NCBI GenBank assembly: GCA_017503015.1
Contig: JAFVTX010000034.1
Span: 1 to 64,000 of the forward strand
Source: Fibrobacter sp.
GTDB taxonomy: Bacteria; Fibrobacterota; Fibrobacteria; Fibrobacterales; Fibrobacteraceae
Length of the DNA: 64,000 nucleotides
Direction: 5' to 3'
Under the pieces are notes generated by a model that saw only the letters and a program-made list of their open reading frames with translations, was not told the origin of the DNA and ran no database searches. The translations under genes and the position numbers were made by a program. Positions 1 to 64,000 of the stretch are shown here, piece after piece. How positions within the stretch are numbered: the stretch's first letter is position 1; each line of letters starts with the position of its first letter.

Positions 1-124
1 CCACGGCGACCACTTCGACGCCGAGACGCATCATCTCGATGATGACTTCCTTGCCCAGCTCGCCCGCACCGCAAAAAAGAACCTTGGTGGCGCTAGAACT
101 AAGAGGTGTACCGATTTCAGCCAT
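1..124 (-). CDS. purT: Formate-dependent phosphoribosylglycinamide formyltransferase (PurT), N-terminal fragment
   Basis: Only the first 41 codons are in the window; the gene runs off the left edge. The visible start reads [20 protein letters not shown] and continues with [20 protein letters not shown]. This matches the opening of PurT, an ATP-grasp enzyme of purine synthesis that formylates GAR with formate and ATP; the GSGELGKE-type glycine loop is characteristic. The ATG at 122-124 is preceded on the minus strand by AAGGAG at good spacing, so the start is secure. PurK-like ATP-grasp proteins share the fold, but the GELGKE segment favours PurT. Confidence 0.85.
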
Positions 125-168
125 AAAAACTCCTTGGTTTGCGAGAAATATAGTTATTATAACATAAA

Positions 169-186
169 AGGGGGAAGACTCCCCCT
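169..186 (-). terminator. Intrinsic terminator of the GNAT/antitoxin-like pair
   Basis: The arms AGGGGG (169-174) and CCCCCT (181-186) pair with an extra A-T closing a short loop. Read on the minus strand the hairpin is followed by TTTT. It lies 11 nt beyond the stop of the acetyltransferase gene. Confidence 0.7.
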
Positions 187-196
187 GTACAAAGGT

Positions 197-766
197 TCAA
201 ACAGGGTCTTCCGCAATATCATTCAGGTCAAAATACATAAGGCGAGTGTGCGGATTGTCGTCTTTGGCATTCATACGGACAAAACCGTTCTTTTCATAGA
301 AAGGAACGGCATTCAGGTTGGCATCTACCGTCAGGAACCTACAGCCAGCATTGCTGTCCAATGCAGACATAGACTTGATAAAATCAATGACAGTCGTTCC
401 AATTTGCTTTCCCTTGACGGAATTTTCTACGCCCAGCCTGCACAACTTGACCGCAGGATAGCTTTTAAGCCGTTTCTCGTTTGGAAACCCTCGTTTCTTG
501 CGGAAACGATTGAATTCCGTTTTGTCCTTGAAATCGTCCAAAGCCACCTTGTCGTTTGCAAGGCTGCAATAGGCATAAACCTTGCTTGCATCGTTGGAAT
601 CAACGCAAGCATAACTAACGGCAAGCTTTTGCCTTTGGTAAGCCGAGGCTCGGTTGAGAATGAAATCGTTTAAGTCGGCATCACCGCAATCAAAATGACT
701 AATAGCCTTGGCCTCGCGGAGCCTAATAAAATCAAGCCTATTCTTGTCTATACCGTTCTGAAACAC
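197..766 (-). CDS. GNAT-family acetyltransferase, probable toxin of a toxin-antitoxin pair
   Basis: A 189-residue GNAT protein. The N-terminal part (about 12-60) has the 'F.CGD.DLNDF..NRA..YQ' segment typical of GNAT toxins of the TacT/AtaT group. The acetyl-CoA loop region follows (KLCRLGVENSVKGKQIGTTV, about 107-126). The C-terminal FYEKNGFVRM segment (about 156-165) is the usual GNAT motif B end. Known relatives acetylate the amino group of charged tRNA and block translation. The gene overlaps the preceding small gene by 19 bp, so the two are co-translated. The role as a toxin is inferred from family and arrangement; it could instead be a metabolic acetyltransferase. Confidence 0.72.
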   Translation of the reverse strand: MFQNGIDKNRLDFIRLREAKAISHFDCGDADLNDFILNRASAYQRQKLAVSYACVDSNDASKVYAYCSLANDKVALDDFKDKTEFNRFRKKRGFPNEKRLKSYPAVKLCRLGVENSVKGKQIGTTVIDFIKSMSALDSNAGCRFLTVDANLNAVPFYEKNGFVRMNAKDDNPHTRLMYFDLNDIAEDPV

Positions 767-966
767 GGATCATCACCTCCATTGGCCGCTTCGCGGGCAC
801 GCATTTTAGCCATGCCTCGCTCATAGGCTTTTTTCATGAACTCGTAATTGCGAAGACGACGTTCACGAATTTCTGGAGGTTCGGTGCGCCGTTCCTGCAT
901 ACGGGCTAAAAAACGGCGAGCATCCTCACCGTACAAAATCGGAGTCTCTCGAATTTCGCGAGCCAT
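748..966 (-). CDS. Small basic/acidic protein, putative antitoxin partner of the GNAT protein
   Basis: A 72-residue, highly charged protein starting MAREIRETPILYGEDARRFL, predicted to be mostly helical (ERR, RERRLRNYEF, KKAYERGMAKMRARE). It has no recognisable DNA-binding domain in plain view. Short proteins opening with 'MAREI..TP.L.G.DA..F' commonly sit directly before GNAT genes in Fibrobacter and Bacteroidota, which is why I call it the antitoxin. AGAGGA before the ATG at 966 supports the start, and the 3' end overlaps the GNAT gene. Function is inferred from the overlap and size only. Confidence 0.55.
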   Translation of the reverse strand: MAREIRETPILYGEDARRFLARMQERRTEPPEIRERRLRNYEFMKKAYERGMAKMRAREAANGGDDPCFRTV

Positions 967-1137
967 AGTTCCTCTTTTGCTTTGTCCATATGGTAACAGG
1001 CGTAGGCCTGGGTGGCAACCCCTAGTGGTTCCTACCTAAAATATACTTTATCCTCTTTGCAAAAACAAGAGGTCGGCCCGTTTTTCGATTATTTTGCAAA
1101 CAACTGTTGCATATTAAACGTTTTTAACCCTAAACTT

Positions 1138-1932
1138 TTACTTTATCGGTTTTTCCACAAATCGACGAATGGAATCAGAAATCCGCAACACATCTTGCAT
1201 AGGCATTTTTTCTTTTTCCCTGTCAAACAATCCAGCAAACGCGCTGTCATTAACAATCCAAAATTTTGAAAAATCTTTATTTACGTTTTTTACATAAGCG
1301 CCAATCATTATGCCTACCCTGTAAACGGGAATTCGTTGATTAATCCATTCGTAGATTTTATCTTCTAGCCATTTTCCTTGGGAATCTATCTTGTCCATTA
1401 GGTCTTTTTTCAATACGCCAGTACTATCAACGAGTTCGCCATCCTTAAATACAAAATCGGCTTGATTATATTCTCGGTCAGGCAATGACCAATTTTTAGA
1501 ATCAACTGTAAATATTCCCTTTGTGCTTATGATAACATGGTCTATGTTAAACTTTACAATTTTACCGTTGTTCTGCTTTTCACAAACTATGTCATGGAAA
1601 ACAAATGTCTTGTTAGAGGAAAATTTCTCCAACATGGACCCTACATATCTTTCACCATCCAAGCCTTTTCTGTAATGCCAAATTTGTCGATGCAGCTTCT
1701 TTATTTTGAAAAAAGCTCTAATGGAGAATACAACTAGTAGGATTAAGAGAAAAACAACCGTAAGAAGCTCAACTTTCAGGAGACCAATATAAATCATCCA
1801 AATGAAAATCGTTGCGACAAAAATTACTATTGGCAATAAAAGTATTTCTGTAATTTTATCATACAACAGATTTATTTGATTCTCAAGAGATTCCCCTTGC
1901 ACATGGGTTCTAAAATGTTGCTTTCTGTTCAT
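1138..1932 (-). CDS. Membrane-anchored NERD-domain protein
   Basis: 264 residues. Two hydrophobic helices (about 30-51 and 54-72) anchor the protein. They are followed by a NERD (nuclease-related) domain at about 88-215: GLDGERYVGSML (90-101), IDHVIISTKGIFTVDSKNW (130-148). The conserved acidic and lysine positions of this fold are visible as D131, D144 and K146; the usual E of the E-x-K motif is D here. NERD domains are thought to be nuclease-like, but biochemical function is mostly unproven. It is the last gene of a minus-strand run with the RDD protein, 41 nt after that gene's stop. No strong Shine-Dalgarno precedes the ATG. Confidence 0.75.
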   Translation of the reverse strand: MNRKQHFRTHVQGESLENQINLLYDKITEILLLPIVIFVATIFIWMIYIGLLKVELLTVVFLLILLVVFSIRAFFKIKKLHRQIWHYRKGLDGERYVGSMLEKFSSNKTFVFHDIVCEKQNNGKIVKFNIDHVIISTKGIFTVDSKNWSLPDREYNQADFVFKDGELVDSTGVLKKDLMDKIDSQGKWLEDKIYEWINQRIPVYRVGIMIGAYVKNVNKDFSKFWIVNDSAFAGLFDREKEKMPMQDVLRISDSIRRFVEKPIK

Positions 1933-1973
1933 TGTAAAAATGCGGCTTAGGGTAAAGTATTTTTAATTATAAT

Positions 1974-2435
1974 TCATTTTTCAAACTTCACGTCTTCCGT
2001 ATGCTTTCGGGGACGCACCACGACCGTGCCCGCAATTTTATCGTGCCAGCCCTGTTTTTTTGAATCAAACGCAACCCAAACAAATCCTAAACATAAAGGA
2101 ATTATGGATATAAAGTATGCAAAATACCTTAAAACCAATTGTCCTGTCGTCGGTGCTTTCCCGCTTTTTGCGTCAACAATTTTTGCAGACAACAACATTT
2201 TCCCAGGAGTCGCTTGTTTAAGACACCAAAACAATATAACGGCTACAGCAGGAAAAACATAACTCATTACAAAGTCCACAGGCCCAGCAACAAAATCTTC
2301 ACTAATCCAATAATCGAATCCGTAAAAAAGCGTTAGTATGGGGAAAGTAATCAAACATTCAAGAATACCATCTACCAGGGTCGCTCCAAAACGAGCCCAA
2401 AAACCAACATATTCCAATTCATATTCTTCTTGCAT
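1974..2435 (-). CDS. RDD family membrane protein
   Basis: 153 residues with the RDD signature: R15 and D22 in the first helix (FWARFGATLVDGIL), the middle TPGKMLLSAKIVD segment, and a final QGWHDKIAGTVVV. Three hydrophobic stretches give a small polytopic inner-membrane protein. RDD proteins have no general assigned function; some have been linked to ion exchange. I chose the ATG at 2435 because it has a textbook AGGAGG six nt upstream; an earlier in-frame TTG at 2462 would overlap the upstream gene and has no ribosome site. It follows the zinc-ribbon gene by 11 nt, so the two are co-transcribed. Confidence 0.8.
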   Translation of the reverse strand: MQEEYELEYVGFWARFGATLVDGILECLITFPILTLFYGFDYWISEDFVAGPVDFVMSYVFPAVAVILFWCLKQATPGKMLLSAKIVDAKSGKAPTTGQLVLRYFAYFISIIPLCLGFVWVAFDSKKQGWHDKIAGTVVVRPRKHTEDVKFEK

Positions 2436-2446
2436 TGTAACCTCCT

Positions 2447-3034
2447 CTACTTTATCAGACAATTGTCGCCTTGGACACCCATTATATTACCCCCATCATT
2501 TATTGTACAAATGACAGAAATTCTTTGGCCTTTATTTAACATGGACAAGTTTTTCTTTTCCTTTTCGGGAAAGATAGCATGAACAAAGTCAATGATATCC
2601 AAAGGGCCACCGCACGAATTAATATAAACAGAAAGAATTCCTAATGTATTGTCTATATTCGCAACGCAACCAGAAATTTCAATTCTTTTTCCATTGAACA
2701 TCTCACCTGCTCTAATTTCGTTGTTTTTGTATTCTGATAAGATTTGCTTAGCACTTATGCTAGTTACAGGAGTCTTTGATTGCATTAGCACTTCTGCTTG
2801 AATGGGTTTGGACTTCGAATTGAATGTAAAAGAGTTCTTTTCTATAATTACAGCCAAAACAAGCAAGAGTATCAAAAAACCAACGATTCCAGCACATATA
2901 TAAACCTTTGCTGATGATTTTTCTTCTGGTAAATGCATGTGCTGTTTTCTTAATTCTTTTTGCGGAGTACCACAAAAAGGACAAGTTTCATGTCCTTCAC
3001 CGATTTCTCTTGCACATCTTAAACAGTATTTCAT
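2447..3034 (-). CDS. Zinc-ribbon, single-pass membrane protein with OB-fold (tRNA_anti-like) domain
   Basis: 195 residues from the ATG at 3034. An N-terminal zinc ribbon has C4-x2-C7 and C18-x2-C21 (MKYCLRC ... CPFCG). A basic stretch and one transmembrane helix (about 43-62) follow. The C-terminal domain begins 'ILSEYKNNEIRAGEMFNGKR' and continues IEISGCVANI, the pattern of the tRNA_anti-like OB-fold family in membrane proteins of unknown function. The start codon lies one nt after the stop of the GLUG lipoprotein, implying translational coupling. The zinc ribbon should be cytoplasmic and the OB domain periplasmic. I cannot name a substrate. Confidence 0.65.
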   Translation of the reverse strand: MKYCLRCAREIGEGHETCPFCGTPQKELRKQHMHLPEEKSSAKVYICAGIVGFLILLLVLAVIIEKNSFTFNSKSKPIQAEVLMQSKTPVTSISAKQILSEYKNNEIRAGEMFNGKRIEISGCVANIDNTLGILSVYINSCGGPLDIIDFVHAIFPEKEKKNLSMLNKGQRISVICTINDGGNIMGVQGDNCLIK

Positions 3035-3035
3035 A

Positions 3036-4616
3036 TCATTCCTTCTCCCAGGCAAGGACGGGATAGCCGTCGTTCAGGCCGCTGTCATAGACAAAGTCGT
3101 CGCCGAGGAGTTTGGCAAAATCGGCAGATTTCATTTCGGTCTCGGTCTTGGGAGTTGCCACGCCCCCGCCGTTGTTCTGGCCGAAGGGTTCCTGGTTGCC
3201 TTGTTTCAGGTAATAGTAATCCGCCATGGTGGTATTGTAGTTATAGCCTATCATCAAGCCTACAAGGGAATCGCCATCGACTTTGCCAGTGGAATAGGCG
3301 GAATTGGTTACACCTTCTTTGTTGTAACTAAAAATGCCTCCAACATAGGTTTTTCCATAAATATCGCTTCTATTGTATAAAGCACTTGATTTAATGTAAG
3401 CGACAGATCCGACAATTCCAGCAACCCCATATTCTCCTTCAACATTCGCAACATTACCTAATAACGAAATTGTTCCAGAACAAGCCATCCCTAAAACTCC
3501 ACCTACATAATAGAGACCCTTTACAAGACCCTCATTTTGAGATTTGCTTAAAGATCCACATTGAAAACCATTTTCCAAACAACTATAAGATGAAGTATTG
3601 CTATGGTTATTAATGTAGGGATTACCGCCACAACTCCCTGAAACGCCTCCTACAAAATGAGAGCCATTTATTTTTCCTGAATTGCTTAAATATTTAACAT
3701 CATTTTTTGATGAACTTCCAATTCCTCCAAATATACCGCCAACATAACCGAATCCATCAATTGAGGCAGTATTTTTCAGCGAGTCTGCGGTGACATATAC
3801 GGCACAACCAGCTATTCCACCAACATTATTTTTACCTGAAACTATTCCCTTATTCAATAGATTCTTCAAGATAGAGTTATCTCTATAGTCTTTTCGATTA
3901 GAATTTCCTACAACTCCGCCAACACAATCTTCAACGCCAGACACACTGCCGTAGTTAGTCACTTTTTGAACTATGCCGACATTATAACCAACAATGCCAC
4001 CAGTCTGCTTCCCACCCGTCACCCAGGAATCCGCCACCGTCACGTTCTGCACCGTTCCGCTGCTATTCCCGAACAACCCGTTATGGGAACTCGTGGTATT
4101 GATGAACATGCCGCTGACTGTGTGTCCGTTGCCGTCAAAATTGCCCGTAAAGGCGACGCTGGAATTACCTATGGGCGTCCACTTGTGGAGCTTGCTAGAA
4201 TCTGCGACCAGGGCGCCCTTGTCATCGATGACCTTGCCATCGTTCAACTTGATGTCGGCGGCCAGCTTGTAATACTTGCCCTCGTATTCCTTCTCGTTTG
4301 CCCCGACGATAAAGGCAAGTTTTGCCAGCTGCTCGGCGGTCACGATGATATAGGGGCTCAGTTTGGTTCCAGAGCCGCAGGCGAATTCCTTTGCCGTGGT
4401 GCCGTCCCAGGGCTTGCCCGGTTCCCCAACGCAGTCCTTGTCCAGCACGTCTTCTGAACTACCCGAACCCGACGAGCCGTCGCCAGTCCCCTTGCTATCC
4501 GAACTCTCCGTGGCAGAAGCTTTTTCTCCGTCATCGTTAGAAGACGCCGACACCGTCTGGGAGCAGGCGGCAAACATTGCCGCCATTCCGAAGATTGCAA
4601 ATAACGCCTTTCGCAT
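3036..4616 (-). CDS. GLUG-repeat surface lipoprotein
   Basis: 526 residues. A lipoprotein signal (lipobox ending at C18, MFAAC) is followed by a Ser/Gly/Asp-rich linker (about 20-58) and then a domain with many 'GG..G.. .G.. . N.G.V.G' units typical of GLUG repeats (about 165-470), for example NGLFGNSSGTVQNVTV and VGGIAGCAVY. GLUG motifs form right-handed beta-helix-like stalks in secreted and adhesin-like proteins. The short C-terminal FAKLLGDDFVYDSG...GYPVLAWE is common in GLUG proteins. AGAAGG precedes the ATG. It is the first gene of the minus-strand accessory run. An outer-surface location is inferred. Confidence 0.75.
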   Translation of the reverse strand: MRKALFAIFGMAAMFAACSQTVSASSNDDGEKASATESSDSKGTGDGSSGSGSSEDVLDKDCVGEPGKPWDGTTAKEFACGSGTKLSPYIIVTAEQLAKLAFIVGANEKEYEGKYYKLAADIKLNDGKVIDDKGALVADSSKLHKWTPIGNSSVAFTGNFDGNGHTVSGMFINTTSSHNGLFGNSSGTVQNVTVADSWVTGGKQTGGIVGYNVGIVQKVTNYGSVSGVEDCVGGVVGNSNRKDYRDNSILKNLLNKGIVSGKNNVGGIAGCAVYVTADSLKNTASIDGFGYVGGIFGGIGSSSKNDVKYLSNSGKINGSHFVGGVSGSCGGNPYINNHSNTSSYSCLENGFQCGSLSKSQNEGLVKGLYYVGGVLGMACSGTISLLGNVANVEGEYGVAGIVGSVAYIKSSALYNRSDIYGKTYVGGIFSYNKEGVTNSAYSTGKVDGDSLVGLMIGYNYNTTMADYYYLKQGNQEPFGQNNGGGVATPKTETEMKSADFAKLLGDDFVYDSGLNDGYPVLAWEKE

Positions 4617-4698
4617 AAAAACACCTTCTAGCCCTTTCGACTTGCAATTCTGGGCTACGTTGTTCGTTAATATATATTATTCAAAATGAAAAAGGGAG

Positions 4699-4719
4699 AT
4701 GCCCCGTCAAGCGGGGCAT
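4699..4719. repeat. Extragenic palindrome, family 1 (copy 1)
   Basis: ATGCCCCG-TCAAG-CGGGGCAT, followed by GACAAGA. A second copy lies at 61463-61483 with ATGCCCGG/CCGGGCAT arms. The change in one arm is matched by the complementary change in the other, so the hairpin is conserved rather than the exact sequence. Confidence 0.75.
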
Positions 4720-4759
4720 GACAAGATGGTCGGGCTACGCTCGCAATAACACGAAAAAA

Positions 4760-4870
4760 GGGGTTTTAGGGGCGCAAGCCCCTAGGAGAGGGGGAAGCGG
4801 ATGATACGGCTAGATGGCGGGTCGCGGCCCGCCATGACGTCGTAGCAGGAGCGAGGGGGAGGCCTCCCCC
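4760..4870. repeat. Three-hairpin GC-rich extragenic element, family 3 (copy 1)
   Basis: It begins GGGGTTTTAGGGG and forms AGGGGC-GCAA-GCCCCT. It then has a variable GC hairpin (GGCGGG-TCGC-GGCCCGCC region) and closes with the 16-nt perfect palindrome GGGGGAGGCCTCCCCC. A second copy with the same first and last hairpins but a different central hairpin is at 54378-54454. Confidence 0.7.
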
Positions 4871-4884
4871 ACCAAATCAAAAAA

Positions 4885-4900
4885 ATGCAAACAACTGTTT
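4885..4900 (-). terminator. Intrinsic terminator after nadK
   Basis: GCAAAC-AACT-GTTTGC, followed on the minus strand by ATTTTTTT. It lies about 56 nt beyond the nadK stop. A similar but imperfect hairpin (GCAAACAACTGTTGC near 1096-1110) lies just downstream of the NERD gene. Confidence 0.7.
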
Positions 4901-4955
4901 GCCGTTTTTAGCAAAAATTCGCTTTTTGCGTTTTTCGTTTGTAGATTTGGCAGTC

Positions 4956-5840
4956 TTACGAAAGCCTCGGCTTTCCAGTCCAGCCCAGCTTTTCGCGGAG
5001 GGCGCCCACAAATCCGGTATGGCGCATGCGGATAAAGGTGGTCACCGCCTTGCTTTCGGCAAGAACCACATGCTGTCCGGGGTTCATCTGGTAGGTGAAA
5101 CGCCCATCGAACACCAGGTCCAGGGGGCGGTCCACCGCCGAGGCAATCTGGAGTTTCTTGGAGGTGAGGGAAAGCACCAGGGGCCGCACAGAAAGGCTGC
5201 TGGGCGCCACCGGGGTAAGCACCACCGCAGGGGTCGCCGGGTGGATGATGGGCCCGCCCGCCGCCAGATTATAGGCCGTAGAACCCGTAGGGGTCGAAAT
5301 CAAGAGGGAGTCCGCCCAGTATTCCGTCAGGTTCGTGCCGTTATAGACCACGTTCACGTTCACCATGCGGTCGGGAGCGTGAGCCCGGATATGGACCTCG
5401 TTCAGCACCGTCTGCTTGCACAGGCACTTGCGTCCGTTATAAACGGCGGCATCGATCATCATGCGTTCGCGGGTAGAGAACTCCCCCGCAAGCAAATCGT
5501 CAAGAGTCTTGGAGAGGCCCTCTACGCGGGACTCCGCCAAAAAGCCCACGCGACCCGCGTTCACTCCCAAGATGGGAATGCCGTGCCCGAGGGCGATGTG
5601 GGCCGCCGAAAGCACCGTGCCGTCGCCGCCGATGGCCAAGAGCAGGTCCATGTTCGAAAGTCCCGATTCCTTGACCACGCGGATTGGCTTTTTCACCAGG
5701 CCCTTTAGGGAATCCAGGGCGTAGAAGCAGACCTTCGGGTGGCTTTCGGCCCACGCCGAAATCTGTTCCAGGGCGGACACCAGGTCGGCGCTCTTGTCCT
5801 TGAAGCCGACGATACCGATTTTCTCGAAAAACTTTTTCAT
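4956..5840 (-). CDS. nadK: NAD kinase
   Basis: 294 residues. It phosphorylates NAD to NADP with ATP or polyphosphate in the cytoplasm. The diagnostic GGDGT motif is at 71-75 (LLAIGGDGTVLSAA), followed by NAGRVGFLAE (94-103). Downstream are LNEVHIRA and DSLLISTPTGSTAYNLAAGG, the conserved NAD-binding segments. The length is usual for bacterial NAD kinases. GGGGAGAGC precedes the ATG at 5840. It is the last gene of an operon with chorismate mutase, prephenate dehydrogenase and the EPSP-synthase-like gene, whose stop is 9 nt upstream. NADP supply for biosynthesis fits that context, though co-regulation is inference. Confidence 0.95.
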   Translation of the reverse strand: MKKFFEKIGIVGFKDKSADLVSALEQISAWAESHPKVCFYALDSLKGLVKKPIRVVKESGLSNMDLLLAIGGDGTVLSAAHIALGHGIPILGVNAGRVGFLAESRVEGLSKTLDDLLAGEFSTRERMMIDAAVYNGRKCLCKQTVLNEVHIRAHAPDRMVNVNVVYNGTNLTEYWADSLLISTPTGSTAYNLAAGGPIIHPATPAVVLTPVAPSSLSVRPLVLSLTSKKLQIASAVDRPLDLVFDGRFTYQMNPGQHVVLAESKAVTTFIRMRHTGFVGALREKLGWTGKPRLS

Positions 5841-5849
5841 GCTCTCCCC

Positions 5850-7250
5850 CTACCCTTTTTGCGCCTCTACCCCATCGGGGACCGTTCCGGGTTCTTCCAC
5901 GTTTTCGTCCACCATGGCGTCGGAAAGTTTCTTGAGGATTCCCGGGAAATGTTCCTCCACCACTTCGGTGTGGCCTACGGGCTCGTCGCAGCCGAGAGCG
6001 AGGGCCAGCACGTTCAGCGCAAGGCCCACCTGGGGATTCTTGCCGCCGTCGAATTGCGGCACGGCCGTAATGTTCTCGAGGCCGCGGACCACCAGGCCGT
6101 CGTCATAGACGCCCACCTCTACGCCGGTCTTGCGCAGGTTTTCGGCCAGGGCCTCGTTCACTGGGCGCCACTGCTTGCGCTGTTCCTTGGGAAGCCGCAA
6201 AATGGTTTCGCCTTCGGCAAAGCAGGCGGCCACGGCCAACAGAGGAAATTCCTCGATGGAGGTGGCCACGGTATCTTCGCCAAAGCGGCGGCCCTGCAGG
6301 CGCTTGCCCGCATCCACAGGGAAAACTTCCAGGTCGCCAAACACGTCGCCGTATTTTTCACGGCGGGTCACAATCTCGATGTTTGCGCCCATGCGCTTGA
6401 GGCAGTTGATGGCCCCCACCCTGCTGGTGTTCAGTTCCACGTTCTTGATGAGGATGCGGTTGCCCTTGGGCACCGCCCCGATGGTAGAGAGCAAGACCAG
6501 CGCGCAGGCCTCGGTAAAGTCGCCGGGCACGTAGTAGTCCCGGCCCGTAATCACCTTGGTCTCGGACATTTCGGTGAACTGGGTGCGTTCCACTTTCTTA
6601 CCCTGGGCCATGAGCAGGCGGCGTTCAAATTCGCTAAGCTGTTCCACGCCGCGACCCTCGTAACGGAGGGGCACACCGAAATACTGGAGCATGCGGGTCC
6701 ACTGGTCGCGGACAACGGTCTTTTCTTCGAAACTCAAAAATTCACCACGGACAAGGGCCCGGATCAGAAGCCTTGCCCGCATGATATAGGGAACGCTCCC
6801 CAGGGAATCTTTCTTGAGGGCGGGCTCGGCTGTATCGAAGCGGAACTTGAAACAGCAGGGTTCGTCGGATTCTACATGAATCTTGAAATAGGACTGGAGC
6901 CGTTCTTTGGCAAGGGCCACGGCGGCAGTCCCCGCCTCGCCCTCTTCGGCGGCGAAGGTAAAGACCTGCTCCGTGTCGCGGCTCGCGAGAGTCCACAAAA
7001 GCACACAATCCCGCTCCCCGAAATCGATGGGAAGTAGCGACGGGACGGGATACTGGAATCCCTTGCCGGTAAGCACCAGGGCATGCCCCTGCTGGGAATA
7101 GGAAAGCCCGAATTCTTCCAGGACCTTGGCAAAGCCGCGGCCTTCCGCCGACCAGGAGAAATCTTCCAGCACGGTGCGGCCGTTGACCAGCAGCGCCATG
7201 ACCAGGGTCAAGTTCGTCCGTTCGCGGTCGGGGTTCAAAAAGAAGTCCAT
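5850..7250 (-). CDS. EPSP-synthase-fold protein (AroA-like) lacking the canonical catalytic motifs
   Basis: 466 residues with the inside-out alpha/beta repeats of EPSP synthase: 'YVPGDFTEACALVLLS' corresponds to the PGDxSSAA segment, NVELNTSRVGAINCLKRMGA to the following repeat, EFPLLAVAACFAEGETILR to the DxxP region, and EEHFPGILKKL to the TFPGY end. Key active-site motifs are missing. The N-terminal KSxSNR is replaced by NPDRERTNLTL, no NAGTAxR loop is visible, and the DHRMAM segment reads NPQVGLALNV. The position between tyrA and nadK in an aromatic-amino-acid operon (ATG overlapping the tyrA stop as TAATG) suggests a shikimate-pathway role. It is either a strongly diverged AroA or an inactive or regulatory homologue. 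Confidence 0.7.
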   Translation of the reverse strand: MDFFLNPDRERTNLTLVMALLVNGRTVLEDFSWSAEGRGFAKVLEEFGLSYSQQGHALVLTGKGFQYPVPSLLPIDFGERDCVLLWTLASRDTEQVFTFAAEEGEAGTAAVALAKERLQSYFKIHVESDEPCCFKFRFDTAEPALKKDSLGSVPYIMRARLLIRALVRGEFLSFEEKTVVRDQWTRMLQYFGVPLRYEGRGVEQLSEFERRLLMAQGKKVERTQFTEMSETKVITGRDYYVPGDFTEACALVLLSTIGAVPKGNRILIKNVELNTSRVGAINCLKRMGANIEIVTRREKYGDVFGDLEVFPVDAGKRLQGRRFGEDTVATSIEEFPLLAVAACFAEGETILRLPKEQRKQWRPVNEALAENLRKTGVEVGVYDDGLVVRGLENITAVPQFDGGKNPQVGLALNVLALALGCDEPVGHTEVVEEHFPGILKKLSDAMVDENVEEPGTVPDGVEAQKG

Positions 7251-8422
7251 TACCGTTCCTTCACCTCGTAATCCAGGTACTTCAAAAGCTTGAGGGCGCG
7301 GGCGGCCTCGTCTTCGGTCTTGAAGGCGAGCAGGAGCGTGCCCGCCACGTTTTCCCGGACCTTCATGAGTTCCACGTCACGGACGTTGATACCTTCTTGC
7401 GCCAGCGGTTCCAGCACGCTGAGGAGTGCACCGGGCTTGTCCTTCAGCTGGACCGTAATCTCGAAGAATGCGGAGGCGGCATTGCGGCCCGGGGCGAACA
7501 AGCTTGCACGGCCGTCGTTCCCGGCCTTGAAAATCTTTTCCAGGGCGACAGAGTTGTCGTCGGCAGGTTTATCACCGGCAGCAGGTAAGGAAGGCGCCGA
7601 GCCGTCCACCACCTTCAGGGCGTTCATGGCCTGGATAGTGCGGTCAAGTCCTGCACGGACCTCTTCCAGGGCCCGGACGGTCTCGTTCCTGTTGGTGACG
7701 GCGATGTCGTGCCACATTCCCCAGCCGGAGGCGGCTATGCGGGTCATGTCCCGGAAGGCCCTGCCGGCGTAATGCTGGTAGTTGTGAGAAAGCAGGCGCT
7801 CCGGCAGGTTCCCCGCCAGCGTCGAGCTGAGCATCTGGGGCATGTGGGAGACCCAGGCCATAGTGGCGTCGTGATGCTCCGGCGGGAACACCACGGCGGT
7901 AGCTCCCAAAAACTTCACCAGGCTAAGCAGGGGCTCGTAAGTGCTTTCGGGCATGCCCTCGGGCGGGCAAACGAACCAGTAGGCGTTCTCGAAAATGGCG
8001 GGGTCGTTGTGTTCGCAGGTCCGCTTTTCGGAACCCGCCATGGGGTGGCTCCCCACAAAACGGAAGGGGGCCGGCAGGGTCGCCCCAGCCTTGCAGATTT
8101 CCACCTTGGTGCTGCCGATGTCGGACACCAGCACCTGCCGCGAGGCATCGGCACCTTTGGCCCAGGAGACGTTCTTCAAGGCCTCCATGGTCTTTAGGAT
8201 GTGGAGGATGGGTCCGCACAGCAAAATCAGGTCGCTGTCCTTGGACCATTCCTCTACGGCATCGTACTCAAAAAACTCGTTGGCCAAGTCCAATTCTTGG
8301 GCCCGCTTGAGAGTGGCAGCAGAACTTACCGCACGGATAACGGCCGGAAACTTGGCCTGCTTGACCGCAGCCGCAATGGAACTGGCCAAAAGGCCGAAAC
8401 CCACCAGAGTGAACCGTTTCAT
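7250..8422 (-). CDS. tyrA: Prephenate/arogenate dehydrogenase with C-terminal ACT domain
   Basis: 390 residues. It oxidatively decarboxylates prephenate (or arogenate) towards tyrosine. A Rossmann nucleotide-binding start is visible (LVGFGLLASSIA, residues 6-17), then DLILLCGPI, SDIGSTKVEI, and the catalytic GSHPMAGSE. A linker follows, then an ACT domain (about 315-390: EITVQLKDKPGALLSVLEPL), the usual amino-acid-binding feedback module. I use the ATG at 8422, which overlaps the chorismate mutase stop as TGATG; the TTG one codon earlier is unlikely. The order mutase-dehydrogenase-AroA-like makes a tyrosine branch operon. Confidence 0.9.
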   Translation of the reverse strand: MKRFTLVGFGLLASSIAAAVKQAKFPAVIRAVSSAATLKRAQELDLANEFFEYDAVEEWSKDSDLILLCGPILHILKTMEALKNVSWAKGADASRQVLVSDIGSTKVEICKAGATLPAPFRFVGSHPMAGSEKRTCEHNDPAIFENAYWFVCPPEGMPESTYEPLLSLVKFLGATAVVFPPEHHDATMAWVSHMPQMLSSTLAGNLPERLLSHNYQHYAGRAFRDMTRIAASGWGMWHDIAVTNRNETVRALEEVRAGLDRTIQAMNALKVVDGSAPSLPAAGDKPADDNSVALEKIFKAGNDGRASLFAPGRNAASAFFEITVQLKDKPGALLSVLEPLAQEGINVRDVELMKVRENVAGTLLLAFKTEDEAARALKLLKYLDYEVKER

Positions 8423-8685
8423 CAATCCTCCACCTTGCGGGTCTCTTCCATGATTACCTGGAAAATGCGCTTCACCGACTCTTCGGTCAGGGGGCCGCCA
8501 CTTTTCTGGGCAAGTTCCCCCACCGCATTCAGGACACGGGCTTCGCGGCCCTCGTCCAGGACCGGCAATCCCGCCTGCTTCTTGACCTTCCCGATTTCAT
8601 GGGCAAAAGACGCCCTCTTGTTCAAGAGGGTGATCAGTTCCCCGTTCAGGGCGTCTATGCGGGCGCGCCAGTCTTCAATAGTCAT
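8422..8685 (-). CDS. aroQ: Chorismate mutase, AroQ type
   Basis: 87 residues, the size of a stand-alone AroQ domain, entirely helical. It converts chorismate to prephenate. Residues matching the AroQ active site can be seen: R9 (RIDALN), R24 (LLNKRASFA), K35 (GKVKK) and R47-E48 (DEGREARVL). I place the start at the ATG at 8685: TATCTT lies exactly 7 nt upstream and no ribosome-binding site is present, so the transcript is probably leaderless. A further upstream in-frame ATG (8745) would add a non-conserved, Ser/Cys-rich tail. It is the first gene of the tyrosine-branch operon. Confidence 0.88.
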   Translation of the reverse strand: MTIEDWRARIDALNGELITLLNKRASFAHEIGKVKKQAGLPVLDEGREARVLNAVGELAQKSGGPLTEESVKRIFQVIMEETRKVED

Positions 8686-8692
8686 GGCGGAA

Positions 8693-8698
8693 AAGATA
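8693..8698 (-). promoter_or_regulatory. Putative -10 hexamer of a leaderless promoter for aroQ
   Basis: TATCTT on the minus strand, 7 nt before the ATG at 8685. No Shine-Dalgarno lies between. See the leaderless-promoter finding. Confidence 0.55.
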
Positions 8699-8826
8699 GA
8701 AAAAAGATGGGAGCGTGATTCTGCTGGACAACCCAAAACAGCCATTTCACCCGGAAAAAAGTTCCCTGGTAAAAAACTTCATAGAAAAACATCTAAACGG
8801 AAAATAAATTTCAGAATTTCAAAATA

Positions 8827-8859
8827 TGTCATTTTATGACACAAAAATGAAAGTATATT
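8827..8859 (+). promoter_or_regulatory. Palindromic operator-like site and -10 element upstream of the HIRAN gene
   Basis: TGTCAT-TTT-ATGACA (8827-8841) is a perfect 6-bp inverted repeat. It lies where the -35 region would be relative to TATATT at 8854-8859. The gene itself has a strong AAGGAGG before its ATG at 8890, so this is a leadered promoter with a possible repressor or activator site. The regulator is unknown. Confidence 0.5.
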
Positions 8860-8889
8860 TGCAGTACAACCTTCAACAAGGAGGCCAAC

Positions 8890-9906
8890 ATGGCTAAAGA
8901 AATCTTCTACGTCAAGGTCGAAACGGCCAAAACTGCAACCGTCCATGCCTTCTCCCGTAGCGAAACCGGCATCCTGGACTACGCAGGCACGGCCACACCG
9001 CAGACCGCAGAACTTTCCCAGATGCAAAATGTGGAAGGCAGCGCCTACTTCACACCTTCGTGGTACACCTTCCTGCCCACAAACCTGCAGGCGGAAATTT
9101 CGGTTTTCCTGCCCGCAAGCATAGAGAACCTAGACGCCAACCAGTATTCCTTTTTGTTGCACGTGGGGGCGCTGCTTCTTGCCGTACAGGAAAAGGACGG
9201 CCTTCTGGCGGCAGAACTCCTGCACCGCCGTTCCATGGTATTCGCAAATTTCACCCCGATTTTGCTACACATCTTGAAGCCCGTGGCGGCAGAGGCCCTG
9301 TTTGCATTTGTCTATGGCGGTTTTCGTGGCGAAAGCAACTTCCAACGCATTTACGCCAACAATGCCCCCATATCGACAGGCGAGACTGACGCCGCGGCCA
9401 TCCTCTTTGCCGCCGCCCGCGACACCCTGAAACCCGATTCCGAAAAAGAATCAGCCGAAGCCATGTTCATCCGCTATTTCAGCGAAAACGCGGACCGCCA
9501 TTTCGACTTTACCATGGGAATCGTGGGAGCGTCCAACCACCCCTGGCTTGCGGGAATCGACAAATTCAAGGACCTTTCCAACAGCGCAACCGGATTCCAT
9601 TTCGCCAGCGCCCCCGATGCCGTCGGACAAAAATACCAGGATGTCTTTGCCTCGCTCAAGACCAAAGTGCAGGCCGAGCCCTACAACCCCCACGACCACA
9701 ACGCCATCAGCGTAAGCATCGAGGATTTGACAGCGGTCATCAAGGGTTTCCGCAGCAAAGCCAAAGCGGGTTACCTGCGGGCAAACGGAGCAGCCATCCT
9801 CCGCAAGGCACGTCCCAATCTTTACGGGTACGAATCTTCCCTCTGGCGTATCGGCGGCAATCCCGATTACTTTGAGAACGCCATCGTGATACGAATAAAG
9901 TTCTAA
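8890..9906 (+). CDS. HIRAN-domain protein, first gene before recCBD
   Basis: 338 residues. The N-terminal 250 residues show no family I recognise: a mixed alpha/beta region with a helical core at about 85-145. The C-terminal part (about 262-338) fits a HIRAN domain: NPHDHNAISV (266-275) is the usual 'NPyDxNAv.V' strand, and KAGYLRANGAAIL (292-304) is the 'iGYLp..a..l' segment. HIRAN domains, known from Rad5/HLTF-type helicases and stand-alone bacterial proteins, bind DNA ends. The gene is co-oriented with recCBD, but a terminator-like hairpin (9924-9964) separates it from recC. A role with RecBCD is inference. Confidence 0.6.
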   Translation: MAKEIFYVKVETAKTATVHAFSRSETGILDYAGTATPQTAELSQMQNVEGSAYFTPSWYTFLPTNLQAEISVFLPASIENLDANQYSFLLHVGALLLAVQEKDGLLAAELLHRRSMVFANFTPILLHILKPVAAEALFAFVYGGFRGESNFQRIYANNAPISTGETDAAAILFAAARDTLKPDSEKESAEAMFIRYFSENADRHFDFTMGIVGASNHPWLAGIDKFKDLSNSATGFHFASAPDAVGQKYQDVFASLKTKVQAEPYNPHDHNAISVSIEDLTAVIKGFRSKAKAGYLRANGAAILRKARPNLYGYESSLWRIGGNPDYFENAIVIRIKF

Positions 9907-9923
9907 CATCCTACCGTTTGGAG

Positions 9924-9964
9924 AAACGCCATTATGCCTACTTTGACATTTTGGCGTTTTTTTA
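9924..9964 (+). terminator. Intrinsic terminator between the HIRAN gene and recC
   Basis: AAACGCCA (9924-9931) pairs with TGGCGTTT (9952-9959) across a 20-nt loop and is followed by a T run to 9964. The long loop makes it weaker than a classical terminator, so partial readthrough into recC is possible. Confidence 0.6.
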
Positions 9965-9997
9965 CGATATGTAGGAAGGAACACCATAAATCTTTTT

Positions 9998-10003
9998 TAG
10001 ATT
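9998..10003 (+). promoter_or_regulatory. Putative -10 hexamer of a leaderless recC promoter
   Basis: TAGATT, 6 nt before the recC ATG at 10010, with no Shine-Dalgarno between. It would restart transcription after the terminator that follows the HIRAN gene. Confidence 0.5.
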
Positions 10004-10009
10004 CTGAAT

Positions 10010-13000
10010 ATGCTACACTTGAAATTTGCCCTGAATCTGGAACATCTCGCCGACGAGATGATCGAAGAGATTTCATCTGTCTGGAAAAATCCATTCGAAG
10101 CCCCCGTAGTCATTTTCCCGGACCCGAAACTGGAGCAATGGTTCCGCCTGCGTTGGGTGAAAAAGAAGGGCGTGCTTGCGAACCTGAACAAGAGCACCAT
10201 TGACCGCTTTTTGTTCGACATTTTGGTGGGGAAAGACGACTCTAAAAAGAAATTAAGTTCCGACATGCTCGCGAACGTCATCATCTCTTACCTGCAGCAG
10301 GAATCGGACGGAAAACGCAATTATGAACTATTGGGCGAAAGCGTCAAGTCTTATCTCGAAAACGGCGGCGAATTAGACGAAAACAGACTTTTTGATTTTG
10401 CAAACGTGATGGCGGGGCTGTTCCTGGAATACGAGACGAGCCGTCCTAGCGGGTTCATTGCCGATTCCGAAACCAACGAAAGCGCAAAGGGGATTCTCGA
10501 CTGTTGGGAACAAGGCTCCTTGAAGGATTTCTTCATTACCCGCGACAAGACGGCCGCGGCAAACGAATCCTGGCAGCGTAAGTTGTATTCGTCCCTTTTC
10601 CATGCCGGCGATGGCGACAAGTCCCTTCTAACCCGGGTATTCGACAAATACGCTGAAAAAAATGGAAGAGAAATCACTTATCTCACCCTCCCCTACCTGT
10701 ACAAGGCCTGCAAAGAGGAAGACGGCAGTGTAAAATTCCACTACGAAAGCGGACTTCCTGTCTTTATTTTCGGGCTTTCGGGCATGGGACAGTTTTACCG
10801 CGTCATCTTGCAGGAATTCGCGAAAGGCAACCAGGTCTATGCGTATATCCAAAACCCGTGTATGGCATTCTGGGAAGACTGCAGCGGGACCCGCAAACCG
10901 CTTGAGAGTATGAAACTCGCGCTCCCGAAACTTGCCACCAGTCCCGACGATGAAAGCGAAACGGTAGATGCAGACGAAAACGAGCTTCTGCGCGATTGGG
11001 GCAAGGCGGGTCGCGACAACATCAAGCTGTGGAGCCTCGCTACCGATTACAATTTCATGTTCGACAGCAATTCCATCGTTGATCGGAATAGGGAAACGTC
11101 CTGCGACACACTGCTCCACAACGTGCAATGGATGATAGCGAACCGCAAAAACGTTTTCAACGAAAATGCGGGTATCCTTGCCAGAATTCCCTTTGCGAAA
11201 GACGAATCCTTCAGCGTGACCACAGCCCCCTCGAAAATCCGCGAGGTGGAAATGCTCCATTCACGCATCTGCAAACTGCTTTCTGAAAAGGATTCCGAAG
11301 GAAATCCAAAGGCGACGATTGCGGACATCCTTGTCGTGTCGCCTAATATCGACGATTACCGTACAGCCATTTTCCAGGTTTTCGACCAGACCCGCGACGG
11401 ATTTCACGTCCCCTTCAATATCGTGGACTCTGCCGCCCGCGACTCCCTTACGGCAAATGCACTCGGCATCCTTTTTTCCATCCGTGAAAAGGGCGGGCTT
11501 TCAAGGCCCGACTTTTTCGCTCTGGTGCGCAATCCCGTGGTGCAGAATGTTCGAAAAATTCATGGCGACGAGATTGCAGCCTGGGAATCCTGGGCCACCA
11601 ACATGAACATCTACCGCGACCGCATCGTGGAAGACAACGGTGAATGTCGGCACGAGGAATCCTGGATTACGGCGACACGGCGGCTTTTGCTTTCCCGATT
11701 CAGTTACGGAAGTGTCGCCACCGACGATGGAGAAATTTCTCCCTACAGCGACATCAGCAGTGCCGACAGCAATTCCCTTTATCGGTTCGTCGATGCTATC
11801 GATTCGCTGGAAAACTGGTGCAACCAGGGAACGGCGGGAGTCCCGTACGACGAACTTCCCAACCTGTATCAATTCCTGGATTCGTGGCTTTGCATGGGAA
11901 ACCCATCCAACGAACTGATGGGAGAAAGCGTCATCTACCGTTCGGTATCTGCCGCCCGTGAAAATCTTGAGTGTCAATATCATGCCGGCAGCAAGACCGT
12001 TTCGTTCAAGTGTATTTCACAGACTTTGCTAATGGCTGCGCGAGGTTCGGAATACAGTTGCGGAAACCTGTTTATCAACGGGCTGACCTTCATGAAATTC
12101 GCCCCCAACCGGATTATCCCCACAAAATACCTCTTCTTCATGGGGGCCGATGCGGCAAACTTCCCCGGTGTACGCAACACAAACACGCTTGACCTGCGCA
12201 AATCCTGCCGCCCCTGGCCCGGAGACGACACGGTCGTAAGCCGAAACCGTTACGCATTCCTCTGCCAACTCATGAGTGCCGCGGAAGGGTTCTTTATCAG
12301 TTACGTCAACAAGGACCTGCAAAAAGACGAAGACTTCTACCCTTCGTCTATCGTGAACGACATCCGCAACTTCTTGAGAAATGCGGTCAAGGCGTCCGGC
12401 ATAAAAGAGAAATCTGTTCTCAAGGAACTTTGGCCCGACGAAAACGTGCCTCTTGACGAAACACGGCCATGGAAAGACCTGTACACCCGTCGTGAAATCC
12501 GTAACAAGAAGGCTCAACTGGAATTTGGCGACAGCACCACCGTCGCGAATTTCACGCCTAGCGAAGCCGACGGCGAAGACCCGCGGCTCCCCGAACAGGC
12601 GAGCATCTACCAGTTCAAGGAATTCCTCAAGGACCCCTTTGAATTCCGCGTCGCCCAGATGATGCATATCGAAGACGAAAAGGAGGATCCCGAAAAAACG
12701 GAGTTCGAGCCAATCCATATCGACCATCTGCAGGAAACCATCATTCGACGTATGCTCCTGGCGCAAAAGTTGGGAGTTTTCGAAAACGATTACTTGAAAA
12801 CCGAAGAAAACATACGCAACTACGCCATCTCCAAGGGACTCCTGCCCAAAGGAACTTTCGGTGAACGTTCTTGGAGCGAAATTCGCGACGAAATCAACAA
12901 TCTCGCATACCTTATAGAATGTAACTACCCGAAACCGGCATTCCAGTACGGCAGGCGGTCCGTAGAACTCAAAATGAAGGGCTGGACGCTTCTCGGAAGC

Positions 13001-13555
13001 ATCCCGCTTATGGCACAAAATGCACACCAAATACATTTGATTGATACCGCAGGTGCCAATATCCATCAGTATCATTTTTTAGCGGGCTACATCCAGGCCC
13101 TCGCCCTTATCCGTGAAGCGGGACGCAAAGAACAACCTGTTCCCGAGGTGTTTGCAGACGTCTATTCAAAAACAACATGGCAGGCAAAGCGCATAGATCT
13201 TTCGCCCGCTACGGCCGAGCAGCTACTTGAACAGATTTACCATAAAATGTTTAGCGTCCAGATGAATACAAATGGTGTATGGGAGCGTTACAGCAAGGTC
13301 CTTCCCATCGACATGGTGTTAGAAAACAAAATCGAATCCTATGACGATTACGTCAATGCCTTTGGCGACGAAAACCATTCCCCCTGGAAATACTTTGCGG
13401 GCAAGAAATACTTCGACATCAAGAAAGTCAGCGGATTTTCCGACAGGTATTTTATGGACCTCTGGAAAAAGGAATGCCAGGATCTTATGGATTTGACACC
13501 CGGCTTGTGGGAACCCGGTAAAGATATCGCAGGAGTAGTCGATGACCCAGATTAA
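10010..13555 (+). CDS. recC: Exodeoxyribonuclease V subunit gamma (RecC)
   Basis: 1181 residues, slightly longer than E. coli RecC. It holds the RecBCD complex together, splits the duplex and scans for Chi through inactivated helicase domains; accordingly no Walker A motif is seen. Family features include the N-terminal FPDPKLEQWFRLRWVKKKGV, the HSRICKLL ... ADILVVSPNIDDYRTAIFQV segment (about 415-455) and the GLSGMGQFYRVILQEFAKG stretch (about 255-275). The 3' end overlaps recB by 14 nt. The presence of recD next door, and the absence of an AddB-like Walker motif and iron-sulphur cysteines, rule out AddAB. Confidence 0.92.
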   Translation: MLHLKFALNLEHLADEMIEEISSVWKNPFEAPVVIFPDPKLEQWFRLRWVKKKGVLANLNKSTIDRFLFDILVGKDDSKKKLSSDMLANVIISYLQQESDGKRNYELLGESVKSYLENGGELDENRLFDFANVMAGLFLEYETSRPSGFIADSETNESAKGILDCWEQGSLKDFFITRDKTAAANESWQRKLYSSLFHAGDGDKSLLTRVFDKYAEKNGREITYLTLPYLYKACKEEDGSVKFHYESGLPVFIFGLSGMGQFYRVILQEFAKGNQVYAYIQNPCMAFWEDCSGTRKPLESMKLALPKLATSPDDESETVDADENELLRDWGKAGRDNIKLWSLATDYNFMFDSNSIVDRNRETSCDTLLHNVQWMIANRKNVFNENAGILARIPFAKDESFSVTTAPSKIREVEMLHSRICKLLSEKDSEGNPKATIADILVVSPNIDDYRTAIFQVFDQTRDGFHVPFNIVDSAARDSLTANALGILFSIREKGGLSRPDFFALVRNPVVQNVRKIHGDEIAAWESWATNMNIYRDRIVEDNGECRHEESWITATRRLLLSRFSYGSVATDDGEISPYSDISSADSNSLYRFVDAIDSLENWCNQGTAGVPYDELPNLYQFLDSWLCMGNPSNELMGESVIYRSVSAARENLECQYHAGSKTVSFKCISQTLLMAARGSEYSCGNLFINGLTFMKFAPNRIIPTKYLFFMGADAANFPGVRNTNTLDLRKSCRPWPGDDTVVSRNRYAFLCQLMSAAEGFFISYVNKDLQKDEDFYPSSIVNDIRNFLRNAVKASGIKEKSVLKELWPDENVPLDETRPWKDLYTRREIRNKKAQLEFGDSTTVANFTPSEADGEDPRLPEQASIYQFKEFLKDPFEFRVAQMMHIEDEKEDPEKTEFEPIHIDHLQETIIRRMLLAQKLGVFENDYLKTEENIRNYAISKGLLPKGTFGERSWSEIRDEINNLAYLIECNYPKPAFQYGRRSVELKMKGWTLLGSIPLMAQNAHQIHLIDTAGANIHQYHFLAGYIQALALIREAGRKEQPVPEVFADVYSKTTWQAKRIDLSPATAEQLLEQIYHKMFSVQMNTNGVWERYSKVLPIDMVLENKIESYDDYVNAFGDENHSPWKYFAGKKYFDIKKVSGFSDRYFMDLWKKECQDLMDLTPGLWEPGKDIAGVVDDPD

Positions 13556-16500
13556 ACTTTTTAATATTGACGATTTTCATTTTGGAAACAACCTGTATAT
13601 CGATGCTTCGGCAGGTACCGGAAAGACCTACACCATACAGCAGTTGGTAGCGAAACTGGTTCGTGGTGAAAAGGGCACACCCGGAATTCCGCTTTCCAAG
13701 ATTCTAATTGTTACCTATACCGACAAGGCAACAGGAGAACTCCGAGACCGTATCCGACAGAAAATGGAAGAATGTCTCGCCGAAGAAAACCATGATTGTT
13801 ACCGCGAGGCACTTCAAAACATTCACACGGCACCCATATTCACCATTCATTCTTTTTGCCAGAAAGTACTCCATGATTTTGCGTATGAGGCCGGATCCTC
13901 GTTCAACCTTGACGTCGTTTCGGACGACAGTATCGAGACCTTAATCCAGCGGCTTATACGCGACAGATGGTCATTCGAATCTTCTTTTAAGGAAATCCTG
14001 AACACCCCCAAGTTCAAGATGGATACTTTCGTCAAGAATTTCGTGAATGCAGCCGGATTCATGCTGCAAAATCACGGGACAAGCCAATTTGAACCCGATT
14101 ACAGCACCCTTGACGGAATTCTCACATGGTATCCAGAAGCGAAAGACGCATGGGATACGTTGCTTGAAAATAAGGATGCTACCGCCGAGAGAGAATTCAA
14201 GAACAAGAAGAACACCGTAAAGCTTTCTGACTTCATCGAAGCGCTTAAATCATACGACGGAACGGATAAGCTATTTAGCGGAAAAAAATTTGACAAGAAT
14301 TGGCGCGGCATTTGGAATACCAATGAATTGAACAATGCCATAGATTTTTTCTTTGACATTCAGAAAAAAGACCTGCAAAAAAAGAAACTCAGCAATTATC
14401 ACCAGTTCATTTGCGACCATGTGAACGAACTTGTTGAACTGTGGCAGAAGGGCAAACGAGAAAGCAAGTCGCAGTCTTTCAGTGATATGATTAATGGAGT
14501 CCACGATTCCATAGTGAGAGGAAACGGCGAGCTGTTGCAAAAACTACGGGAAACCTACCGCTACGCCATCATTGACGAGTTTCAGGACACAAACCAGTTG
14601 CAATGGGATATCTTCAAGACCATTTTCCTGGACGCCCCCGACAACAACATTGTGGTAGTGGGAGACCCCAAGCAGTCTATTTTTTCGTTCCAGGGAGCCG
14701 ATGTCGGCGTGTATCGTAAGGCCATCTCCGAAATCGGCAGAGAAAACGGGCGACGACTTTCGACAAACAACCGTTCCAGCGATGAAATTATTGAAGCCTG
14801 CAATGAACTGTTCAAAGAAGACTTTTTAGACAAGGGTGACTTTTCTAAATCGGAAGTTCCCCCAGCAGAGCGCAAGAAAAAGTCTCCCACTCTGAACGGC
14901 AAACCGACCAAGCCCTTCTGGATTTCAAGGATTAACGACGAATTCGAATTTGCCGACTTTGCCGTGAGAAAGATTGTGGAGTGTTGCGCTCCTAGCGCTA
15001 TAGACAGCGCAAAAACGGCATTGCAGGTCTTCGACAAGGACAAGAAGGAAATGCGGAATGTTCGCTTTTCGGATTTCGCCATTCTTTCCCGTACCCGGAG
15101 CGAAATGACAGCCATGGAAAGCGCGCTTGCGCAGGTGGGAATACCGTATGCCCGTTACAAGGACACGAACCTGTTCAGCGGCAGGGAATGCGCCAACTGG
15201 ATTTCGTTCCTGAAAGCCCTTGATGCGCCCGATTTTTCCAGCTGGAATCGGAAATTCTTGAACGAGGCTCTCATCACGGACTTTTTCAGGGTGCCTCTGG
15301 AACGCGTCGAAGACGAATCGTTCACTTACCCGACCAGCCGAATCATGAAACTGTTTATGTCTTGGCGGCATCTGGTTTCAAAGTCCCGCTGGGCAGAACT
15401 TCAAGAAAGCATTTACCAGGAAACCGAAATAGACAAGTATCTGAGTACGCCTGCGACCTTGCAGCAGCTGGCAAAAATCAAGCAAATCGGGACCTACATT
15501 TTCGATTTTCTATACAACAACCACGTTTCCCTTGAAGAAACCATAAAGCACCTGCAGGGACTTGCGAATGCTTCCGAAGACGTGGATGATACCGATGGCA
15601 ACCTTGTAGCGAAAGGCAGCGATTTTGATGCGGTAAGCCTTATGACAATTTATGCGTCAAAAGGGCTCGCATTCCCTATCGCGATTATTACGGGCGGACT
15701 CCGGGGCGACAATTTCAAACCTGAACGCGCCCCATATTCGTTCAGCTTCGAAGGAAAGAAATTCTTCGGTTTTGATGCCGACGTTTCCCGTAGAATCAGT
15801 CTAGACGAAAACCACGACGAATGGAGACGCCTTATCTATGTCGCCTATACGCGCGCAGAGTCCCTGATGATTGTACCGCGGTACAAAATCTGGCACGAAG
15901 ATGCAGGCGATGGGGACTGGAAAATCAACCCAAACAAGCCTTTTGCATTTTTGGCCCGTGCTCTTGCAAATCTTTCTGAAACAAAATACGCCCGCGAGCA
16001 ACAAGACGACCCCTATGCCCAAACAAGTGTCCCTGATTTAAAGAATATCGTCGCCCAGATATTGCACAATTCAAAAGATGCAAAAATCGATACAAGCGAA
16101 CTGCCCAATTTCGAAGTCCTGCAGCGCAGCGTAAACGAAGCCTGCATCTACCAGTATTCCTATTCCAGTCTTGCATCTAAAAAACGACTGCTCGAAAGCA
16201 AGTCCGATACTGCTCGTAACGAGTTTGACGATATTTCGATTGACGGAAACCGGACAAACCGCGAAGACGCCGTTGTCTCGGGCCGTGATGACCAAGATGC
16301 CGGAGTTGCTCCTCTTTCTCGTGAAAATGCGAGCATCGTAATTGACGAAGCCTCTTCGCTGGTGATTCCCTGCAACAACTACGACAGGACGGCGCCCATT
16401 TCGAGCCTTCCAAACTATCCCCGCGGAGCCAACTTGGGCGACGCATTACATAAGGTTTTTGAAAACCTGGATTTTGAACGTATTGGCAACTTGCCCGACG

Positions 16501-17168
16501 AAGATGCCGCCCGCAACGATGAAGAACTTAGCAACCTGATAATCCGAATCTATCTGGGAAATTCCATCCATATCCAGGAACATCCCGAATGGAGCAGCCT
16601 CACAGCCGGCTTTATCTGGAACACAATGAATGCGGAACTTCCCGAAATTCACGGAAGCGAGGCGACCGGAAAGACTTTCCGACTCAAGACTTTGCCCGCA
16701 AGCAATCGTCGGGCCGAAATGGGATTTCATTTAGACGCCCACCATTCGGACAAGTCCAACTGGGTTAATATTCTCTGCAAGGGATTTATCGACCTGATGT
16801 TCGTTCGGAAGGGCGATGATGGTGAAGACTATTACTCCATTCTAGACTGGAAATCGGACGTAATGGACGACGCCGACTACAGCGACAAGGACGCCCTCTC
16901 TCAAAAAATAACGGACGAGTATTCTGTGCAACGGGTCCTCTATAGCTACCTGCTCATAAAATGGCTCAGGCAGTTCTACGGCAACATGAGTGAAGAAGAT
17001 ATTTACGAGCGGCATTTTGGCGGAATCTACTACGCCCTGGCCCGAGGCACCCATGCAAATACCAGCAACGGTATTTATTGTCAAACGTGGAAATGCTATG
17101 CCGATCTCGAAAGGAGCTACCGCAACATAGCCACACTCATGGGGCGCAGTGCAAAGGAGACTGCATAA
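13542..17168 (+). CDS. recB: Exodeoxyribonuclease V subunit beta (RecB helicase-nuclease)
   Basis: 1208 residues: a 3'-5' UvrD-type helicase fused to a nuclease. Walker A is DASAGTGKTYTI (21-32); motif II is AIIDEFQDTNQLQWDIF; motif III is VVGDPKQSIFSFQGADV; motif V/VI regions are SLMTIYASKGLAFPI and LIYVAYTRAE. The C-terminal nuclease has YYSILDWKSDVM, with the D and K of the RecB nuclease motif intact, so it should be catalytically active. AGGAG precedes the ATG inside the recC end. The stop overlaps the recD start as TAATG. Together RecBCD repairs double-strand breaks and degrades foreign linear DNA. Confidence 0.95.
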   Translation: MTQIKLFNIDDFHFGNNLYIDASAGTGKTYTIQQLVAKLVRGEKGTPGIPLSKILIVTYTDKATGELRDRIRQKMEECLAEENHDCYREALQNIHTAPIFTIHSFCQKVLHDFAYEAGSSFNLDVVSDDSIETLIQRLIRDRWSFESSFKEILNTPKFKMDTFVKNFVNAAGFMLQNHGTSQFEPDYSTLDGILTWYPEAKDAWDTLLENKDATAEREFKNKKNTVKLSDFIEALKSYDGTDKLFSGKKFDKNWRGIWNTNELNNAIDFFFDIQKKDLQKKKLSNYHQFICDHVNELVELWQKGKRESKSQSFSDMINGVHDSIVRGNGELLQKLRETYRYAIIDEFQDTNQLQWDIFKTIFLDAPDNNIVVVGDPKQSIFSFQGADVGVYRKAISEIGRENGRRLSTNNRSSDEIIEACNELFKEDFLDKGDFSKSEVPPAERKKKSPTLNGKPTKPFWISRINDEFEFADFAVRKIVECCAPSAIDSAKTALQVFDKDKKEMRNVRFSDFAILSRTRSEMTAMESALAQVGIPYARYKDTNLFSGRECANWISFLKALDAPDFSSWNRKFLNEALITDFFRVPLERVEDESFTYPTSRIMKLFMSWRHLVSKSRWAELQESIYQETEIDKYLSTPATLQQLAKIKQIGTYIFDFLYNNHVSLEETIKHLQGLANASEDVDDTDGNLVAKGSDFDAVSLMTIYASKGLAFPIAIITGGLRGDNFKPERAPYSFSFEGKKFFGFDADVSRRISLDENHDEWRRLIYVAYTRAESLMIVPRYKIWHEDAGDGDWKINPNKPFAFLARALANLSETKYAREQQDDPYAQTSVPDLKNIVAQILHNSKDAKIDTSELPNFEVLQRSVNEACIYQYSYSSLASKKRLLESKSDTARNEFDDISIDGNRTNREDAVVSGRDDQDAGVAPLSRENASIVIDEASSLVIPCNNYDRTAPISSLPNYPRGANLGDALHKVFENLDFERIGNLPDEDAARNDEELSNLIIRIYLGNSIHIQEHPEWSSLTAGFIWNTMNAELPEIHGSEATGKTFRLKTLPASNRRAEMGFHLDAHHSDKSNWVNILCKGFIDLMFVRKGDDGEDYYSILDWKSDVMDDADYSDKDALSQKITDEYSVQRVLYSYLLIKWLRQFYGNMSEEDIYERHFGGIYYALARGTHANTSNGIYCQTWKCYADLERSYRNIATLMGRSAKETA

Positions 17169-19138
17169 TGGAAAATACGAACATCTGCGAAACTACAGCT
17201 GAGTTTTACTCCTTGCTCCGCGAAATGCGCGGAATTTCCCCTATCGCCGAAAAAATGCACAATCTGCTCTGCGACCTGCAGCAAAGACCGCACCTTTCGG
17301 GCGACGCGCAGAAAGTACTATACATCTACCTCTCCCTGCTGGAAGACGGCAACACCCGTATCCCCCTCGATTCCGAACGCCTTTTCGCCAAATGGAAACA
17401 AAAATGGGATGGTCTCGTTGTGCAAGCAGAAAGCCGGGATACGTTGAAAGGCATCAAGCGGCAGGAACCTTACGCGGCGGCGGAAATCTTTTCGTCAGTC
17501 ATCAGGAATGGCGTGAAGGACTTGCTTTCGGGGAACTATGCGCAAATTGTTGGAAAGGAATCAACTCCCCTATGCATTCAGCAAACGACCAATGGCTGTT
17601 ATCTCATTTCGGCCAAGCACCTTGAAGACAAAGGCCATATCGAAAACATCTTCAAGTCGGGATTCTTTAAGGAAGTTACACTTGGTAGCAACGACGGGGA
17701 ACAGACAAAGCAATTCGTTCAGGGGCTTTTGCGCGAAGGTTCCCCTATTGTTTTTGACGACCGTCAAATCGAAGTTATCACCCGAGGCGCAAAGCAGAAT
17801 CTGATTATTACGGGCGGTCCCGGCACTGGAAAGACAACCGTTATCGGTTTTTTGCTGTGGAAACTCTTTGAATGTGACGCCAATTACCTAAACTGGGATT
17901 TGTACATGGCGGCCCCCAGCGGCAAGGCAGCGGACCGTCTCGCCGAAAGCATGGAAGATACCCTGCGCGAAATTTCGGATTCGAAAAAGAAGGAACACCC
18001 CCGCATTTTAGAAAAATTGACAAAGGCTTCGAGCAGTACACTCCATAGGCTCTTGAAATACAGTATTGCAAAGGGCGGATTCACATTCAATTCTGGCAAT
18101 CCGCTTCCTGAGCAGGCCATCTACATCATTGACGAAGCCAGCATGATTGACATCTCGCTCTTTGCCGCCTTCCTCCAGGCTCTCCCCCCCAGCGGGAACT
18201 TCAAGCTGTTCATCCTTGGAGACCCGAACCAGCTACCCTCCGTCGATGCAGGCGCGGTACTTGGAAACATCCTGGAATTCAACCGCAATTTCGTGGTCAA
18301 GCTCACCCGTTCCAATCGTTTCGGCGACGATTCTAAAATAGGCATACTCGCCGGAAAAATCAAGCGGGGCGAAATAGTCCCGTTCGAAGCATCTTCATTT
18401 GAACCACACATGCGCTATTGGGAACAAGCCGACAGCATCTACATGCTTGACCTGAATCAGGGAAAAACCCTCTCCCGCAGAGAGGAACTCCGGGCAGTCG
18501 AAAGCCTTGTCTGCAAGTGGACAAAAAAATTCTACTCACCGCTTATGGAACTTGCCCAGTCCGTAAACCCGGACATCGCTGCAGATTGCATTCCTCCCGA
18601 GCAACTTGAAATCCGGAACCAGTTATGGGAATTGGCCAATCGGTCACGCATCCTATCGGCAGAACGGCGAGGAAACCGGGGCGTTGAAACATTGAACCAA
18701 ATCGTCTCGGAAACGCTTACCCAGGCTGTGGCCCCCAAGTTCGTGGGACAAATCCTGATATTTAATCGCAACCAGAGCGAATTTGAACTGTACAACGGCG
18801 ACACGGGAATCGTGGTGCAGTCCGCGAGACATGACCAGCTTTTCTTGATGCTCAAGAAAAAATCCCAGTTTGTATTCTACCCGCTCTCCTATTTCCCAGA
18901 AGATTGCCTAGACCCCTCCTTCGCGATTACCATCCACAAATCCCAGGGATCCGGCTACCCGAACATCATGATGTTCCTGCCTACGCGAAAGGGACATCCG
19001 TTATTGAATCGCCAGATTCTTTATACGGGTGTGACTCGTACAAAAAAACAGAGCCTGACCATCATCGCCACCCCCGAAACCTTTAAGGCCGCCTGCGAGA
19101 CGGTCATCGAACGCGATACAGGTATAGAAATCCAGTAG
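17168..19138 (+). CDS. recD: Exodeoxyribonuclease V subunit alpha (RecD helicase)
   Basis: 656 residues, a 5'-3' SF1B helicase. Walker A is ITGGPGTGKTTVIGF; motif II IIDEASMIDISLF; motif III FILGDPNQLPSVDAGAVL; and the C-terminal AITIHKSQGSGYPNIMMF is the RecD/UvrD_C2 signature. The start is the ATG at 17168 overlapping the recB stop; AAAGGAG lies 8 nt before it. An in-frame ATG at 17078 lies inside recB and is not credible. The order recC-recB-recD without ptrA between differs from E. coli. Confidence 0.93.
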   Translation: MENTNICETTAEFYSLLREMRGISPIAEKMHNLLCDLQQRPHLSGDAQKVLYIYLSLLEDGNTRIPLDSERLFAKWKQKWDGLVVQAESRDTLKGIKRQEPYAAAEIFSSVIRNGVKDLLSGNYAQIVGKESTPLCIQQTTNGCYLISAKHLEDKGHIENIFKSGFFKEVTLGSNDGEQTKQFVQGLLREGSPIVFDDRQIEVITRGAKQNLIITGGPGTGKTTVIGFLLWKLFECDANYLNWDLYMAAPSGKAADRLAESMEDTLREISDSKKKEHPRILEKLTKASSSTLHRLLKYSIAKGGFTFNSGNPLPEQAIYIIDEASMIDISLFAAFLQALPPSGNFKLFILGDPNQLPSVDAGAVLGNILEFNRNFVVKLTRSNRFGDDSKIGILAGKIKRGEIVPFEASSFEPHMRYWEQADSIYMLDLNQGKTLSRREELRAVESLVCKWTKKFYSPLMELAQSVNPDIAADCIPPEQLEIRNQLWELANRSRILSAERRGNRGVETLNQIVSETLTQAVAPKFVGQILIFNRNQSEFELYNGDTGIVVQSARHDQLFLMLKKKSQFVFYPLSYFPEDCLDPSFAITIHKSQGSGYPNIMMFLPTRKGHPLLNRQILYTGVTRTKKQSLTIIATPETFKAACETVIERDTGIEIQ

Positions 19139-19150
19139 AAATCTCTTTTT

Positions 19151-19181
19151 TTGCTTAATTCGTCCGTAGAAAACTTATATT
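19151..19181 (+). promoter_or_regulatory. Putative promoter of the three-gene envelope operon
   Basis: TTGCTT (19151-19156) and TATATT (19176-19181) are separated by 19 nt, with an AAGGAAG ribosome site between the -10 and the ATG at 19199. This promoter is leadered. Confidence 0.45.
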
Positions 19182-19198
19182 AGAGGCAAGGAAGAACA

Positions 19199-20149
19199 AT
19201 GAAACCACTTTGTCGCTACATAATTTTTGCCGCGGCCCTTTTAGGCATAGCCGGTTGCGCCTCTGCGCCCCCATCCCACGACGCGGAACGCGCCAGGGCA
19301 CGGGCAGGATACAGCGCGCTAGACTCCGAAACCAGCCCTGCGGCAAGCACCCCGTCCGTAACCTCGGCCCCTACCGCCGCTTACTCCGGAGTTTCTCGCC
19401 CCATACTGATGGCACTACCCGCCGCCTCGGGTAAAGGCTCCTCCCCCATGGAGGTCGTTTCCAACAATCCCTTTGCCAAGGCCGTCATGGAAGGTATTAA
19501 CGAGTACCTTACCGAAAAGGGCTACGAGGTGCGCTCCCTGGAAGGTTCCGAAGACCTGTCCAACCTAATCCAGATGCAGGGCGATATTTCTGGCAACGGC
19601 GACGACATGTCCTACATTGCAGGGCTTGCCCTCGGCGCCGATGTCTATATCAAGTTCTCCGGTTCTATCAAGAACGACATGGTGAATGTCGAACTTTCCG
19701 CCTATGAAACCTCCACAGCCAGGCAGCTCGGTTCCAAAACTGGCATGGTCCAGAACCACGGGAACAGCAAGGACAAGCAGCGTTACCTGGTAATTTCTGC
19801 CGCCAAAAAAGCGCTCCCCGCCCTAGAAAAGACAATCCTCTCTTACTGGAACGAAGACGCCAAGAAGGGCGTCCAGTACAAGGTGGTCCTCCGGATTGGC
19901 GAAAGGTTCCAGGGGTCGGAACTAGAAGACCTGCAGGACCTGAGCATATCTTCCCTGAGAAGCACTTTCAAGTCTGTTCGAGTCAATAACGTAACCGAAA
20001 GGACCATAGACATCATCGTCTATGCAGACCCCGAGGTTTATCCGGACGCCTACGCCGTCTATTCGGCCGTCAAAAGCGCCGTTTCCTCTTCTGCCCAAGC
20101 AAAGAAGAACAACATCGTCAACAAGCTTATCATTCTGGAACTGAACTAA
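19199..20149 (+). CDS. Envelope lipoprotein of unknown function (DUF6175-like)
   Basis: 316 residues. A lipoprotein signal ends at C20 (LGIAGCAS); a Ser/Thr/Ala/Pro-rich linker (about 24-68) follows. The folded domain has 'FAKAVMEGINEYLTEKGYEV' and 'LALGADVYIKFSG', resembling proteins of the DUF6175 type found in Bacteroidota and Fibrobacterota. I recognise the pattern only weakly. It leads a tight three-gene operon (13 nt to the next gene, then a 4-nt overlap), so the three products probably act together at the outer membrane. Confidence 0.6.
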   Translation: MKPLCRYIIFAAALLGIAGCASAPPSHDAERARARAGYSALDSETSPAASTPSVTSAPTAAYSGVSRPILMALPAASGKGSSPMEVVSNNPFAKAVMEGINEYLTEKGYEVRSLEGSEDLSNLIQMQGDISGNGDDMSYIAGLALGADVYIKFSGSIKNDMVNVELSAYETSTARQLGSKTGMVQNHGNSKDKQRYLVISAAKKALPALEKTILSYWNEDAKKGVQYKVVLRIGERFQGSELEDLQDLSISSLRSTFKSVRVNNVTERTIDIIVYADPEVYPDAYAVYSAVKSAVSSSAQAKKNNIVNKLIILELN

Positions 20150-20162
20150 CCCGGCATTCCCC

Positions 20163-21371
20163 ATGTTTCCGAAAGTCCTCCTCATTTTCTTCGTTTTTGC
20201 CATAGCCGTTTCGGCCAAGGTTATTTCCTGGACCGGCTATTCCGAAGAATCCCAGGAGGCGGCTACGGAGGCGGCACGTGCGGGGGTTGCCAAACAGATT
20301 TCTGTACATATTGACGCCTCCACAAGCGTAACCCACAGCGAAACAACCCCCGACAACGGCAACTCCGAAATCGAAAAGAAAATCAAAAGCCAGAATTTTT
20401 CCAGATCAGACTTGCTTCTAAACGGCATCCGCATTCAGGTTCTACCCAAGGACGGCAAGCGTTTCGGAGCCACCGCCACCCTGGACCTGGACGAACTTCT
20501 TTCCAAGTACAGGTTCAAGCTGGAAACCCTCCAGCGCACAATCAACGAAACGGAAACCAAAGCAAGGCAGGCCCTTGCAGAACAGCGTTTTGTCGAAACG
20601 GACCGACAGCTCGCCACAATCCCAGGAATCGTAAAATCCCAAGAGCCCATCCTGGAGGAAATGTCCTTATACACTCCTCTGGACAACTCCATGCGGCTCA
20701 AGACGGAATCCGCCGCCATACAGCAGGCTCTGACTCAGGCCCTACGGCAGCTCCAGATTTCCGTATCAAAAGAAGGCAACCCGCAAGAACTCGGCCCGAA
20801 ATCGAGCTTTCTCCTAACCGTAACCGTAGCGGGCCCCAAGGGGCCAATCCCCAATTTTCCACTCCTTATCGAAAACGGCGGAAAAGCCCTTGCAAATGCC
20901 GCTACCGACGCCCAAGGTGCAGCCACCTTCCAAATTCCGGCAAGCAACCTGACCCGCGGTTCCGGCGAAATCCTCATCCATCCGGCCATTTCTGCAAACC
21001 AGCGCAACCTCGCGGGCCTCATAGCAACCAAGGTTCCCTACCAGGTTTCTTCTCCTGTATGCCCGCTAAATCTTGCCTGTAACCAAGGGCCGTCGGCTTG
21101 CGCCGCCGTAGCCGACCAGATTTCAAAACACTTCGGCCAGGTGGTGCAAGACAGGAGCGCCCAAACAGTCACCGTCCGTATCAAGTCTACTTCCGAACGC
21201 ACTCTGAAGAACATCACCAGCTACAAGGTCAGCCTTTCCCTTTCGGCGGGAACCAGGGAATGCAAGTGGAGCGGAACTGGAGCAGGCAGGACAAAAGACG
21301 AAGCCCAGACCAACGCCCTGAAAAAGATGGACCTGGGTAACTGTATCGAAACTCTTGAGGTTTGCCCATGA
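20163..21371 (+). CDS. Secreted LPP20/DUF-type periplasmic protein
   Basis: 402 residues with a cleavable signal peptide (MFPKVLLIFFVFAIAVSAKV, cleavage near residue 18). The next about 100 residues (WTGYSEESQEAATEAARAGV then AKQISVHIDASTSV) match the LPP20-like pattern in which a strand is followed by a helix, 'A...A...VA.QI'. The middle is a helical stretch rich in R/E/Q. An Ig-like 'FLLTVTVAGPKGPIPNFPLL' segment (about 215-285) follows. A second LPP20-like half lies at the C-terminus (SKHFGQVVQD ... ALKKMDLGNC). It probably works with the lipoprotein before it and the barrel protein after it. Confidence 0.6.
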   Translation: MFPKVLLIFFVFAIAVSAKVISWTGYSEESQEAATEAARAGVAKQISVHIDASTSVTHSETTPDNGNSEIEKKIKSQNFSRSDLLLNGIRIQVLPKDGKRFGATATLDLDELLSKYRFKLETLQRTINETETKARQALAEQRFVETDRQLATIPGIVKSQEPILEEMSLYTPLDNSMRLKTESAAIQQALTQALRQLQISVSKEGNPQELGPKSSFLLTVTVAGPKGPIPNFPLLIENGGKALANAATDAQGAATFQIPASNLTRGSGEILIHPAISANQRNLAGLIATKVPYQVSSPVCPLNLACNQGPSACAAVADQISKHFGQVVQDRSAQTVTVRIKSTSERTLKNITSYKVSLSLSAGTRECKWSGTGAGRTKDEAQTNALKKMDLGNCIETLEVCP

Positions 21372-22966
21372 AATGGATAAGCCAAAAGATTTTCCAGTTT
21401 ATGGGGACCGTAGTTCTCTGCCTCCCAATCTTTTCGATGGCAGAACCTTCCATTCTTCTTTCGACCATTTCAAAAGAAGAAATCCAGTCAAAATTAAAGC
21501 AGTTGCAAACTTACAGGGATCGAGATGATTTAGATTATGGAACACGCCAAAAGCTCACCGACCTGTGGAGCGAGGCCCAAGAAATCCAAGAAATGAACGA
21601 CCGCTGTAGCGAGATTTCCCTATCCGAAGAACTGGACAGCGACTGCGATTCTTTTTACAGGGTAACTCTCCCCGAATTCGAAAACCATTACCAGGAACTT
21701 ACCGGAGAAATCCGCCTCAGCGGGACAAGGCTTGTCGCCAGCATCAAGGACAAGCGAGAAGCCATAGAAACTTGCTACAAGGCCATGCCATTGCACGGCT
21801 GGAGCCCGGAGCAATGGCTAAAAATGGAAGGCCAGGCATCGCCGGAGCCTCTCTCCGATGGCGTAGAAGTCGCTTATTACTTTGAAGTCGATAAGGACCC
21901 TCAGAAGTCCGGAGCCTGGAACCAGCAGGTGTCCTTGTGGTACGAAGCCTGCCAAGAGGTCTTGTTCCGCAACAATGACAGGAACCAGCTTGCCCCCCTG
22001 TTCATAGATAAAATGAAAAGCAACTCAGAGGGAGAATACCTGGAATTCAAGCTCACGTCAAATAAAAAAGACTTCGACATATATCTAAAGAAGGGATTTT
22101 CTGCCACATACACGCTGAACGGCAAGGAGCTGTTCATATACAGCGTAGACGAAGACGTAAAATTGGGAACCCTTCTGCTCCAGACGCCCCACAGCAATTC
22201 TACCATGTACCTAGAGTTGCCTTCGGAGCGATACATCGGCAAACAGATTTATTCCGACCGAAAAATCAGGAAGGGGCTCGAAGGACATATCGTCTGGGGC
22301 AAATACAAAAAGCCAACCAAGGTTCAGACCTACAATTACAGCTATGAAGAAAACGAGCCGGCCTCAGACTACACATCCGACCAGAATACCAATATTAACG
22401 AAGGGCCCAAAGTGCGGGATTACGGCTTTTATTTTCAGTTCAATACCGGTTTTGTCATGAGTTTCTTGAGCGTCTCTCAGGAACTAAAACAGGAATTTGA
22501 AGGAACCATCAATCCAGACTCCACCGAAATGTTCACCTGGCCCATGACGGTCAAGTTGCGTTACTACGGCAGAGCTGGAGTTATCGGAATTGGTACCGGC
22601 GTAGCACTTTCATGGCTAGTATCAGAAAGAACCCGAGAAAAGGAAGCCTACAGCAACGAGTCTGAGCCGGAATACAAGCTGCTCGATTTTTACTTTGCCC
22701 CGGTGGCCATGGCAGAAATGGCATTCGGAAGAGACGTCGAATTTGGCGCCAGGGGGCATTTCTTTTTCCACCCGGATAGACCCACCCTCATGCTGGGCGG
22801 CTATATCTCGCTAGGGGACGTCATGAACCTGGATATCGGCTGGGTCAGCATCGCCCACCGAAAATGGACCAACGCCTATCAAAATTCGAACGGAGCCTAT
22901 GTCGGCTTGACCGTTTCAATGCCGACCTACTCCCTTTATTCAACAGGCGAAGAGAAAAAGCATTAA
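21368..22966 (+). CDS. Probable outer-membrane protein with C-terminal beta-barrel-like half
   Basis: 532 residues from the ATG at 21368, which overlaps the preceding stop as ATGA; an upstream TTG at 21362 is less likely. A signal peptide (cleavage near FSMA-EP) is followed by a helical, charged N-terminal half with cysteine pairs. The C-terminal half (about 345-520) has alternating aromatic/hydrophobic strands with glycines (DYGFYFQFNTGFVMSFLS, VIGIGTGVALSWLV, LMLGGYISLGDVMNL) as in small outer-membrane barrels. The stop codon overlaps the stop of the convergent EAL gene (TTAA). No named family is recognised. Confidence 0.5.
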   Translation: MKWISQKIFQFMGTVVLCLPIFSMAEPSILLSTISKEEIQSKLKQLQTYRDRDDLDYGTRQKLTDLWSEAQEIQEMNDRCSEISLSEELDSDCDSFYRVTLPEFENHYQELTGEIRLSGTRLVASIKDKREAIETCYKAMPLHGWSPEQWLKMEGQASPEPLSDGVEVAYYFEVDKDPQKSGAWNQQVSLWYEACQEVLFRNNDRNQLAPLFIDKMKSNSEGEYLEFKLTSNKKDFDIYLKKGFSATYTLNGKELFIYSVDEDVKLGTLLLQTPHSNSTMYLELPSERYIGKQIYSDRKIRKGLEGHIVWGKYKKPTKVQTYNYSYEENEPASDYTSDQNTNINEGPKVRDYGFYFQFNTGFVMSFLSVSQELKQEFEGTINPDSTEMFTWPMTVKLRYYGRAGVIGIGTGVALSWLVSERTREKEAYSNESEPEYKLLDFYFAPVAMAEMAFGRDVEFGARGHFFFHPDRPTLMLGGYISLGDVMNLDIGWVSIAHRKWTNAYQNSNGAYVGLTVSMPTYSLYSTGEEKKH

Positions 22967-24618
22967 GCCTCGATATACTTTTCCATAAAATCCTTCACCG
23001 GAAGCGGCTTGGAATAGTAATACCCCTGCAAGTTCTTGATCTTGAAAAGGAGCAAGTAATCCCGCATTTCGGCAGTCTCGATACCTTCTGCCGTCACCGA
23101 CGAGGAGAAGGAATTGGCCAGCTCCGAAATGAACCGCACCGTGTTCTGGTCCGAAGAATCCTTCTCTATGTTTATGACAAAGCTCCGATCAATTTTCACC
23201 GTAGATACGGGCAGTTCCCGCAAGATTCCGAGGGAACTGAACCCCGTGCCGAAATCGTCCAGAGCCACCTTGACGCCATGCTCCCGAAGGGCCGTAAATA
23301 TCTCCTTCAAGAGCGAAATGTCTAGCATACGGCAGCGCTCCGTAATTTCAAGGCAGAGATTCTGGGGCGGATACCCCGTCTCCTTGAGAATGGCCAGCAC
23401 GTCTTCTACAAAATCACGATTTTCCAGCTGGGTATAGGACAGGTTCACGTTCACCACGAATCCCGGATAACGCCTAAGGAACCTCTTCGCATCTTTCAGC
23501 GCCGTGCGCAAAATCCACCGGCCAAGTTCCGGGAAAAGATTGTCACGCTCCAGCACCTCCACGAATTCTAGCGGAGACACGATTCCATATTCGTCATTTT
23601 TCCAGCGGATCAGGGATTCCGCTCCGGTAATCATCTCGGTTTCTGCATCTACGATAGGCTGGTAACAGAGGAAAAATCCCTCGCAGTTGTTCACGATACT
23701 ATTGCGGATAACGTTCAGGCGCTCAATGGCAAAACGTTTGTCTTCGCTGACGCTGTTCTTAAGCACATAGAGTTCGCCCAGATGGTTAATCTTGGACTCA
23801 TAATAGGCGAAACGGAGACACGAATAAACCGTTTCTACAGACACGTCAAACCGTTCCAGGTTGATGGCGCCCGCCACAAAAGAAAGCACCACATGCTGGC
23901 CGTCCACTATCAGGTCGTGAATGCAATTATACTGTATTCGCTTGTAAAGATTCTTGAGGTCTTCGGAGGTGGCGTTCTTGCACACGATGGCAAACTTGGT
24001 GCCGTCCATGCGGTACCACTCTCCCATATCAAAAGCTTCCACCTTGATCATCTTGGCGAATTCCTGCAGCACCCGGTTCCCGAAGGTGTAGCCGTAAATT
24101 TCATTCAGGTGCGAAAAATCCAAAAGCCCCAGCATCATAATCTGGATTTTCTCGCCCTTCCAGGTCGAAGAACGCAAATCGTCCATAAAGCCGTAAAGGC
24201 TCCGGGAATTGGACACATCGTCGAAATAGCTCAGGGCATCGTTATTCCTGATTGTTCCGCTAAAGAATTCGGGAGTCCCGTTCTCGTCCCTAACGAGCAC
24301 TCCCCGGCAGGTACACACGATGTAGCGACCGTTCTTGGTTTTGATACGATACTGCTCATGGTGATTACCCGCATTCCGGTCATAAACATTTTTCACGCTT
24401 TCCTTGAATGCAGGCAAGTCTTCCGGATGTATATTCCTCATCCAAACAAGGAGCGCGTCCTTCATGTATTCAGAAGGCAAGCCGAAATAATCAACGGCAT
24501 CCTTGGACCACCTGGTTATCCCCGATTCGATATGGGTCACATAGGTGTAGGCTCCATTGGCCAGCACGGAGAAGGCGTCGAACAGGGAATCTATCCGCGT
24601 TTTTATACCATCGTTCAT
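22963..24618 (-). CDS. PAS - degenerate GGDEF - EAL cyclic-di-GMP phosphodiesterase
   Basis: 551 residues. A PAS domain (about 18-130, WMRNIHPEDLPAFKESVKNV and HEQYRIKTKNGRY) precedes a GGDEF-fold domain whose signature is lost (MDGTKFAIV in place of GGDEF). An intact EAL domain follows (about 305-551). In the EAL domain the metal and substrate residues are visible: ESLIRW, NVNLSYTQL, LEITER, LDDFGTGFSSLG, KIDRSFV and TAEGIET. It should therefore hydrolyse c-di-GMP, with the degenerate GGDEF as a regulatory GTP-binding module. The start overlaps the FIST-GGDEF stop by 4 nt, so synthase and phosphodiesterase are co-translated. Confidence 0.88.
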   Translation of the reverse strand: MNDGIKTRIDSLFDAFSVLANGAYTYVTHIESGITRWSKDAVDYFGLPSEYMKDALLVWMRNIHPEDLPAFKESVKNVYDRNAGNHHEQYRIKTKNGRYIVCTCRGVLVRDENGTPEFFSGTIRNNDALSYFDDVSNSRSLYGFMDDLRSSTWKGEKIQIMMLGLLDFSHLNEIYGYTFGNRVLQEFAKMIKVEAFDMGEWYRMDGTKFAIVCKNATSEDLKNLYKRIQYNCIHDLIVDGQHVVLSFVAGAINLERFDVSVETVYSCLRFAYYESKINHLGELYVLKNSVSEDKRFAIERLNVIRNSIVNNCEGFFLCYQPIVDAETEMITGAESLIRWKNDEYGIVSPLEFVEVLERDNLFPELGRWILRTALKDAKRFLRRYPGFVVNVNLSYTQLENRDFVEDVLAILKETGYPPQNLCLEITERCRMLDISLLKEIFTALREHGVKVALDDFGTGFSSLGILRELPVSTVKIDRSFVINIEKDSSDQNTVRFISELANSFSSSVTAEGIETAEMRDYLLLFKIKNLQGYYYSKPLPVKDFMEKYIEA

Positions 24619-26468
24619 CTTTCGCCTCCTTGTGCGTAAAACACCTGGTTTCGTCCATTTTCCTTGGCCTTGTAAAGGGCCTGGTCCACACGGACATAGG
24701 CCGAGTCGGCAGATTCGCCCTCCTGGATTTTCACCACGCCAACGCTTACGCTACGGTGACCCGCCTTTTCGAACTCCATTTCATTGAAGGCCTTGCGAAC
24801 TTTTTCTGCAAAATCAAGAGCCTTTTCAATAGGCGTCTCACGCAAAAGCACCATAAATTCTTCGCCGCCCCAACGACCAATAGGCGATTTCACCGTTAAA
24901 ATCGATTCCCGCAGTCCACGGCTGGTTTCATCAAAATCATCGTCGTCCTCCATCACCCTGTAATCCGACGAGTCTATTTCCGAAAGCCCCGTTTCATCCA
25001 CCGTCTTTTTCAAGACGTTGGAGATGCCGATAATGACGTTGTCCCCCTCCTTGTGGCCGTAGGTATCGTTAATCTTCTTGAAATCGTCAATATCCATCAT
25101 CACAAGGCACGCAGGCGTTTTCTCCGCTATACATTCCTTGATGCAGCGCTGGATTTCACCACGGTTGAACAAGTGCGAAAGGGGGTCCGTAATGGCCATC
25201 AGGGACAGCTTCGCATTTGCCTGCGCCAGTTCCTGAGTGGCAGCATCGATAAAGGTGGCAAGGCGGTTAATCATGGAAACCTGGCCCGAGAACGAGTCCT
25301 CCGCCATATCAAACTTGTGACTATCGTCGCCATCGCCTTCACGCATGGCGGCAATCACCAGCGTCACGTTGTGCTGGTTTACAAAACCGTTAGTCCTCAA
25401 AAATTCGCCGGCGGTGTAAAAGCCCGATGTAGGGGCGATACTCTGAAACGGAAGAGTTTCGTTGCTGATTTCTTCTTTTCCCCAAAAAGAACGACGGGCC
25501 GCACAGGAAAAGACCTTGATGATATCGGGCTTGAACTCCCCTATTTTTTTACCATCCTTGCGAATACAGTCCAAGATTGTCCAGGGGTCGCCATAGGCAA
25601 GGCGGGCCTTGACATTCTCGTCAATGTCCGACGTCATAACCAGAGTGCCGTCTTCGTTGCAATGAACAGGGGCCCGGAGAATATCTATGCCGTTGTGCTT
25701 GTAAAAGAAGGGGAATTCCAGCGTATTGGCGAAAAAATGTTCGTCATTCAAGATTTTCAAATAGCGGTAATAGATTTCGTAAGCGGGCTTGCCGTCCAGT
25801 TCAAACAGCAGGGCATTTTGCGCCTTTGTTACCAGGAACTCCCTGCCGAGGGGTTTCCAGCCAGCGATATGCGTGGTGTAGATATGTAAGTCTTCGCCTC
25901 CTATCAAAAGGACAAGGATTCCCCGTTCCGAATACCCCCCTACATTCGAAAAGACGCAGGCATCGTTCTTGGACAGGTCCGGGTTAAAGGCACCTCCGCC
26001 AAAAATGGCAATTGACTCATCTACATCGTGCAGTGCATCGCAAAGAGGCGACAGGGACATGCCCCGAATAGTCAGTTGCAGCTCCACCCCCTTGACCCAG
26101 GAGTTTTCCCGGACTTCCCGCTTGATATTTTCCACCACCTCCAGCGCCGTTTCGCCATTCAGGGTGTACTGCAGAAGCTTCACCTTCGTAGTGGGCTTTT
26201 CCAAGATGGTACAGACAATGGATATGGTAGCAGAGGAAAGCCTCCCTTCTACGATGTTTCCATTGGTGGAGCAACCCATGCAGATGGCGTGGGGGATGGT
26301 CCTTGTGATGACATTGCTGACCAGTTCCATCTGCCCCCGGTCCAGGGAATCGGAATATATCTGGAAAACAACATTAGAACAGCTCTTTGACTTGTACCAA
26401 AGGCGAACCTTTTCGAGATCCCGAGTCAGGGACGTGATACTGTGGTAATCAAACTGGAACTGTTTCAT
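24615..26468 (-). CDS. FIST sensor - GGDEF diguanylate cyclase
   Basis: 617 residues from the ATG at 26468. The FIST N and C sensor domains (about 15-370; for example CMGCSTNGNIVEGRLSSATI and VFSCAARRSFWGKEEI) are thought to bind small ligands such as amino acids. A short helix links them to a GGDEF domain (about 430-617) with an intact GRWGGEEFMVLL, so it should make c-di-GMP. About 33 extra, very acidic residues (VMEDDDDFDE region) are inserted between the GD.V helix and the signature. The RxxD inhibitory site is absent (TVKS), so product inhibition is unlikely. It has no membrane segment, so it senses cytoplasmic signals. Confidence 0.88.
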   Translation of the reverse strand: MKQFQFDYHSITSLTRDLEKVRLWYKSKSCSNVVFQIYSDSLDRGQMELVSNVITRTIPHAICMGCSTNGNIVEGRLSSATISIVCTILEKPTTKVKLLQYTLNGETALEVVENIKREVRENSWVKGVELQLTIRGMSLSPLCDALHDVDESIAIFGGGAFNPDLSKNDACVFSNVGGYSERGILVLLIGGEDLHIYTTHIAGWKPLGREFLVTKAQNALLFELDGKPAYEIYYRYLKILNDEHFFANTLEFPFFYKHNGIDILRAPVHCNEDGTLVMTSDIDENVKARLAYGDPWTILDCIRKDGKKIGEFKPDIIKVFSCAARRSFWGKEEISNETLPFQSIAPTSGFYTAGEFLRTNGFVNQHNVTLVIAAMREGDGDDSHKFDMAEDSFSGQVSMINRLATFIDAATQELAQANAKLSLMAITDPLSHLFNRGEIQRCIKECIAEKTPACLVMMDIDDFKKINDTYGHKEGDNVIIGISNVLKKTVDETGLSEIDSSDYRVMEDDDDFDETSRGLRESILTVKSPIGRWGGEEFMVLLRETPIEKALDFAEKVRKAFNEMEFEKAGHRSVSVGVVKIQEGESADSAYVRVDQALYKAKENGRNQVFYAQGGER

Positions 26469-26633
26469 CTCGCTACCGCCGGGCAAGCATCATATAGAAG
26501 ATACCTTTAAAATCATTAGTTTACTCATAAAAAAACGGGTTCTTTGCTCCAACTTGGAATAATCACCCATAAATCGCACGGGCATTTTTCGGCATTTTCT
26601 CTTCTTTTTGAATATTTCAAGCGAAAATCTTCG

Positions 26634-26639
26634 TATATT
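26634..26639 (+). promoter_or_regulatory. Putative -10 hexamer of a leaderless nfeD promoter
   Basis: TATATT, 6 nt before the ATG at 26646; no ribosome-binding site between. Confidence 0.5.
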
Positions 26640-26645
26640 GAGAGT

Positions 26646-28232
26646 ATGAGCAAGTTTTTCAGTCTTATTTCAGCAATCCTGCTGTTCGTCTCCCTAGCAG
26701 CGGCAGATACCACCGCAGTGGCTACCGATTCCGCCAAGACCAGCTCCACAGACACTGTGGTTCTTGATACCGACAAGGCCAATGTCCCCAGCATCCAGGA
26801 ACTCAAGAAGAAACACGCCGTATGGATCAAGCTGGAAGGCGACGTGGAGCCTTCCATGTACGATTTCTGCGCCAGGGCCATCGACGACGCCCTCAAGGAA
26901 AAGCCGGACTACATCGTCTTTGAAATCAACACCTTCGGAGGCCGCCTGGATGCCGCCTTCGACCTGGTGGACACCATCATGGCAGTCAAGGGTCCCGAAA
27001 CCATCGCCCTGGTGAAAAAGAAGGCCATCAGCGCAGGTAGCCTCATCGCCCTCGCCTGCAAAAAACTCTACATGCTTGAAGCCACCACCATCGGGGACTG
27101 CGCCCCCATTGTGCAAGGCGGCGACGGCACACCGCAAATCGTTGGCGAAAAGATCCAGTCGCCCCTGCGGGCAAAATTCAGGAACCTGGCCCAGCGCAAC
27201 GGCTACCCGGAACTCTTGAGTTCCGCCTTCGTGACGCCGGAACTAGAAGTGCTCGAGCTCACCGCCAAGCTGGACAAGGGCAAAAAGACGGAACGGGATA
27301 CCACCCTCATTATCGAAGGGCAGAAGTACGCCGTGCTGGATAGTGCAAGCAAGGCCTTCTGGGGCGCTCCCAAGATTCTCGTAAAAGAGGGCGAGCTCTT
27401 GACCATGACCGACCAGGAAGCCCTGGAACTGGGATTTTCCAAGGGGACTTTCAAGGACCGTAACGAATTTGAGACGAGCCTTGCCATCGAAAGCCGTAGC
27501 GAAGTAGAAACCACTCTCGGCGAAGACATCGCCTCGGCCATCGCGGCCATTGCGGGAATTCTCCTGATTCTCGGGTTCGGCGCCCTTTACATCGAATTCA
27601 AGACCCCCGGTTTCGGGCTTTTCGGAATCATCGGGCTTATCCTTATCGGCATCGTGTTCCTGGGGCAGTTCGCGCCGCAACTGGACGGCTACATTCCGGC
27701 CATACTTCTTGTGGCCGGCGTGGTGCTGTTCCTGGTAGAAATTTTCGTGATGCCGGGGACGTTCCTGTTCGGCATAGGCGGTATCATCTGCATGATTCTG
27801 GCTCTTGCGTTGAGCTTTTCGCCGGAGGAAATTCCGGAGTTCGTCCCCGAGACCGTAGAGACCACCTTCGACGCCACCCCCTGGCTATTCGGGCTGTTCT
27901 ATATGCTAGCCTGTGCGGCTATTGCGCTGGTGTTCCCCATCGCCGCAAGCAAGTACCTGATACCGCTCTTGCCCGAAGGCTGGACCCCCATGCTCAAGAC
28001 GGACCTGGAAACCGCCGCCTCCCCCACTGAAGCCGTGCAGGAAATTGCCGTAGGTGCCATTGGCGAAGCCAAGACGTTCTTACGCCCCGTAGGTCAGGCC
28101 AGCTTTACCATGCCCGACGGCAGCACCAAGCTCTTTGACGTTCAGACCCACGGCGAAATCATCGAGGCCGGCACAAAAGTAAAGGTGGAATCCGTGCAAG
28201 AAGGGCATATTTGGGTGGTGCTGGACAATTAA
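26646..28232 (+). CDS. nfeD: NfeD-family membrane serine protease (long form, ClpP-like domain)
   Basis: 528 residues from the ATG at 26646, where a signal peptide begins (MSKFFSLISAILLFVSLAAA). The periplasmic ClpP-class protease domain (about 50-260) has FEINTFGGRLDAA and AISAGSLIALACKKLYM with the catalytic Ser. Four hydrophobic helices (about 300-440) follow, then a C-terminal OB-fold NfeD domain (about 455-528, AVGAIGEAKTFLRPVGQASF). Long NfeD proteins work with flotillin-like SPFH proteins in membrane microdomains; here floA follows after 57 nt. The upstream in-frame extension to 26544 contains no signal and is rejected. Confidence 0.88.
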   Translation: MSKFFSLISAILLFVSLAAADTTAVATDSAKTSSTDTVVLDTDKANVPSIQELKKKHAVWIKLEGDVEPSMYDFCARAIDDALKEKPDYIVFEINTFGGRLDAAFDLVDTIMAVKGPETIALVKKKAISAGSLIALACKKLYMLEATTIGDCAPIVQGGDGTPQIVGEKIQSPLRAKFRNLAQRNGYPELLSSAFVTPELEVLELTAKLDKGKKTERDTTLIIEGQKYAVLDSASKAFWGAPKILVKEGELLTMTDQEALELGFSKGTFKDRNEFETSLAIESRSEVETTLGEDIASAIAAIAGILLILGFGALYIEFKTPGFGLFGIIGLILIGIVFLGQFAPQLDGYIPAILLVAGVVLFLVEIFVMPGTFLFGIGGIICMILALALSFSPEEIPEFVPETVETTFDATPWLFGLFYMLACAAIALVFPIAASKYLIPLLPEGWTPMLKTDLETAASPTEAVQEIAVGAIGEAKTFLRPVGQASFTMPDGSTKLFDVQTHGEIIEAGTKVKVESVQEGHIWVVLDN

Positions 28233-28289
28233 GATTTCGGCATTCGATATACTGAATTAAATTTTGAAATAAAATACCGGAGAAAAACA

Positions 28290-29261
28290 ATGGAAACTCT
28301 CTTAATCATCGGAATCATCATCGCGGCCATTGCCGTTATCATTCTTCTCGCCTTTATCGGCAAGTTCTTCAGCCTCTGGCTCCAGGCCTTGTTTTCCAAG
28401 GCGAACGTAAGCATTTTCCAGCTCATCGGTATGCGGCTCCGTAAGGTGCCACCCCAGGTGATTGTGGAAGCCCGAATCCTCAGCTGCAAGGCGGGCCTTC
28501 CCGTCGATACGAACCTGCTGGAAGCCCACTACCTTAGCCGCGGTAACGTGCTCCGCGTGATTCAGGCCCTCATTGCCGCCAACAAGGCGAACATCAAGCT
28601 GGACTTCAAGGAAGCCGCAGCCATCGACCTTGCTGGCCGTAACGTGCTGGAAGCCGTGCAGATGTCCGTGAACCCGAAGGTCATCACGACCCCGAAGGTT
28701 TCCGCAGTGGCTCTCGACGGTATCCAGCTGCATGCCATTACCCGTATTACCGTGCGCGCCAGCATCCAGAAGCTGGTGGGTGGCGCAGGCGAAGAGACGG
28801 TTATCGCCCGCGTCGGCGAAGGCATCGTGTCTTCCATCGGTTCTGCAATAAGCCACAAGGAAGTGCTGGAAAATCCGAACATGATTTCTAAGAAGGTGCT
28901 TGCCTCCGGTCTCGACGCCGGAACCGCTTTCGAAATTCTTTCCATCGACATCGCCGACGTGGACGTGGGCCAGAACATCGGAGCCATCCTGGAAACCGAC
29001 CGTGCCGAGGCAGACAAGAAGATTGCCCAGGCCAAGGCCGAAGAACGCCGCGCCATGGCATACGCCGCCGAACAGGAAATGAAGGCGAAGGTTATGGAAA
29101 TGAAGGCGAAACTGGTGGAAGCCGAAGCCCAAATCCCCATGGCCATGGCAACCGCACTCCGCGATGGCAAGCTGGGCGTGATGGACTACTACAACCTCAA
29201 GAATATCGAAGCCGACACCCAGATGAGGAAGGAAATAGGGGCTGCTCCGGAGACTAAGTAG
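28290..29261 (+). CDS. floA: Flotillin-like protein FloA
   Basis: 323 residues, full-length FloA (YqfA). An N-terminal hydrophobic hairpin (about 4-34) inserts in the membrane. The conserved [20 protein letters not shown] and [20 protein letters not shown] follow, then an SPFH core (VTARITVRA-like [20 protein letters not shown]), and a C-terminal coiled coil rich in A/E/K ([20 protein letters not shown]). It scaffolds ordered membrane domains. A GGAG ribosome site precedes the ATG. Its gene partner nfeD is immediately upstream, the arrangement known in many bacteria. Confidence 0.93.
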
Positions 29262-29264
29262 CAA

Positions 29265-30113
29265 ATGGAAGGACTACTCATCCTCATAGGCATCTGGCTT
29301 CTGGATGTCGTCATCAAGAAGGTTGCAGCCAGCAGAAACAAGCGGCAACAGCAGCCGACCCAGTACCAGCCGGAAGATGACGACAGCTACGAGTCCCAAG
29401 ACGAAACGCAGGAGCAGCGCCCCCCGCGTTCCCTGCAGGATTTGATCCGGCAGTTCGAAGACGCCCAGAGGCAGGCGACCCAAGGCAATATCGAGCCGCC
29501 TACACCGCCTGTGGAGAAATCAAGTTCTGATAAACGGCTTGCACTTCGAGAAAAAATCAGACAGGCAAAAGAGTTTAACATCAAAGATATTGCCGAAATC
29601 ATCATAGAAGAGGATTGCATAGACGCCGAATTCATCAAGGAAATCTTCCAATATGACACAGACATTGTATTTAAAGACGAAGAAAAGATTCTGCAATGGC
29701 TTCAGGAGCACCGCATCATCGGTCGCGAAATGGACGGTCAATACGATGTACTGGTCCATGACATCGAAGAACTGGACAACTTGCTCAACCGAGAACAACG
29801 CACCGCCCAGGAACAGGAAGACGCCCGAAAGAACGAAATCGATGCCGCACAAGAAGATGCCCGTCGTCAGGAACTTGAACGCCAGCAGAAACTGAACGCC
29901 CTTGAAGAACGGGCCAAGTCCGCCCGGGAATCTGCCGCTGCGTTTACAAGCGAAGGTTATGCGGACTCCACAGGCGACAGCGAAACCGCCCAAATGCTCC
30001 GCAAGCCCGCCGTATCCACAAGGAACATCGCCGATGTGCGCAAGGGATTCATCTGGGCAAAAGTCCTGGACGAACCCCGCTTCAAGCGCCGCTGGAGCGC
30101 ACAGTACAGGTGA
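29265..30113 (+). CDS. Single-pass membrane coiled-coil protein of unknown function, third gene of the nfeD-floA operon
   Basis: 282 residues starting 3 nt after floA, so certainly co-transcribed. One N-terminal transmembrane helix (about 3-20) leads into a Gln/Pro/acidic linker (about 28-90). A small helical domain is next (about 95-165: IKDIAEIIIEEDCIDAEFIK, then LQWLQEHRIIGREMDGQYDV, with a winged-helix-like look). A coiled coil follows (about 170-225, many Q/E/R), then a C-terminal motif RKGFIWAKVLDEPRFKRRW. I recognise no family. Position suggests an accessory of the flotillin microdomain. Confidence 0.6.
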   Translation: MEGLLILIGIWLLDVVIKKVAASRNKRQQQPTQYQPEDDDSYESQDETQEQRPPRSLQDLIRQFEDAQRQATQGNIEPPTPPVEKSSSDKRLALREKIRQAKEFNIKDIAEIIIEEDCIDAEFIKEIFQYDTDIVFKDEEKILQWLQEHRIIGREMDGQYDVLVHDIEELDNLLNREQRTAQEQEDARKNEIDAAQEDARRQELERQQKLNALEERAKSARESAAAFTSEGYADSTGDSETAQMLRKPAVSTRNIADVRKGFIWAKVLDEPRFKRRWSAQYR

Positions 30114-30168
30114 CCGCTCGCGCTAAATTCAGGAGCTGCTTCTCCGGCAGGCCCTCGCTCTCGCAACC

Positions 30169-30196
30169 GCCCTCGATTAATATCGAGGGCTTTGTT
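30169..30196 (+). terminator. Intrinsic terminator of the nfeD-floA operon
   Basis: GCCCTCGAT-TAAT-ATCGAGGGC is a perfect 9-bp stem followed by TTTGTT. It lies 55 nt after the last gene of the operon. Confidence 0.75.
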
Positions 30197-30228
30197 GCTC
30201 ACAGGTAACCGTTCGCGCCAAAAACATC

Positions 30229-30264
30229 AAAAGCCGCACCCCTGTTGGCACGGCTTTTTTTTTT
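30229..30264. terminator. Second, probably bidirectional, intrinsic terminator
   Basis: AAAAGCCG (30229-30236) pairs with CGGCTTTT (30251-30258). A run of ten T follows on the plus strand, and TTTT within the stem's own arm follows on the minus strand, so it can serve the convergent FISUMP gene as well. Confidence 0.75.
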
Positions 30265-30279
30265 GCACATCCTTCGTCT

Positions 30280-30297
30280 TTCCCGCGCAGGCGGGAA
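30280..30297. repeat. Short extragenic palindrome
   Basis: TTCCCGC-GCAG-GCGGGAA, of the common 'tttcccgcgcaggcgggaat' kind, lying 8 nt from the stop of the FISUMP gene. Only one copy is seen in this window. Confidence 0.5.
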
Positions 30298-30304
30298 TCC
30301 TTAA

Positions 30305-31318
30305 CTACCGCATGTCCGCAACGCAGCGCACGTACAGTCCCTTGCGGACACTCTCGTCGGTGCGGTTGATGCTCCGGGCCTCGCGCCTAAATTCCCAGGA
30401 ACGGCCCGTATTGCGCTTAATAGAGGTTGCAGACCAGTAGTGGCCGGTATTGGTCCCGTCGCAATACTGGTCCCAATCCTTGCATCCGCCTACACCCATG
30501 CTGTTCCAGTCCCACTGGGAGCGTTCCTTCTGGAAATCCCGCCACTCGCCGTCGTCGGGCAGGTGCCAGCCCTTGGGGCAGGCCTTCTTGGCTTCGCTGT
30601 GGGTATAGAACCGTCCGTATTTCTTGCACAGTTCCATATCTTCTAGCAGGCACTGGGTCTTGGCGTCCGTCAGCCCGTAGCGGATGTTCTGCACCATCCA
30701 GATCTTGTCGCCCACGATTTTCACCTTGTACTGTCTTTCGTCGCGGGTATCCGTCATGAGCATGTCATCTTTGGAGATGTTCTTTTCGGCAAGCAGGTCC
30801 CGTTCTGTTACACAACGCACGGCCACCACGGATTCCTTGGGCAGGTTCACCTTCTGGAAACTTCCGCGTTTCAGGTCCAGCATCAGCGCCTGTATGCCCG
30901 ACTTTCCGGCATCCCCCGCTATGGCGAAGTAGGCCGCATCTTTCCCCTGGACCTTCGGGTTCTTCTTGGACATGTCGTAATAGCCACGGGTATTTCCTGC
31001 AAAAGCCTTGGCATTCTGTTTTTTACGGGGCCCCATGAACTTGTCTTCGGCAAGGTCATTCCATTCCTTCAAATCTGGGAGATGAGTTCCTGCGGGGCAA
31101 AGCCCGGACCAGGATTCCTTCTTGTAGAAACTGACCTTCGCCCGGTCCTTAAAATCGGGCTTACCGTCTAAAGAAACATTGCTCGTAAACCAGTTGAGCT
31201 TTCCGGAGGGCATCATCTTGTAGGTGCGTCCATCGCGGCTGTCCTTGACCGAAGTGGCACAGGCAAAAGCAACAGAAAAAGCCACTAAAACGGAAAGGCG
31301 AACCCAAATTCTCATCAT
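30305..31318 (-). CDS. FISUMP-domain lipoprotein
   Basis: 337 residues with a lipoprotein-like signal (SVLVAFSVAFAC). The body holds two FISUMP-type units. The first runs 'VKDSRDGRTYKMMPSGKLNW ... GLCPAGTHLPDLKEWNDLA'; the second 'DTRDERQYKVKIVGDKIWMV ... KACPKGWHLPDDGEWRDFQK ... GHYWSATS ... VRCVADMR'. The first W-x-x-x-N-(L/V) and CP.G.HLP..EW patterns define the Fibrobacter major paralogous domain. This family is greatly expanded on the Fibrobacter surface, with unproven function, perhaps substrate or cell contact. GAGG lies 8 nt before the ATG at 31318; a GTG at 31336 is an unlikely alternative. Confidence 0.85.
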   Translation of the reverse strand: MMRIWVRLSVLVAFSVAFACATSVKDSRDGRTYKMMPSGKLNWFTSNVSLDGKPDFKDRAKVSFYKKESWSGLCPAGTHLPDLKEWNDLAEDKFMGPRKKQNAKAFAGNTRGYYDMSKKNPKVQGKDAAYFAIAGDAGKSGIQALMLDLKRGSFQKVNLPKESVVAVRCVTERDLLAEKNISKDDMLMTDTRDERQYKVKIVGDKIWMVQNIRYGLTDAKTQCLLEDMELCKKYGRFYTHSEAKKACPKGWHLPDDGEWRDFQKERSQWDWNSMGVGGCKDWDQYCDGTNTGHYWSATSIKRNTGRSWEFRREARSINRTDESVRKGLYVRCVADMR

Positions 31319-31383
31319 AAACAACCTCAATTCCACCTACAAATATATATCCCAAATTAAAAAACGAAACTTACAATAAAATG

Positions 31384-32226
31384 TTATATGCGGATTGTAA
31401 GGCCTGCCGCCCCAGGGTACACCCAAAGGGAGAACCTTTCGTCCCGTTTTTTATGGATTTCGATTACCGCAAGACTCACGCCCGTACCCACCAGGGCCCC
31501 CACCACCACGTCCGTGGGGTAGTGCTTGCCTGCCGCTATCCGCAAAACTCCTTCCAGGGCCGCTGCCGATAGCGCCCCCGCCCACACCACACCCCTAAAA
31601 GGCGACTGGGGGTACATTTCGCTGAACCACTCCCCGGTAAACACCGCCACCGTAAAGGCAGCCGAAGCGTGGCCGCTATAAAAACTCCCGTAGGCCTCGG
31701 CATCTGCCTTTTCGGCCCGCTCCACCGACTTGCGGCTGCCGGAGCCGTAACCGTCCTTGGCATAGACATAGGGCCTGGGCCAGAATTCCATGGAACGGAC
31801 CATCAGGTTTATACCCGACTGGAGGGCAAGGGCCTGGGCAAACATCAGGGTAAAACCGGCTGCATCGAGCCCGGAGGCATCCCCCACTCCATAAGAATAA
31901 CCCGCGAGAGCCAGCGGCGCCACCCCCAAAGCAGCCGCCCACTTGCTTGCCTTGTCTGCAGATTCGCTGTACCGCCCCGCCAGGGGTCTGTCCCAGGGTA
32001 GCAGCTCCGAAACCGAACGGTAATCCCCAGGTTCGGGCTTTTCCATCTGGGTGTAGCGGTAGTTGCCGAAAAAGGCCGTGAACGCCGACAAGAATGTGAC
32101 CGGCATGTCCTTGGACCAAGAAACATCGTAGTGGGCCACTTCCGGCGCAGGCGTTCCCGCCGCCCACACCATCAAGGGCAAGGCCGCCAGACACAAAAAA
32201 AACTTTTTCCACCGCAAAGCGTTCAC
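31384..32226 (-). CDS. PAP2-superfamily membrane phosphatase
   Basis: 280 residues with a signal peptide (LCLAALPLMVWAAG). PAP2 motifs are visible late in the protein: YGSFYSGHASAAF (motif II, usually PSGH) and LRIAAGKHYPTDVVVGALVG (motif III with the catalytic His and Asp). Such enzymes dephosphorylate undecaprenyl pyrophosphate, phosphatidic acid or lipid A. The first motif (KX6RP) is weak (WPRPYVYAKDG). It is transcribed alone, divergently from the ArsR-methyltransferase gene; the start codons are 30 nt apart. Confidence 0.8.
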   Translation of the reverse strand: MNALRWKKFFLCLAALPLMVWAAGTPAPEVAHYDVSWSKDMPVTFLSAFTAFFGNYRYTQMEKPEPGDYRSVSELLPWDRPLAGRYSESADKASKWAAALGVAPLALAGYSYGVGDASGLDAAGFTLMFAQALALQSGINLMVRSMEFWPRPYVYAKDGYGSGSRKSVERAEKADAEAYGSFYSGHASAAFTVAVFTGEWFSEMYPQSPFRGVVWAGALSAAALEGVLRIAAGKHYPTDVVVGALVGTGVSLAVIEIHKKRDERFSLWVYPGAAGLTIRI

Positions 32227-32250
32227 ACCCCCAAACTAAAAAATTATATT
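32222..32250 (+). promoter_or_regulatory. Leaderless-type promoter of the ArsR-methyltransferase gene
   Basis: TTCACA (32222-32227) and TATATT (32245-32250) are 17 nt apart, a near-consensus pair. The ATG at 32257 is only 6 nt further on, so transcription should begin at or next to the start codon. GGAGGT touches the ATG directly and is too close to work as a Shine-Dalgarno. Confidence 0.6.
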
Positions 32251-32256
32251 GGAGGT

Positions 32257-33204
32257 ATGCCGAGCAAGAACATTACCCGCGAGCCCATTACGCCCTCCAT
32301 CGAGCTATTCAACGCCATTTCCGACGAGATGCGCCTGAAAATCCTGATGCTCCTGGACCAGGCCGAATTTACCGTCAACGAAATCAAGGATATCCTGGAT
32401 ATCCACCAGAGCAACGCCAGCCGACACCTCTCCAAGCTTTCGGCCTGCAAACTCCTGAAAGACCGCCGCGACGGCATCAAGGCCTACTACGGACTCAGCG
32501 AAGAGCTTTTGCTTTCAAGCCGTGTCCTTTCGGTCATCCGGGAGGCCTACGAAGACCTGCAAGACAAGGACATCATCCAATGCCGCGCCGAGCAGGTGCT
32601 GCAAGACCGCACCGACAAGACCAAGGGCCAGATCCACAAGCTGGACCAGGCCGGCGGAAGCCTCAAGGCCCAAATCAGCCTGTTCAGCAAGCTCATGATG
32701 CCCTTCGAAAAGGCGGTAGATATCGGCTGCGGCGAAGGGGGCGACCTTTCGCTGATGCTTGCGAACCGCTGCCAGAACGTCTTCTCCCTGGATTATGACC
32801 CCAAGGTCATCAGCGGGCTCCAGAGAATCCTCAAGAAAAAGGGCATCGCAAATGTCACCCCGAAGGTGGCGGACATGCTCTCTACCGGGCTTCCGGACAA
32901 TTTTGCCGACCTGGTACTCATGAGCCAGGTGCTCCACCACGCCCAGGACCCGCGCCTCGCCCTCAAGGAGGCCATCCGTATTCTGAAACCGGGCGGAACA
33001 CTCGCCCTCCTGGACCTGGCTCAGCACAAAGAAGAATCCTTCCGTGAAACCCACGGTCACATCTGGCTTGGTTTCGACCGCGCCCAGCTGGAATTTTTCG
33101 TGAAGGAATTCAACTGCAAGATTGTCGAAAGCGAAATCATCCCCAGCGAGAACCAGGTAGACAAGAAACTCCCCGTCATCTGCATGATTTTGACCAAAGA
33201 GTAG
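32257..33204 (+). CDS. ArsR-family regulator fused to a SAM-dependent methyltransferase
   Basis: 315 residues. The N-terminal winged helix (about 10-90: LFNAISDEMRLKILMLLDQA, FTVNEIKDILDIHQSNASRH) is an ArsR-type DNA-binding domain. The C-terminal class I methyltransferase (about 145-300) has motif I AVDIGCGEGGDLSLML, then FADLVLMSQVLHHAQDP and LKPGGTLALLDLAQH, close to the UbiE/Methyltransf_11 group. ArsR-methyltransferase fusions occur next to methionine or metalloid genes in many bacteria, but no such neighbour is seen here. The substrate is unknown. The start is fixed by the adjacent promoter. An upstream extension to 32131 would be antisense to the PAP2 start. Confidence 0.85.
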   Translation: MPSKNITREPITPSIELFNAISDEMRLKILMLLDQAEFTVNEIKDILDIHQSNASRHLSKLSACKLLKDRRDGIKAYYGLSEELLLSSRVLSVIREAYEDLQDKDIIQCRAEQVLQDRTDKTKGQIHKLDQAGGSLKAQISLFSKLMMPFEKAVDIGCGEGGDLSLMLANRCQNVFSLDYDPKVISGLQRILKKKGIANVTPKVADMLSTGLPDNFADLVLMSQVLHHAQDPRLALKEAIRILKPGGTLALLDLAQHKEESFRETHGHIWLGFDRAQLEFFVKEFNCKIVESEIIPSENQVDKKLPVICMILTKE

Positions 33205-33310
33205 CGGGGTTCGAGGCTCAAGGCTCAGGCATACGTGGAAAAAAATTTATCCAGCCTATTGCTTTTTTGAAAAAAAACAGGTAGATTTAGAATAACGAAA
33301 GGAGAGACCC

Positions 33311-33421
33311 ATGGGAAAGGTTTTCAAAATTCTGGTGATTGTCGCCGTCTGCCTGATTTCGGCCCTCGGGATCTACGGCATCGTGCGGACCGCCCGCCTC
33401 GATGAGAACACGGCGGACTAG
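33311..33421 (+). CDS. 36-residue single-pass membrane peptide
   Basis: A short gene, MGKVFKILVIVAVCLISALG then IYGIVRTARLDENTAD, preceded by AAGGAGA at ideal spacing and followed by a clear hairpin terminator (33447-33470). One transmembrane helix occupies residues 4-26, with a short polar C-terminus. Codon use matches neighbours. It has its own transcription unit between the methyltransferase and YfhO genes. Function is unknown; small membrane proteins of this size often modulate a larger membrane complex. Confidence 0.6.
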   Translation: MGKVFKILVIVAVCLISALGIYGIVRTARLDENTAD

Positions 33422-33446
33422 CCATCTGCAATTTTTTTGAAGTGTA

Positions 33447-33470
33447 GCCGGGACATACGCCCGGCCTTTT
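33447..33470 (+). terminator. Intrinsic terminator of the small membrane-peptide gene
   Basis: GCCGGG (33447-33452) pairs with CCCGGC (33460-33465), followed by CTTTTG. Confidence 0.6.
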
Positions 33471-33496
33471 GTGCATTCCGCCCGCAAGCGCTTTGC

Positions 33497-33502
33497 TATA
33501 TT
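33497..33502 (+). promoter_or_regulatory. Putative -10 hexamer of a leaderless promoter for the YfhO-type gene
   Basis: TATATT, 7 nt before the ATG at 33510; no Shine-Dalgarno between. Confidence 0.5.
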
Positions 33503-33509
33503 GTCCAAC

Positions 33510-36257
33510 ATGAACTTTCTAAACAAGAAACCTCTGTTTTTTGCGGTTACTGCCGCAGTTTTTTTGGGCATTCTTCTCATTGTCTTTCGGGAATTCGCCT
33601 TCAATCCTGACACCCTGATGCTGAACAGCGACCAGCTGAACGGTATCGGCAGCCGTATTCTCCGCGCCGAAAACGCTGTCGTCACGGAATGGGACGATTC
33701 CCGCCTGGGCGGCGTCCCCACCATCGATGCCCTTTTCGCCGACGTCTACCACCCCCTTGTTTGGGTGCAGTTCATTACGGACCCCGCCCGAGCCGTAGGC
33801 TTTAAGTTTATCTTGACCGTCTGGGTGGCCTTCATGAGCGCCATGCTTTTGGCTTGGAACCTTACGGGGAACCGCTGGTGGGCAGCACTTCTCGGCATGC
33901 TCTACGCCTTCTCGCCGGAGTATTTCACCTACATCTACGGCGGACACGACGGAAAGATGATGGTTTTCGCCATCGCGCCGCTTGCACTGCTCGCCATCCG
34001 CAAGATCGTGCGGGACGGAAGCCTCCCCTACCTGATTGTTCTCGCCCTTTCTATTACCTGGATGATTCTCGGTAGCCACCTGCAGCTCACCTACCTGTTC
34101 CTGTGGGGCGCCGGATTCTATACCCTCTACGAAGCTTTTTTCCATTGCAATTCCTTCAAGACCAAAGGCAAGCGTATAGGCCTAGCGGCAGCGGGACTTG
34201 CCTTCGGGCTTGCCATCAGCTGTTTCCAGGTGGTTCCTCCCTACATGTACACCACCACCCAGTCCGTCCGTGGCGAAGGGGACCACACCAACCTGGGCCA
34301 TGCCGTAAGCTGGTCCCTGCATCAAGAGGAACTGGCCCAGATGCTCCTGCCCGGGTTCATCGGGGTGGACGTCTATGAATACGACGACAAGGCCGGGAAA
34401 CTGGAAGGCAGTTCTTTCGTGGGATTTACCGTACAGGAATACCAGTCCTCGGGCGGTTCTCCTTTCTATTGGGGACACAACCCATTCAAGTTGGACCACA
34501 ACAACGCAGGAGCACTTCTCACCCTGCTGGGATTCCTATGCCTGTTCTTGCCCGGCAAGCGCCGCTGGGCCATGTTCTGGGGGCTTGGAGCAGTCCTTGC
34601 CCTGAGCTACGGCATGGGTGCACATTCTCCGCTATTCAAGCTCTGGTACAACATCTTGCCTGGCGTCAAGAATTTCCGTGCCCCCGGCATGGCGCTGTTC
34701 TGGTTGCCCCTGCTGCTTGTGATGATGGCCGCCCCGGTCCTCAAGGCCATTTCCGACGAATCCAGCGAAGCCGCTAGGAATCGCCGCGCCCTGTTCCATG
34801 GTGCCGTCATGTTTGTGCTGCTTCTGGTCATCGTTGTCATCGCCCGTTACAACTGGACACTCTTTATCGGGCCATTCGGACTGGTGACCTGCCTGGTGTA
34901 TGCCGCAGCATGTCTCGGCATCATGAGCCTGGACGACCAGGGAAAGGAATTTTCTGTAGCCAATTTCACCGACAGTTTCAAGGCCGGCCTCCCCGGCACC
35001 CATCGCGCTATTCAGGCCTGTGTGGTAATCGGGTTTGCCCTGATTGGAATGTTCCTCATGAGCGGGCAGAAACTGCTGGAAGATTCCATAACGGCGCCCT
35101 ATTTCAAGCCCCTGAACGAAATTGCCATGCAGATGAGCGCAGGGAAAATCATTCCCGGGTTCATCCTGGTGCTCGTAATCGTGGCCGCCACCTTGTTCAC
35201 CTTCAAGTGGAAAGCGGGCGTTGTCCAAAAAGCGGGGCTCCTTGCCGCCGTGGCCGCCGTTGAGCTATTCTTCATTGACGGGGCGTTCATCCAGAACGTA
35301 GAAACCAAGGAATACCTCCAGCCGGAAAACCCCGTAGTAGCCGCCGTCAAGGCCCCCTACAAGGCGGACAGCCTGAACACCCCCCGCGTACTTTCCCTTT
35401 CCAGGAACAAGGCGCTGGGAGCAAACGCCTTCCCGCAATATCACTTGCGCAACGCCGACGGGTTCCACGACAACGAACTGGCAAGCTACAGGGCTTTCCG
35501 TGGTGGCCAGCAAAACGCAAACTTCCTCCTGAACATCAACAATCCCGAAGCGGCCCACCCCTTCCTAGACCTGATGAATATCGGCTTTATCATTTTCGAT
35601 AGCCAGCGGGGCACGACCTACATGCCTATCCCCACCGCCATGGGAGAGGCCTACCTCTATGGCGATGCCACCGTCATGAGCGACGAAGACGCCATCAAGA
35701 CCTTGCAGGAGAAAGCCGCCATTCGTAAACCCGTGACTGAACCTGTTGCAGATTCTACGGCCGCAGACTCTACCGTGGCAACCGCCGACAGCACCGCCGC
35801 AGACAGCACCGTTACCGATTCCTCAGCGGCTTTAGTTGCAAGTGTTCCGGACGAACCTCAAGACGACCCCAACGCTTTCTACTACAGGGAAAAGGCCATT
35901 CTGTCCGAAAAACCGGAACAAGCCCTAGAAGGCGGTATCGTCCAAGGGTACGCCCGCCTCGTGGAACAGCCCAAGATGGATACCCAGGTGTTCGAAGTGG
36001 ATAGCGACCGCCCCGCCATTATGGTGGTGGCAGGGAACTTCCACCCCTACTGGAAGGCTTATGTGAACGGAAAGGAATCCAAGGTATACAAGGCCTTCGG
36101 CAACCTGCGTGCCGTAGAAGTGCCCAAGGGAAAATCCACCGTTCGCATGGAATACCGGAGTAAGCCCTTCCACGCCTGCCTAAAGGTCAGCGCTCTCGCC
36201 TTCGTACTGCTCGCTATCTTCGGGGTGGTGGTGCTTGCAAGGACTAAAAAACAATAA
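33510..36257 (+). CDS. YfhO-type polytopic membrane protein (GT-C-like)
   Basis: 915 residues. About a dozen hydrophobic helices lie in residues 8-620, including the conserved start 'DTLMLNSDQLNGIGSRI ... SRLGGVPTIDALFADVYHPL' seen in YfhO proteins, with acidic residues in the first loop as in GT-C glycosyltransferases. A large C-terminal extracytoplasmic part follows (NADGFHDNELASYRAFRGGQ). A low-complexity Thr/Ala/Asp/Ser stretch (about 745-775, repeats of ADSTAADST) is inserted before the final beta-rich domain and the last transmembrane helix. YfhO in Gram-positives glycosylates lipoteichoic acid; the substrate here is unknown. It is transcribed alone and ends at a hairpin terminator. Confidence 0.8.
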   Translation: MNFLNKKPLFFAVTAAVFLGILLIVFREFAFNPDTLMLNSDQLNGIGSRILRAENAVVTEWDDSRLGGVPTIDALFADVYHPLVWVQFITDPARAVGFKFILTVWVAFMSAMLLAWNLTGNRWWAALLGMLYAFSPEYFTYIYGGHDGKMMVFAIAPLALLAIRKIVRDGSLPYLIVLALSITWMILGSHLQLTYLFLWGAGFYTLYEAFFHCNSFKTKGKRIGLAAAGLAFGLAISCFQVVPPYMYTTTQSVRGEGDHTNLGHAVSWSLHQEELAQMLLPGFIGVDVYEYDDKAGKLEGSSFVGFTVQEYQSSGGSPFYWGHNPFKLDHNNAGALLTLLGFLCLFLPGKRRWAMFWGLGAVLALSYGMGAHSPLFKLWYNILPGVKNFRAPGMALFWLPLLLVMMAAPVLKAISDESSEAARNRRALFHGAVMFVLLLVIVVIARYNWTLFIGPFGLVTCLVYAAACLGIMSLDDQGKEFSVANFTDSFKAGLPGTHRAIQACVVIGFALIGMFLMSGQKLLEDSITAPYFKPLNEIAMQMSAGKIIPGFILVLVIVAATLFTFKWKAGVVQKAGLLAAVAAVELFFIDGAFIQNVETKEYLQPENPVVAAVKAPYKADSLNTPRVLSLSRNKALGANAFPQYHLRNADGFHDNELASYRAFRGGQQNANFLLNINNPEAAHPFLDLMNIGFIIFDSQRGTTYMPIPTAMGEAYLYGDATVMSDEDAIKTLQEKAAIRKPVTEPVADSTAADSTVATADSTAADSTVTDSSAALVASVPDEPQDDPNAFYYREKAILSEKPEQALEGGIVQGYARLVEQPKMDTQVFEVDSDRPAIMVVAGNFHPYWKAYVNGKESKVYKAFGNLRAVEVPKGKSTVRMEYRSKPFHACLKVSALAFVLLAIFGVVVLARTKKQ

Positions 36258-36268
36258 ATCAAAAAAAA

Positions 36269-36293
36269 GCCGCAACGCAAGTGCGGCATTTTG
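36269..36293. terminator. Bidirectional intrinsic terminator
   Basis: GCCGCA (36269-36274) pairs with TGCGGC (36282-36287). On the minus strand eight T follow; on the plus strand ATTTTGTTT follows. It serves the convergent YfhO gene and the lipoprotein gene ending at 36311. Confidence 0.75.
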
Positions 36294-36310
36294 TTTCCGA
36301 AAAAAAGAGC

Positions 36311-37303
36311 TTACTTCAGCCCGGCAAGAATCAGGCGAACAACGCCCTTGGCGAATTCCCTGCTGTCGGACTTCAGGGAGGCGGACTTTTTCAGGGATAT
36401 TCCCTGGTCCTTCTTCAGGTTCAGCACAAGCTGGGCGACACAGTATTCGTCGTATTCCACCTTCATGTTGTAATCGGCGAAGTTGAACTTTTCGGCATCC
36501 TTATCAGCCTTGAATTCATCATAAGCGGCATTGCAGTCGTCTTCGTCAATGGCGTATCGGATGGCGAAGTTCAAGGAGCATTCATCACCTTCGTAAGAGA
36601 CTGTCAACTCGCCAGAAGATTCTTTCAGTTCATCCACCTCGATGGACACCAGGTCATCGTACATGGTCAGGCGGTCGCAGTCGGCGGCACGGATATTCTT
36701 GAGGACATTTTCCTCATCGGCTTTACCCTCTACCACCTGCTTGTCCGCAGGCTGGAACTTTAGGTAGAAATCGATCAGGGCTTTTTCTGTCTGGGCAATG
36801 GCGAGATTCTCCTCGAACAGGTTCGCCTTGAAATCCTGGGCATAGCATTCACCGGAATAGTGTATTACCGACGCCATGTCATCGCCCTTCTCGTAGCGAA
36901 TGCCCATCTGGAACTTGTCGCCCTTCTTGCCCGGGCCTACCTGCCAAAATCCTACGGGGAACTTGCCACCGTCAAACTCAAAGCGGGCGGGTTCCGTAAT
37001 ATCCTTTTCAAAACGCAAGGCGGTAGTCTTATCCAAATAGGACTTGTACTTGAAAACAGAATCCGGATCTTCTTCTTTCCATACCAGATTGCCAAGTTCA
37101 CCCACCTTGCAGACCGGGTAAGTGACTGTCAAAGTAGAGTCGTCGGAATCGTAATCATAGTGGGCCTTGGAGAGAACCATGTCAAAAGAATCTTCCAAAT
37201 CAATACTGGAAGAACCGCTATCGCTACCACAGGCCGAAAGCACAAAACCACAAGCGACGGCAGCCGCAAAAGGAGCCGCAGACTTTTTCAAGTTCAAGTT
37301 CAT
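36311..37303 (-). CDS. Lipoprotein of unknown function
   Basis: 330 residues from the ATG at 37303 (the codon before it is TTG). A lipobox ends at C25 (VLSACGSDSGSSS), followed by a Ser/Asp linker. The body is acidic, with strands and helices but no family I know. Repeated phrases 'CKVGELGNLVWKE', 'CYAQDFKANLFEENLAIAQT' and 'CSLNFAIRYAIDEDDCNAAY' suggest cysteine-stabilised units. AGAGG lies upstream of the start. It resembles other 'CGSDSGS' lipoproteins that Fibrobacter encodes in many copies. Probably outer-membrane-anchored. Confidence 0.65.
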   Translation of the reverse strand: MNLNLKKSAAPFAAAVACGFVLSACGSDSGSSSIDLEDSFDMVLSKAHYDYDSDDSTLTVTYPVCKVGELGNLVWKEEDPDSVFKYKSYLDKTTALRFEKDITEPARFEFDGGKFPVGFWQVGPGKKGDKFQMGIRYEKGDDMASVIHYSGECYAQDFKANLFEENLAIAQTEKALIDFYLKFQPADKQVVEGKADEENVLKNIRAADCDRLTMYDDLVSIEVDELKESSGELTVSYEGDECSLNFAIRYAIDEDDCNAAYDEFKADKDAEKFNFADYNMKVEYDEYCVAQLVLNLKKDQGISLKKSASLKSDSREFAKGVVRLILAGLK

Positions 37304-37346
37304 CAAAAACCTCTAACCCTATTATACATTTTTTACGTAAAAAACG

Positions 37347-38147
37347 CTACAACCGACCTTCGAAAAAGCCCTCGAAATCGATATCCTTGACGCTTTCGAC
37401 CACGTATTCCGGCTTCACATCCAGCTTTTCCACGTCCGAGCGCTTGGTCTCGCCGCACAGGGGCAGCACGAACCTGCAACCGGAGCGCTTTGCCAGCTCG
37501 AAATCCGTATAGAGCCTATCCCCTACAAACAGGATTTCTTCGGGAGCATACGTCTTCAACAGCCCCGATAGCATAGCCGGGTTCGGCTTACCGAAACTGC
37601 GCTCCGGTTCTACATCGTAGGCCGTCTTGAGGAGCGCCATGAAACTCCCGATGTCGGGCACGGGGCCGCGGGCGTCGGGGCACACGAAATCCGTATGGGT
37701 CACCCAGAAGGGAATCCCCCGTTGCACCCGGAACGAAAGTTCGCAAAGTTCCCGGTAGTCAAAACTGTTGTGGTAGGCCACCAGAACCAGTTCCGTATCT
37801 TCTACGGCAGGACGCAAATTGAGAGAAGGATCTTGGGCGGCAAACCATTCATAGACTTCGGGATTGGCAAAGAAATAGACGTTCTTGAGTCCCTTTTCGT
37901 GAATGGCCGCCAAAGACAAAGTCAGCGCAGAAATAATGCCGCCGTCGCGAAGGGGAAGCCCCATCACGTTCAGGCGGTTCTCGTAAAACACGGGCGACTT
38001 GCTGGTGTTGTTGCTCAGGTAGTAAACCGGCACCTTCGAGGCCACCCGCTTCACGGTATCTACCGCACCAGGGTACGGACGGCCGCTCAGGTAGAGGGTT
38101 CCGTCCAGGTCAAAGACCACCACTTTTACGGGCTTGTGCGCTGTCAT
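37347..38147 (-). CDS. HAD-superfamily IIA phosphatase (NagD-like)
   Basis: 266 residues from the ATG at 38147. HAD motifs are present: VVVFDLDGTLYLSG (motif I, the two Asp nucleophile/acid), YYLSNNTSKSP (motif II), a IIA cap domain, then FGKPNPAMLSGLL (Lys, motif III) and LFVGDRLYTDFELAKRSG (motif IV). NagD-type enzymes remove phosphate from nucleotides, sugar phosphates or pyridoxal phosphate; the substrate cannot be told from sequence. Translation start choice is supported by TACCTT 7 nt upstream, part of the symmetric promoter shared with rsmE. Confidence 0.85.
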   Translation of the reverse strand: MTAHKPVKVVVFDLDGTLYLSGRPYPGAVDTVKRVASKVPVYYLSNNTSKSPVFYENRLNVMGLPLRDGGIISALTLSLAAIHEKGLKNVYFFANPEVYEWFAAQDPSLNLRPAVEDTELVLVAYHNSFDYRELCELSFRVQRGIPFWVTHTDFVCPDARGPVPDIGSFMALLKTAYDVEPERSFGKPNPAMLSGLLKTYAPEEILFVGDRLYTDFELAKRSGCRFVLPLCGETKRSDVEKLDVKPEYVVESVKDIDFEGFFEGRL

Positions 38148-38152
38148 GCCTG

Positions 38153-38179
38153 CTAAGGTAGAAAAAATTGCTACCTTAG
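38153..38179. promoter_or_regulatory. Symmetric bidirectional leaderless promoter between the HAD gene and rsmE
   Basis: CTAAGGTAG (38153-38161) and CTACCTTAG (38171-38179) form a perfect 9-bp inverted repeat around nine nt. Each arm supplies a TACCTT hexamer exactly 7 nt from the ATG of the gene on its side (38147 minus, 38185 plus). The start codons are only 37 nt apart, so the -35 zone of each promoter falls next to the other gene's start codon. Confidence 0.6.
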
Positions 38180-38184
38180 ATGCC

Positions 38185-38940
38185 ATGAAGACCCCCGATA
38201 GCCGTTTTTACTGCCCACAAATCCAATGCGGAAGGGCAACCCTGGACGAAAACGAAAGCGCCCATGCCGTAAAGGTATGCCGTGCTGCCCAAGGGGACGT
38301 TCTGGAGCTTTGCGACGGACAGGGCCACTTTGCGCACGGAACCATCGTGGTTGCCGACCCGAGGGCCTGCCAGGTGGAAATCTCCAAGGTAGAAACGCCC
38401 AAACCGGAGAGACCGTTGCTGAACCTGGCCATCGCCTGTCTCAAGGACGACGCCCTAGAAGAAGTGGTATTCCATGCCGCCCAGACCGAAATTGCAAGCA
38501 TTACCTTCTTACGGACGGACTATTCCCAAGAGCCCAAGAATTCCGACTTGCACAAGCTGGTCCGCCGTTCCGAGCTCAAGAGCCTGGTAAGCCTGAAACA
38601 GTCCAAAAAACCTTGGCTTACCGAAATCTGCGGACCTGTCGAATTCAAGGAATGGCTGAAAAGTTACCGAGGAGACCTGATCCTCTGCGATGTGGACGGC
38701 GAAAGGACAGCCCCTAAAGAAATTATAGACAAGATAACGTTCAATCTTGCTAGCGACAAGAAGTGCGACGAAGCCTTAACCCCCGTGACCCTTCTGGTGG
38801 GGCCCGAAGGCGGGTTTTCTCCAGAAGAAATCCGCATGACGAAAGAATTTACAGGCGGCAAAAGTTACGCCCTGAACCTGGGAAACACAAGACTCCGGGC
38901 CCGTACCGCTGCCATCGTGGCTCTCGGAAAATTGCTGTAA
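38185..38940 (+). CDS. rsmE: 16S rRNA m3U1498 methyltransferase (RsmE)
   Basis: 251 residues, normal RsmE length. An N-terminal PUA-like part (SRFYCPQIQCGRATLDENES, HAVKVCRAAQGDVLELCDGQ) is followed by a SPOUT knot with LLVGPEGGFSPEEI and LNLGNTRLRARTAAIVAL; the GPEGGF and LG..RLR..TA motifs are diagnostic. It methylates U1498 of 16S rRNA in assembled 30S subunits. The ATG at 38185 is set by the symmetric promoter; the upstream in-frame ATGs would run into the opposite gene. Confidence 0.93.
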   Translation: MKTPDSRFYCPQIQCGRATLDENESAHAVKVCRAAQGDVLELCDGQGHFAHGTIVVADPRACQVEISKVETPKPERPLLNLAIACLKDDALEEVVFHAAQTEIASITFLRTDYSQEPKNSDLHKLVRRSELKSLVSLKQSKKPWLTEICGPVEFKEWLKSYRGDLILCDVDGERTAPKEIIDKITFNLASDKKCDEALTPVTLLVGPEGGFSPEEIRMTKEFTGGKSYALNLGNTRLRARTAAIVALGKLL

Positions 38941-38945
38941 AACAG

Positions 38946-39701
38946 CTACATCAAGCGAAGACGCATCTCGAAGACGGCACGGTCCGTCTCGTCCAAGATG
39001 CGCATGTAGGTGGCCCCGCTGTGGTCTGCGCGGAAAATGCGCAGGGTCTGGCCTTCTTTGGATTCTCCCAGGTAATGAATCTCCAGCGTTGCCGGGTTGC
39101 AAAGTTCCCAGTCGGGAGTCCCGAACACGTTCAAGGCCAGCTTTACGTACTCGATGTTGTTCATGTGGTGGGACATGTCGATATGCTGGGGCAGCACCTT
39201 CTGCTGGTAAACTTCCTGGTATTCTTCAGGCTTTACATGGAAACGGTCAAAGTCCGAAGCATCGAGGGTTTCCGGAAAACCTTCCGTCGGAAAACCCACC
39301 GACGAGAGCCGCAGAGGGCGGTGGTTTTCAAAACTGAGGCAGCACATTTCCTGCTTGGCCAAAATGATGGGCTCACCCTCGGTCGTAGTGATGGCGGTGT
39401 TCTCGTTGAGCCTAATCAGCTGGTTATCCGCCGGAAACGACGTGGTGACCACCTTGTCCCGCCAGTACGGGCGCCTGAAAAACTTGAACTTGGCCTTGTA
39501 AACCACCCAGAAACCGCCCTTCTCCTTCACCACAAAATTGTCCATCTTCATGGCGCCGAAATTTTCGGTGATATTATCCTGAACCATAAGCACCGTCTGG
39601 GCAAGGCCCATCTTTCCGGACACGTCGATATAGGCCGACGTGATGGTCCGCTGTTTCTGGAATACAAGAGGGTTCTTCGACAAGGCGTAAATATCTATCA
39701 T
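38946..39701 (-). CDS. Acyl-ACP thioesterase
   Basis: 251 residues with the double hot-dog fold of FatA/FatB-like bacterial acyl-ACP thioesterases. The C-terminal hot-dog has IDMSHHMNNIEYVKLAL, the Asp/Asn/His active-site segment (plant form D..NQHVNN.KY). The first has DVSGKMGLAQTVLMVQ and the FFRRPYWRDKVVTTSFP substrate face. It releases free fatty acid from acyl-ACP. The start is the ATG at 39701; TATATT lies 7 nt upstream, consistent with leaderless translation. Convergent with rsmE (5 nt between stops). An Aas-type acyl-ACP synthetase that could re-use the fatty acid lies 5 kb away. Confidence 0.85.
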   Translation of the reverse strand: MIDIYALSKNPLVFQKQRTITSAYIDVSGKMGLAQTVLMVQDNITENFGAMKMDNFVVKEKGGFWVVYKAKFKFFRRPYWRDKVVTTSFPADNQLIRLNENTAITTTEGEPIILAKQEMCCLSFENHRPLRLSSVGFPTEGFPETLDASDFDRFHVKPEEYQEVYQQKVLPQHIDMSHHMNNIEYVKLALNVFGTPDWELCNPATLEIHYLGESKEGQTLRIFRADHSGATYMRILDETDRAVFEMRLRLM

Positions 39702-39708
39702 GGTGAGC

Positions 39709-39714
39709 AATATA
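39709..39714 (-). promoter_or_regulatory. Putative -10 hexamer of a leaderless thioesterase promoter
   Basis: TATATT on the minus strand, 7 nt before the ATG at 39701. Confidence 0.5.
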
Positions 39715-39724
39715 ATTTAAATGG

Positions 39725-40417
39725 TTAGCGTTTCAGAAGGCGCATGATTCCCTGGCGGTTGTATTCCGGGTCGTCCTTGGCGAAGGGGCTTTTCGTCTCT
39801 TGCCGCAAGGCGTAAACTCCGCACTCGCCGCAGTCCACTTCGGTCCCCGACTTGGAGCTGACGCCTTCCATAAACAGGCTGTCGGCCACCACGCTCAAGA
39901 CCTCGCGAGGGTCGGTGCCGTCCGAAGCCTTCGAGATGCACAGATCCGGCAGGGCAAAAGTTTCAAGGCCCAAGGTGTAAAGCACGTCCGGACCTTCCAG
40001 GTAATTCATCCAGGGGTCCATCGGGAACTGGGCGTCGCCCAATTCTTCACGGAACGCTTCTGCGGTCCAGGCGGCGCCACTCTGCTGCATGTACACGCCC
40101 AAGGCTCCCGCCGAAAGCACCTTCAGTATGGCGGTATTCACCATGGTCAGGTCCGCAGGGCTTTTCAAGCTCCCCAGCAAGAACAGCAGTGACTTGTGGG
40201 AATCGATGGCGCGGGCCTCATCGGCAGAAATATCCTGATGTTCCTTGAAAATCTCGGAAAGTCCCGGAGTAGCCTCCTTGCGGACCACCTTGAAATTCAA
40301 GGTACAGCCGGGCACCATCAGACTAGCCGTATCTTTTTCTACTACGACATTAGGCGTTACGGCAAAAGGCTCGTCCTGAGCCACGGTCAACGGGAATGCG
40401 AGAACAAAAGAATTCAT
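39725..40417 (-). CDS. Cytoplasmic protein of unknown function
   Basis: 230 residues, no signal peptide or membrane helix. A first beta-rich half (FVLAFPLTVAQDEPFAVTPN) is followed by a helical centre (LTMVNTAILKVLSAGALGVY, AWTAEAFREELGD) and a C-terminal segment with GTEVDCGECGVYALRQETKS, where two nearby cysteines might bind a metal. I do not recognise the family. Its start overlaps the end of the glycosyltransferase gene by 4 nt, and AGGAGG lies 10 nt before its ATG, so it is co-translated with the two glycosyltransferase genes upstream. Confidence 0.6.
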   Translation of the reverse strand: MNSFVLAFPLTVAQDEPFAVTPNVVVEKDTASLMVPGCTLNFKVVRKEATPGLSEIFKEHQDISADEARAIDSHKSLLFLLGSLKSPADLTMVNTAILKVLSAGALGVYMQQSGAAWTAEAFREELGDAQFPMDPWMNYLEGPDVLYTLGLETFALPDLCISKASDGTDPREVLSVVADSLFMEGVSSKSGTEVDCGECGVYALRQETKSPFAKDDPEYNRQGIMRLLKR

Positions 40418-41505
40418 ACCTGTTTCAAGGCCTCCTGTACCAAGGGGGTGAGCAAGTTCTGCGAAGGCGGTTTCGGCAGGCGCACCTGTGTTTCCATAGC
40501 GGTCTGCAATGTTCCCAGGTTCAGTTTTGCCGCTGGAATCTCTACCGCGTAACCTGCCCGGGAAAGACTTTTGGCGAGCACCACCTGTTCATACTGCCCA
40601 GGCGTGGGCACAAAGATACAGCTGGCGCCGAGAACGGCCATGTCCATAATGGTGCTGTAGCCGCCCCGAGAAATAATCCAGCGGGCACGACGGACAGTGC
40701 GGGCAAATTCCGGCGTTTCCAGGTGACTAAAAAACTGAACGTTTCCCTCGGTCCAAGACTTTCTTTCGGCACCGGGTTTCCCGAGAATCATCACGTGGTT
40801 TCCGGGCAGTTCAGAGAGCAATTCCCGCAGTCTGCGTTCAAAGGCGCTTCGGGCAGGCTCCACTCCAGAGATGACCGCCACCACGTTCAAATCTTTCGAA
40901 GTAGCGTCCATAATTTCAGGCAAGTCATCCAATTCCGTAAAACGGCTCAACGGGCCTGCATAACGAACATTTTCCGGGCAAGATTTCACATGGGACATGG
41001 CGCCTGCATAACCGGGGGCTTCTTTCAAATCGGGTATCCACACCTGGTCAAAGTTTTCCATTTTCTTTCGATGCCAATGGACCCCGATCCCTTCGAACTT
41101 AGAGAAAAGTGCCGGAAAGGCAATACGGCACTGGTGCGTCATGTAAATGGAAAGCGCCTTCGCCGAATAAAAACCGAAGCGGTTGTCCGAAAACAGGATG
41201 TCGAACCCGTGACGGCGAACCATTTCTTCGGCATAGTGGTGCTCGTATTCAACGACCCTGTTCAAGTGGACGCTGTTTTTCAGGAGCCATAGCCCCATGT
41301 TGAATCCGTGTTTCGGATAAACAATGCCATAAGACGGAGCCACATGTTTTTCCAGTTCCGGAAAAATCTCGTTGTACAACGGCGCATAAGATTCCGTAAC
41401 GGCAAGCTCCACCTGGGCGCCTTGCCGCAGAAATTCCTTGATGACGGGGACACAACGGGTCGCATGACCCAGTCCCCAGTCCAAAGGTGCCACCAGGACT
41501 TTCAC
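40414..41505 (-). CDS. GT-B glycosyltransferase (MurG/MGT-like)
   Basis: 363 residues. VLVAPLDWGLGHATRCVPVI near the start is the acceptor-side G-loop. SRGGYSTIMDMAVLGASCIF followed by VPTPGQYEQVVLA is the nucleotide-sugar site of MurG/UGT-type GT-B enzymes. I choose the GTG at 41505: GGAGG ends 7 nt before it and it overlaps the upstream stop as TAGTG, whereas the ATG at 41523 has no ribosome site and lies inside the upstream gene. It sits between a membrane GT-C enzyme and a small unknown protein, suggesting synthesis of a surface glycan or glycolipid. The sugar is unknown. Confidence 0.8.
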   Translation of the reverse strand: MKVLVAPLDWGLGHATRCVPVIKEFLRQGAQVELAVTESYAPLYNEIFPELEKHVAPSYGIVYPKHGFNMGLWLLKNSVHLNRVVEYEHHYAEEMVRRHGFDILFSDNRFGFYSAKALSIYMTHQCRIAFPALFSKFEGIGVHWHRKKMENFDQVWIPDLKEAPGYAGAMSHVKSCPENVRYAGPLSRFTELDDLPEIMDATSKDLNVVAVISGVEPARSAFERRLRELLSELPGNHVMILGKPGAERKSWTEGNVQFFSHLETPEFARTVRRARWIISRGGYSTIMDMAVLGASCIFVPTPGQYEQVVLAKSLSRAGYAVEIPAAKLNLGTLQTAMETQVRLPKPPSQNLLTPLVQEALKQV

Positions 41506-44015
41506 TACCTGGCCTCCAGCCATGCGTTGGCCCAGTCGCCGTGATCGCAGTCCTTGTTGCCGCCCTGTTCCAATACCAGTTGCAGGTTCTGGACTCCGGA
41601 CACATCTACTTCCAAGATTTGTTTCTGTGTAGAATACATCTTGTTTGAACGGAACAGTTCACGACCGTCACCCTTTACCACGAAGAATGCCCCGTCACCG
41701 CAGGCACTTTCGTCGTCCAGGCCGATAACGCCGTGAAGCATGTTGAACTGTCCTGCAATATCGTATTCCAGGACAGCATCGGCATGACTTCCGATTCCAT
41801 AGCGGAAAGGTTCTTTGTCCAGGGTTATACCGTTATGGTCCACCGTCTGGTCCTTTTGCGGGCTACCCCAATCCTGATGGAAGTTCTTTATAGGCATTTC
41901 CGAAACCAGGGCGACTCCTTCGCCTTCCATAAACAAGTCCCTGTACAGAGTCAGAGTGTCGGCATCAGGCATCAGGCACCACATTTTCAGACGGTTCATC
42001 CCGGCAGACAAATCTGTAGAATCCAGCAGCAGACTGTCTTGGATTTCAGTCACCACCTTTTCTTTTTCGGGTTTGCCGTTTACGGAATAGGAACAGGCGA
42101 TGGACTCTTCAAAATTCTTGTTCAGCGTAACGAGGCTGCTGTCCATGTTCGAAACAGAGAACCGCTGTGCATACTGGGACACACCCTTCTTGGCGTCGAT
42201 GCGGTAAATGACCAACGGATAGCCGAACAGCTTGGGCTCCAAGAGTACCCGTTCGTTCTTGTAGGAATCCAGAATCTCGTCAATCTGGTCGGTGGTCTTG
42301 AAGCCCACCACGCGGCTCTGGCGGTTTACCGAACCGTAGCCATCCTGACCGCGCACCAGATAGATATTTCCACCAGACACCTGGTACCACTTGGCAAAGG
42401 TATCCGTATCCCAGCGCTTGAACGTCCGTTCGCTAAAGGCACTATGACCGGAGGCAAGCATCTGCCAAGGTCTCGCGTAAATGTAGATGGAATTCTCGGG
42501 ATACTTTTTCAGTTCCGTATTCAAGAAATCCTCTTCGGCCAAAAGCTTGTTCTTGTAATAAAGCATGTTGGCCTTGTAACTGGGGGCGTGGAACATCATA
42601 AGCCCAAGGGACATGGCAACAGCAATACCCAGAACCAAACGACCGATGCCATCGGGTTTCATCTTGGAGAAAAAGCACAAGGCGTCGTAAGGGCCAAGGG
42701 CCATCAAGAGGGCGAACAGGGGCAAGGCCACCAGCACATAACGCTGGTTAATGTCGATGGTGAAGGTGCCCGACACGTTCAGCAAGATGACGAAAATCTG
42801 GATGCAGAACGAAATCCCGAGAACAAAGCCACGAACATAACGCCTGGAATAAACCATCCTGAACAGAAGCCATACCGTAGACGCCAGCAGAAGCACCGTA
42901 AAGGACGTGTAGAACGGATTTTCGAGGATGCCACCAAAAGACGTATCCGCCTTCAGGTTCATCATGACTTCTACATTGGTCTTCAGGTTGAACCACAGGT
43001 TTTCAAGAGAATGGGCAGCATGTTCCCCGCCCTGGAAATCATAACCGCGGTAGGCCGCCATGGTATTGATAGAAGGCCAGCTCACCGCAATGACCGAGGC
43101 CACAAAGAGGGGCAGGCGGTACGGTTTTTCCAAGAAATAGCGATAATAGTAAAGAGCGAAAGGAATAAAGGCGAAAACGGTTTCCTGTCTAGTCTGGGCA
43201 AAGAAGCCTAGCAGGGGCACGGTCAGCAAGAAATGTTTCCAGGTCACCTTGTTAGTCGGCACAAAGGCGTACCAGGCCATCAAAGCCGTCAAGAGGGCGA
43301 TGTAGAGGACTTCTGTGGAGGCCGAGCGTGCCTGCAAAAGGAATATGGGCATGCCGCCCAAGAACGCCGTAGCCGCTAACGCCAAAGGCTCGCTCTTGAA
43401 CCACCTGCAAAGCGCAAAGAAGAAGAAAATTAGGCTCAGGATATAGAAAGGGTAATTCACCAACAAGGCGGTATCCCTGTTGGGTTCCATAAAGTTGAAC
43501 ACCAGGGAATACACAAAGCCGAGAGCCTTGCCCTTAAAGTTGTTCACCTCGTCGGTACATTCCAGGTTGCCGTCTTTCCAGATTCCCTCGTTGCAGATGC
43601 CGCCGGAGTGCTGGAAATACATCTGCAGGCCCATGGATTCCCAGCTGGTCTCGTCGCTCAGCACCCGATGGCTGTTCCCGATGTTTCCGAACATGAACAC
43701 GGAGAACACCAGAAGCAGCACGGCCAGCCCGCAAAGGCTCTTGCCGCCGGGCAAATACCCGCGGATATGCTTGGCGATAAAGGGCAGGTTCACCACGACG
43801 CCTACGAGGCCCACCACAAACGTGGAAAGGATGGCGTAATAGCCCCATTCGATATCCCACTTGCGGGCCGTAGCCACAGAGGTTCCGTTAAAAATAAGGA
43901 ATGCTATGACCAGCACTATCAGGGTGACCACAAGCATGAGCCCCTGGGGTTTCCCAAGGTTCAACGACTTGAACCACTCCTTCAACGCATTTTTCTTTTC
44001 TTTATTCTTTTTCAT
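41505..44015 (-). CDS. GT39-like membrane glycosyltransferase with C-terminal NPCBM domain
   Basis: 836 residues. About twelve hydrophobic helices fill residues 18-510, with an acidic pair in the first extracytoplasmic loop region (SDETSWESMGLQMYFQHSGG) as in GT-C/ArnT-PMT enzymes. A periplasmic part follows (about 520-720). The last about 120 residues form an NPCBM-like beta sandwich: TLDKEPFRYGIGSHADAVLE, MLHGVIGLDDESACGDGAFF, VVKGDGRELFRSN. NPCBM modules normally bind sugars on secreted glycosidases. The stop overlaps the next gene's start. Likely substrate: a polyprenyl-linked sugar and a surface acceptor (inference). Confidence 0.75.
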   Translation of the reverse strand: MKKNKEKKNALKEWFKSLNLGKPQGLMLVVTLIVLVIAFLIFNGTSVATARKWDIEWGYYAILSTFVVGLVGVVVNLPFIAKHIRGYLPGGKSLCGLAVLLLVFSVFMFGNIGNSHRVLSDETSWESMGLQMYFQHSGGICNEGIWKDGNLECTDEVNNFKGKALGFVYSLVFNFMEPNRDTALLVNYPFYILSLIFFFFALCRWFKSEPLALAATAFLGGMPIFLLQARSASTEVLYIALLTALMAWYAFVPTNKVTWKHFLLTVPLLGFFAQTRQETVFAFIPFALYYYRYFLEKPYRLPLFVASVIAVSWPSINTMAAYRGYDFQGGEHAAHSLENLWFNLKTNVEVMMNLKADTSFGGILENPFYTSFTVLLLASTVWLLFRMVYSRRYVRGFVLGISFCIQIFVILLNVSGTFTIDINQRYVLVALPLFALLMALGPYDALCFFSKMKPDGIGRLVLGIAVAMSLGLMMFHAPSYKANMLYYKNKLLAEEDFLNTELKKYPENSIYIYARPWQMLASGHSAFSERTFKRWDTDTFAKWYQVSGGNIYLVRGQDGYGSVNRQSRVVGFKTTDQIDEILDSYKNERVLLEPKLFGYPLVIYRIDAKKGVSQYAQRFSVSNMDSSLVTLNKNFEESIACSYSVNGKPEKEKVVTEIQDSLLLDSTDLSAGMNRLKMWCLMPDADTLTLYRDLFMEGEGVALVSEMPIKNFHQDWGSPQKDQTVDHNGITLDKEPFRYGIGSHADAVLEYDIAGQFNMLHGVIGLDDESACGDGAFFVVKGDGRELFRSNKMYSTQKQILEVDVSGVQNLQLVLEQGGNKDCDHGDWANAWLEAR

Positions 44016-44073
44016 TTTACATCACTCGATTCACATTCTAAACAACCGACCTAAATCACCTACTCCTCAAGCA

Positions 44074-44126
44074 GATCCTCGTGATTCTATCGCCACACCG
44101 TGGCTCCAGAATGACAGCGAGGATGA
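44074..44126. repeat. Extragenic palindrome, family 2 (copy 1)
   Basis: Outer arms GATCCTCG (44074-44081) and CGAGGATG (44118-44125) enclose a bulged inner stem (ATTCT ... AGAAT, GCCAC ... GTGGC). The same outer arms recur at 54541-54586 with a different centre. Confidence 0.65.
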
Positions 44127-44191
44127 CACCTCTTGAGACCCACTGTCCTAACCACTGTTTACCGACCACTTTACCTCTTGCAACCAGCAGC

Positions 44192-44226
44192 CCTAATACC
44201 TACAACCTACTACCTAACACCTACCC
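44192..44226 (-). repeat. Stop-codon-anchored heptad tract after the Aas-type gene
   Basis: Read on the minus strand, TAG occurs at the gene's stop (44223-44221) and again exactly 7, 14, 21 and 28 nt downstream, in units of the form NNNTAGG. The stop codon is itself the TAG of the first unit. A degenerate 7-nt rhythm may continue to about 44150. No hairpin terminator is seen here. Confidence 0.7.
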
Positions 44227-47200
44227 CACTCCCAGCCTTTCCATGGCAATCTTCTTGCCGGTCTGGAAATCGCACTTGCCGCTGCCCAGCTTGGGCAGGC
44301 TTTCCACCTTCACCACGGCGCCAGGCACCATCAGGGGCGGAAGCCCTATCTGGCGGAGCATGTCCTTCACCTCGTCTTCGGACTTTTCGCCGGCATAGAC
44401 CAGCACAATCTTTTCGCCCTTGGACCCGTCGGGAACGGCCACGGCAAAATGGTCGATTTCGTCGAACATGGCGTTTTCCGAAATCTTGAAATCTACAGAG
44501 CCGAGGCTTACCATCTCGCCGCCAAGCTTTGCAAATCGGCTGTAGCGGTCCACGATGGTCAGGTAGCCGTCTTCATCTACATGGCCTTTATCGCCGGTCT
44601 TGTACCAGCGTTTGCCGTTGATGACTGCTATGGCCTGGGCGGTGCGTTCCGGGTCCTTCAAGTAGCCCTTCATAATCTGGGCTCCACCGATGAGAATCAA
44701 TCCGTCGCTACCGATGGGCAGCTCTTCCATGGTGTCCGGGTCCACAATGCGGAACTGGGTTCCAGGCAGTGGCGCTCCCACGGTCCCCGGCTTGTTGCCC
44801 TGCAGCACCGTCTTGTAGTCGTCCATCAGAACGTCCTTGGTGTTTACCGCCGCCACGGGGGTGGTCTCGGTACAGCCGAAACCTTCGAAAATTTCCAGCT
44901 TGAACTTGGTGCGGTAAAGCTGGCGCACGTCTTCGCGGATCTTTTCGGCTCCGGCGTAGATGCTCCGCACATGGCCAAACATCAGCGGGTGCACCGCACG
45001 GTTCATGCCCCACATCCGCAAGAAGGTGCCCGTGGCCACCATGATGGTCACCTTGAACTGGGCGCACATGCGGGACACAAGCCTTGCATCCGTGGGGTCG
45101 GGGCAAGTAGCCACCGGCACGCCGTCCACCAGGCAGAGCATGGTAGTGATGGAGAACCCGAAGGCATGGAACAGTGGGAGCGACCCCAGGAACACGTCGT
45201 CGGAGCCGGGGTTCAGCACGCTTTCGCACTGCTTGATGTTACCCATCAAGTTGAAGTGGGTCAGTTCCACTCCCTTGGGGCGACCCTCGGAACCGGAACT
45301 GAAAATAATGGTCGCCACGTCGTCCAGGGAGACCTTCTTGAAGAACCGAAGTTCCAAGTACCAGGCCGGAAGCAGCATCACCCGCAAGAAGTTCAGCACC
45401 AGGGCGGGCTTCTTCAGCTTTTCCTTCAGGTCTTCCATATAGTAGACCTTGTACTTGTCCAGAAGCTGCTCCATAGGGAGTCCCTTCTGCTTCAGCTTGT
45501 CGATAAACACCCGGGCGGTAATGATGGTCTTCACGTCGGCCACGTTACAGCAGTAGTCCATGGTCTCCGGCGTGTTGGTGTAGTTCAGGTTATAGACAGT
45601 CTTGCCCTTGATGAGGCAGGCCATGTTCACGATGATACCCGGGCCCGAAGGCGGAATCAGCACGCCCACGTTCTTTTCTCCCTTGGTAAGACCGTCAATC
45701 ATCTTGGCGAAGGTCAAGGAAGCCGCCGCCAGGGCGTTTGCCGCCAGATGGTGGCCGTCGGGACTATAGACCGAAGGTCCGCTCCCGATACGCTTGACCG
45801 TGCGTATCCAGGCAGAGGCCACCGGACGGAGCAGCCGGATATAAGATGTCCATGCCGTAATGGAAAGTTCCTGCACGGCCCGCTGGACCGTTACCGCATC
45901 CGCTTCCAGGGGAAGTTCCTCGCCAAAGGCCACCGAAATGATACGGCCTTCGCTATGAATTAAATCCTTGAAGCCGGAACCCGCCTGGGAGTAGCTGCTC
46001 CCCCACAGCCCCTGCACATAGAACGGCAAGAGCTTCAGGTGGTGTACGTCCTTGATGGCGTCGGAATAGTCCAGGCGGAAACGGCTCATGTTGCCCGTGG
46101 CGGTCATGGTGTTCTCGGGGAACATCACCACGGCCTCGCCCCGGAGCAGGGCCTCCCGGGCCTCCTTCATGGCGGACTCCGGGTGTGCAATGTCCAGCTC
46201 GATGGTCCGCATCTGGGAAAGGAGCAGACGCACGTACCACTTTTCAAAAGGCCGCTTGGTAATCACAAAGCGCAAGGGGCGGGGGCTTGCCATCTGGATC
46301 ATGGCCCAGTCCACATAAGAAATGTGGTTACCCACCAAAAGCACCGGGCCTTCCCAGGGAATACGCTCCACGCCAGACACCAGGAACTTGTAATGGAACG
46401 AAAGCACCGAGCGCATCAGCTGGCGGAGCAGCGTATGGGGCATGGCCATCAGGGCCCAAATGGTGCCGACCAGGCACACGATACCCAGAATAAAGAACAG
46501 GCTCATCCGGTCCAGGTTCAGGAACCGGATAAGGACAACGGCCACAATCTCAAAGAGGAGAATACAAAGGTTCTGCACCCCGTTGGCCACCGAAAGCACG
46601 TGGCCCGCCGACCTGGGCTTGGTATGGTACAGCAGCATGGAGAACATGGGAATCATGTAAATGCCGCCACAGAACCCCAGCAGGGTAAAGGCGATGGCGT
46701 TGTAGGGCCTGGGGATAAAGGGAATCAGGAAGATGAGGATGGCCGCCCCGGCGGTACCCATGGGGATAAGCCCGGTCTCGATAAAGTTCCTGGACATGCG
46801 CATGGCAAAGACGATGCCCACCACAAGACCCAGGGCCGTTCCGAAGATGGCGTAATTGGCCAAGATATCCCGGTTAAAGAGCGAACCCGAACCGAACAGG
46901 TCCTGGATGACAAACACCAGTAGGAATATCATGACCCAGAACATGGAAAGCCCGATAATGGACTGGCGGAGTGCCCGGTTCACCCAGAGCTTGCTCAGCT
47001 TGCGGCGGGTAAACAGCAAGTTCCAGTAGCGCTTCCAAGGGAACTTCAGCTCGGCGTCGTAGGCGCCTATAGGCGGAAGCCCGAAGGTGAACAGAATTCC
47101 CAAAATCTCAAGAGCCACGAGGGTTATCCCCACAGGGGCAAATGTCTGGAGCGCCTCCGAAAGATCCCCTGCCACAGGGAGCATCCGCTCATAGGCGTAG

Positions 47201-47691
47201 GCGGTAACGCCTCCGCTCAGCACCAGGGCCACAAACAGGATAATCATCAATATACCGCTCCCCTGGGCCAGGGAACGGACTCCCACCAGTTCTTTCATGT
47301 AGCCGTTCTTGGCCGGACTCTGGAACGCCTGCAGCACAAAGAACAGACCAATGGAAAGAAACTCAAACAGGAGGTTCGCCGTACAGACCCCGTAACCGAA
47401 CAGCACCACCGCAGGTAGCGAAAGCAGGGTCGTCCACCTAAGGACCCGTTCCTTAGGAAACTTGTCGGAAAAATAACCCGCAGGAGTCATGAGCAAGGTG
47501 CAAGGCAGCAGGAACAACAGGTGCAGCACATAGAACTGCCAAGATCCCATGGCCGTAAATCCGGCACGGCTAAGCACCAGTTCCATGTAGGCGACAAGGA
47601 TAGTAGAAAGGGCCACCTGGGTAAAGGCAAACCCGTAAAAAGCAAAAAATCCCTTAGACTTTTTCATCGGTTTATCCCGCAAATCTTTCAT
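44221..47691 (-). CDS. aas: Aas-type fusion: lysophospholipid transporter - acyltransferase - acyl-ACP synthetase
   Basis: 1156 residues in three parts. An MFS transporter like LplT (about 12-420, twelve helices) comes first. A PlsC-type acyltransferase follows (about 430-620; VGNHISYVDW holds the H-x4-D motif and VMFPENTMTATGNMSRF the substrate site). The acyl-adenylate synthetase is last (about 660-1156; TIIFSSGSEGRPKGVELTH, GCTETTPVAA, YKTGDKGHVDEDGYLTIVDR). In E. coli LplT and Aas are separate: they flip and re-acylate lyso-phosphatidylethanolamine. The fusion is known in other Gram-negatives. The start is uncertain: ATG at 47691 or at 47667. Confidence 0.9.
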   Translation of the reverse strand: MKDLRDKPMKKSKGFFAFYGFAFTQVALSTILVAYMELVLSRAGFTAMGSWQFYVLHLLFLLPCTLLMTPAGYFSDKFPKERVLRWTTLLSLPAVVLFGYGVCTANLLFEFLSIGLFFVLQAFQSPAKNGYMKELVGVRSLAQGSGILMIILFVALVLSGGVTAYAYERMLPVAGDLSEALQTFAPVGITLVALEILGILFTFGLPPIGAYDAELKFPWKRYWNLLFTRRKLSKLWVNRALRQSIIGLSMFWVMIFLLVFVIQDLFGSGSLFNRDILANYAIFGTALGLVVGIVFAMRMSRNFIETGLIPMGTAGAAILIFLIPFIPRPYNAIAFTLLGFCGGIYMIPMFSMLLYHTKPRSAGHVLSVANGVQNLCILLFEIVAVVLIRFLNLDRMSLFFILGIVCLVGTIWALMAMPHTLLRQLMRSVLSFHYKFLVSGVERIPWEGPVLLVGNHISYVDWAMIQMASPRPLRFVITKRPFEKWYVRLLLSQMRTIELDIAHPESAMKEAREALLRGEAVVMFPENTMTATGNMSRFRLDYSDAIKDVHHLKLLPFYVQGLWGSSYSQAGSGFKDLIHSEGRIISVAFGEELPLEADAVTVQRAVQELSITAWTSYIRLLRPVASAWIRTVKRIGSGPSVYSPDGHHLAANALAAASLTFAKMIDGLTKGEKNVGVLIPPSGPGIIVNMACLIKGKTVYNLNYTNTPETMDYCCNVADVKTIITARVFIDKLKQKGLPMEQLLDKYKVYYMEDLKEKLKKPALVLNFLRVMLLPAWYLELRFFKKVSLDDVATIIFSSGSEGRPKGVELTHFNLMGNIKQCESVLNPGSDDVFLGSLPLFHAFGFSITTMLCLVDGVPVATCPDPTDARLVSRMCAQFKVTIMVATGTFLRMWGMNRAVHPLMFGHVRSIYAGAEKIREDVRQLYRTKFKLEIFEGFGCTETTPVAAVNTKDVLMDDYKTVLQGNKPGTVGAPLPGTQFRIVDPDTMEELPIGSDGLILIGGAQIMKGYLKDPERTAQAIAVINGKRWYKTGDKGHVDEDGYLTIVDRYSRFAKLGGEMVSLGSVDFKISENAMFDEIDHFAVAVPDGSKGEKIVLVYAGEKSEDEVKDMLRQIGLPPLMVPGAVVKVESLPKLGSGKCDFQTGKKIAMERLGVG

Positions 47692-47713
47692 GGGAAAGAT
47701 ACATAATTAAAAC

Positions 47714-47737
47714 GGTCCCGCCAATGCGGGACCGCCT
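47714..47737 (-). terminator. Intrinsic terminator of the large FISUMP gene
   Basis: GGTCCCGC (47714-47721), loop CAAT, GCGGGACC (47726-47733). On the minus strand GTTTTAATT follows. It separates the FISUMP gene from the Aas-type gene. Confidence 0.75.
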
Positions 47738-47766
47738 TTTTCAGTTAAGGTAAAGGAACGTCAAAA

Positions 47767-49866
47767 CTATCTTCTGAGGCCCATCGTATAGTCCACGCCA
47801 TCTTCGGTTCGAACACAGCGGACAGGAGCACTCTCCTGTTTGGAAAGTTCTTCTGCATCGTCTATATAATTGAAGTACATACCTTCTGTACCTGCATAAA
47901 TAGCAGCCGCATCATCACCATAGGAATCTGAGGTCCAGAAATATCCCCAATAGCCATCGGCCACCCCATAGGTCGGCTTCAGGTCAAGCCCAACCAGGTT
48001 CCAGCCGGCATTACCTTCTGGCCAGCCCTCCTGCGAGAAGAGAACATTGGCAGCAAAGACTTCATCGTACGGAGGCGCGAACATCCCTGCAGCAGAGCCA
48101 TAGATTTCATCAGCATATTTTTTAGAAACTGCAATCATCAAATTACGCCACTCGTAACTCGAAGGCACATGCCAACCCTCCGGGCAAAGCCCCTGCACGG
48201 GCAATTCAACTTCGTCAATTTCAAATTCAGAACCGTCCAGACTGCCCATAGCCACATCCCAGGTGTAACCGACGACATTGCAGGTTTCTTCACCATCAAG
48301 GCAGGCGTAAAGTTTTTCCGTTTTACCGGCACCCGCGGCAGATGCGGTCTCTGACACCGGTTTCACCTTCAAGTTCTCGGCGAACCAGGTCTGGTTACCG
48401 ATGGTAACGGTCTTATAGACAATGGACTCGTTGTTGGGGTCGGTAAAGATACTGTCTTTTTTCAAAGCCTCAACATCCGCCTTCAGTTTTTTAATCGTGT
48501 TTCCGGAACACTTGCCATAGGCGCCAAATTCATAAATACCGAAGGTGTTTTCGTATGTCCCTTTCTTGAACGATTCAACAACGGCAAAGTCCACTTTACT
48601 AATCCCGCTCAGTTCATCGTCATAAACGGGGCCAATTTCATCGCCAGTATCGCCAAAAATCATTCTCAAAAAGGCTTCTCCGGATGGTGCATCAGGATAC
48701 AGGTCAGCCGCAACGAAGACAAACTTGTTCCAGGGGATATTCACCGTTTTTTCCTGACCAGCAGTGGCAGGAACCGCAGCGGACATGGGGAACATATCTC
48801 CACCTATATGGATTTTCATTTCCGTATCGGAAGAATAGGTTAGGCAGAATCCGCCCCAGTCCGCCGAGACCGTTTTGCTATCGGTAAACTCGTACGACAG
48901 GCCTACTATCGGATAAGTCGTCTCCATGGCTTCAATAAAATCCATATCCTTTTCAACGGAAAGGGTCGCTTTACCCTTAAACCCGTAATTCTTTCCAAGA
49001 GATTCAATCATGGGAGGCATCTCAACAAGAATATCAGAGCCGGGAGGGGCAACCGTCTGCGAGCCATCTACGGCTTCAACCTCAACACCTTCCCACTGGA
49101 TTGTTCCCATTTCGGAATTTTCACTCCATATCGCCAGAGGTTCAATGTATGCGCGCCGGCCAAAACTTTCTTCATAGAGTCTGTCAGATTGGGACAGACC
49201 TTTCCATGTAGGGAAATCCGTTCCCTTTGCTTGAACCGCATAACCGATTCCTGCACCACAGTCGTAGACAATCACGTCAAGACCCGCATTGATTACGGTA
49301 CAGGCGTTGTCGTCTTTCAGGGTCTCGGGCGTGACAGGCTTGTCACCAGACTCAGCAGATTCCCCGGGCTTGCCGTTCTTGACCTCAACCGACTTATCAC
49401 CACAGGTGATTTTCACACCGGAACCGTCTTCGAGATTTTCTACGCTACAGGGAACTTCGGCTGTGGCTTCGGAAACTTCGGCGTCACTGTCCTTTTCGCC
49501 CTTGGCTCCGTTCTTGATGACCGCCAGGGAATCTCCGTTGCACACCAGCTTGAATCCGCTCTTATCCTTCAGTTCCTCGGCCTTGCAGTCCAGTTCCGGG
49601 GTGGCGACCACGGGGGCCGAGCCACCTACAGTTGTCCAGTCCCAAGTCTTTGCACCGTCTTTTTCCGTTTCGGAGCAAACATAGACTTCGCTCTTGGATG
49701 GAATCACGGCGAAATAGCCCTTGTAACTATTGTCGCACTTGGGCAAATCCTCGCTAGACGCATAAGATTCCGCCTTTACCAGTTCACTTGTGGACTCGTC
49801 ACCGCAAGCGACAAAAAGAGTACCGGCCGCAACCAGGGCCACCGGCAATCCAAACCTGTATTTCAT
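47767..49866 (-). CDS. Large FISUMP-domain lipoprotein with Cys-paired repeats
   Basis: 699 residues from the ATG at 49866, which has GAGGAG upstream. A lipoprotein signal ends at FVACGDEST. Two about 40-residue repeats (LDCKAEELKDKSGFKLVC and VPCSVENLEDGSGVKITC, each with an NG.xGE tail) and a degenerate third follow. A beta-sandwich, carbohydrate-module-like region (about 225-450: WGGFCLTYSSDTEMKIHIGG, FGIYEFGAYGKCSG) is next, then a helix and a FISUMP domain (about 490-699: VTIGNQTWFAENLKV, GLCPEGWHVPSSYEWRNLM, APVRCVRTED). Likely a surface protein for substrate contact; the binding role is inference. An N-terminal extension to 49956 lacks support. Confidence 0.85.
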   Translation of the reverse strand: MKYRFGLPVALVAAGTLFVACGDESTSELVKAESYASSEDLPKCDNSYKGYFAVIPSKSEVYVCSETEKDGAKTWDWTTVGGSAPVVATPELDCKAEELKDKSGFKLVCNGDSLAVIKNGAKGEKDSDAEVSEATAEVPCSVENLEDGSGVKITCGDKSVEVKNGKPGESAESGDKPVTPETLKDDNACTVINAGLDVIVYDCGAGIGYAVQAKGTDFPTWKGLSQSDRLYEESFGRRAYIEPLAIWSENSEMGTIQWEGVEVEAVDGSQTVAPPGSDILVEMPPMIESLGKNYGFKGKATLSVEKDMDFIEAMETTYPIVGLSYEFTDSKTVSADWGGFCLTYSSDTEMKIHIGGDMFPMSAAVPATAGQEKTVNIPWNKFVFVAADLYPDAPSGEAFLRMIFGDTGDEIGPVYDDELSGISKVDFAVVESFKKGTYENTFGIYEFGAYGKCSGNTIKKLKADVEALKKDSIFTDPNNESIVYKTVTIGNQTWFAENLKVKPVSETASAAGAGKTEKLYACLDGEETCNVVGYTWDVAMGSLDGSEFEIDEVELPVQGLCPEGWHVPSSYEWRNLMIAVSKKYADEIYGSAAGMFAPPYDEVFAANVLFSQEGWPEGNAGWNLVGLDLKPTYGVADGYWGYFWTSDSYGDDAAAIYAGTEGMYFNYIDDAEELSKQESAPVRCVRTEDGVDYTMGLRR

Positions 49867-49957
49867 AACTACTCTCCTCGTTATAGGGCAGAGACACTCA
49901 ACCCTCAAAAAGAAATGTAGTATTCCTCTCCACAAAAAGTAAACAACGTTATACAAA

Positions 49958-49988
49958 AAACTCCCGATGCGACCAGCACCGGGAGTTT
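49958..49988 (-). terminator. Intrinsic terminator of the lipoprotein gene ending at 50010
   Basis: AAACTCCCG (49958-49966) and CGGGAGTTT (49980-49988) form a perfect 9-bp stem. On the minus strand the stem runs straight into a T run. Confidence 0.8.
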
Positions 49989-50009
49989 AGACGTAATTTT
50001 AGGTATAAA

Positions 50010-50873
50010 TTACTTGTTCTCGAAGTAGTAGGTGGTCAGAGTCTTGCCATCCTGGGAGAACTGGATAATCTGCTTGCCCTTGGGAAGATCGCCGGTGATC
50101 TTGAACAGGTTTTCGGCCATATAGGTCACCGTCAGGTTCGTGCCCTTGTCCTTGTCGGCAAAGAGGCCCTTCTTCTCGCTTTCTTCGAAGCCCTTGCAGT
50201 CCTTGTGGGCAGCCACGTCCTGTTCCACGGCGGGATAGGTCTTGGCAATGAGCGGAGAGGTCACGGAGCTAGCATTGCGGTAGAAGACTTCCAGCTTGCC
50301 CTCGATTACGCGGGGGGCCGGCAGCGGAGACATCTTGGCAGCTTCCTTCTTGCCTTTCTTCTTGCCCTTCTTCTGGTCGGGCACCTTGGCGCCGTCGCCA
50401 GCCTGGGGACGTTCCAGCTGATAGCCTGCGATGGATTCGTTGCACTGGGTGGACCAGACGACCCATTCGTTGGAAATCTTCTTCGGGCCGTTTTCTTCGT
50501 CGCCAGGCAGGTAGAGACCCGGTTCAATCTGGTCGCTATAGATGTACAGAGTCACCTTCAGGTTCGGGTTCTCTTCGGTGGTAGAAATCATGTTCTTGCT
50601 CTTGATATACTTGGAGCGGCCGGCAAGAATCTTGTAGTTACCCACGGGGACCTTTTCGAACTTGAACTGGCCCTTGCGGAGTTCCTGCTTGTACTTGTAC
50701 TTTTCCTTGAGGGTGGAGTAGATAGTGGAGTCCATCCAGATGGTGGGCATTTCGAGAGGCTTGCCAGTGAAAGCGTCACAGACTTCACCTTCGATGGTAC
50801 CGGTCTTTTCACAACCGGTGAGAGCCATAGCCACGAGAGCGGCGGTAGCACAGAGAGTAAGTGTTTTTTTCAT
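50010..50873 (-). CDS. Lipoprotein with carboxypeptidase-regulatory-like N-terminus
   Basis: 287 residues. The lipobox ends at C21 (AMALTGCEKT). GTIEGEVCDAFTGKPLEMPT, then GQFKFEKVPVGNYKILAGRS, follows the beta-sandwich 'G.V.D..tG.pl..a...F.f..vp.G.Y.l' pattern of CarboxypepD_reg-like domains (about 22-110). A Lys-rich insert (DQKKGKKKGKKEAAK, about 167-181) breaks the second half, which has no known family. AGGAAA precedes the ATG. It has its own promoter and terminator. Probably an outer-membrane lipoprotein of unknown role. Confidence 0.65.
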   Translation of the reverse strand: MKKTLTLCATAALVAMALTGCEKTGTIEGEVCDAFTGKPLEMPTIWMDSTIYSTLKEKYKYKQELRKGQFKFEKVPVGNYKILAGRSKYIKSKNMISTTEENPNLKVTLYIYSDQIEPGLYLPGDEENGPKKISNEWVVWSTQCNESIAGYQLERPQAGDGAKVPDQKKGKKKGKKEAAKMSPLPAPRVIEGKLEVFYRNASSVTSPLIAKTYPAVEQDVAAHKDCKGFEESEKKGLFADKDKGTNLTVTYMAENLFKITGDLPKGKQIIQFSQDGKTLTTYYFENK

Positions 50874-50908
50874 CGTTTTTCCTTTTGAGTTTCTCTAAAT
50901 ATACAAAA

Positions 50909-50931
50909 ACCCTCCCGTTTTAGGGGAGGGT
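50909..50931 (-). terminator. Intrinsic terminator of the bL31 gene
   Basis: ACCCTCCC (50909-50916) and GGGAGGGT (50924-50931), followed on the minus strand by TTTT. It lies 9 nt past the stop codon. Confidence 0.8.
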
Positions 50932-50939
50932 GTAAAAGA

Positions 50940-51242
50940 CTAGGCTTCTTCTTCGGCCTTGGCGGGAGCCGCCTTGCGGGTCTTGCGCTTTGCACCGGTG
51001 ATGTTGCCGGCGAAACGCTTGTTGAAGCGGTCGATACGGCCAGCCGTATCCACGCGATGCTGCTTGCCCGTCCAGAACGGATGGGTATCAGCGGTGATTT
51101 CCAGAGAAATCACGCTATGTTCAACCCCATCGATAGTCTTCTTTTCGGCGGAAGACTTCGTGGAGCGGGTGATGTATTCTTTACCCGTATTCGCATCGAC
51201 GAACACGACCGGTTGATAGTTAGGGTGGATACCTTCTTTCAT
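50940..51242 (-). CDS. rpmE2: 50S ribosomal protein bL31, type B
   Basis: 100 residues from the ATG at 51242 (AGGAAG upstream). MKEGIHPNYQPVVFVDANTG, then ITADTHPFWTGKQHRVDTAG and RIDRFNKRF are the bL31 core. The CxxC zinc cysteines of type A are absent, and the VFVDANTGKEYITRST insertion is that of type B, which works without zinc. An Ala/Lys-rich C-terminal tail (TRKAAPAKAEEEA) extends beyond the usual about 85 residues. It is a single gene with its own terminator. Type-B bL31 is often a zinc-starvation paralogue; whether a type A exists elsewhere cannot be seen here. Confidence 0.93.
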   Translation of the reverse strand: MKEGIHPNYQPVVFVDANTGKEYITRSTKSSAEKKTIDGVEHSVISLEITADTHPFWTGKQHRVDTAGRIDRFNKRFAGNITGAKRKTRKAAPAKAEEEA

Positions 51243-51327
51243 TTTTAAACTTCCTGTGAAGTAGTTAATTGGAGCACACAATTTAGAAGAATTAGGCCTT
51301 TTTGGCAAGCGTAGGCCTGCTTTTTTG

Positions 51328-51333
51328 TATCTT
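51328..51333 (+). promoter_or_regulatory. Putative -10 hexamer of a leaderless promoter for the LysM-like lipoprotein
   Basis: TATCTT, 6 nt before the ATG at 51340; TTGGCA lies 20 nt further upstream (51302-51307). No Shine-Dalgarno between the -10 and the ATG. Confidence 0.5.
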
Positions 51334-51339
51334 TAGGCC

Positions 51340-51981
51340 ATGATTCGGAGCCGTTTTCCAAAGAGAATCGCCCACCCCGGGTGCTGGAAGTTCCTCGGAC
51401 TGTCCCTGCTTGTCGGGGCTCTTGCCGCCTGCAAGCCGGAGCCGCCTGTGGCGACCATCGTGGTCGTGAACAAGAAAATGCCCCTTACGGAATGGCCCGA
51501 CAGCACCTACATCGCCGACCTGGATTCCATCCTAGCCCTGGAACCGCTAAAGAAGCAGGACAAGAACAAGCCAAGCATCGCCATGAACACCTTCAAGGCG
51601 CCGAACTTTATACTGCCCTCTTCGGTGACGGGGAAAAAGCCCGAAAAAGGAACCAAGGCGGACCAAGGGACAAGGACCGACAGCGGAAAATCGGGCCAAA
51701 CGGCCTCCAAGAGCGCCAAAAACAATTCCGCCGAAAATTTCGCGAATCAGTTCACCCAGGCCCTTTCTGCGTTGCAGTCCGACCCATCAAACGCAAATCT
51801 CTACAAAGTGGTAGAGGCCAAGGAAGGCGAAGACCTGTTCAAATTGCTGAAGCGGACCTATGGGGCGGGCGCCCAGAGCCTCCCCCGCTTTTACGTGCTC
51901 TCTACCCTGCAATCAGTAAACCCCGGCGTGATGCTGGAGCACCTGAATGCCGGAGATAAGGTGAGAGTCCCTAAGTTGTAG
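51340..51981 (+). CDS. Lipoprotein with C-terminal LysM-like domain
   Basis: 213 residues. A somewhat long lipoprotein signal ends at C31 (LVGALAACKPEPP). A Lys/Ser/Gly-rich disordered linker (about 100-140) joins it to a C-terminal LysM-like unit (about 155-213): VVEAKEGEDLFKLLKRTYGA ... LQSVNPGVMLEHLNAGDKVR. 'EGEDLF.L....YG ... L..VNP......L..GDKVRVP' follows the LysM pattern, so it probably binds peptidoglycan. Monocistronic with a leaderless-type promoter. The stop codon opens a heptad-repeat tract. Confidence 0.7.
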   Translation: MIRSRFPKRIAHPGCWKFLGLSLLVGALAACKPEPPVATIVVVNKKMPLTEWPDSTYIADLDSILALEPLKKQDKNKPSIAMNTFKAPNFILPSSVTGKKPEKGTKADQGTRTDSGKSGQTASKSAKNNSAENFANQFTQALSALQSDPSNANLYKVVEAKEGEDLFKLLKRTYGAGAQSLPRFYVLSTLQSVNPGVMLEHLNAGDKVRVPKL

Positions 51982-52016
51982 TTACTAGTTCTGAGTTCTG
52001 AGTTCTGAGTTACTAG
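51979..52016 (+). repeat. Stop-codon-anchored heptad tract after the LysM-like gene
   Basis: Counting from the stop TAG at 51979, successive 7-nt units read TAGTTAC, TAGTTCT, GAGTTCT, GAGTTCT, GAGTTAC, TAG. The register is exactly that of the stop codon. A GC hairpin (GGCCGC-TGC-GCGGCC, 52017-52031) follows. Confidence 0.7.
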
Positions 52017-52074
52017 GGCCGCTGCGCGGCCGTTCTGAGTTACGCCTTCGGCCAGAATGTTCTTTGATAGCATT

Positions 52075-52122
52075 TCTAGTAACTAGTAACTAGTAACTAT
52101 TAACTAGTAACACTAACTAATA
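52075..52122. repeat. Second heptad tract, inverted relative to the first
   Basis: AGTAACT units repeat with a 7-nt period between about 52079 and 52120. On the minus strand each unit carries a TAG (TTACTAG). The tract faces the hisB stop at 52139 and is partly complementary to the tract at 51979-52016, so the two can pair. Confidence 0.6.
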
Positions 52123-52138
52123 ACTGCACCGCAGGTGC

Positions 52139-52723
52139 CTACAGTACGCCCTTGCTGCTGGGCACGCCCTTCACGTTGCGACTGGGGGCAACGGCCATGG
52201 CCACGGAGCGGGCAAAGGCCTTGAAGATGCTTTCCAGGCAATGGTGGTTGTCGCTGCCGTAGAACAGTTCTACATGCAGGTTCATGCGGGCGTTCTCGCA
52301 GACCGTCTTGAAGAAATGCTCGAACATGCTGGCCTCGATGCCGCCAGCCGTCTCGCCGGGGAGTTCCACCTTCCACACGAAACCGATGCGGTTGCTGAAA
52401 TCGATGCACACGCGGCTGAGGGCTTCGTCCATAGGGACAAAGTAAAAGCCGTAGCGCTCGATACCTTTCTTGTCGCCGAGGCATTCCACAAGAGCCTGCC
52501 CGAGCACAATGCCGATATCTTCCATGCTATGGTGCATGTCGATAGCGGTGTCGCCCTTGCAGGTCAAGTCCAGACGGAAGCCGCCGTGGACCTGGAACAG
52601 GTCCAGCATGTGGTCCAGAAACGCATTGCCGGAATCAATGACTCCCCTGCTGGCCTCGTCCAGATTGAGGCTCAGGGAAATGTTGGTTTCGCTGGTCTTT
52701 CTTTCAATCTTGGAAACTCGCAT
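52139..52723 (-). CDS. hisB: Imidazoleglycerol-phosphate dehydratase
   Basis: 194 residues, single-function HisB. It dehydrates imidazole glycerol phosphate in histidine synthesis. The manganese-binding histidine motifs are present: FLDHMLDLF, DMHHSMEDIG, and the C-terminal GSDNHHCLESIFKAFARSVA. The length is normal. It is the last gene of the maf-rodZ-hisB unit; its ATG overlaps the rodZ stop by one nt. Other his genes are not in the window, so the pathway is scattered. Confidence 0.95.
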   Translation of the reverse strand: MRVSKIERKTSETNISLSLNLDEASRGVIDSGNAFLDHMLDLFQVHGGFRLDLTCKGDTAIDMHHSMEDIGIVLGQALVECLGDKKGIERYGFYFVPMDEALSRVCIDFSNRIGFVWKVELPGETAGGIEASMFEHFFKTVCENARMNLHVELFYGSDNHHCLESIFKAFARSVAMAVAPSRNVKGVPSSKGVL

Positions 52724-53733
52724 TATTCCGCTCCTTCGATGACTTTACCGCCAAAGACCCTGAACTTGGTGACCCGACCGAATTTCATGCCGGGCAGCGG
52801 CACGTCCTTGCCGTTCAGGTAGAACTTTGAAATGGCCCTAGGTTCGCCCACCACCACATACAGGGTGTCCGAAGATTCATAGACCATGCGGGTGCCGGCC
52901 TTGGAAAGGTTGGATTCCTTGAGGAACGAGGTATCGTCTTCGTTGTGCTTGATACCGATCCAGGTGCGCATCTCGCCAGAGGCCACCAAGATAAGCTTGG
53001 AGCTTGCACCTGCCGGAGCGGCCTTGGCCTCCTCGGTCTTGGAATCGGACGAAAGGAATATGGTCGCCGAAGCGGGGCGGTCGGATTTCTTGATAGCTTC
53101 ATCCACAACGGCCTGACTGATAGGCTGGTCCTTGGCAGGAGCGGCCTTCGCCGTATCGGCGGGAGCGACCTGGGCTGCAGAGGTATCCGCATTCATGGAA
53201 TCGGCGGGAACGGCCTCGGCCCCTTCGGGCATTTCAGTAGGCGTTTCTACGGCGGGTTCTTCTTCCACCACTTCGGTCTTCACGGGTTCGGGAGCGCTCT
53301 GCGCAGGCGTCACGTCCTTGAGGAACTTGGAGGCGACCACCAGGGCAAGTCCAATAACCACGAGAATAATGACGATTACCTTCCCCTTGGAGCCACCCTC
53401 CCCTTCGGCAGAACCCGAAGGCTTGCCCGGGTTACCGTCAGAAAGGTCCGTAAGGAGGCTTGCAAACTTGGAACCGTTCTCGGCGGCATACCAGTCCAGC
53501 ACTCGCTTGGAGTCTAGGCCCAGTTTGGTACTCACGGAGTTCAGATAGCCGCGCAAATAGGCCTGCACCGGAAACGCCTTCCAGTCGCCGGCCTCAATCA
53601 ACGAAATGTTCTTTTCGGACAAACGCGTCGCCGTGGCAAGGTCCGCCACCGTCATGGATTTTGCTTCGCGGGCGCGGGCCAGGTAGGCGCCAAGCCGTTC
53701 GTCGGGGCGTTTATCTTCAACAGGATTACTCAT
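52723..53733 (-). CDS. rodZ: RodZ-like cell-shape protein
   Basis: 336 residues. An N-terminal helix-turn-helix of the HTH_25 type (about 12-82: YLARAREAKSMTVADLATAT, ISLIEAGDWKAFPVQAYLRG) contacts MreB in known RodZ proteins. One transmembrane helix follows (about 118-138), then a Pro/Glu/Ala-rich linker (about 145-215) and a periplasmic beta domain of the DUF4115 kind (about 245-336: SGEMRTWIGIKHNEDDTSFL). Links MreB to elongation of the cell wall. Start overlaps the maf stop by 4 nt. Confidence 0.85.
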   Translation of the reverse strand: MSNPVEDKRPDERLGAYLARAREAKSMTVADLATATRLSEKNISLIEAGDWKAFPVQAYLRGYLNSVSTKLGLDSKRVLDWYAAENGSKFASLLTDLSDGNPGKPSGSAEGEGGSKGKVIVIILVVIGLALVVASKFLKDVTPAQSAPEPVKTEVVEEEPAVETPTEMPEGAEAVPADSMNADTSAAQVAPADTAKAAPAKDQPISQAVVDEAIKKSDRPASATIFLSSDSKTEEAKAAPAGASSKLILVASGEMRTWIGIKHNEDDTSFLKESNLSKAGTRMVYESSDTLYVVVGEPRAISKFYLNGKDVPLPGMKFGRVTKFRVFGGKVIEGAE

Positions 53734-54314
53734 ACCTTCACCTTCAAATTCTTAAGCATGTCTAGCGTGCGGGCTACAGGAAGCCCCACTACATTGTAAT
53801 AGCATCCGCGGATAGAGCGGATCAGGCGGGCTCCGCTTGTCTGGATGCCGTAGGCCCCCGCTTTATCCATTGGGTCCAAAGAATTTACATATTCTTCCAG
53901 CTCCTGTAAGGAACAGCCCCTAAAAAACACCTCCGTTTCCTCTTGAGAAGCGTCGAGGAGCATGCCTCCGTGGGCCACCGCCACACCGGTAATCACCTTG
54001 TGGGAGCGACCGTTCAGAGACTTGAGCATTCGGAGAGCGTCTTGTTTGTCCCTGGGCTTTCCGAGAGGCTGCCCGTCCAGAAACACTAGGGTGTCAAAAC
54101 CCAGCACCACGGCGGAGGGGTCCTTCTTGGAGACCGCCAAGGCCTTTTGGCTAGCGTTTTCGCGGGGAAAATCCAGGGGATTTTCGGCGGTAGGCTTTTC
54201 CTCTTCGCCCGACACCGAAACGCGGAACTTGACCCCGATTTGCTCCAGGATTTCGCGCCGCCTAGGCGAGCCGCTGGCAAGCACTAAATCTACCGCTTTT
54301 AAACACTCTTCCAT
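53730..54314 (-). CDS. maf: Maf/YceF nucleotide pyrophosphatase
   Basis: 194 residues from the ATG at 54314. LVLASGSPRRREILEQIGV is the Maf N-terminal signature, followed by ENASQKALAV, VVLGFDTLVFLDGQPLGKPR and NSLDPMDKAGAYGIQ, with the conserved Asp/Glu/Lys residues of house-cleaning NTP pyrophosphatases. It hydrolyses non-canonical or UTP/dTTP nucleotides and slows septation when overproduced. TAAATT lies 7 nt before the ATG, suggesting a leaderless transcript that continues into rodZ and hisB. Confidence 0.92.
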   Translation of the reverse strand: MEECLKAVDLVLASGSPRRREILEQIGVKFRVSVSGEEEKPTAENPLDFPRENASQKALAVSKKDPSAVVLGFDTLVFLDGQPLGKPRDKQDALRMLKSLNGRSHKVITGVAVAHGGMLLDASQEETEVFFRGCSLQELEEYVNSLDPMDKAGAYGIQTSGARLIRSIRGCYYNVVGLPVARTLDMLKNLKVKV

Positions 54315-54321
54315 AGAAAAC

Positions 54322-54327
54322 AATTTA
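54322..54327 (-). promoter_or_regulatory. Putative -10 hexamer of a leaderless maf promoter
   Basis: TAAATT on the minus strand, 7 nt before the ATG at 54314. The flanking CAATTAATTG palindrome lies just upstream. Confidence 0.45.
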
Positions 54328-54377
54328 GCAATTAATTGTCTGACAACGAATTACATCCGCACCGTTTGGATGGATAT

Positions 54378-54454
54378 GGGGGTTTTAGGGGGCATAGCCC
54401 CCTAGGCGAAGGGGTAGGCCGAGATACAGCTCGGCCGAGGGGGAGGCCTCCCCC
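54378..54454. repeat. Three-hairpin GC-rich extragenic element, family 3 (copy 2)
   Basis: It opens GGGGTTTTAGGGGG and AGGGGG-CATA-GCCCCCT. A central hairpin (GGCCGAG ... CTCGGCC) follows, and it closes with GGGGGAGGCCTCCCCC, identical to the end of the copy at 4760-4870. Confidence 0.7.
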
Positions 54455-54540
54455 TTTTCGATTCGAATTTCGGAATTATGATTTCAGAGCACTCAAAAAA
54501 AAATCCGAGCCTCATGCATAGAGCCTTTTACCCGCAAGCG

Positions 54541-54586
54541 GATCCTCGCATTGGTTCGACTTCGCTCACCACAGGACGCGAGGATG
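54541..54586. repeat. Extragenic palindrome, family 2 (copy 2)
   Basis: GATCCTCG (54541-54548) ... CGAGGATG (54579-54586), with the flanks AGCGGATCCTCG and GCGAGGATGAC shared with the copy at 44074. Confidence 0.65.
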
Positions 54587-54593
54587 ACGACCC

Positions 54594-54625
54594 ATAACTC
54601 ACAACCCACAACTCATAACTCATTC
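54594..54625. repeat. Heptad tract upstream of the GH8 gene
   Basis: Four units of about AACTCAN repeat with a 7-nt period. On the minus strand each is (A/G)TGAGTT, so carries a TGA in most units. No gene stop is adjacent, unlike the other tracts. Confidence 0.55.
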
Positions 54626-54702
54626 CACCTTGATTGTCCGCAGACCCAATCCCACGCCTCGCACCTTTTTATTACCTTTCTGGGCAAATACCGGAGTTTA
54701 TT

Positions 54703-55815
54703 ATGGAAAGATTCAAGCCGCGTGACATGTTCGTGGAGGCGGGTTACGGCCCGAACTTTGCAGATCAGCTTTTGCAGAACGCCTACAGCAAGCTTTTCGA
54801 AGGCGATCCTATCGACGAGCGCATCTGCTTTGAAGCCTCCGACGACATGGCCTACATCGTGGATATCGGCCACGACGACATCCGCTCCGAGGGCATGAGC
54901 TACGGCATGTTCGTCACCGCCCTCACCGACCATCCGGAACTTTTCGAAAAACTGTGGCGCTTCACCAAGCGCTACCTGTACAACGCGGGCGGCCCCCACC
55001 AGGGTTTCTATTCCTGGCAGGTTTCCACCACGGACTTTTCCATGATGGACCCCGGGTCTGCCCCCGACGGCGAAGAATACATCGCAGCGGCCCTTTTGAT
55101 TGCGGCCAAGCGGTTCGGTCGCGACGACTACAAGCAGGCGGCGGTGGAACTCATCAACATGATGCGGCACAAGCAGACGAACGAGCTGGTGGGCCCCATC
55201 ATTGACCCGAAGATGGGAATCGTGCGGTTCTCCCCAGTGCTGGGCAACGACTTTACCGACCCCAGCTACCATACCGTGGCGTTCTACCGCATGTTCGCCG
55301 AAGCCACCGGCGACGACGAATGGAACGAAATCGCCAAACGGAGCGTGGAATACTTGACGCATGCCGCACACCCGGAGACGGGACTCTGCGCCGACTACTC
55401 GGAATTCGACGGCACGCCCAAATCCATGCCCTGGTTCCCCGAAAGCAACTGCTTCAGCGGAGACGCCTGGCGTGTGGCCCTGAACCTGAGCCTCGACTAC
55501 ACGCTGTTCCGCGCCGACGAGCGGGAGAAGCAGATTTGCGAGAGGATCCTGAACTTCTTCGAAAGCAGGCGGCCCTACCTGGCGGACTATTCCGTCGATG
55601 GAAGTCCTTTCCCGCGGCAGGGGCGCGAGGCCACTCCGGGCGTAATCGCCATGAACGCCGCCGCCACCCAGGTGCTTGATTCCGAAAATCCGCTGATCCA
55701 CGGGTTCGTGCGGGACCTTTCGAACCTGTCGGTGCCCTTCCGTTTCTGGCGCTACTACGACGGAATGCTCTATATTATCGGGATTCTCGGGACCGCCGGG
55801 AAGATTGTGTTTTAG
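54703..55815 (+). CDS. Glycoside hydrolase family 8, probably cytoplasmic reducing-end xylose-releasing exo-oligoxylanase
   Basis: 370 residues, an (alpha/alpha)6 barrel of GH8. The catalytic acid is E63 in DIRSEGMSYGMFV; PDGEEY (121-126) and SGDAWRVALNLSLDY (252-266, with D254 the likely base) match the other conserved segments. There is no signal peptide, as expected for the Rex subgroup that trims imported xylo-oligosaccharides; secreted endoglucanases or xylanases of GH8 have one. The start is the ATG at 54703 with CCGGAG upstream. In a fibre degrader this fits intracellular handling of xylan fragments. The stop codon begins a heptad tract. Confidence 0.82.
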   Translation: MERFKPRDMFVEAGYGPNFADQLLQNAYSKLFEGDPIDERICFEASDDMAYIVDIGHDDIRSEGMSYGMFVTALTDHPELFEKLWRFTKRYLYNAGGPHQGFYSWQVSTTDFSMMDPGSAPDGEEYIAAALLIAAKRFGRDDYKQAAVELINMMRHKQTNELVGPIIDPKMGIVRFSPVLGNDFTDPSYHTVAFYRMFAEATGDDEWNEIAKRSVEYLTHAAHPETGLCADYSEFDGTPKSMPWFPESNCFSGDAWRVALNLSLDYTLFRADEREKQICERILNFFESRRPYLADYSVDGSPFPRQGREATPGVIAMNAAATQVLDSENPLIHGFVRDLSNLSVPFRFWRYYDGMLYIIGILGTAGKIVF

Positions 55816-55868
55816 GTTGTAGGGGTTAGGATTTAGGGACTAGGATCTAGGGGCTAGGATCTAGGGGT
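55813..55868 (+). repeat. Stop-codon-anchored TAG heptads after the GH8 gene
   Basis: TAG occurs at 55813 (the stop codon itself), 55820, 55827, 55834, 55841, 55848, 55855 and 55862: eight in a row at exactly 7-nt spacing, each followed by G. The three nt between units vary. Confidence 0.85.
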
Positions 55869-55879
55869 CGCTGGACACA

Positions 55880-56040
55880 AGAGGTTTTGAGGTATGAGGC
55901 TTGAGGCACAAGATTAGTAATGAGTTGTCAGTTGTGAGTTGTGAGTTCTTATAGTCGCGCCTTTGGCGCCAAATTATATACTGATGACTGAAAACTGACG
56001 ACTGATAACTCAATGTTGTGAGTTGTGAGGCGTGAAGGTT
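55880..56040. repeat. Further 7-nt periodic tracts
   Basis: Three more blocks follow, with different unit sequences but the same 7-nt period: TGAGGNN (about 55884-55912), GAGTTGT (about 55921-55948) and TGANNAC (about 55981-56010), then GTTGTGAGTTGTGAGG (56015-56030). No gene or hairpin terminator is seen between 55816 and the ribosome site at 56080. Confidence 0.65.
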
Positions 56041-56093
56041 GCAGGTAATAAGACGCTTTGATGGTTAGGAAAGTTTTTTCGAAGGAGTAAGAC

Positions 56094-57023
56094 ATGAACA
56101 AAATCTCTCGTAAAGTTTTTGCCGCAGGGCTCGCGATTTCTATCGCCTTTTTGGTCGCAGGTTGCGAAGACGTGCGGGTAAAAAAATACCCCAATGGCCA
56201 GGTGCAGTTCGAAACCACCTACGTAAACGACAAGCGCGAAGGTCTGGAAAAGGAGTTCTACGAGAACGGCACGCTGAAGCGGGAAACTCCTTATAAGGAA
56301 GACCGGCGGGAAGGCCTTACCAAGGAATATTTTGAAGACGGCACCTTGAAATCGGAAATCCCCTACGCCGACGGTTACATCGAAGGAACGGTGCTCCGCT
56401 ACCACAAGAACGGAAAGCTCGCCTCCAAGGCCCTGTACCAGAAGAACAAGCAGGTGGAATTTGGGGAAGTTTTCGATGAAAGCGGCGACCCCGCCACTAA
56501 CGGCAGCTACAAGGACCCCCGAGACGGTATCGCCTACGAGTGGGTCCGCATCGGCGACCAGCTCTGGACCGCAGAAAACCTGAACTACGCCCCGGCGGCA
56601 GGCTCCCTCTGCATGCAGTGCAACAACTGGGGCCGCCTCTACAATTTCGAAAGCGCCAAGAACGCCTGCATGGACGGATTCCACATGCCCACCAAGGAAG
56701 AATGGCAAAAACTGATTGCCGCCGCAGGCAACAAGCCCGCCCTGGCCTTGAAGGCCGGTTTCGGCTGGGACCCCATTACAGAAGGCTCCAATAACTACGG
56801 CAACGGCAAGGACGAGCTGGGCTTTGGCGTAAAAGCAGGAGGAGCCCACTTCGCCAAGAGCGACGTGCCGCTGAAGGAGCGCAAGTTCGATACCGCCGGG
56901 AAAAAGGCCTACTTCTGGACCGCCGAAGGCGAAGTGGTGGTATTCCACCACAACAAGGACAACGTCACCTTCGAGAAGTTCAACCCCGAACACGGGGCAA
57001 GCCTCCGCTGCCTGAAGGACTAA
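56094..57023 (+). CDS. Lipoprotein with MORN-like repeats and a FISUMP domain
   Basis: 309 residues. A lipoprotein signal ends at C24 (FLVAGCEDV). Four MORN_2-type repeats follow (about 28-125: YPNGQVQFETTYVNDKREGL, FYENGTLKRETPYKEDRREG and so on). A full FISUMP domain is C-terminal (about 140-309: WVRIGDQLWTAENLNYAPAA, ACMDGFHMPTKEEWQKLIAA, ASLRCLKD). The combination joins a repeat stalk to the Fibrobacter surface domain. AAGGAG precedes the ATG. Likely outer-membrane anchored and surface exposed; function unknown. Confidence 0.85.
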   Translation: MNKISRKVFAAGLAISIAFLVAGCEDVRVKKYPNGQVQFETTYVNDKREGLEKEFYENGTLKRETPYKEDRREGLTKEYFEDGTLKSEIPYADGYIEGTVLRYHKNGKLASKALYQKNKQVEFGEVFDESGDPATNGSYKDPRDGIAYEWVRIGDQLWTAENLNYAPAAGSLCMQCNNWGRLYNFESAKNACMDGFHMPTKEEWQKLIAAAGNKPALALKAGFGWDPITEGSNNYGNGKDELGFGVKAGGAHFAKSDVPLKERKFDTAGKKAYFWTAEGEVVVFHHNKDNVTFEKFNPEHGASLRCLKD

Positions 57024-57097
57024 TTACAAGTGTGTAGTGTGTGATGTGAGATGTGAGATGTGAAATTACACATTCCACACCTCACATTTCACATTAA
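57021..57097. repeat. Heptad tract forming an imperfect inverted repeat between convergent genes
   Basis: Starting at the stop TAA (57021), stops recur in register at 57035 (TAG) and 57042 (TGA), followed by ATGTGAG units with a 7-nt period. The second half (57066-57093) is a complementary set of 7-nt units (TCACATT). The two halves can pair into a long hairpin between the MORN-FISUMP gene and argJ. Confidence 0.65.
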
Positions 57098-57099
57098 TC

Positions 57100-58317
57100 C
57101 TACGTCGTGTATTCCGCGTTGATCTTTACGTAGCCGTAGCTCAGGTCGCAGGTGAACGCGCTTGCGGATGCCTGACCGATGTTGAGCACGAGCGTTACTT
57201 TGTATTCACGCTGGCGGACCACTGCGTGGAGGGCCGCCGTCTGGGCTTCGTCCAGAGGTAGCGGGCGGCCACCTTCCAGGACTTTCACGTCGCCGAAGTA
57301 CAGGTCAGTGTGTTCGGCCACCATGTTGCAACCGCTACTGCCTGCACTGCTGAGGATACGGCCCCAGTTGGGGTCTTCGCCGAACATGGCGCACTTCGCA
57401 AGGTTCGATGTTCCGATGAAGCGGGCCATGCGGAGCGCCTCTTCGTGGCTTTCGGCCTTTTCGATGCGCAGTTCGATAAGCTTGGTAGCGCCTTCGCCGT
57501 CACGGACGATATCCTTGGCAAGGCTCTGCATGATAAGCATCAGGGCCGCACGGAACTCGCCCTGCTCCGAGAGGCTCAGGTCTTCGTAGCGCAGACCGCT
57601 CATGCCGTTGGCAAGCAAGATGCAGGTGTCGTTGGTGCTGGTGTCGCCGTCCACGGTAATGGCGTTGAAGGAATCGGCGATGTCGGCGCGGAATTCGGCA
57701 AAGAAGTCGATGGGGAGCGAAATGTCGGTGGTAATGAAGGCGAGCATAGTGGCCATGTTGGGGTGAATCATACCCGAGCCCTTGCAGGCGCCGCCGATGG
57801 TCACTACGCCCTTTTCGGTATGGATTTCAACAGCGTGGCTCTTGAGCGCAAGGTCGGTGGTGAGAATCGCCCGGCCGAATTCCTCGGAGGCGTCGGCGTG
57901 GAGCTTTTCCACCAGCTTGGGGATCCCGGCCTCGATCTTGTCCATGGGCATCAGATGGCCGATCACGCCGGTGCTGCACACCAGCACGCTCTTGGGCGCA
58001 AGGTTCAGGGCCTCTTCGGTAAGGGTGGCCATGCGTTCGGCATCCTTGTAGCCCTGTTCGCCGGTACAGGCGTTGGCGTTTCCGCTGTTCACCACCACAG
58101 CCGTTGCAAAATGGGCATGCTCCAAGGCAGCCTTGTCATAAAGCACCGGGGCGGCCTTCACCTTGTTGGTGGTAAACACCGCAAAGCAGCGGGCGGCCTT
58201 TTCGCTCTTGAGAAGCGCCATGTCGGCATTGCCGCTGGCCTTGATGCCTGCGCAGATTCCAGATGCCGTGAAGCCCTTGGGGGAACACACACCGCCATTT
58301 TCCAACAGATTGTACAT
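57100..58317 (-). CDS. argJ: Bifunctional ornithine acetyltransferase / N-acetylglutamate synthase
   Basis: 405 residues. It transfers acetyl from N-acetylornithine to glutamate in arginine synthesis and may also use acetyl-CoA. The autoprocessing site is intact: HPNMATMLAFI with the nucleophile T190, and the oxyanion segment CSTGVIG (114-120). NSGNANACTG (78-87) and TVDGDTSTNDT are further family motifs. I use the ATG at 58317 with AGGAG upstream, which gives the family's usual N-terminus (GFTASGICAGIK). Transcribed divergently from greA. Confidence 0.95.
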   Translation of the reverse strand: MYNLLENGGVCSPKGFTASGICAGIKASGNADMALLKSEKAARCFAVFTTNKVKAAPVLYDKAALEHAHFATAVVVNSGNANACTGEQGYKDAERMATLTEEALNLAPKSVLVCSTGVIGHLMPMDKIEAGIPKLVEKLHADASEEFGRAILTTDLALKSHAVEIHTEKGVVTIGGACKGSGMIHPNMATMLAFITTDISLPIDFFAEFRADIADSFNAITVDGDTSTNDTCILLANGMSGLRYEDLSLSEQGEFRAALMLIMQSLAKDIVRDGEGATKLIELRIEKAESHEEALRMARFIGTSNLAKCAMFGEDPNWGRILSSAGSSGCNMVAEHTDLYFGDVKVLEGGRPLPLDEAQTAALHAVVRQREYKVTLVLNIGQASASAFTCDLSYGYVKINAEYTT

Positions 58318-58379
58318 ATCGACTCCTGCAAAAGGCGCCCTTCGGGAACTGCCGTTCCCCAAAACGCCGGTAAATTTTT

Positions 58380-58385
58380 TACCTT
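58380..58385 (+). promoter_or_regulatory. Putative -10 hexamer of a leaderless greA promoter
   Basis: TACCTT, 7 nt before the greA ATG at 58393; no Shine-Dalgarno between. Confidence 0.5.
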
Positions 58386-58392
58386 GTAGAGC

Positions 58393-58863
58393 ATGGAAAA
58401 GAAAATCCCGTTTACACAAGAAGCCTACGACCAGCTCGTCAAGGACCTCAATAATTTAAAAAATGTAGAACGTCCCCGCGTGCTGCAGGAACTGGTTGAC
58501 GCCCGCGCACAGGGCGATTTGAGCGAAAACGCCGAATACCATGCCGCCAAGGAGCGGCTTGCCGCCATCGACAACGTGGAACTGCCCAAGCTGCAAGACC
58601 AGCTGGCCCGTGCCGAAGTGGTAGCTTTTGACGCCTCCTCCGACACCATCCGCTTTGGTGCCACCGTCACCGTCAAGAACCTGAAAACCAAGCGGGACGT
58701 GGTTTACCAGCTGGTGTCTCCCGAAAGCGTAGATGCCCTCAACGGGAAAATCAGTTTCAAGAGCCCCATCGGCGCCGCCCTCATGGGCAAGAAGCGGGGC
58801 GACAAGGTAGAAGTTTCCACCCCCAAGGGCGTGAACAACTTCGAAATCATCGACTTCAAGTAA
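58393..58863 (+). CDS. greA: Transcription elongation factor GreA
   Basis: 156 residues, normal GreA length. The N-terminal coiled coil carries the acidic tip (ARAQGDLSENAEYHAAKERL, residues about 38-57, with D and E that coordinate the second metal in the polymerase). The C-terminal FKBP-like domain ends SPIGAALMGKKRGDKVEVST. It rescues backtracked RNA polymerase. Followed after 28 nt by holA, probably co-transcribed. TACCTT 7 nt before the ATG suggests a leaderless mRNA. Confidence 0.95.
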   Translation: MEKKIPFTQEAYDQLVKDLNNLKNVERPRVLQELVDARAQGDLSENAEYHAAKERLAAIDNVELPKLQDQLARAEVVAFDASSDTIRFGATVTVKNLKTKRDVVYQLVSPESVDALNGKISFKSPIGAALMGKKRGDKVEVSTPKGVNNFEIIDFK

Positions 58864-58891
58864 GGCGAACAGGACCGCCCGCGAGACTAGG

Positions 58892-59863
58892 ATGATTGTA
58901 GCCCTCATTGGCAAGGACCAGTTTTCTAAGGACATCCGCATCGAGAAATTCATTGCCGATGCCCTGGGCGAACGGAAAGACGACCCTCTTTCCAAGCAGA
59001 TCCTGTATGCCACGGACACGAACATCCCTTCCATTGCCGAAGCGGTAATGACCGCCTGCGACTCCGTGTCCATGTTCAGCCCGGAACAGGCCATAGTCGT
59101 GCGCAAAGCCGAAGCCCTCAAGGCAGACGACACCAAGGCCCTGGCCAAGTGGCTGGGGCATGGCCCCCAGTGCAAGCTTTTGCTGGACTTCGAGACTCTC
59201 GCCGCCAACACGGAACTCTACAAGGCCTTGAAAAAGGCGGGCGAAATCGAGAAGGAATACGACGAGCCCAAGTCCTACAAGATGGCCGACTGGATTGCCT
59301 CGGTCATCCCCTCCCATTTCAAGAAGGCCATCGACAAGGACGCCTGCCAGTACCTGGCCGAAGCCCTAGGCACCGACACCAAGCTGGTGTGCGAAGAGGT
59401 CGAAAAGATCCTCCTGTTCCAGCCGGACTGCAAGAAAATCGACCTGGAACTGGTCAAGACCATGGTGGTTTCCCAGCGGAAAATCGTGGCCTACGAAATC
59501 AACGACTATTTCGGCATGCGTGACGGCAAGGCCTACGCCAAGAAACTGAACGAAATGTTCAACAACGGCGTGCAGGCGGTGCAAATCGTGGCGTCGCTGT
59601 ACTACTACGCCGTTGACCTGATGAACTTTTCGGCCCTGCTCGCGAAGGGCATGACCCCCAAAGACGCCGCCGCCGAACTGGGCAAGAACGACTTTATCTT
59701 CAACGTGAAGGGCAAGGCTCCCGAATGCGCAAGACGCTGGGGCAAGCCGCTCCTGTGCAGGGTCATCCGCAGGCTCGCCGACCTGGACTTTGAAATCAAG
59801 AGCGGGAAATGCTCCACCCGCATTAGCCAGGAACTGGCGCTAGCCGCCCTGGTGGTGCGCTAG
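58892..59863 (+). CDS. holA: DNA polymerase III subunit delta
   Basis: 323 residues. The clamp-loader delta subunit opens the beta clamp. The N-terminal domain shows IVALIGKDQFSKDIRIEKFI and EQAIVVRKAEALKADDTKAL; the degenerate AAA part has no Walker A, as expected for delta. The helical collar contains YEINDYFGMRDGKAYAKKLN and LYYYAVDLMNFSALLAKGMT. The sequence is diverged from E. coli but length and order of parts agree. Its stop overlaps the stop of the convergent outer-membrane gene (CTAG). Confidence 0.8.
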   Translation: MIVALIGKDQFSKDIRIEKFIADALGERKDDPLSKQILYATDTNIPSIAEAVMTACDSVSMFSPEQAIVVRKAEALKADDTKALAKWLGHGPQCKLLLDFETLAANTELYKALKKAGEIEKEYDEPKSYKMADWIASVIPSHFKKAIDKDACQYLAEALGTDTKLVCEEVEKILLFQPDCKKIDLELVKTMVVSQRKIVAYEINDYFGMRDGKAYAKKLNEMFNNGVQAVQIVASLYYYAVDLMNFSALLAKGMTPKDAAAELGKNDFIFNVKGKAPECARRWGKPLLCRVIRRLADLDFEIKSGKCSTRISQELALAALVVR

Positions 59864-61407
59864 AACTTTGTATCTACAGGATTGAACTGGAGCTGGATTC
59901 CCGAGCGGATCCAGCCGTCCACGCCGTCCTTGCCGGGGATATTGGCCAGGTTCTCGTACTTGCGGCCTCCGCCACCCAGATAGAAACGCAGCCATTCGTT
60001 AAACTTGAGACGGTATTGAATGTCCAACATGTATTGGGCTTCTTCCACACCGGAGGTTGCTCCTTCTACATCGACGGCGATGTCGTAGTCGGTATAGAGT
60101 TCCTTGTCGCCCTGACGGAGCCACGCCGCCGTAATGGCGAGAGAGTGATCGCCGTAGGTCCAGCCCAGTTCCAGCCACAGGTCCAGAGCGTCTGCGCCAC
60201 GACGGTAGCCCACGGGATAGTCCACAAAGTAGGCATCGGCGTAGTTGGCCTCCCCCTGCTCGCGGTAATTGCTGCGGTAGTTCCGACGGCTGGTGTATTT
60301 TAGGAGCGGAAGCCTGCTGTTGTTGGCGGCGGGGTCGGTGCGGACCACCTCGAAACGCCAGGAGTATTCGCCAAAGCGGTTGGTCTTGACCTGATGGAAA
60401 TAGCCCGCCATGTAATTCAAGATGGAGCGGTTGGTGCCCTTGTCGTCGTCTTCGCCCACGGGGCTGTTGATGTCTTCCATGTTGATTTGACCATAGAACT
60501 TGGCGCCGTTCGCCGTCTTGTAGCCAAGTTCCAGGGACGTCATGGCGGAGGTATAGCCCGTAGCGTAATTGTCGTGCCAATAGATGAAGGGGCTGATGGA
60601 ACGAAATTCCAGGGCCTTGCCCCCCACCATGCTCTGTTCCACCACATAGGCCCAGAACTTGTTGGTCTCTACGCCAAAACGGTGGAACACCAGGTTCTTG
60701 ACGTTGTCAGTGTAGGTGCGGTTCCGCTGGTTCGATACCTGCCGGCCGGGGTCGGTGCATTTCTGGTCGTAGGCCTCGGTACCTACCGGCGGGCAGCCCG
60801 TAGAGTGGTCCGTCACATCGCCGAAAAGCCAAGGGTTCAGGGAGCTGAGCATGAAGTCGTAACGGAAAATGCCGGGGGCGAATTTCCAGTGGACACCGTC
60901 GTGGTAGGGCGCGCCTCCCATCAAGATGTCGTTCTTGGAGATTTTCAGATCGTCGGGGCTGAAGCGGCCGAACTGCACAAAGCCCACGCCGTTAGTCCAT
61001 TTGGCATAGGCGTTGTTGGGCACGTTGATGTCCAGCTCGCTGGGCTTGTAGGTGAAATTCGTTTTCCAGTCATCCTGATACCAGGCCTCCAGATCCTTGC
61101 GGAGAGGCGCTTCCAAAAGCACCTGGAAATCCTTGTAACCTGCACGGAAGCTAAGCGTAAAGAAGGGATGGACCGACTCTTCGTAACTGCGGGCGTTTTC
61201 CAGCGGGATGCGGAGTCCCCGCCAGTTGCGACCGTACCAGTCCGCCGTATCCACGGCGAAGGTAGGCTCCGTAGGGCCGCCGTTGAGCCCGATGTCGAAA
61301 TCCGTGCCTATCTGGAAATAGCCGGTTTCGCCATAGACCGAGACGGACAGGCCCAGGGAGGCTGCCGCCAGTGTCAAAATCGCAAATTTGGAGCGAATTG
61401 CACCCAT
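59860..61407 (-). CDS. Outer-membrane beta-barrel protein
   Basis: 515 residues with a signal peptide (LTLAAASLGLSVSVYGETG, cleavage near residue 26). The rest is strand-rich with aromatic girdles (WRGLRIPLENARSYEESVHP, GVGFVQFGRFSPDDLKISKN, RGADALDLWLELGWTYGDHS) and ends in an aromatic residue (Phe), as barrel proteins that need BAM do. The pattern resembles large Fibrobacter/Bacteroidota barrels of unknown substrate. Four scattered cysteines (CPPVG, CTDPG) are unusual for a barrel. TAGATT lies 8 nt before the ATG. Transcribed alone. Confidence 0.7.
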   Translation of the reverse strand: MGAIRSKFAILTLAAASLGLSVSVYGETGYFQIGTDFDIGLNGGPTEPTFAVDTADWYGRNWRGLRIPLENARSYEESVHPFFTLSFRAGYKDFQVLLEAPLRKDLEAWYQDDWKTNFTYKPSELDINVPNNAYAKWTNGVGFVQFGRFSPDDLKISKNDILMGGAPYHDGVHWKFAPGIFRYDFMLSSLNPWLFGDVTDHSTGCPPVGTEAYDQKCTDPGRQVSNQRNRTYTDNVKNLVFHRFGVETNKFWAYVVEQSMVGGKALEFRSISPFIYWHDNYATGYTSAMTSLELGYKTANGAKFYGQINMEDINSPVGEDDDKGTNRSILNYMAGYFHQVKTNRFGEYSWRFEVVRTDPAANNSRLPLLKYTSRRNYRSNYREQGEANYADAYFVDYPVGYRRGADALDLWLELGWTYGDHSLAITAAWLRQGDKELYTDYDIAVDVEGATSGVEEAQYMLDIQYRLKFNEWLRFYLGGGGRKYENLANIPGKDGVDGWIRSGIQLQFNPVDTKF

Positions 61408-61462
61408 ATACGAATAATCTAGAAAAAAGCGGTGGCGGGAGGGCTGCGGACTTTGAAAGGAG

Positions 61463-61483
61463 ATGCCCGGTCAAGCCGGGCAT
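61463..61483. repeat. Extragenic palindrome, family 1 (copy 2)
   Basis: ATGCCCGG-TCAAG-CCGGGCAT, followed by GACAAGA; compensatory to the copy at 4699-4719. Confidence 0.75.
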
Positions 61484-61503
61484 GACAAGAGGAACGCGAG
61501 CGG

Positions 61504-61569
61504 CCTCCGTGAGCGACAAACGACTCATATTAATGAGTCGTGGTCGCGAGAGCGACTGAGATTCCGGAG
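61504..61569. repeat. Nested hairpin element
   Basis: An inner perfect stem CGACTCAT-ATTA-ATGAGTCG (61521-61540) is enclosed by GCGAC ... GTCGC and CTCCG ... CGGAG arms. It looks like one about 65-nt structured unit; no second copy is seen in this window. Confidence 0.55.
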
Positions 61570-61603
61570 ACGCCGCCCCACAAACAACGAAGGAGCGGTC
61601 ATT

Positions 61604-61646
61604 AAAAAACTTCTTGTATCGAAGACTTTGTCTTCGATACAAGAAG
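61604..61646 (-). terminator. Intrinsic terminator of ftsZ
   Basis: A perfect 17-bp stem: CTTCTTGTATCGAAGAC (61610-61626), loop TTT, and its complement (61630-61646). Read on the minus strand, TTTTTT follows. Two further hairpins (GGGATCACC/GGTGATCCC, 61646-61679, and GGATACGC-TTGC-GCGTATCC, 61692-61711) lie between it and the ftsZ stop. Confidence 0.85.
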
Positions 61647-61732
61647 GGATCACCCAGGCAGGGAGACCCAGGTGATCCCTCGTGTTGTGGTGGATACGCT
61701 TGCGCGTATCCGGTGTGTGTGTTAGTTAAGGA

Positions 61733-63307
61733 CTAGAAAGAATCCAGCTTGAAGCCGCCATTGCGGAGGAAAGCCGGCACATCGTAATCCACGCCGTTGG
61801 TCTTCAAGGAGCCTTCGGCATAGTTCGTGTTGCGGGGTTCTTCCACTTCGCGAGTAGGCATTTCAGCCATGGTCTGGCGGGTGTAAGCCGGAGTACCATA
61901 GTCACCGTTAGAGAGCTGGTCCATATCGGCGATGCCGGGCATTTCTTCCGTTTCAGGAAGCGTTGCCGTAGCAATGCCTTCGGGCATCATCTTCTCTTCG
62001 AAGGCGGGGGCCTGGGCGTTGAACTGCGCAGAGGCAAAATCTGCGGCAGGAGCCTGGGCTTCAGTCTGGGGAACAGTGTCCATAGGAATGGTCAGGGACT
62101 CACTGGCAGGCATGGCGACCGTCGTAGACTGGGCAAGAGCCACGAAGTTGGTAGCCGTCGGGCGCGGAGTCGCAGCTACAGGCTGGGGCTGCTGAAAGCC
62201 GGCCGAGCCACCGATGGAGTTGACCAGGTCCTGCATCTTGGGAGCGGCAGGGGCCATAGGCACGTCGGCTGCGCTTGCGAACATGGGCTTCATCTCGGAA
62301 CCAGAAGTTCCGCCACAACCGGTGGCGATAACGGTAATGCTCACCCTTTCGCCCAGTTCCGGCAACGTAATGTCTCCATAGATAATGTTCGGTTCGCCAA
62401 CCTCGCCCACTGCGTCGTAGAGATGGTTCATGGCTTCTTCGGTTTCCAACATGGTAAAGTTTTCACCATGTGCAATGTTCACCAGCACACCAGAGGCGCC
62501 TTCCACATTCACCTCTTCCAAGAGCGGAGAAGAAAGGGCAATGTCCACGGCCTTGACACCGCGGCCTTCGCCTTCGGCAACACCCGTTCCCATAAGAGCG
62601 GACCCGCCATTGGACATAACCGTCCTAACGTCGGCAAAATCAGCATGGATAAGTCCATGGCGGAACATAATAGCGCAAATGCTGCGAACAGCATTACCGA
62701 GGATTTCGTCGGTAAGCTTGAAGGCGCCAGCCATCGTCATCTTCCTGTCCGTATTTTCCACGGTGGCGGCAAGCTTCTTGTTGTCCACCACGATTATGGT
62801 GTCCACGGCCTCTCTCAAAGCCCGAATGCCACCTTCGGCATTGCGCTTGCGAACAGGTCCTTCGTAGCGGAAGGGCTTGGTAACCACAGCAACAGTGAGA
62901 ATTCCCAGTTCACGGGCAATGGAGCCTACCACAGGAGCAGCACCAGTCCCCGTACCACCGCCCATACCGGCAGTGATAAAGACCATGTCCGCTCCCTTCA
63001 TGGCTTCCTTCAGGTCATCAATATTTTCTTCGGCGGCCTTGCGACCAATTTCGGGCTTGGCGCCCGCACCGAGAGTCTTGGTGGTTTTCTGGCCGATGGC
63101 GATCTTGTGGTCAGCCTTGCTCAAATCCAGAGCCATAGCGTCGGTATTGACGGCGTAGTATTCCACGCCTTCAATATTCATTTCCACCATGCGGTTCACG
63201 GTGTTGCCACCGGCGCCGCCCACGCCAAAGACTTTGACCTTCGCGTTGTTGAGGGTTGATTCATCCATCAGGATGTGTGAGGTTGGGGTTATGTCGAATT
63301 CACTCAT
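61733..63307 (-). CDS. ftsZ: Cell division protein FtsZ
   Basis: 524 residues, longer than the about 385 of E. coli because of a long Ala/Pro/Gln/Met-rich linker (about 330-500). The tubulin signature GGGTGTG is at 116-122. The N-terminal nucleotide loop is VFGVGGAGGNTVNRM (26-40). The T7 region has ADFADVRTVM and GGSALMGTGVAEGEGRGVKA. The conserved C-terminal peptide is present as YDVPAFLRNGG, for FtsA and other binders. GGGAG precedes the ATG. It follows ftsA by 34 nt and ends the division cluster at a strong terminator. Confidence 0.97.
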   Translation of the reverse strand: MSEFDITPTSHILMDESTLNNAKVKVFGVGGAGGNTVNRMVEMNIEGVEYYAVNTDAMALDLSKADHKIAIGQKTTKTLGAGAKPEIGRKAAEENIDDLKEAMKGADMVFITAGMGGGTGTGAAPVVGSIARELGILTVAVVTKPFRYEGPVRKRNAEGGIRALREAVDTIIVVDNKKLAATVENTDRKMTMAGAFKLTDEILGNAVRSICAIMFRHGLIHADFADVRTVMSNGGSALMGTGVAEGEGRGVKAVDIALSSPLLEEVNVEGASGVLVNIAHGENFTMLETEEAMNHLYDAVGEVGEPNIIYGDITLPELGERVSITVIATGCGGTSGSEMKPMFASAADVPMAPAAPKMQDLVNSIGGSAGFQQPQPVAATPRPTATNFVALAQSTTVAMPASESLTIPMDTVPQTEAQAPAADFASAQFNAQAPAFEEKMMPEGIATATLPETEEMPGIADMDQLSNGDYGTPAYTRQTMAEMPTREVEEPRNTNYAEGSLKTNGVDYDVPAFLRNGGFKLDSF

Positions 63308-63341
63308 AGTTTGTCTCCCTGTTGTGAGTGGTTGTTTTGTT

Positions 63342-64000
63342 TTAGAAATAATTTTTTAGGACGTCCTTGAACCATTGAAGGCTCTTTTTCATGGACACCG
63401 AAATCTGCTTGCCGGTTTCACGGCGCTTTTCCTTGCGACGCTGCTTGGCGGCATACAGTAACAGCCCGATTCCCGTGGCATAAGACGGATTGGAATAGCT
63501 CTGTACACCACCGACTTCCCGAGGGTGGCCGATACGCACGGACTTGCCGAACACCTTTTCGGCTACGGTATCGATACCGTCCAGGGCGCAGCAGCCACCG
63601 GTCAAAACGATACCGCCGTTCAGCAGCACATCCATATTGTGCTTTACCAGGTCCTTTTGCAAAAGCTTGAAAATTTCTGCACAGCGGGCCGTAATCACCT
63701 GAGTCAGAAGCTTGCGGGAACACGGGACGTCGCCACGGTCACCAACGCTAGGCACCGGGAAAGTCTCATCTTCGATCAGGTTGTTCAGGCGGCAAGTCCC
63801 GTAGCGTTTCTTGATATCTTCCGCCTTCGAAAGGGAAATGGGCACGCTCAGGCACTTGCTGATATCGCTGGTAATGGCGTTCCCGGCCACGTCCAGAGAG
63901 GCCGTGTAGCGGACGGACTCGCCCACAAATACGGCGATGTCGGCCGAACCCGCTCCAATATCAATGAGGGCCACGCCCAGTTCACGTTCGTCATCGGTCA
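63342..64000 (-). CDS. ftsA: Cell division protein FtsA, C-terminal part
   Basis: 219 codons are in the window; the gene continues past the right edge, with the frame open to the edge (…TDDERELGVALIDIGAGSAD). The actin-like phosphate 2 segment is GVALIDIGAGSADIAVFVG, and the adenosine motif is VLLNGGIVLTGGCCALDGID. The extreme C-terminus (KKSLQWFKDVLKNYF) is an amphipathic helix, the membrane-targeting sequence that anchors FtsZ. A Lys/Arg-rich linker precedes it. Position directly before ftsZ is the usual order. Confidence 0.95.
   Translation of the reverse strand, partial: TDDERELGVALIDIGAGSADIAVFVGESVRYTASLDVAGNAITSDISKCLSVPISLSKAEDIKKRYGTCRLNNLIEDETFPVPSVGDRGDVPCSRKLLTQVITARCAEIFKLLQKDLVKHNMDVLLNGGIVLTGGCCALDGIDTVAEKVFGKSVRIGHPREVGGVQSYSNPSYATGIGLLLYAAKQRRKEKRRETGKQISVSMKKSLQWFKDVLKNYF

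Follow-up and report, generated by a model that had tools for sequence, protein, structure and literature searches.

What is a HIRAN-domain gene doing directly ahead of recCBD in Fibrobacter, and is its lasting partner the RecBCD enzyme or something else? In the window, the 64-kb stretch of DNA analysed here, a 338-aa ORF lay 103 nt ahead of recC, and the first-pass annotation had proposed that its product is linked to RecBCD, loading, marking or protecting DNA ends, or else is a defence accessory. Much of the local architecture in that proposal was confirmed (Table 1). The palindrome at the promoter was exact (TGTCATTTTATGACA), and TIGRFAM matches bore out the identities of recC, recB and recD downstream. 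The terminator suggested between the HIRAN gene and recC corresponded to a real hairpin (-24 kcal/mol for positions 9900-9975, z -5.5), which was not among the terminators listed by a simple terminator scan. Genes for chorismate mutase and prephenate dehydrogenase were found upstream of the HIRAN gene, in divergent orientation.

Table 1. Features of the HIRAN-recCBD locus, with positions in the 64-kb window
Feature	Position	Strand	Details and basis
Palindromic operator TGTCAT-TTT-ATGACA	8827..8841	.	Exact; counterparts before 40/42 HIRAN copies and before recA operons
TATATTTG, probable -7/-10 promoter box	8854..8861	+	Starts 12 nt past the palindrome
Shine-Dalgarno AAGGAGG	8878..8884	+	Sequence; strong ribosome site
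HIRAN-domain protein	8890..9906	+	338 aa; ORF and family alignment A1
N-terminal domain, ~203 residues	8890..9498	+	AlphaFold2 pLDDT 89; known fold not found
Divergent HIRAN domain (predicted)	9499..9903	+	Pfam, VIA-align and signature
Terminator-like hairpin and T run	9920..9963	+	Fold; similar in 4 near relatives
recC	10010..13555	+	TIGR01450, E 2.8e-76, under equivalog cut-off
recB	13542..17168	+	TIGR00609, E 1e-120, under equivalog cut-off
recD	17168..19138	+	TIGR01447, E 2.2e-80, under equivalog cut-off

On its predicted fold, the C-terminal part of the protein is a divergent HIRAN domain. The sole Pfam family match was to HIRAN (PF08797) and was weak, at 14.7 bits against a gathering cut-off of 24.7 (residues 231-304); the best relative seen reached 22.4 bits (G123), and 12 of 22 aligned relatives matched PF08797 at E<0.1. 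AlphaFold2 modelled the whole protein with a pLDDT of 86, and the five best VIA-align rows for this model were HIRAN structures with modest Z scores of 4.2-5.3 over 88-94 residues, including Lactobacillus plantarum lp_0118 (3k2y; Z 5.3, 94 residues, 3.7 A) and human HLTF HIRAN (Z 4.2-4.4, 88-93 residues). Residues ~200-338 formed the superposed part. No HIRAN entry appeared in the best 50 Foldseek rows for the model, a domain profile reached an E of only ~0.3 against HLTF chains, and hhalign against canonical HIRAN proteins of the same bacterial family gave a weak result (probability 9%, E 0.0036, one pair) in which the same signature was aligned. That signature, E-P-x-N-P-x-D-x-N-A-I ... G-Y, was kept across the family, with N266, D269, N271, A272, G294 and Y295 invariant in a 22-row alignment. 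The weak Pfam match, the model and the conserved signature agree on the presence of the HIRAN domain that had first been annotated. With the PF08797 family (human HLTF, lp_0118) the window domain shares its predicted fold and its NPxD-NAI ... GY signature; it differs in scoring under the Pfam cut-off and in having a longer two-helix stretch between strands 1 and 2. It is not fused to a helicase and is instead joined to a novel N-terminal domain. This domain was modelled confidently and comprised ~203 residues, shorter than the 250 first supposed. It had been called unrecognised, and no known fold was matched by the domain alone against the PDB (best VIA-align Z 2.9; no Foldseek match at E<=0.001), although a fold search of this kind may miss a known fold. 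Its comparison as possible kin of canonical HIRAN was negative.

Proteins of this type were encoded by 42 of 167 Fibrobacterota genomes, many of the genomes being draft assemblies; the 42 were all within one family and distributed over the genera g1 (n=36), g18 (n=4) and g23 (n=2); two genomes (G019, G153) carried two copies each. We rejected a phage or plasmid origin, as tblastn against phages and plasmids returned no match at E<=1 and viral contigs held no relative. The gene adjoined recC in 12 of the 42 genomes, comprising 11 intact pairs (G000, G022, G111, G112, G133, G135, G142, G134, G129, G030 and G123) and one pair split over two contigs (G017). A decayed HIRAN remnant preceded recC in G026, and the two genes lay within 5 kb of each other in G141 and G021. 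On the HIRAN tree, adjacency to recC required three label changes compared to a shuffled mean of 9.9 and occurred in two separated clades, suggesting that the pairing is partly old and has often been lost by relocation. In four of the 11 intact pairs the gap to recC was only 26-32 nt and free of a hairpin, so that recCBD would be readable from the HIRAN promoter. These features would be expected if the protein were a dedicated RecBCD partner acting on DNA ends. However, the gene was located elsewhere, with recC on a different contig, in 27 of the 42 genomes; a terminator-like hairpin separated the genes in the other seven intact pairs; recC was present in 102 of 111 genomes of the family compared to 42 with HIRAN; and the operator was kept even where recC was not a neighbour. 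Tight pairing with recCBD was thus rejected, and a dedicated partnership is very unlikely. Of the link first drawn to RecBCD, the adjacency in two clades stands, but most relatives carry the gene away from recCBD, the outcome that the first-pass annotation had named as refuting. The strict operator was found ahead of recC itself in two of the 17 recC loci examined (G029, G018; at about -245), a comparison with the G017 row misaligned owing to its truncated flank. The recC promoters of G005, G015 and G028 (L050, L044, L051) carried another palindrome-like stretch beside the promoter box (TGTCACTCAAGTGACA in G005). Within the genus, recC was highly diverse, with the N-terminal ~290 residues better preserved (L078 and L131 included).

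The gene's conserved partner is its switch, not recBCD; the first-pass annotation underestimated the operator. Counted in the 64 kb alone, the palindrome was not beyond chance (one found, 1.62 expected at two mismatches); its significance comes from conservation. A loose motif, TGWCA-N5-TGWCA, shaped after sites had been seen, occurred within 260 nt upstream of 40 of 42 HIRAN copies (shuffled mean 0.036), a set that left out the cut G017 and the decayed G026 copies, and near matches were visible in the two regions that missed it (G034, G165). Most sites were positioned at exactly -63, regardless of the neighbouring genes. What had been only a possible operator is thus a recurrent element of the HIRAN promoter. 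The exact palindrome TGTCAT-N3-ATGACA was present at 177 sites in 65 of 80 genomes of the genus, and its reversed control at none. We examined a subset of 72 of these sites, which are not independent because related genomes share targets; on one side, 58 of them were followed after 11-12 nt by a TAnnTTTG-like box (1.9 expected). Automated orientation misjudged the side at least once (L162), and sites within a gene or lacking a promoter box (e.g., C30 in G000) are probably due to chance. Placed 11-12 nt before the box, the operator overlaps the upstream promoter element and would thus fit either a repressor or a sigma-contacting activator. A search of viral contigs for the operator with its promoter box, made with two patterns, gave a single contig per pattern, which we took as chance. 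No description of TGTCAT-N3-ATGACA appeared among the papers listed by searches of an open-access library on Fibrobacter LexA, recA, SOS response or DNA damage.

The most constant target was recA. Four of the sites first examined preceded a CinA-RecA gene pair (CinA Pfam E 1.2e-54). We located recA in 22 genomes, of which 21 had the operator with at most one mismatch (10 strict) at -800 to -600, before cinA, where 0.49 would be expected; in the 22nd genome, G158, a strict site was situated 1.4 kb upstream. The recA site of the window genome was imperfect (TGTCATTTTTTGTCG), and the recA operator was present also in two genomes that lacked exact palindromes altogether (G025, G126). Half-site orientation was partly matched between the two targets, with TGACA..TGTCA before recA (G158) and HIRAN (G155-G157) in genus g18, and TGTCA..TGTCA ahead of both genes in G153.

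As recA is a classical LexA target and only one strong S24/LexA protein was found per genome (12 of 12 genomes), the operator might be a second type of LexA site, which would make this the usual SOS regulon under an atypical box. The box TGCNCN4GTGCA, which we take to be the published LexA box of Fibrobacter from the F. succinogenes SOS regulon, was exact before lexA in six of 12 genomes, including the window genome (TGCCCAATTGTGCA), and thus differs from the operator. In the sequences compared the two boxes were unmixed: the operator was absent before lexA in all 12 genomes, and the LexA box was absent before recA in all 22 genomes and from all 42 HIRAN upstream regions. A second LexA site is therefore highly doubtful. 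The F. succinogenes regulon resembles the one described here in organism group and in having a palindrome near the promoter box, and differs in its operator; lexA and the palindrome genes have no box in common. We regard it as probable that the HIRAN gene belongs to a LexA-independent Fibrobacteraceae regulon that includes recA and is governed by a putative dimeric regulator; since the operator also precedes cinA-recA, its most constant member, a DNA-damage response is the most probable function.

Beyond recA, the operator preceded a second type of HIRAN gene. Canonical HIRAN genes above the Pfam cut-off were found in eight of 111 family genomes, seven of them in g1, and six of these seven were under the operator (four strict, two with one mismatch) in a two- or three-gene operon. 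At these loci (L222, L302, L303, L304, L305, L307) the gene for a coiled-coil protein of ~265-270 residues preceded that for the canonical HIRAN protein of 130 aa, and the one coiled-coil partner tested had a weak DnaJ match. The site was absent before the canonical HIRAN gene of the seventh g1 genome (G127), which was a fragment, and before that of G106, of another genus, in which the coiled-coil and HIRAN pair was present. Both HIRAN families occurred together in one genome (G021), in a sample that offers few genomes for judging exclusion. Several other families recurred under the operator. A family of ~75 residues (PWDSGFS...; L163, L224, L231, L233, L249) was seen in several genomes; the one member tested had no Pfam match, and it could be a damage-induced small protein. 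Eight loci (L154, L202, L211, L221, L225, L226, L237, L255) had the operator, then a conserved leader of ~309 nt, then a GNAT-like gene. Sigma-factor-like proteins of 211-253 residues were encoded under the operator at four loci (L201, L257, L218, L250), and the two of them that were tested matched no Pfam family.

Further targets included ORF6N, RhuM, DUF1016/PDDEXK, AbiEi-AbiEii, C5 methyltransferase, Fic, macrodomain, PIN, SIMPL and MORN genes. Genes not related to repair were among them (SIMPL, MORN, a lipoprotein-like gene and a transposase), and no obvious autoregulated repressor was found among the targets seen. PADLOC (E<1e-4), applied to 17 of 18 first-gene clusters, matched seven to known or candidate defence models (ORF6N, DUF1016, AbiE, MTase, PIN, Fic and DrmE-like first genes), covering 25 of the 48 sites whose first gene was at least 100 aa. 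In comparison, one of 10 neighbouring control ORFs matched, in a control set that was small and held some ORFs that look spurious. At L256 (G036) the operator lay ahead of an 863-aa DrmE-like (DISARM) gene, a weak match. Such company could mean that the operator is the site of a regulator of acquired defence and toxin-antitoxin genes, of which HIRAN is one and into which recA was drafted. We consider this unlikely, though less so than the readings centred on RecBCD or LexA, because recA was the target common to nearly all genomes tested, even the two without an exact site, and because the window HIRAN protein matched none of the PADLOC families; among its 22 relatives there was a single hit, to PDC-M03B (E 0.023). 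The first-pass suggestion of a defence accessory thus gains indirect backing from the operator's companion genes and none from the protein itself.

A LexA-independent regulon of this kind would have parallels. PMC12288472 and PMC6789036 describe LexA-independent damage responses elsewhere that are run by WYL activators (PafBC, SiwR, DriD) or XRE repressors (DdrO), likewise as a further damage regulon alongside LexA or in its place. The PafBC motif is given as non-palindromic in PMC6789036, unlike the operator found here. In Bacteroidetes, phage-type repressors act at palindromes with N5 spacers, according to PMC8565304, and the non-canonical LexA regulons described there (GGA-N5-TCC, CTAA-N5-TTAG) resemble ours in having a 5-nt-spacer palindrome and damage genes, and differ in their half-sites and in that Fibrobacter here has a canonical LexA. 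Among the XRE systems, the DdrO motif presumably has a shorter spacer than our operator.

We postulate that a dimeric regulator separate from LexA would act at TGTCAT-N3-ATGACA over the upstream promoter element, ~11-12 nt ahead of the TATATTTG box, with LexA retaining its own box. Upon damage, or phage attack that creates DNA ends, the HIRAN protein would be made alongside RecA; this expectation of damage induction derives from recA being a target. Its HIRAN domain may then bind stalled forks or free 3' ends of DNA, and the novel N-terminal domain may recruit or block other factors. Where no terminator separates HIRAN from a following recC, recCBD would be drawn into this response as well.

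It is quite possible, and we suggest it tentatively, that Fibrobacteraceae run two parallel damage programmes, that of LexA and that of the palindrome, the latter making recA, two types of HIRAN operon and a changing complement of anti-phage and toxin-antitoxin genes respond together, arming repair and immunity at the same time. A recA gene with a box apart from that of LexA, in bacteria that retain LexA, is relevant to the rewiring of SOS networks. With one operator over recA and defence genes, the idea that damage triggers immunity could be put to a direct test in a genus that can be cultured, and bacterial HIRAN proteins would gain a testable role.
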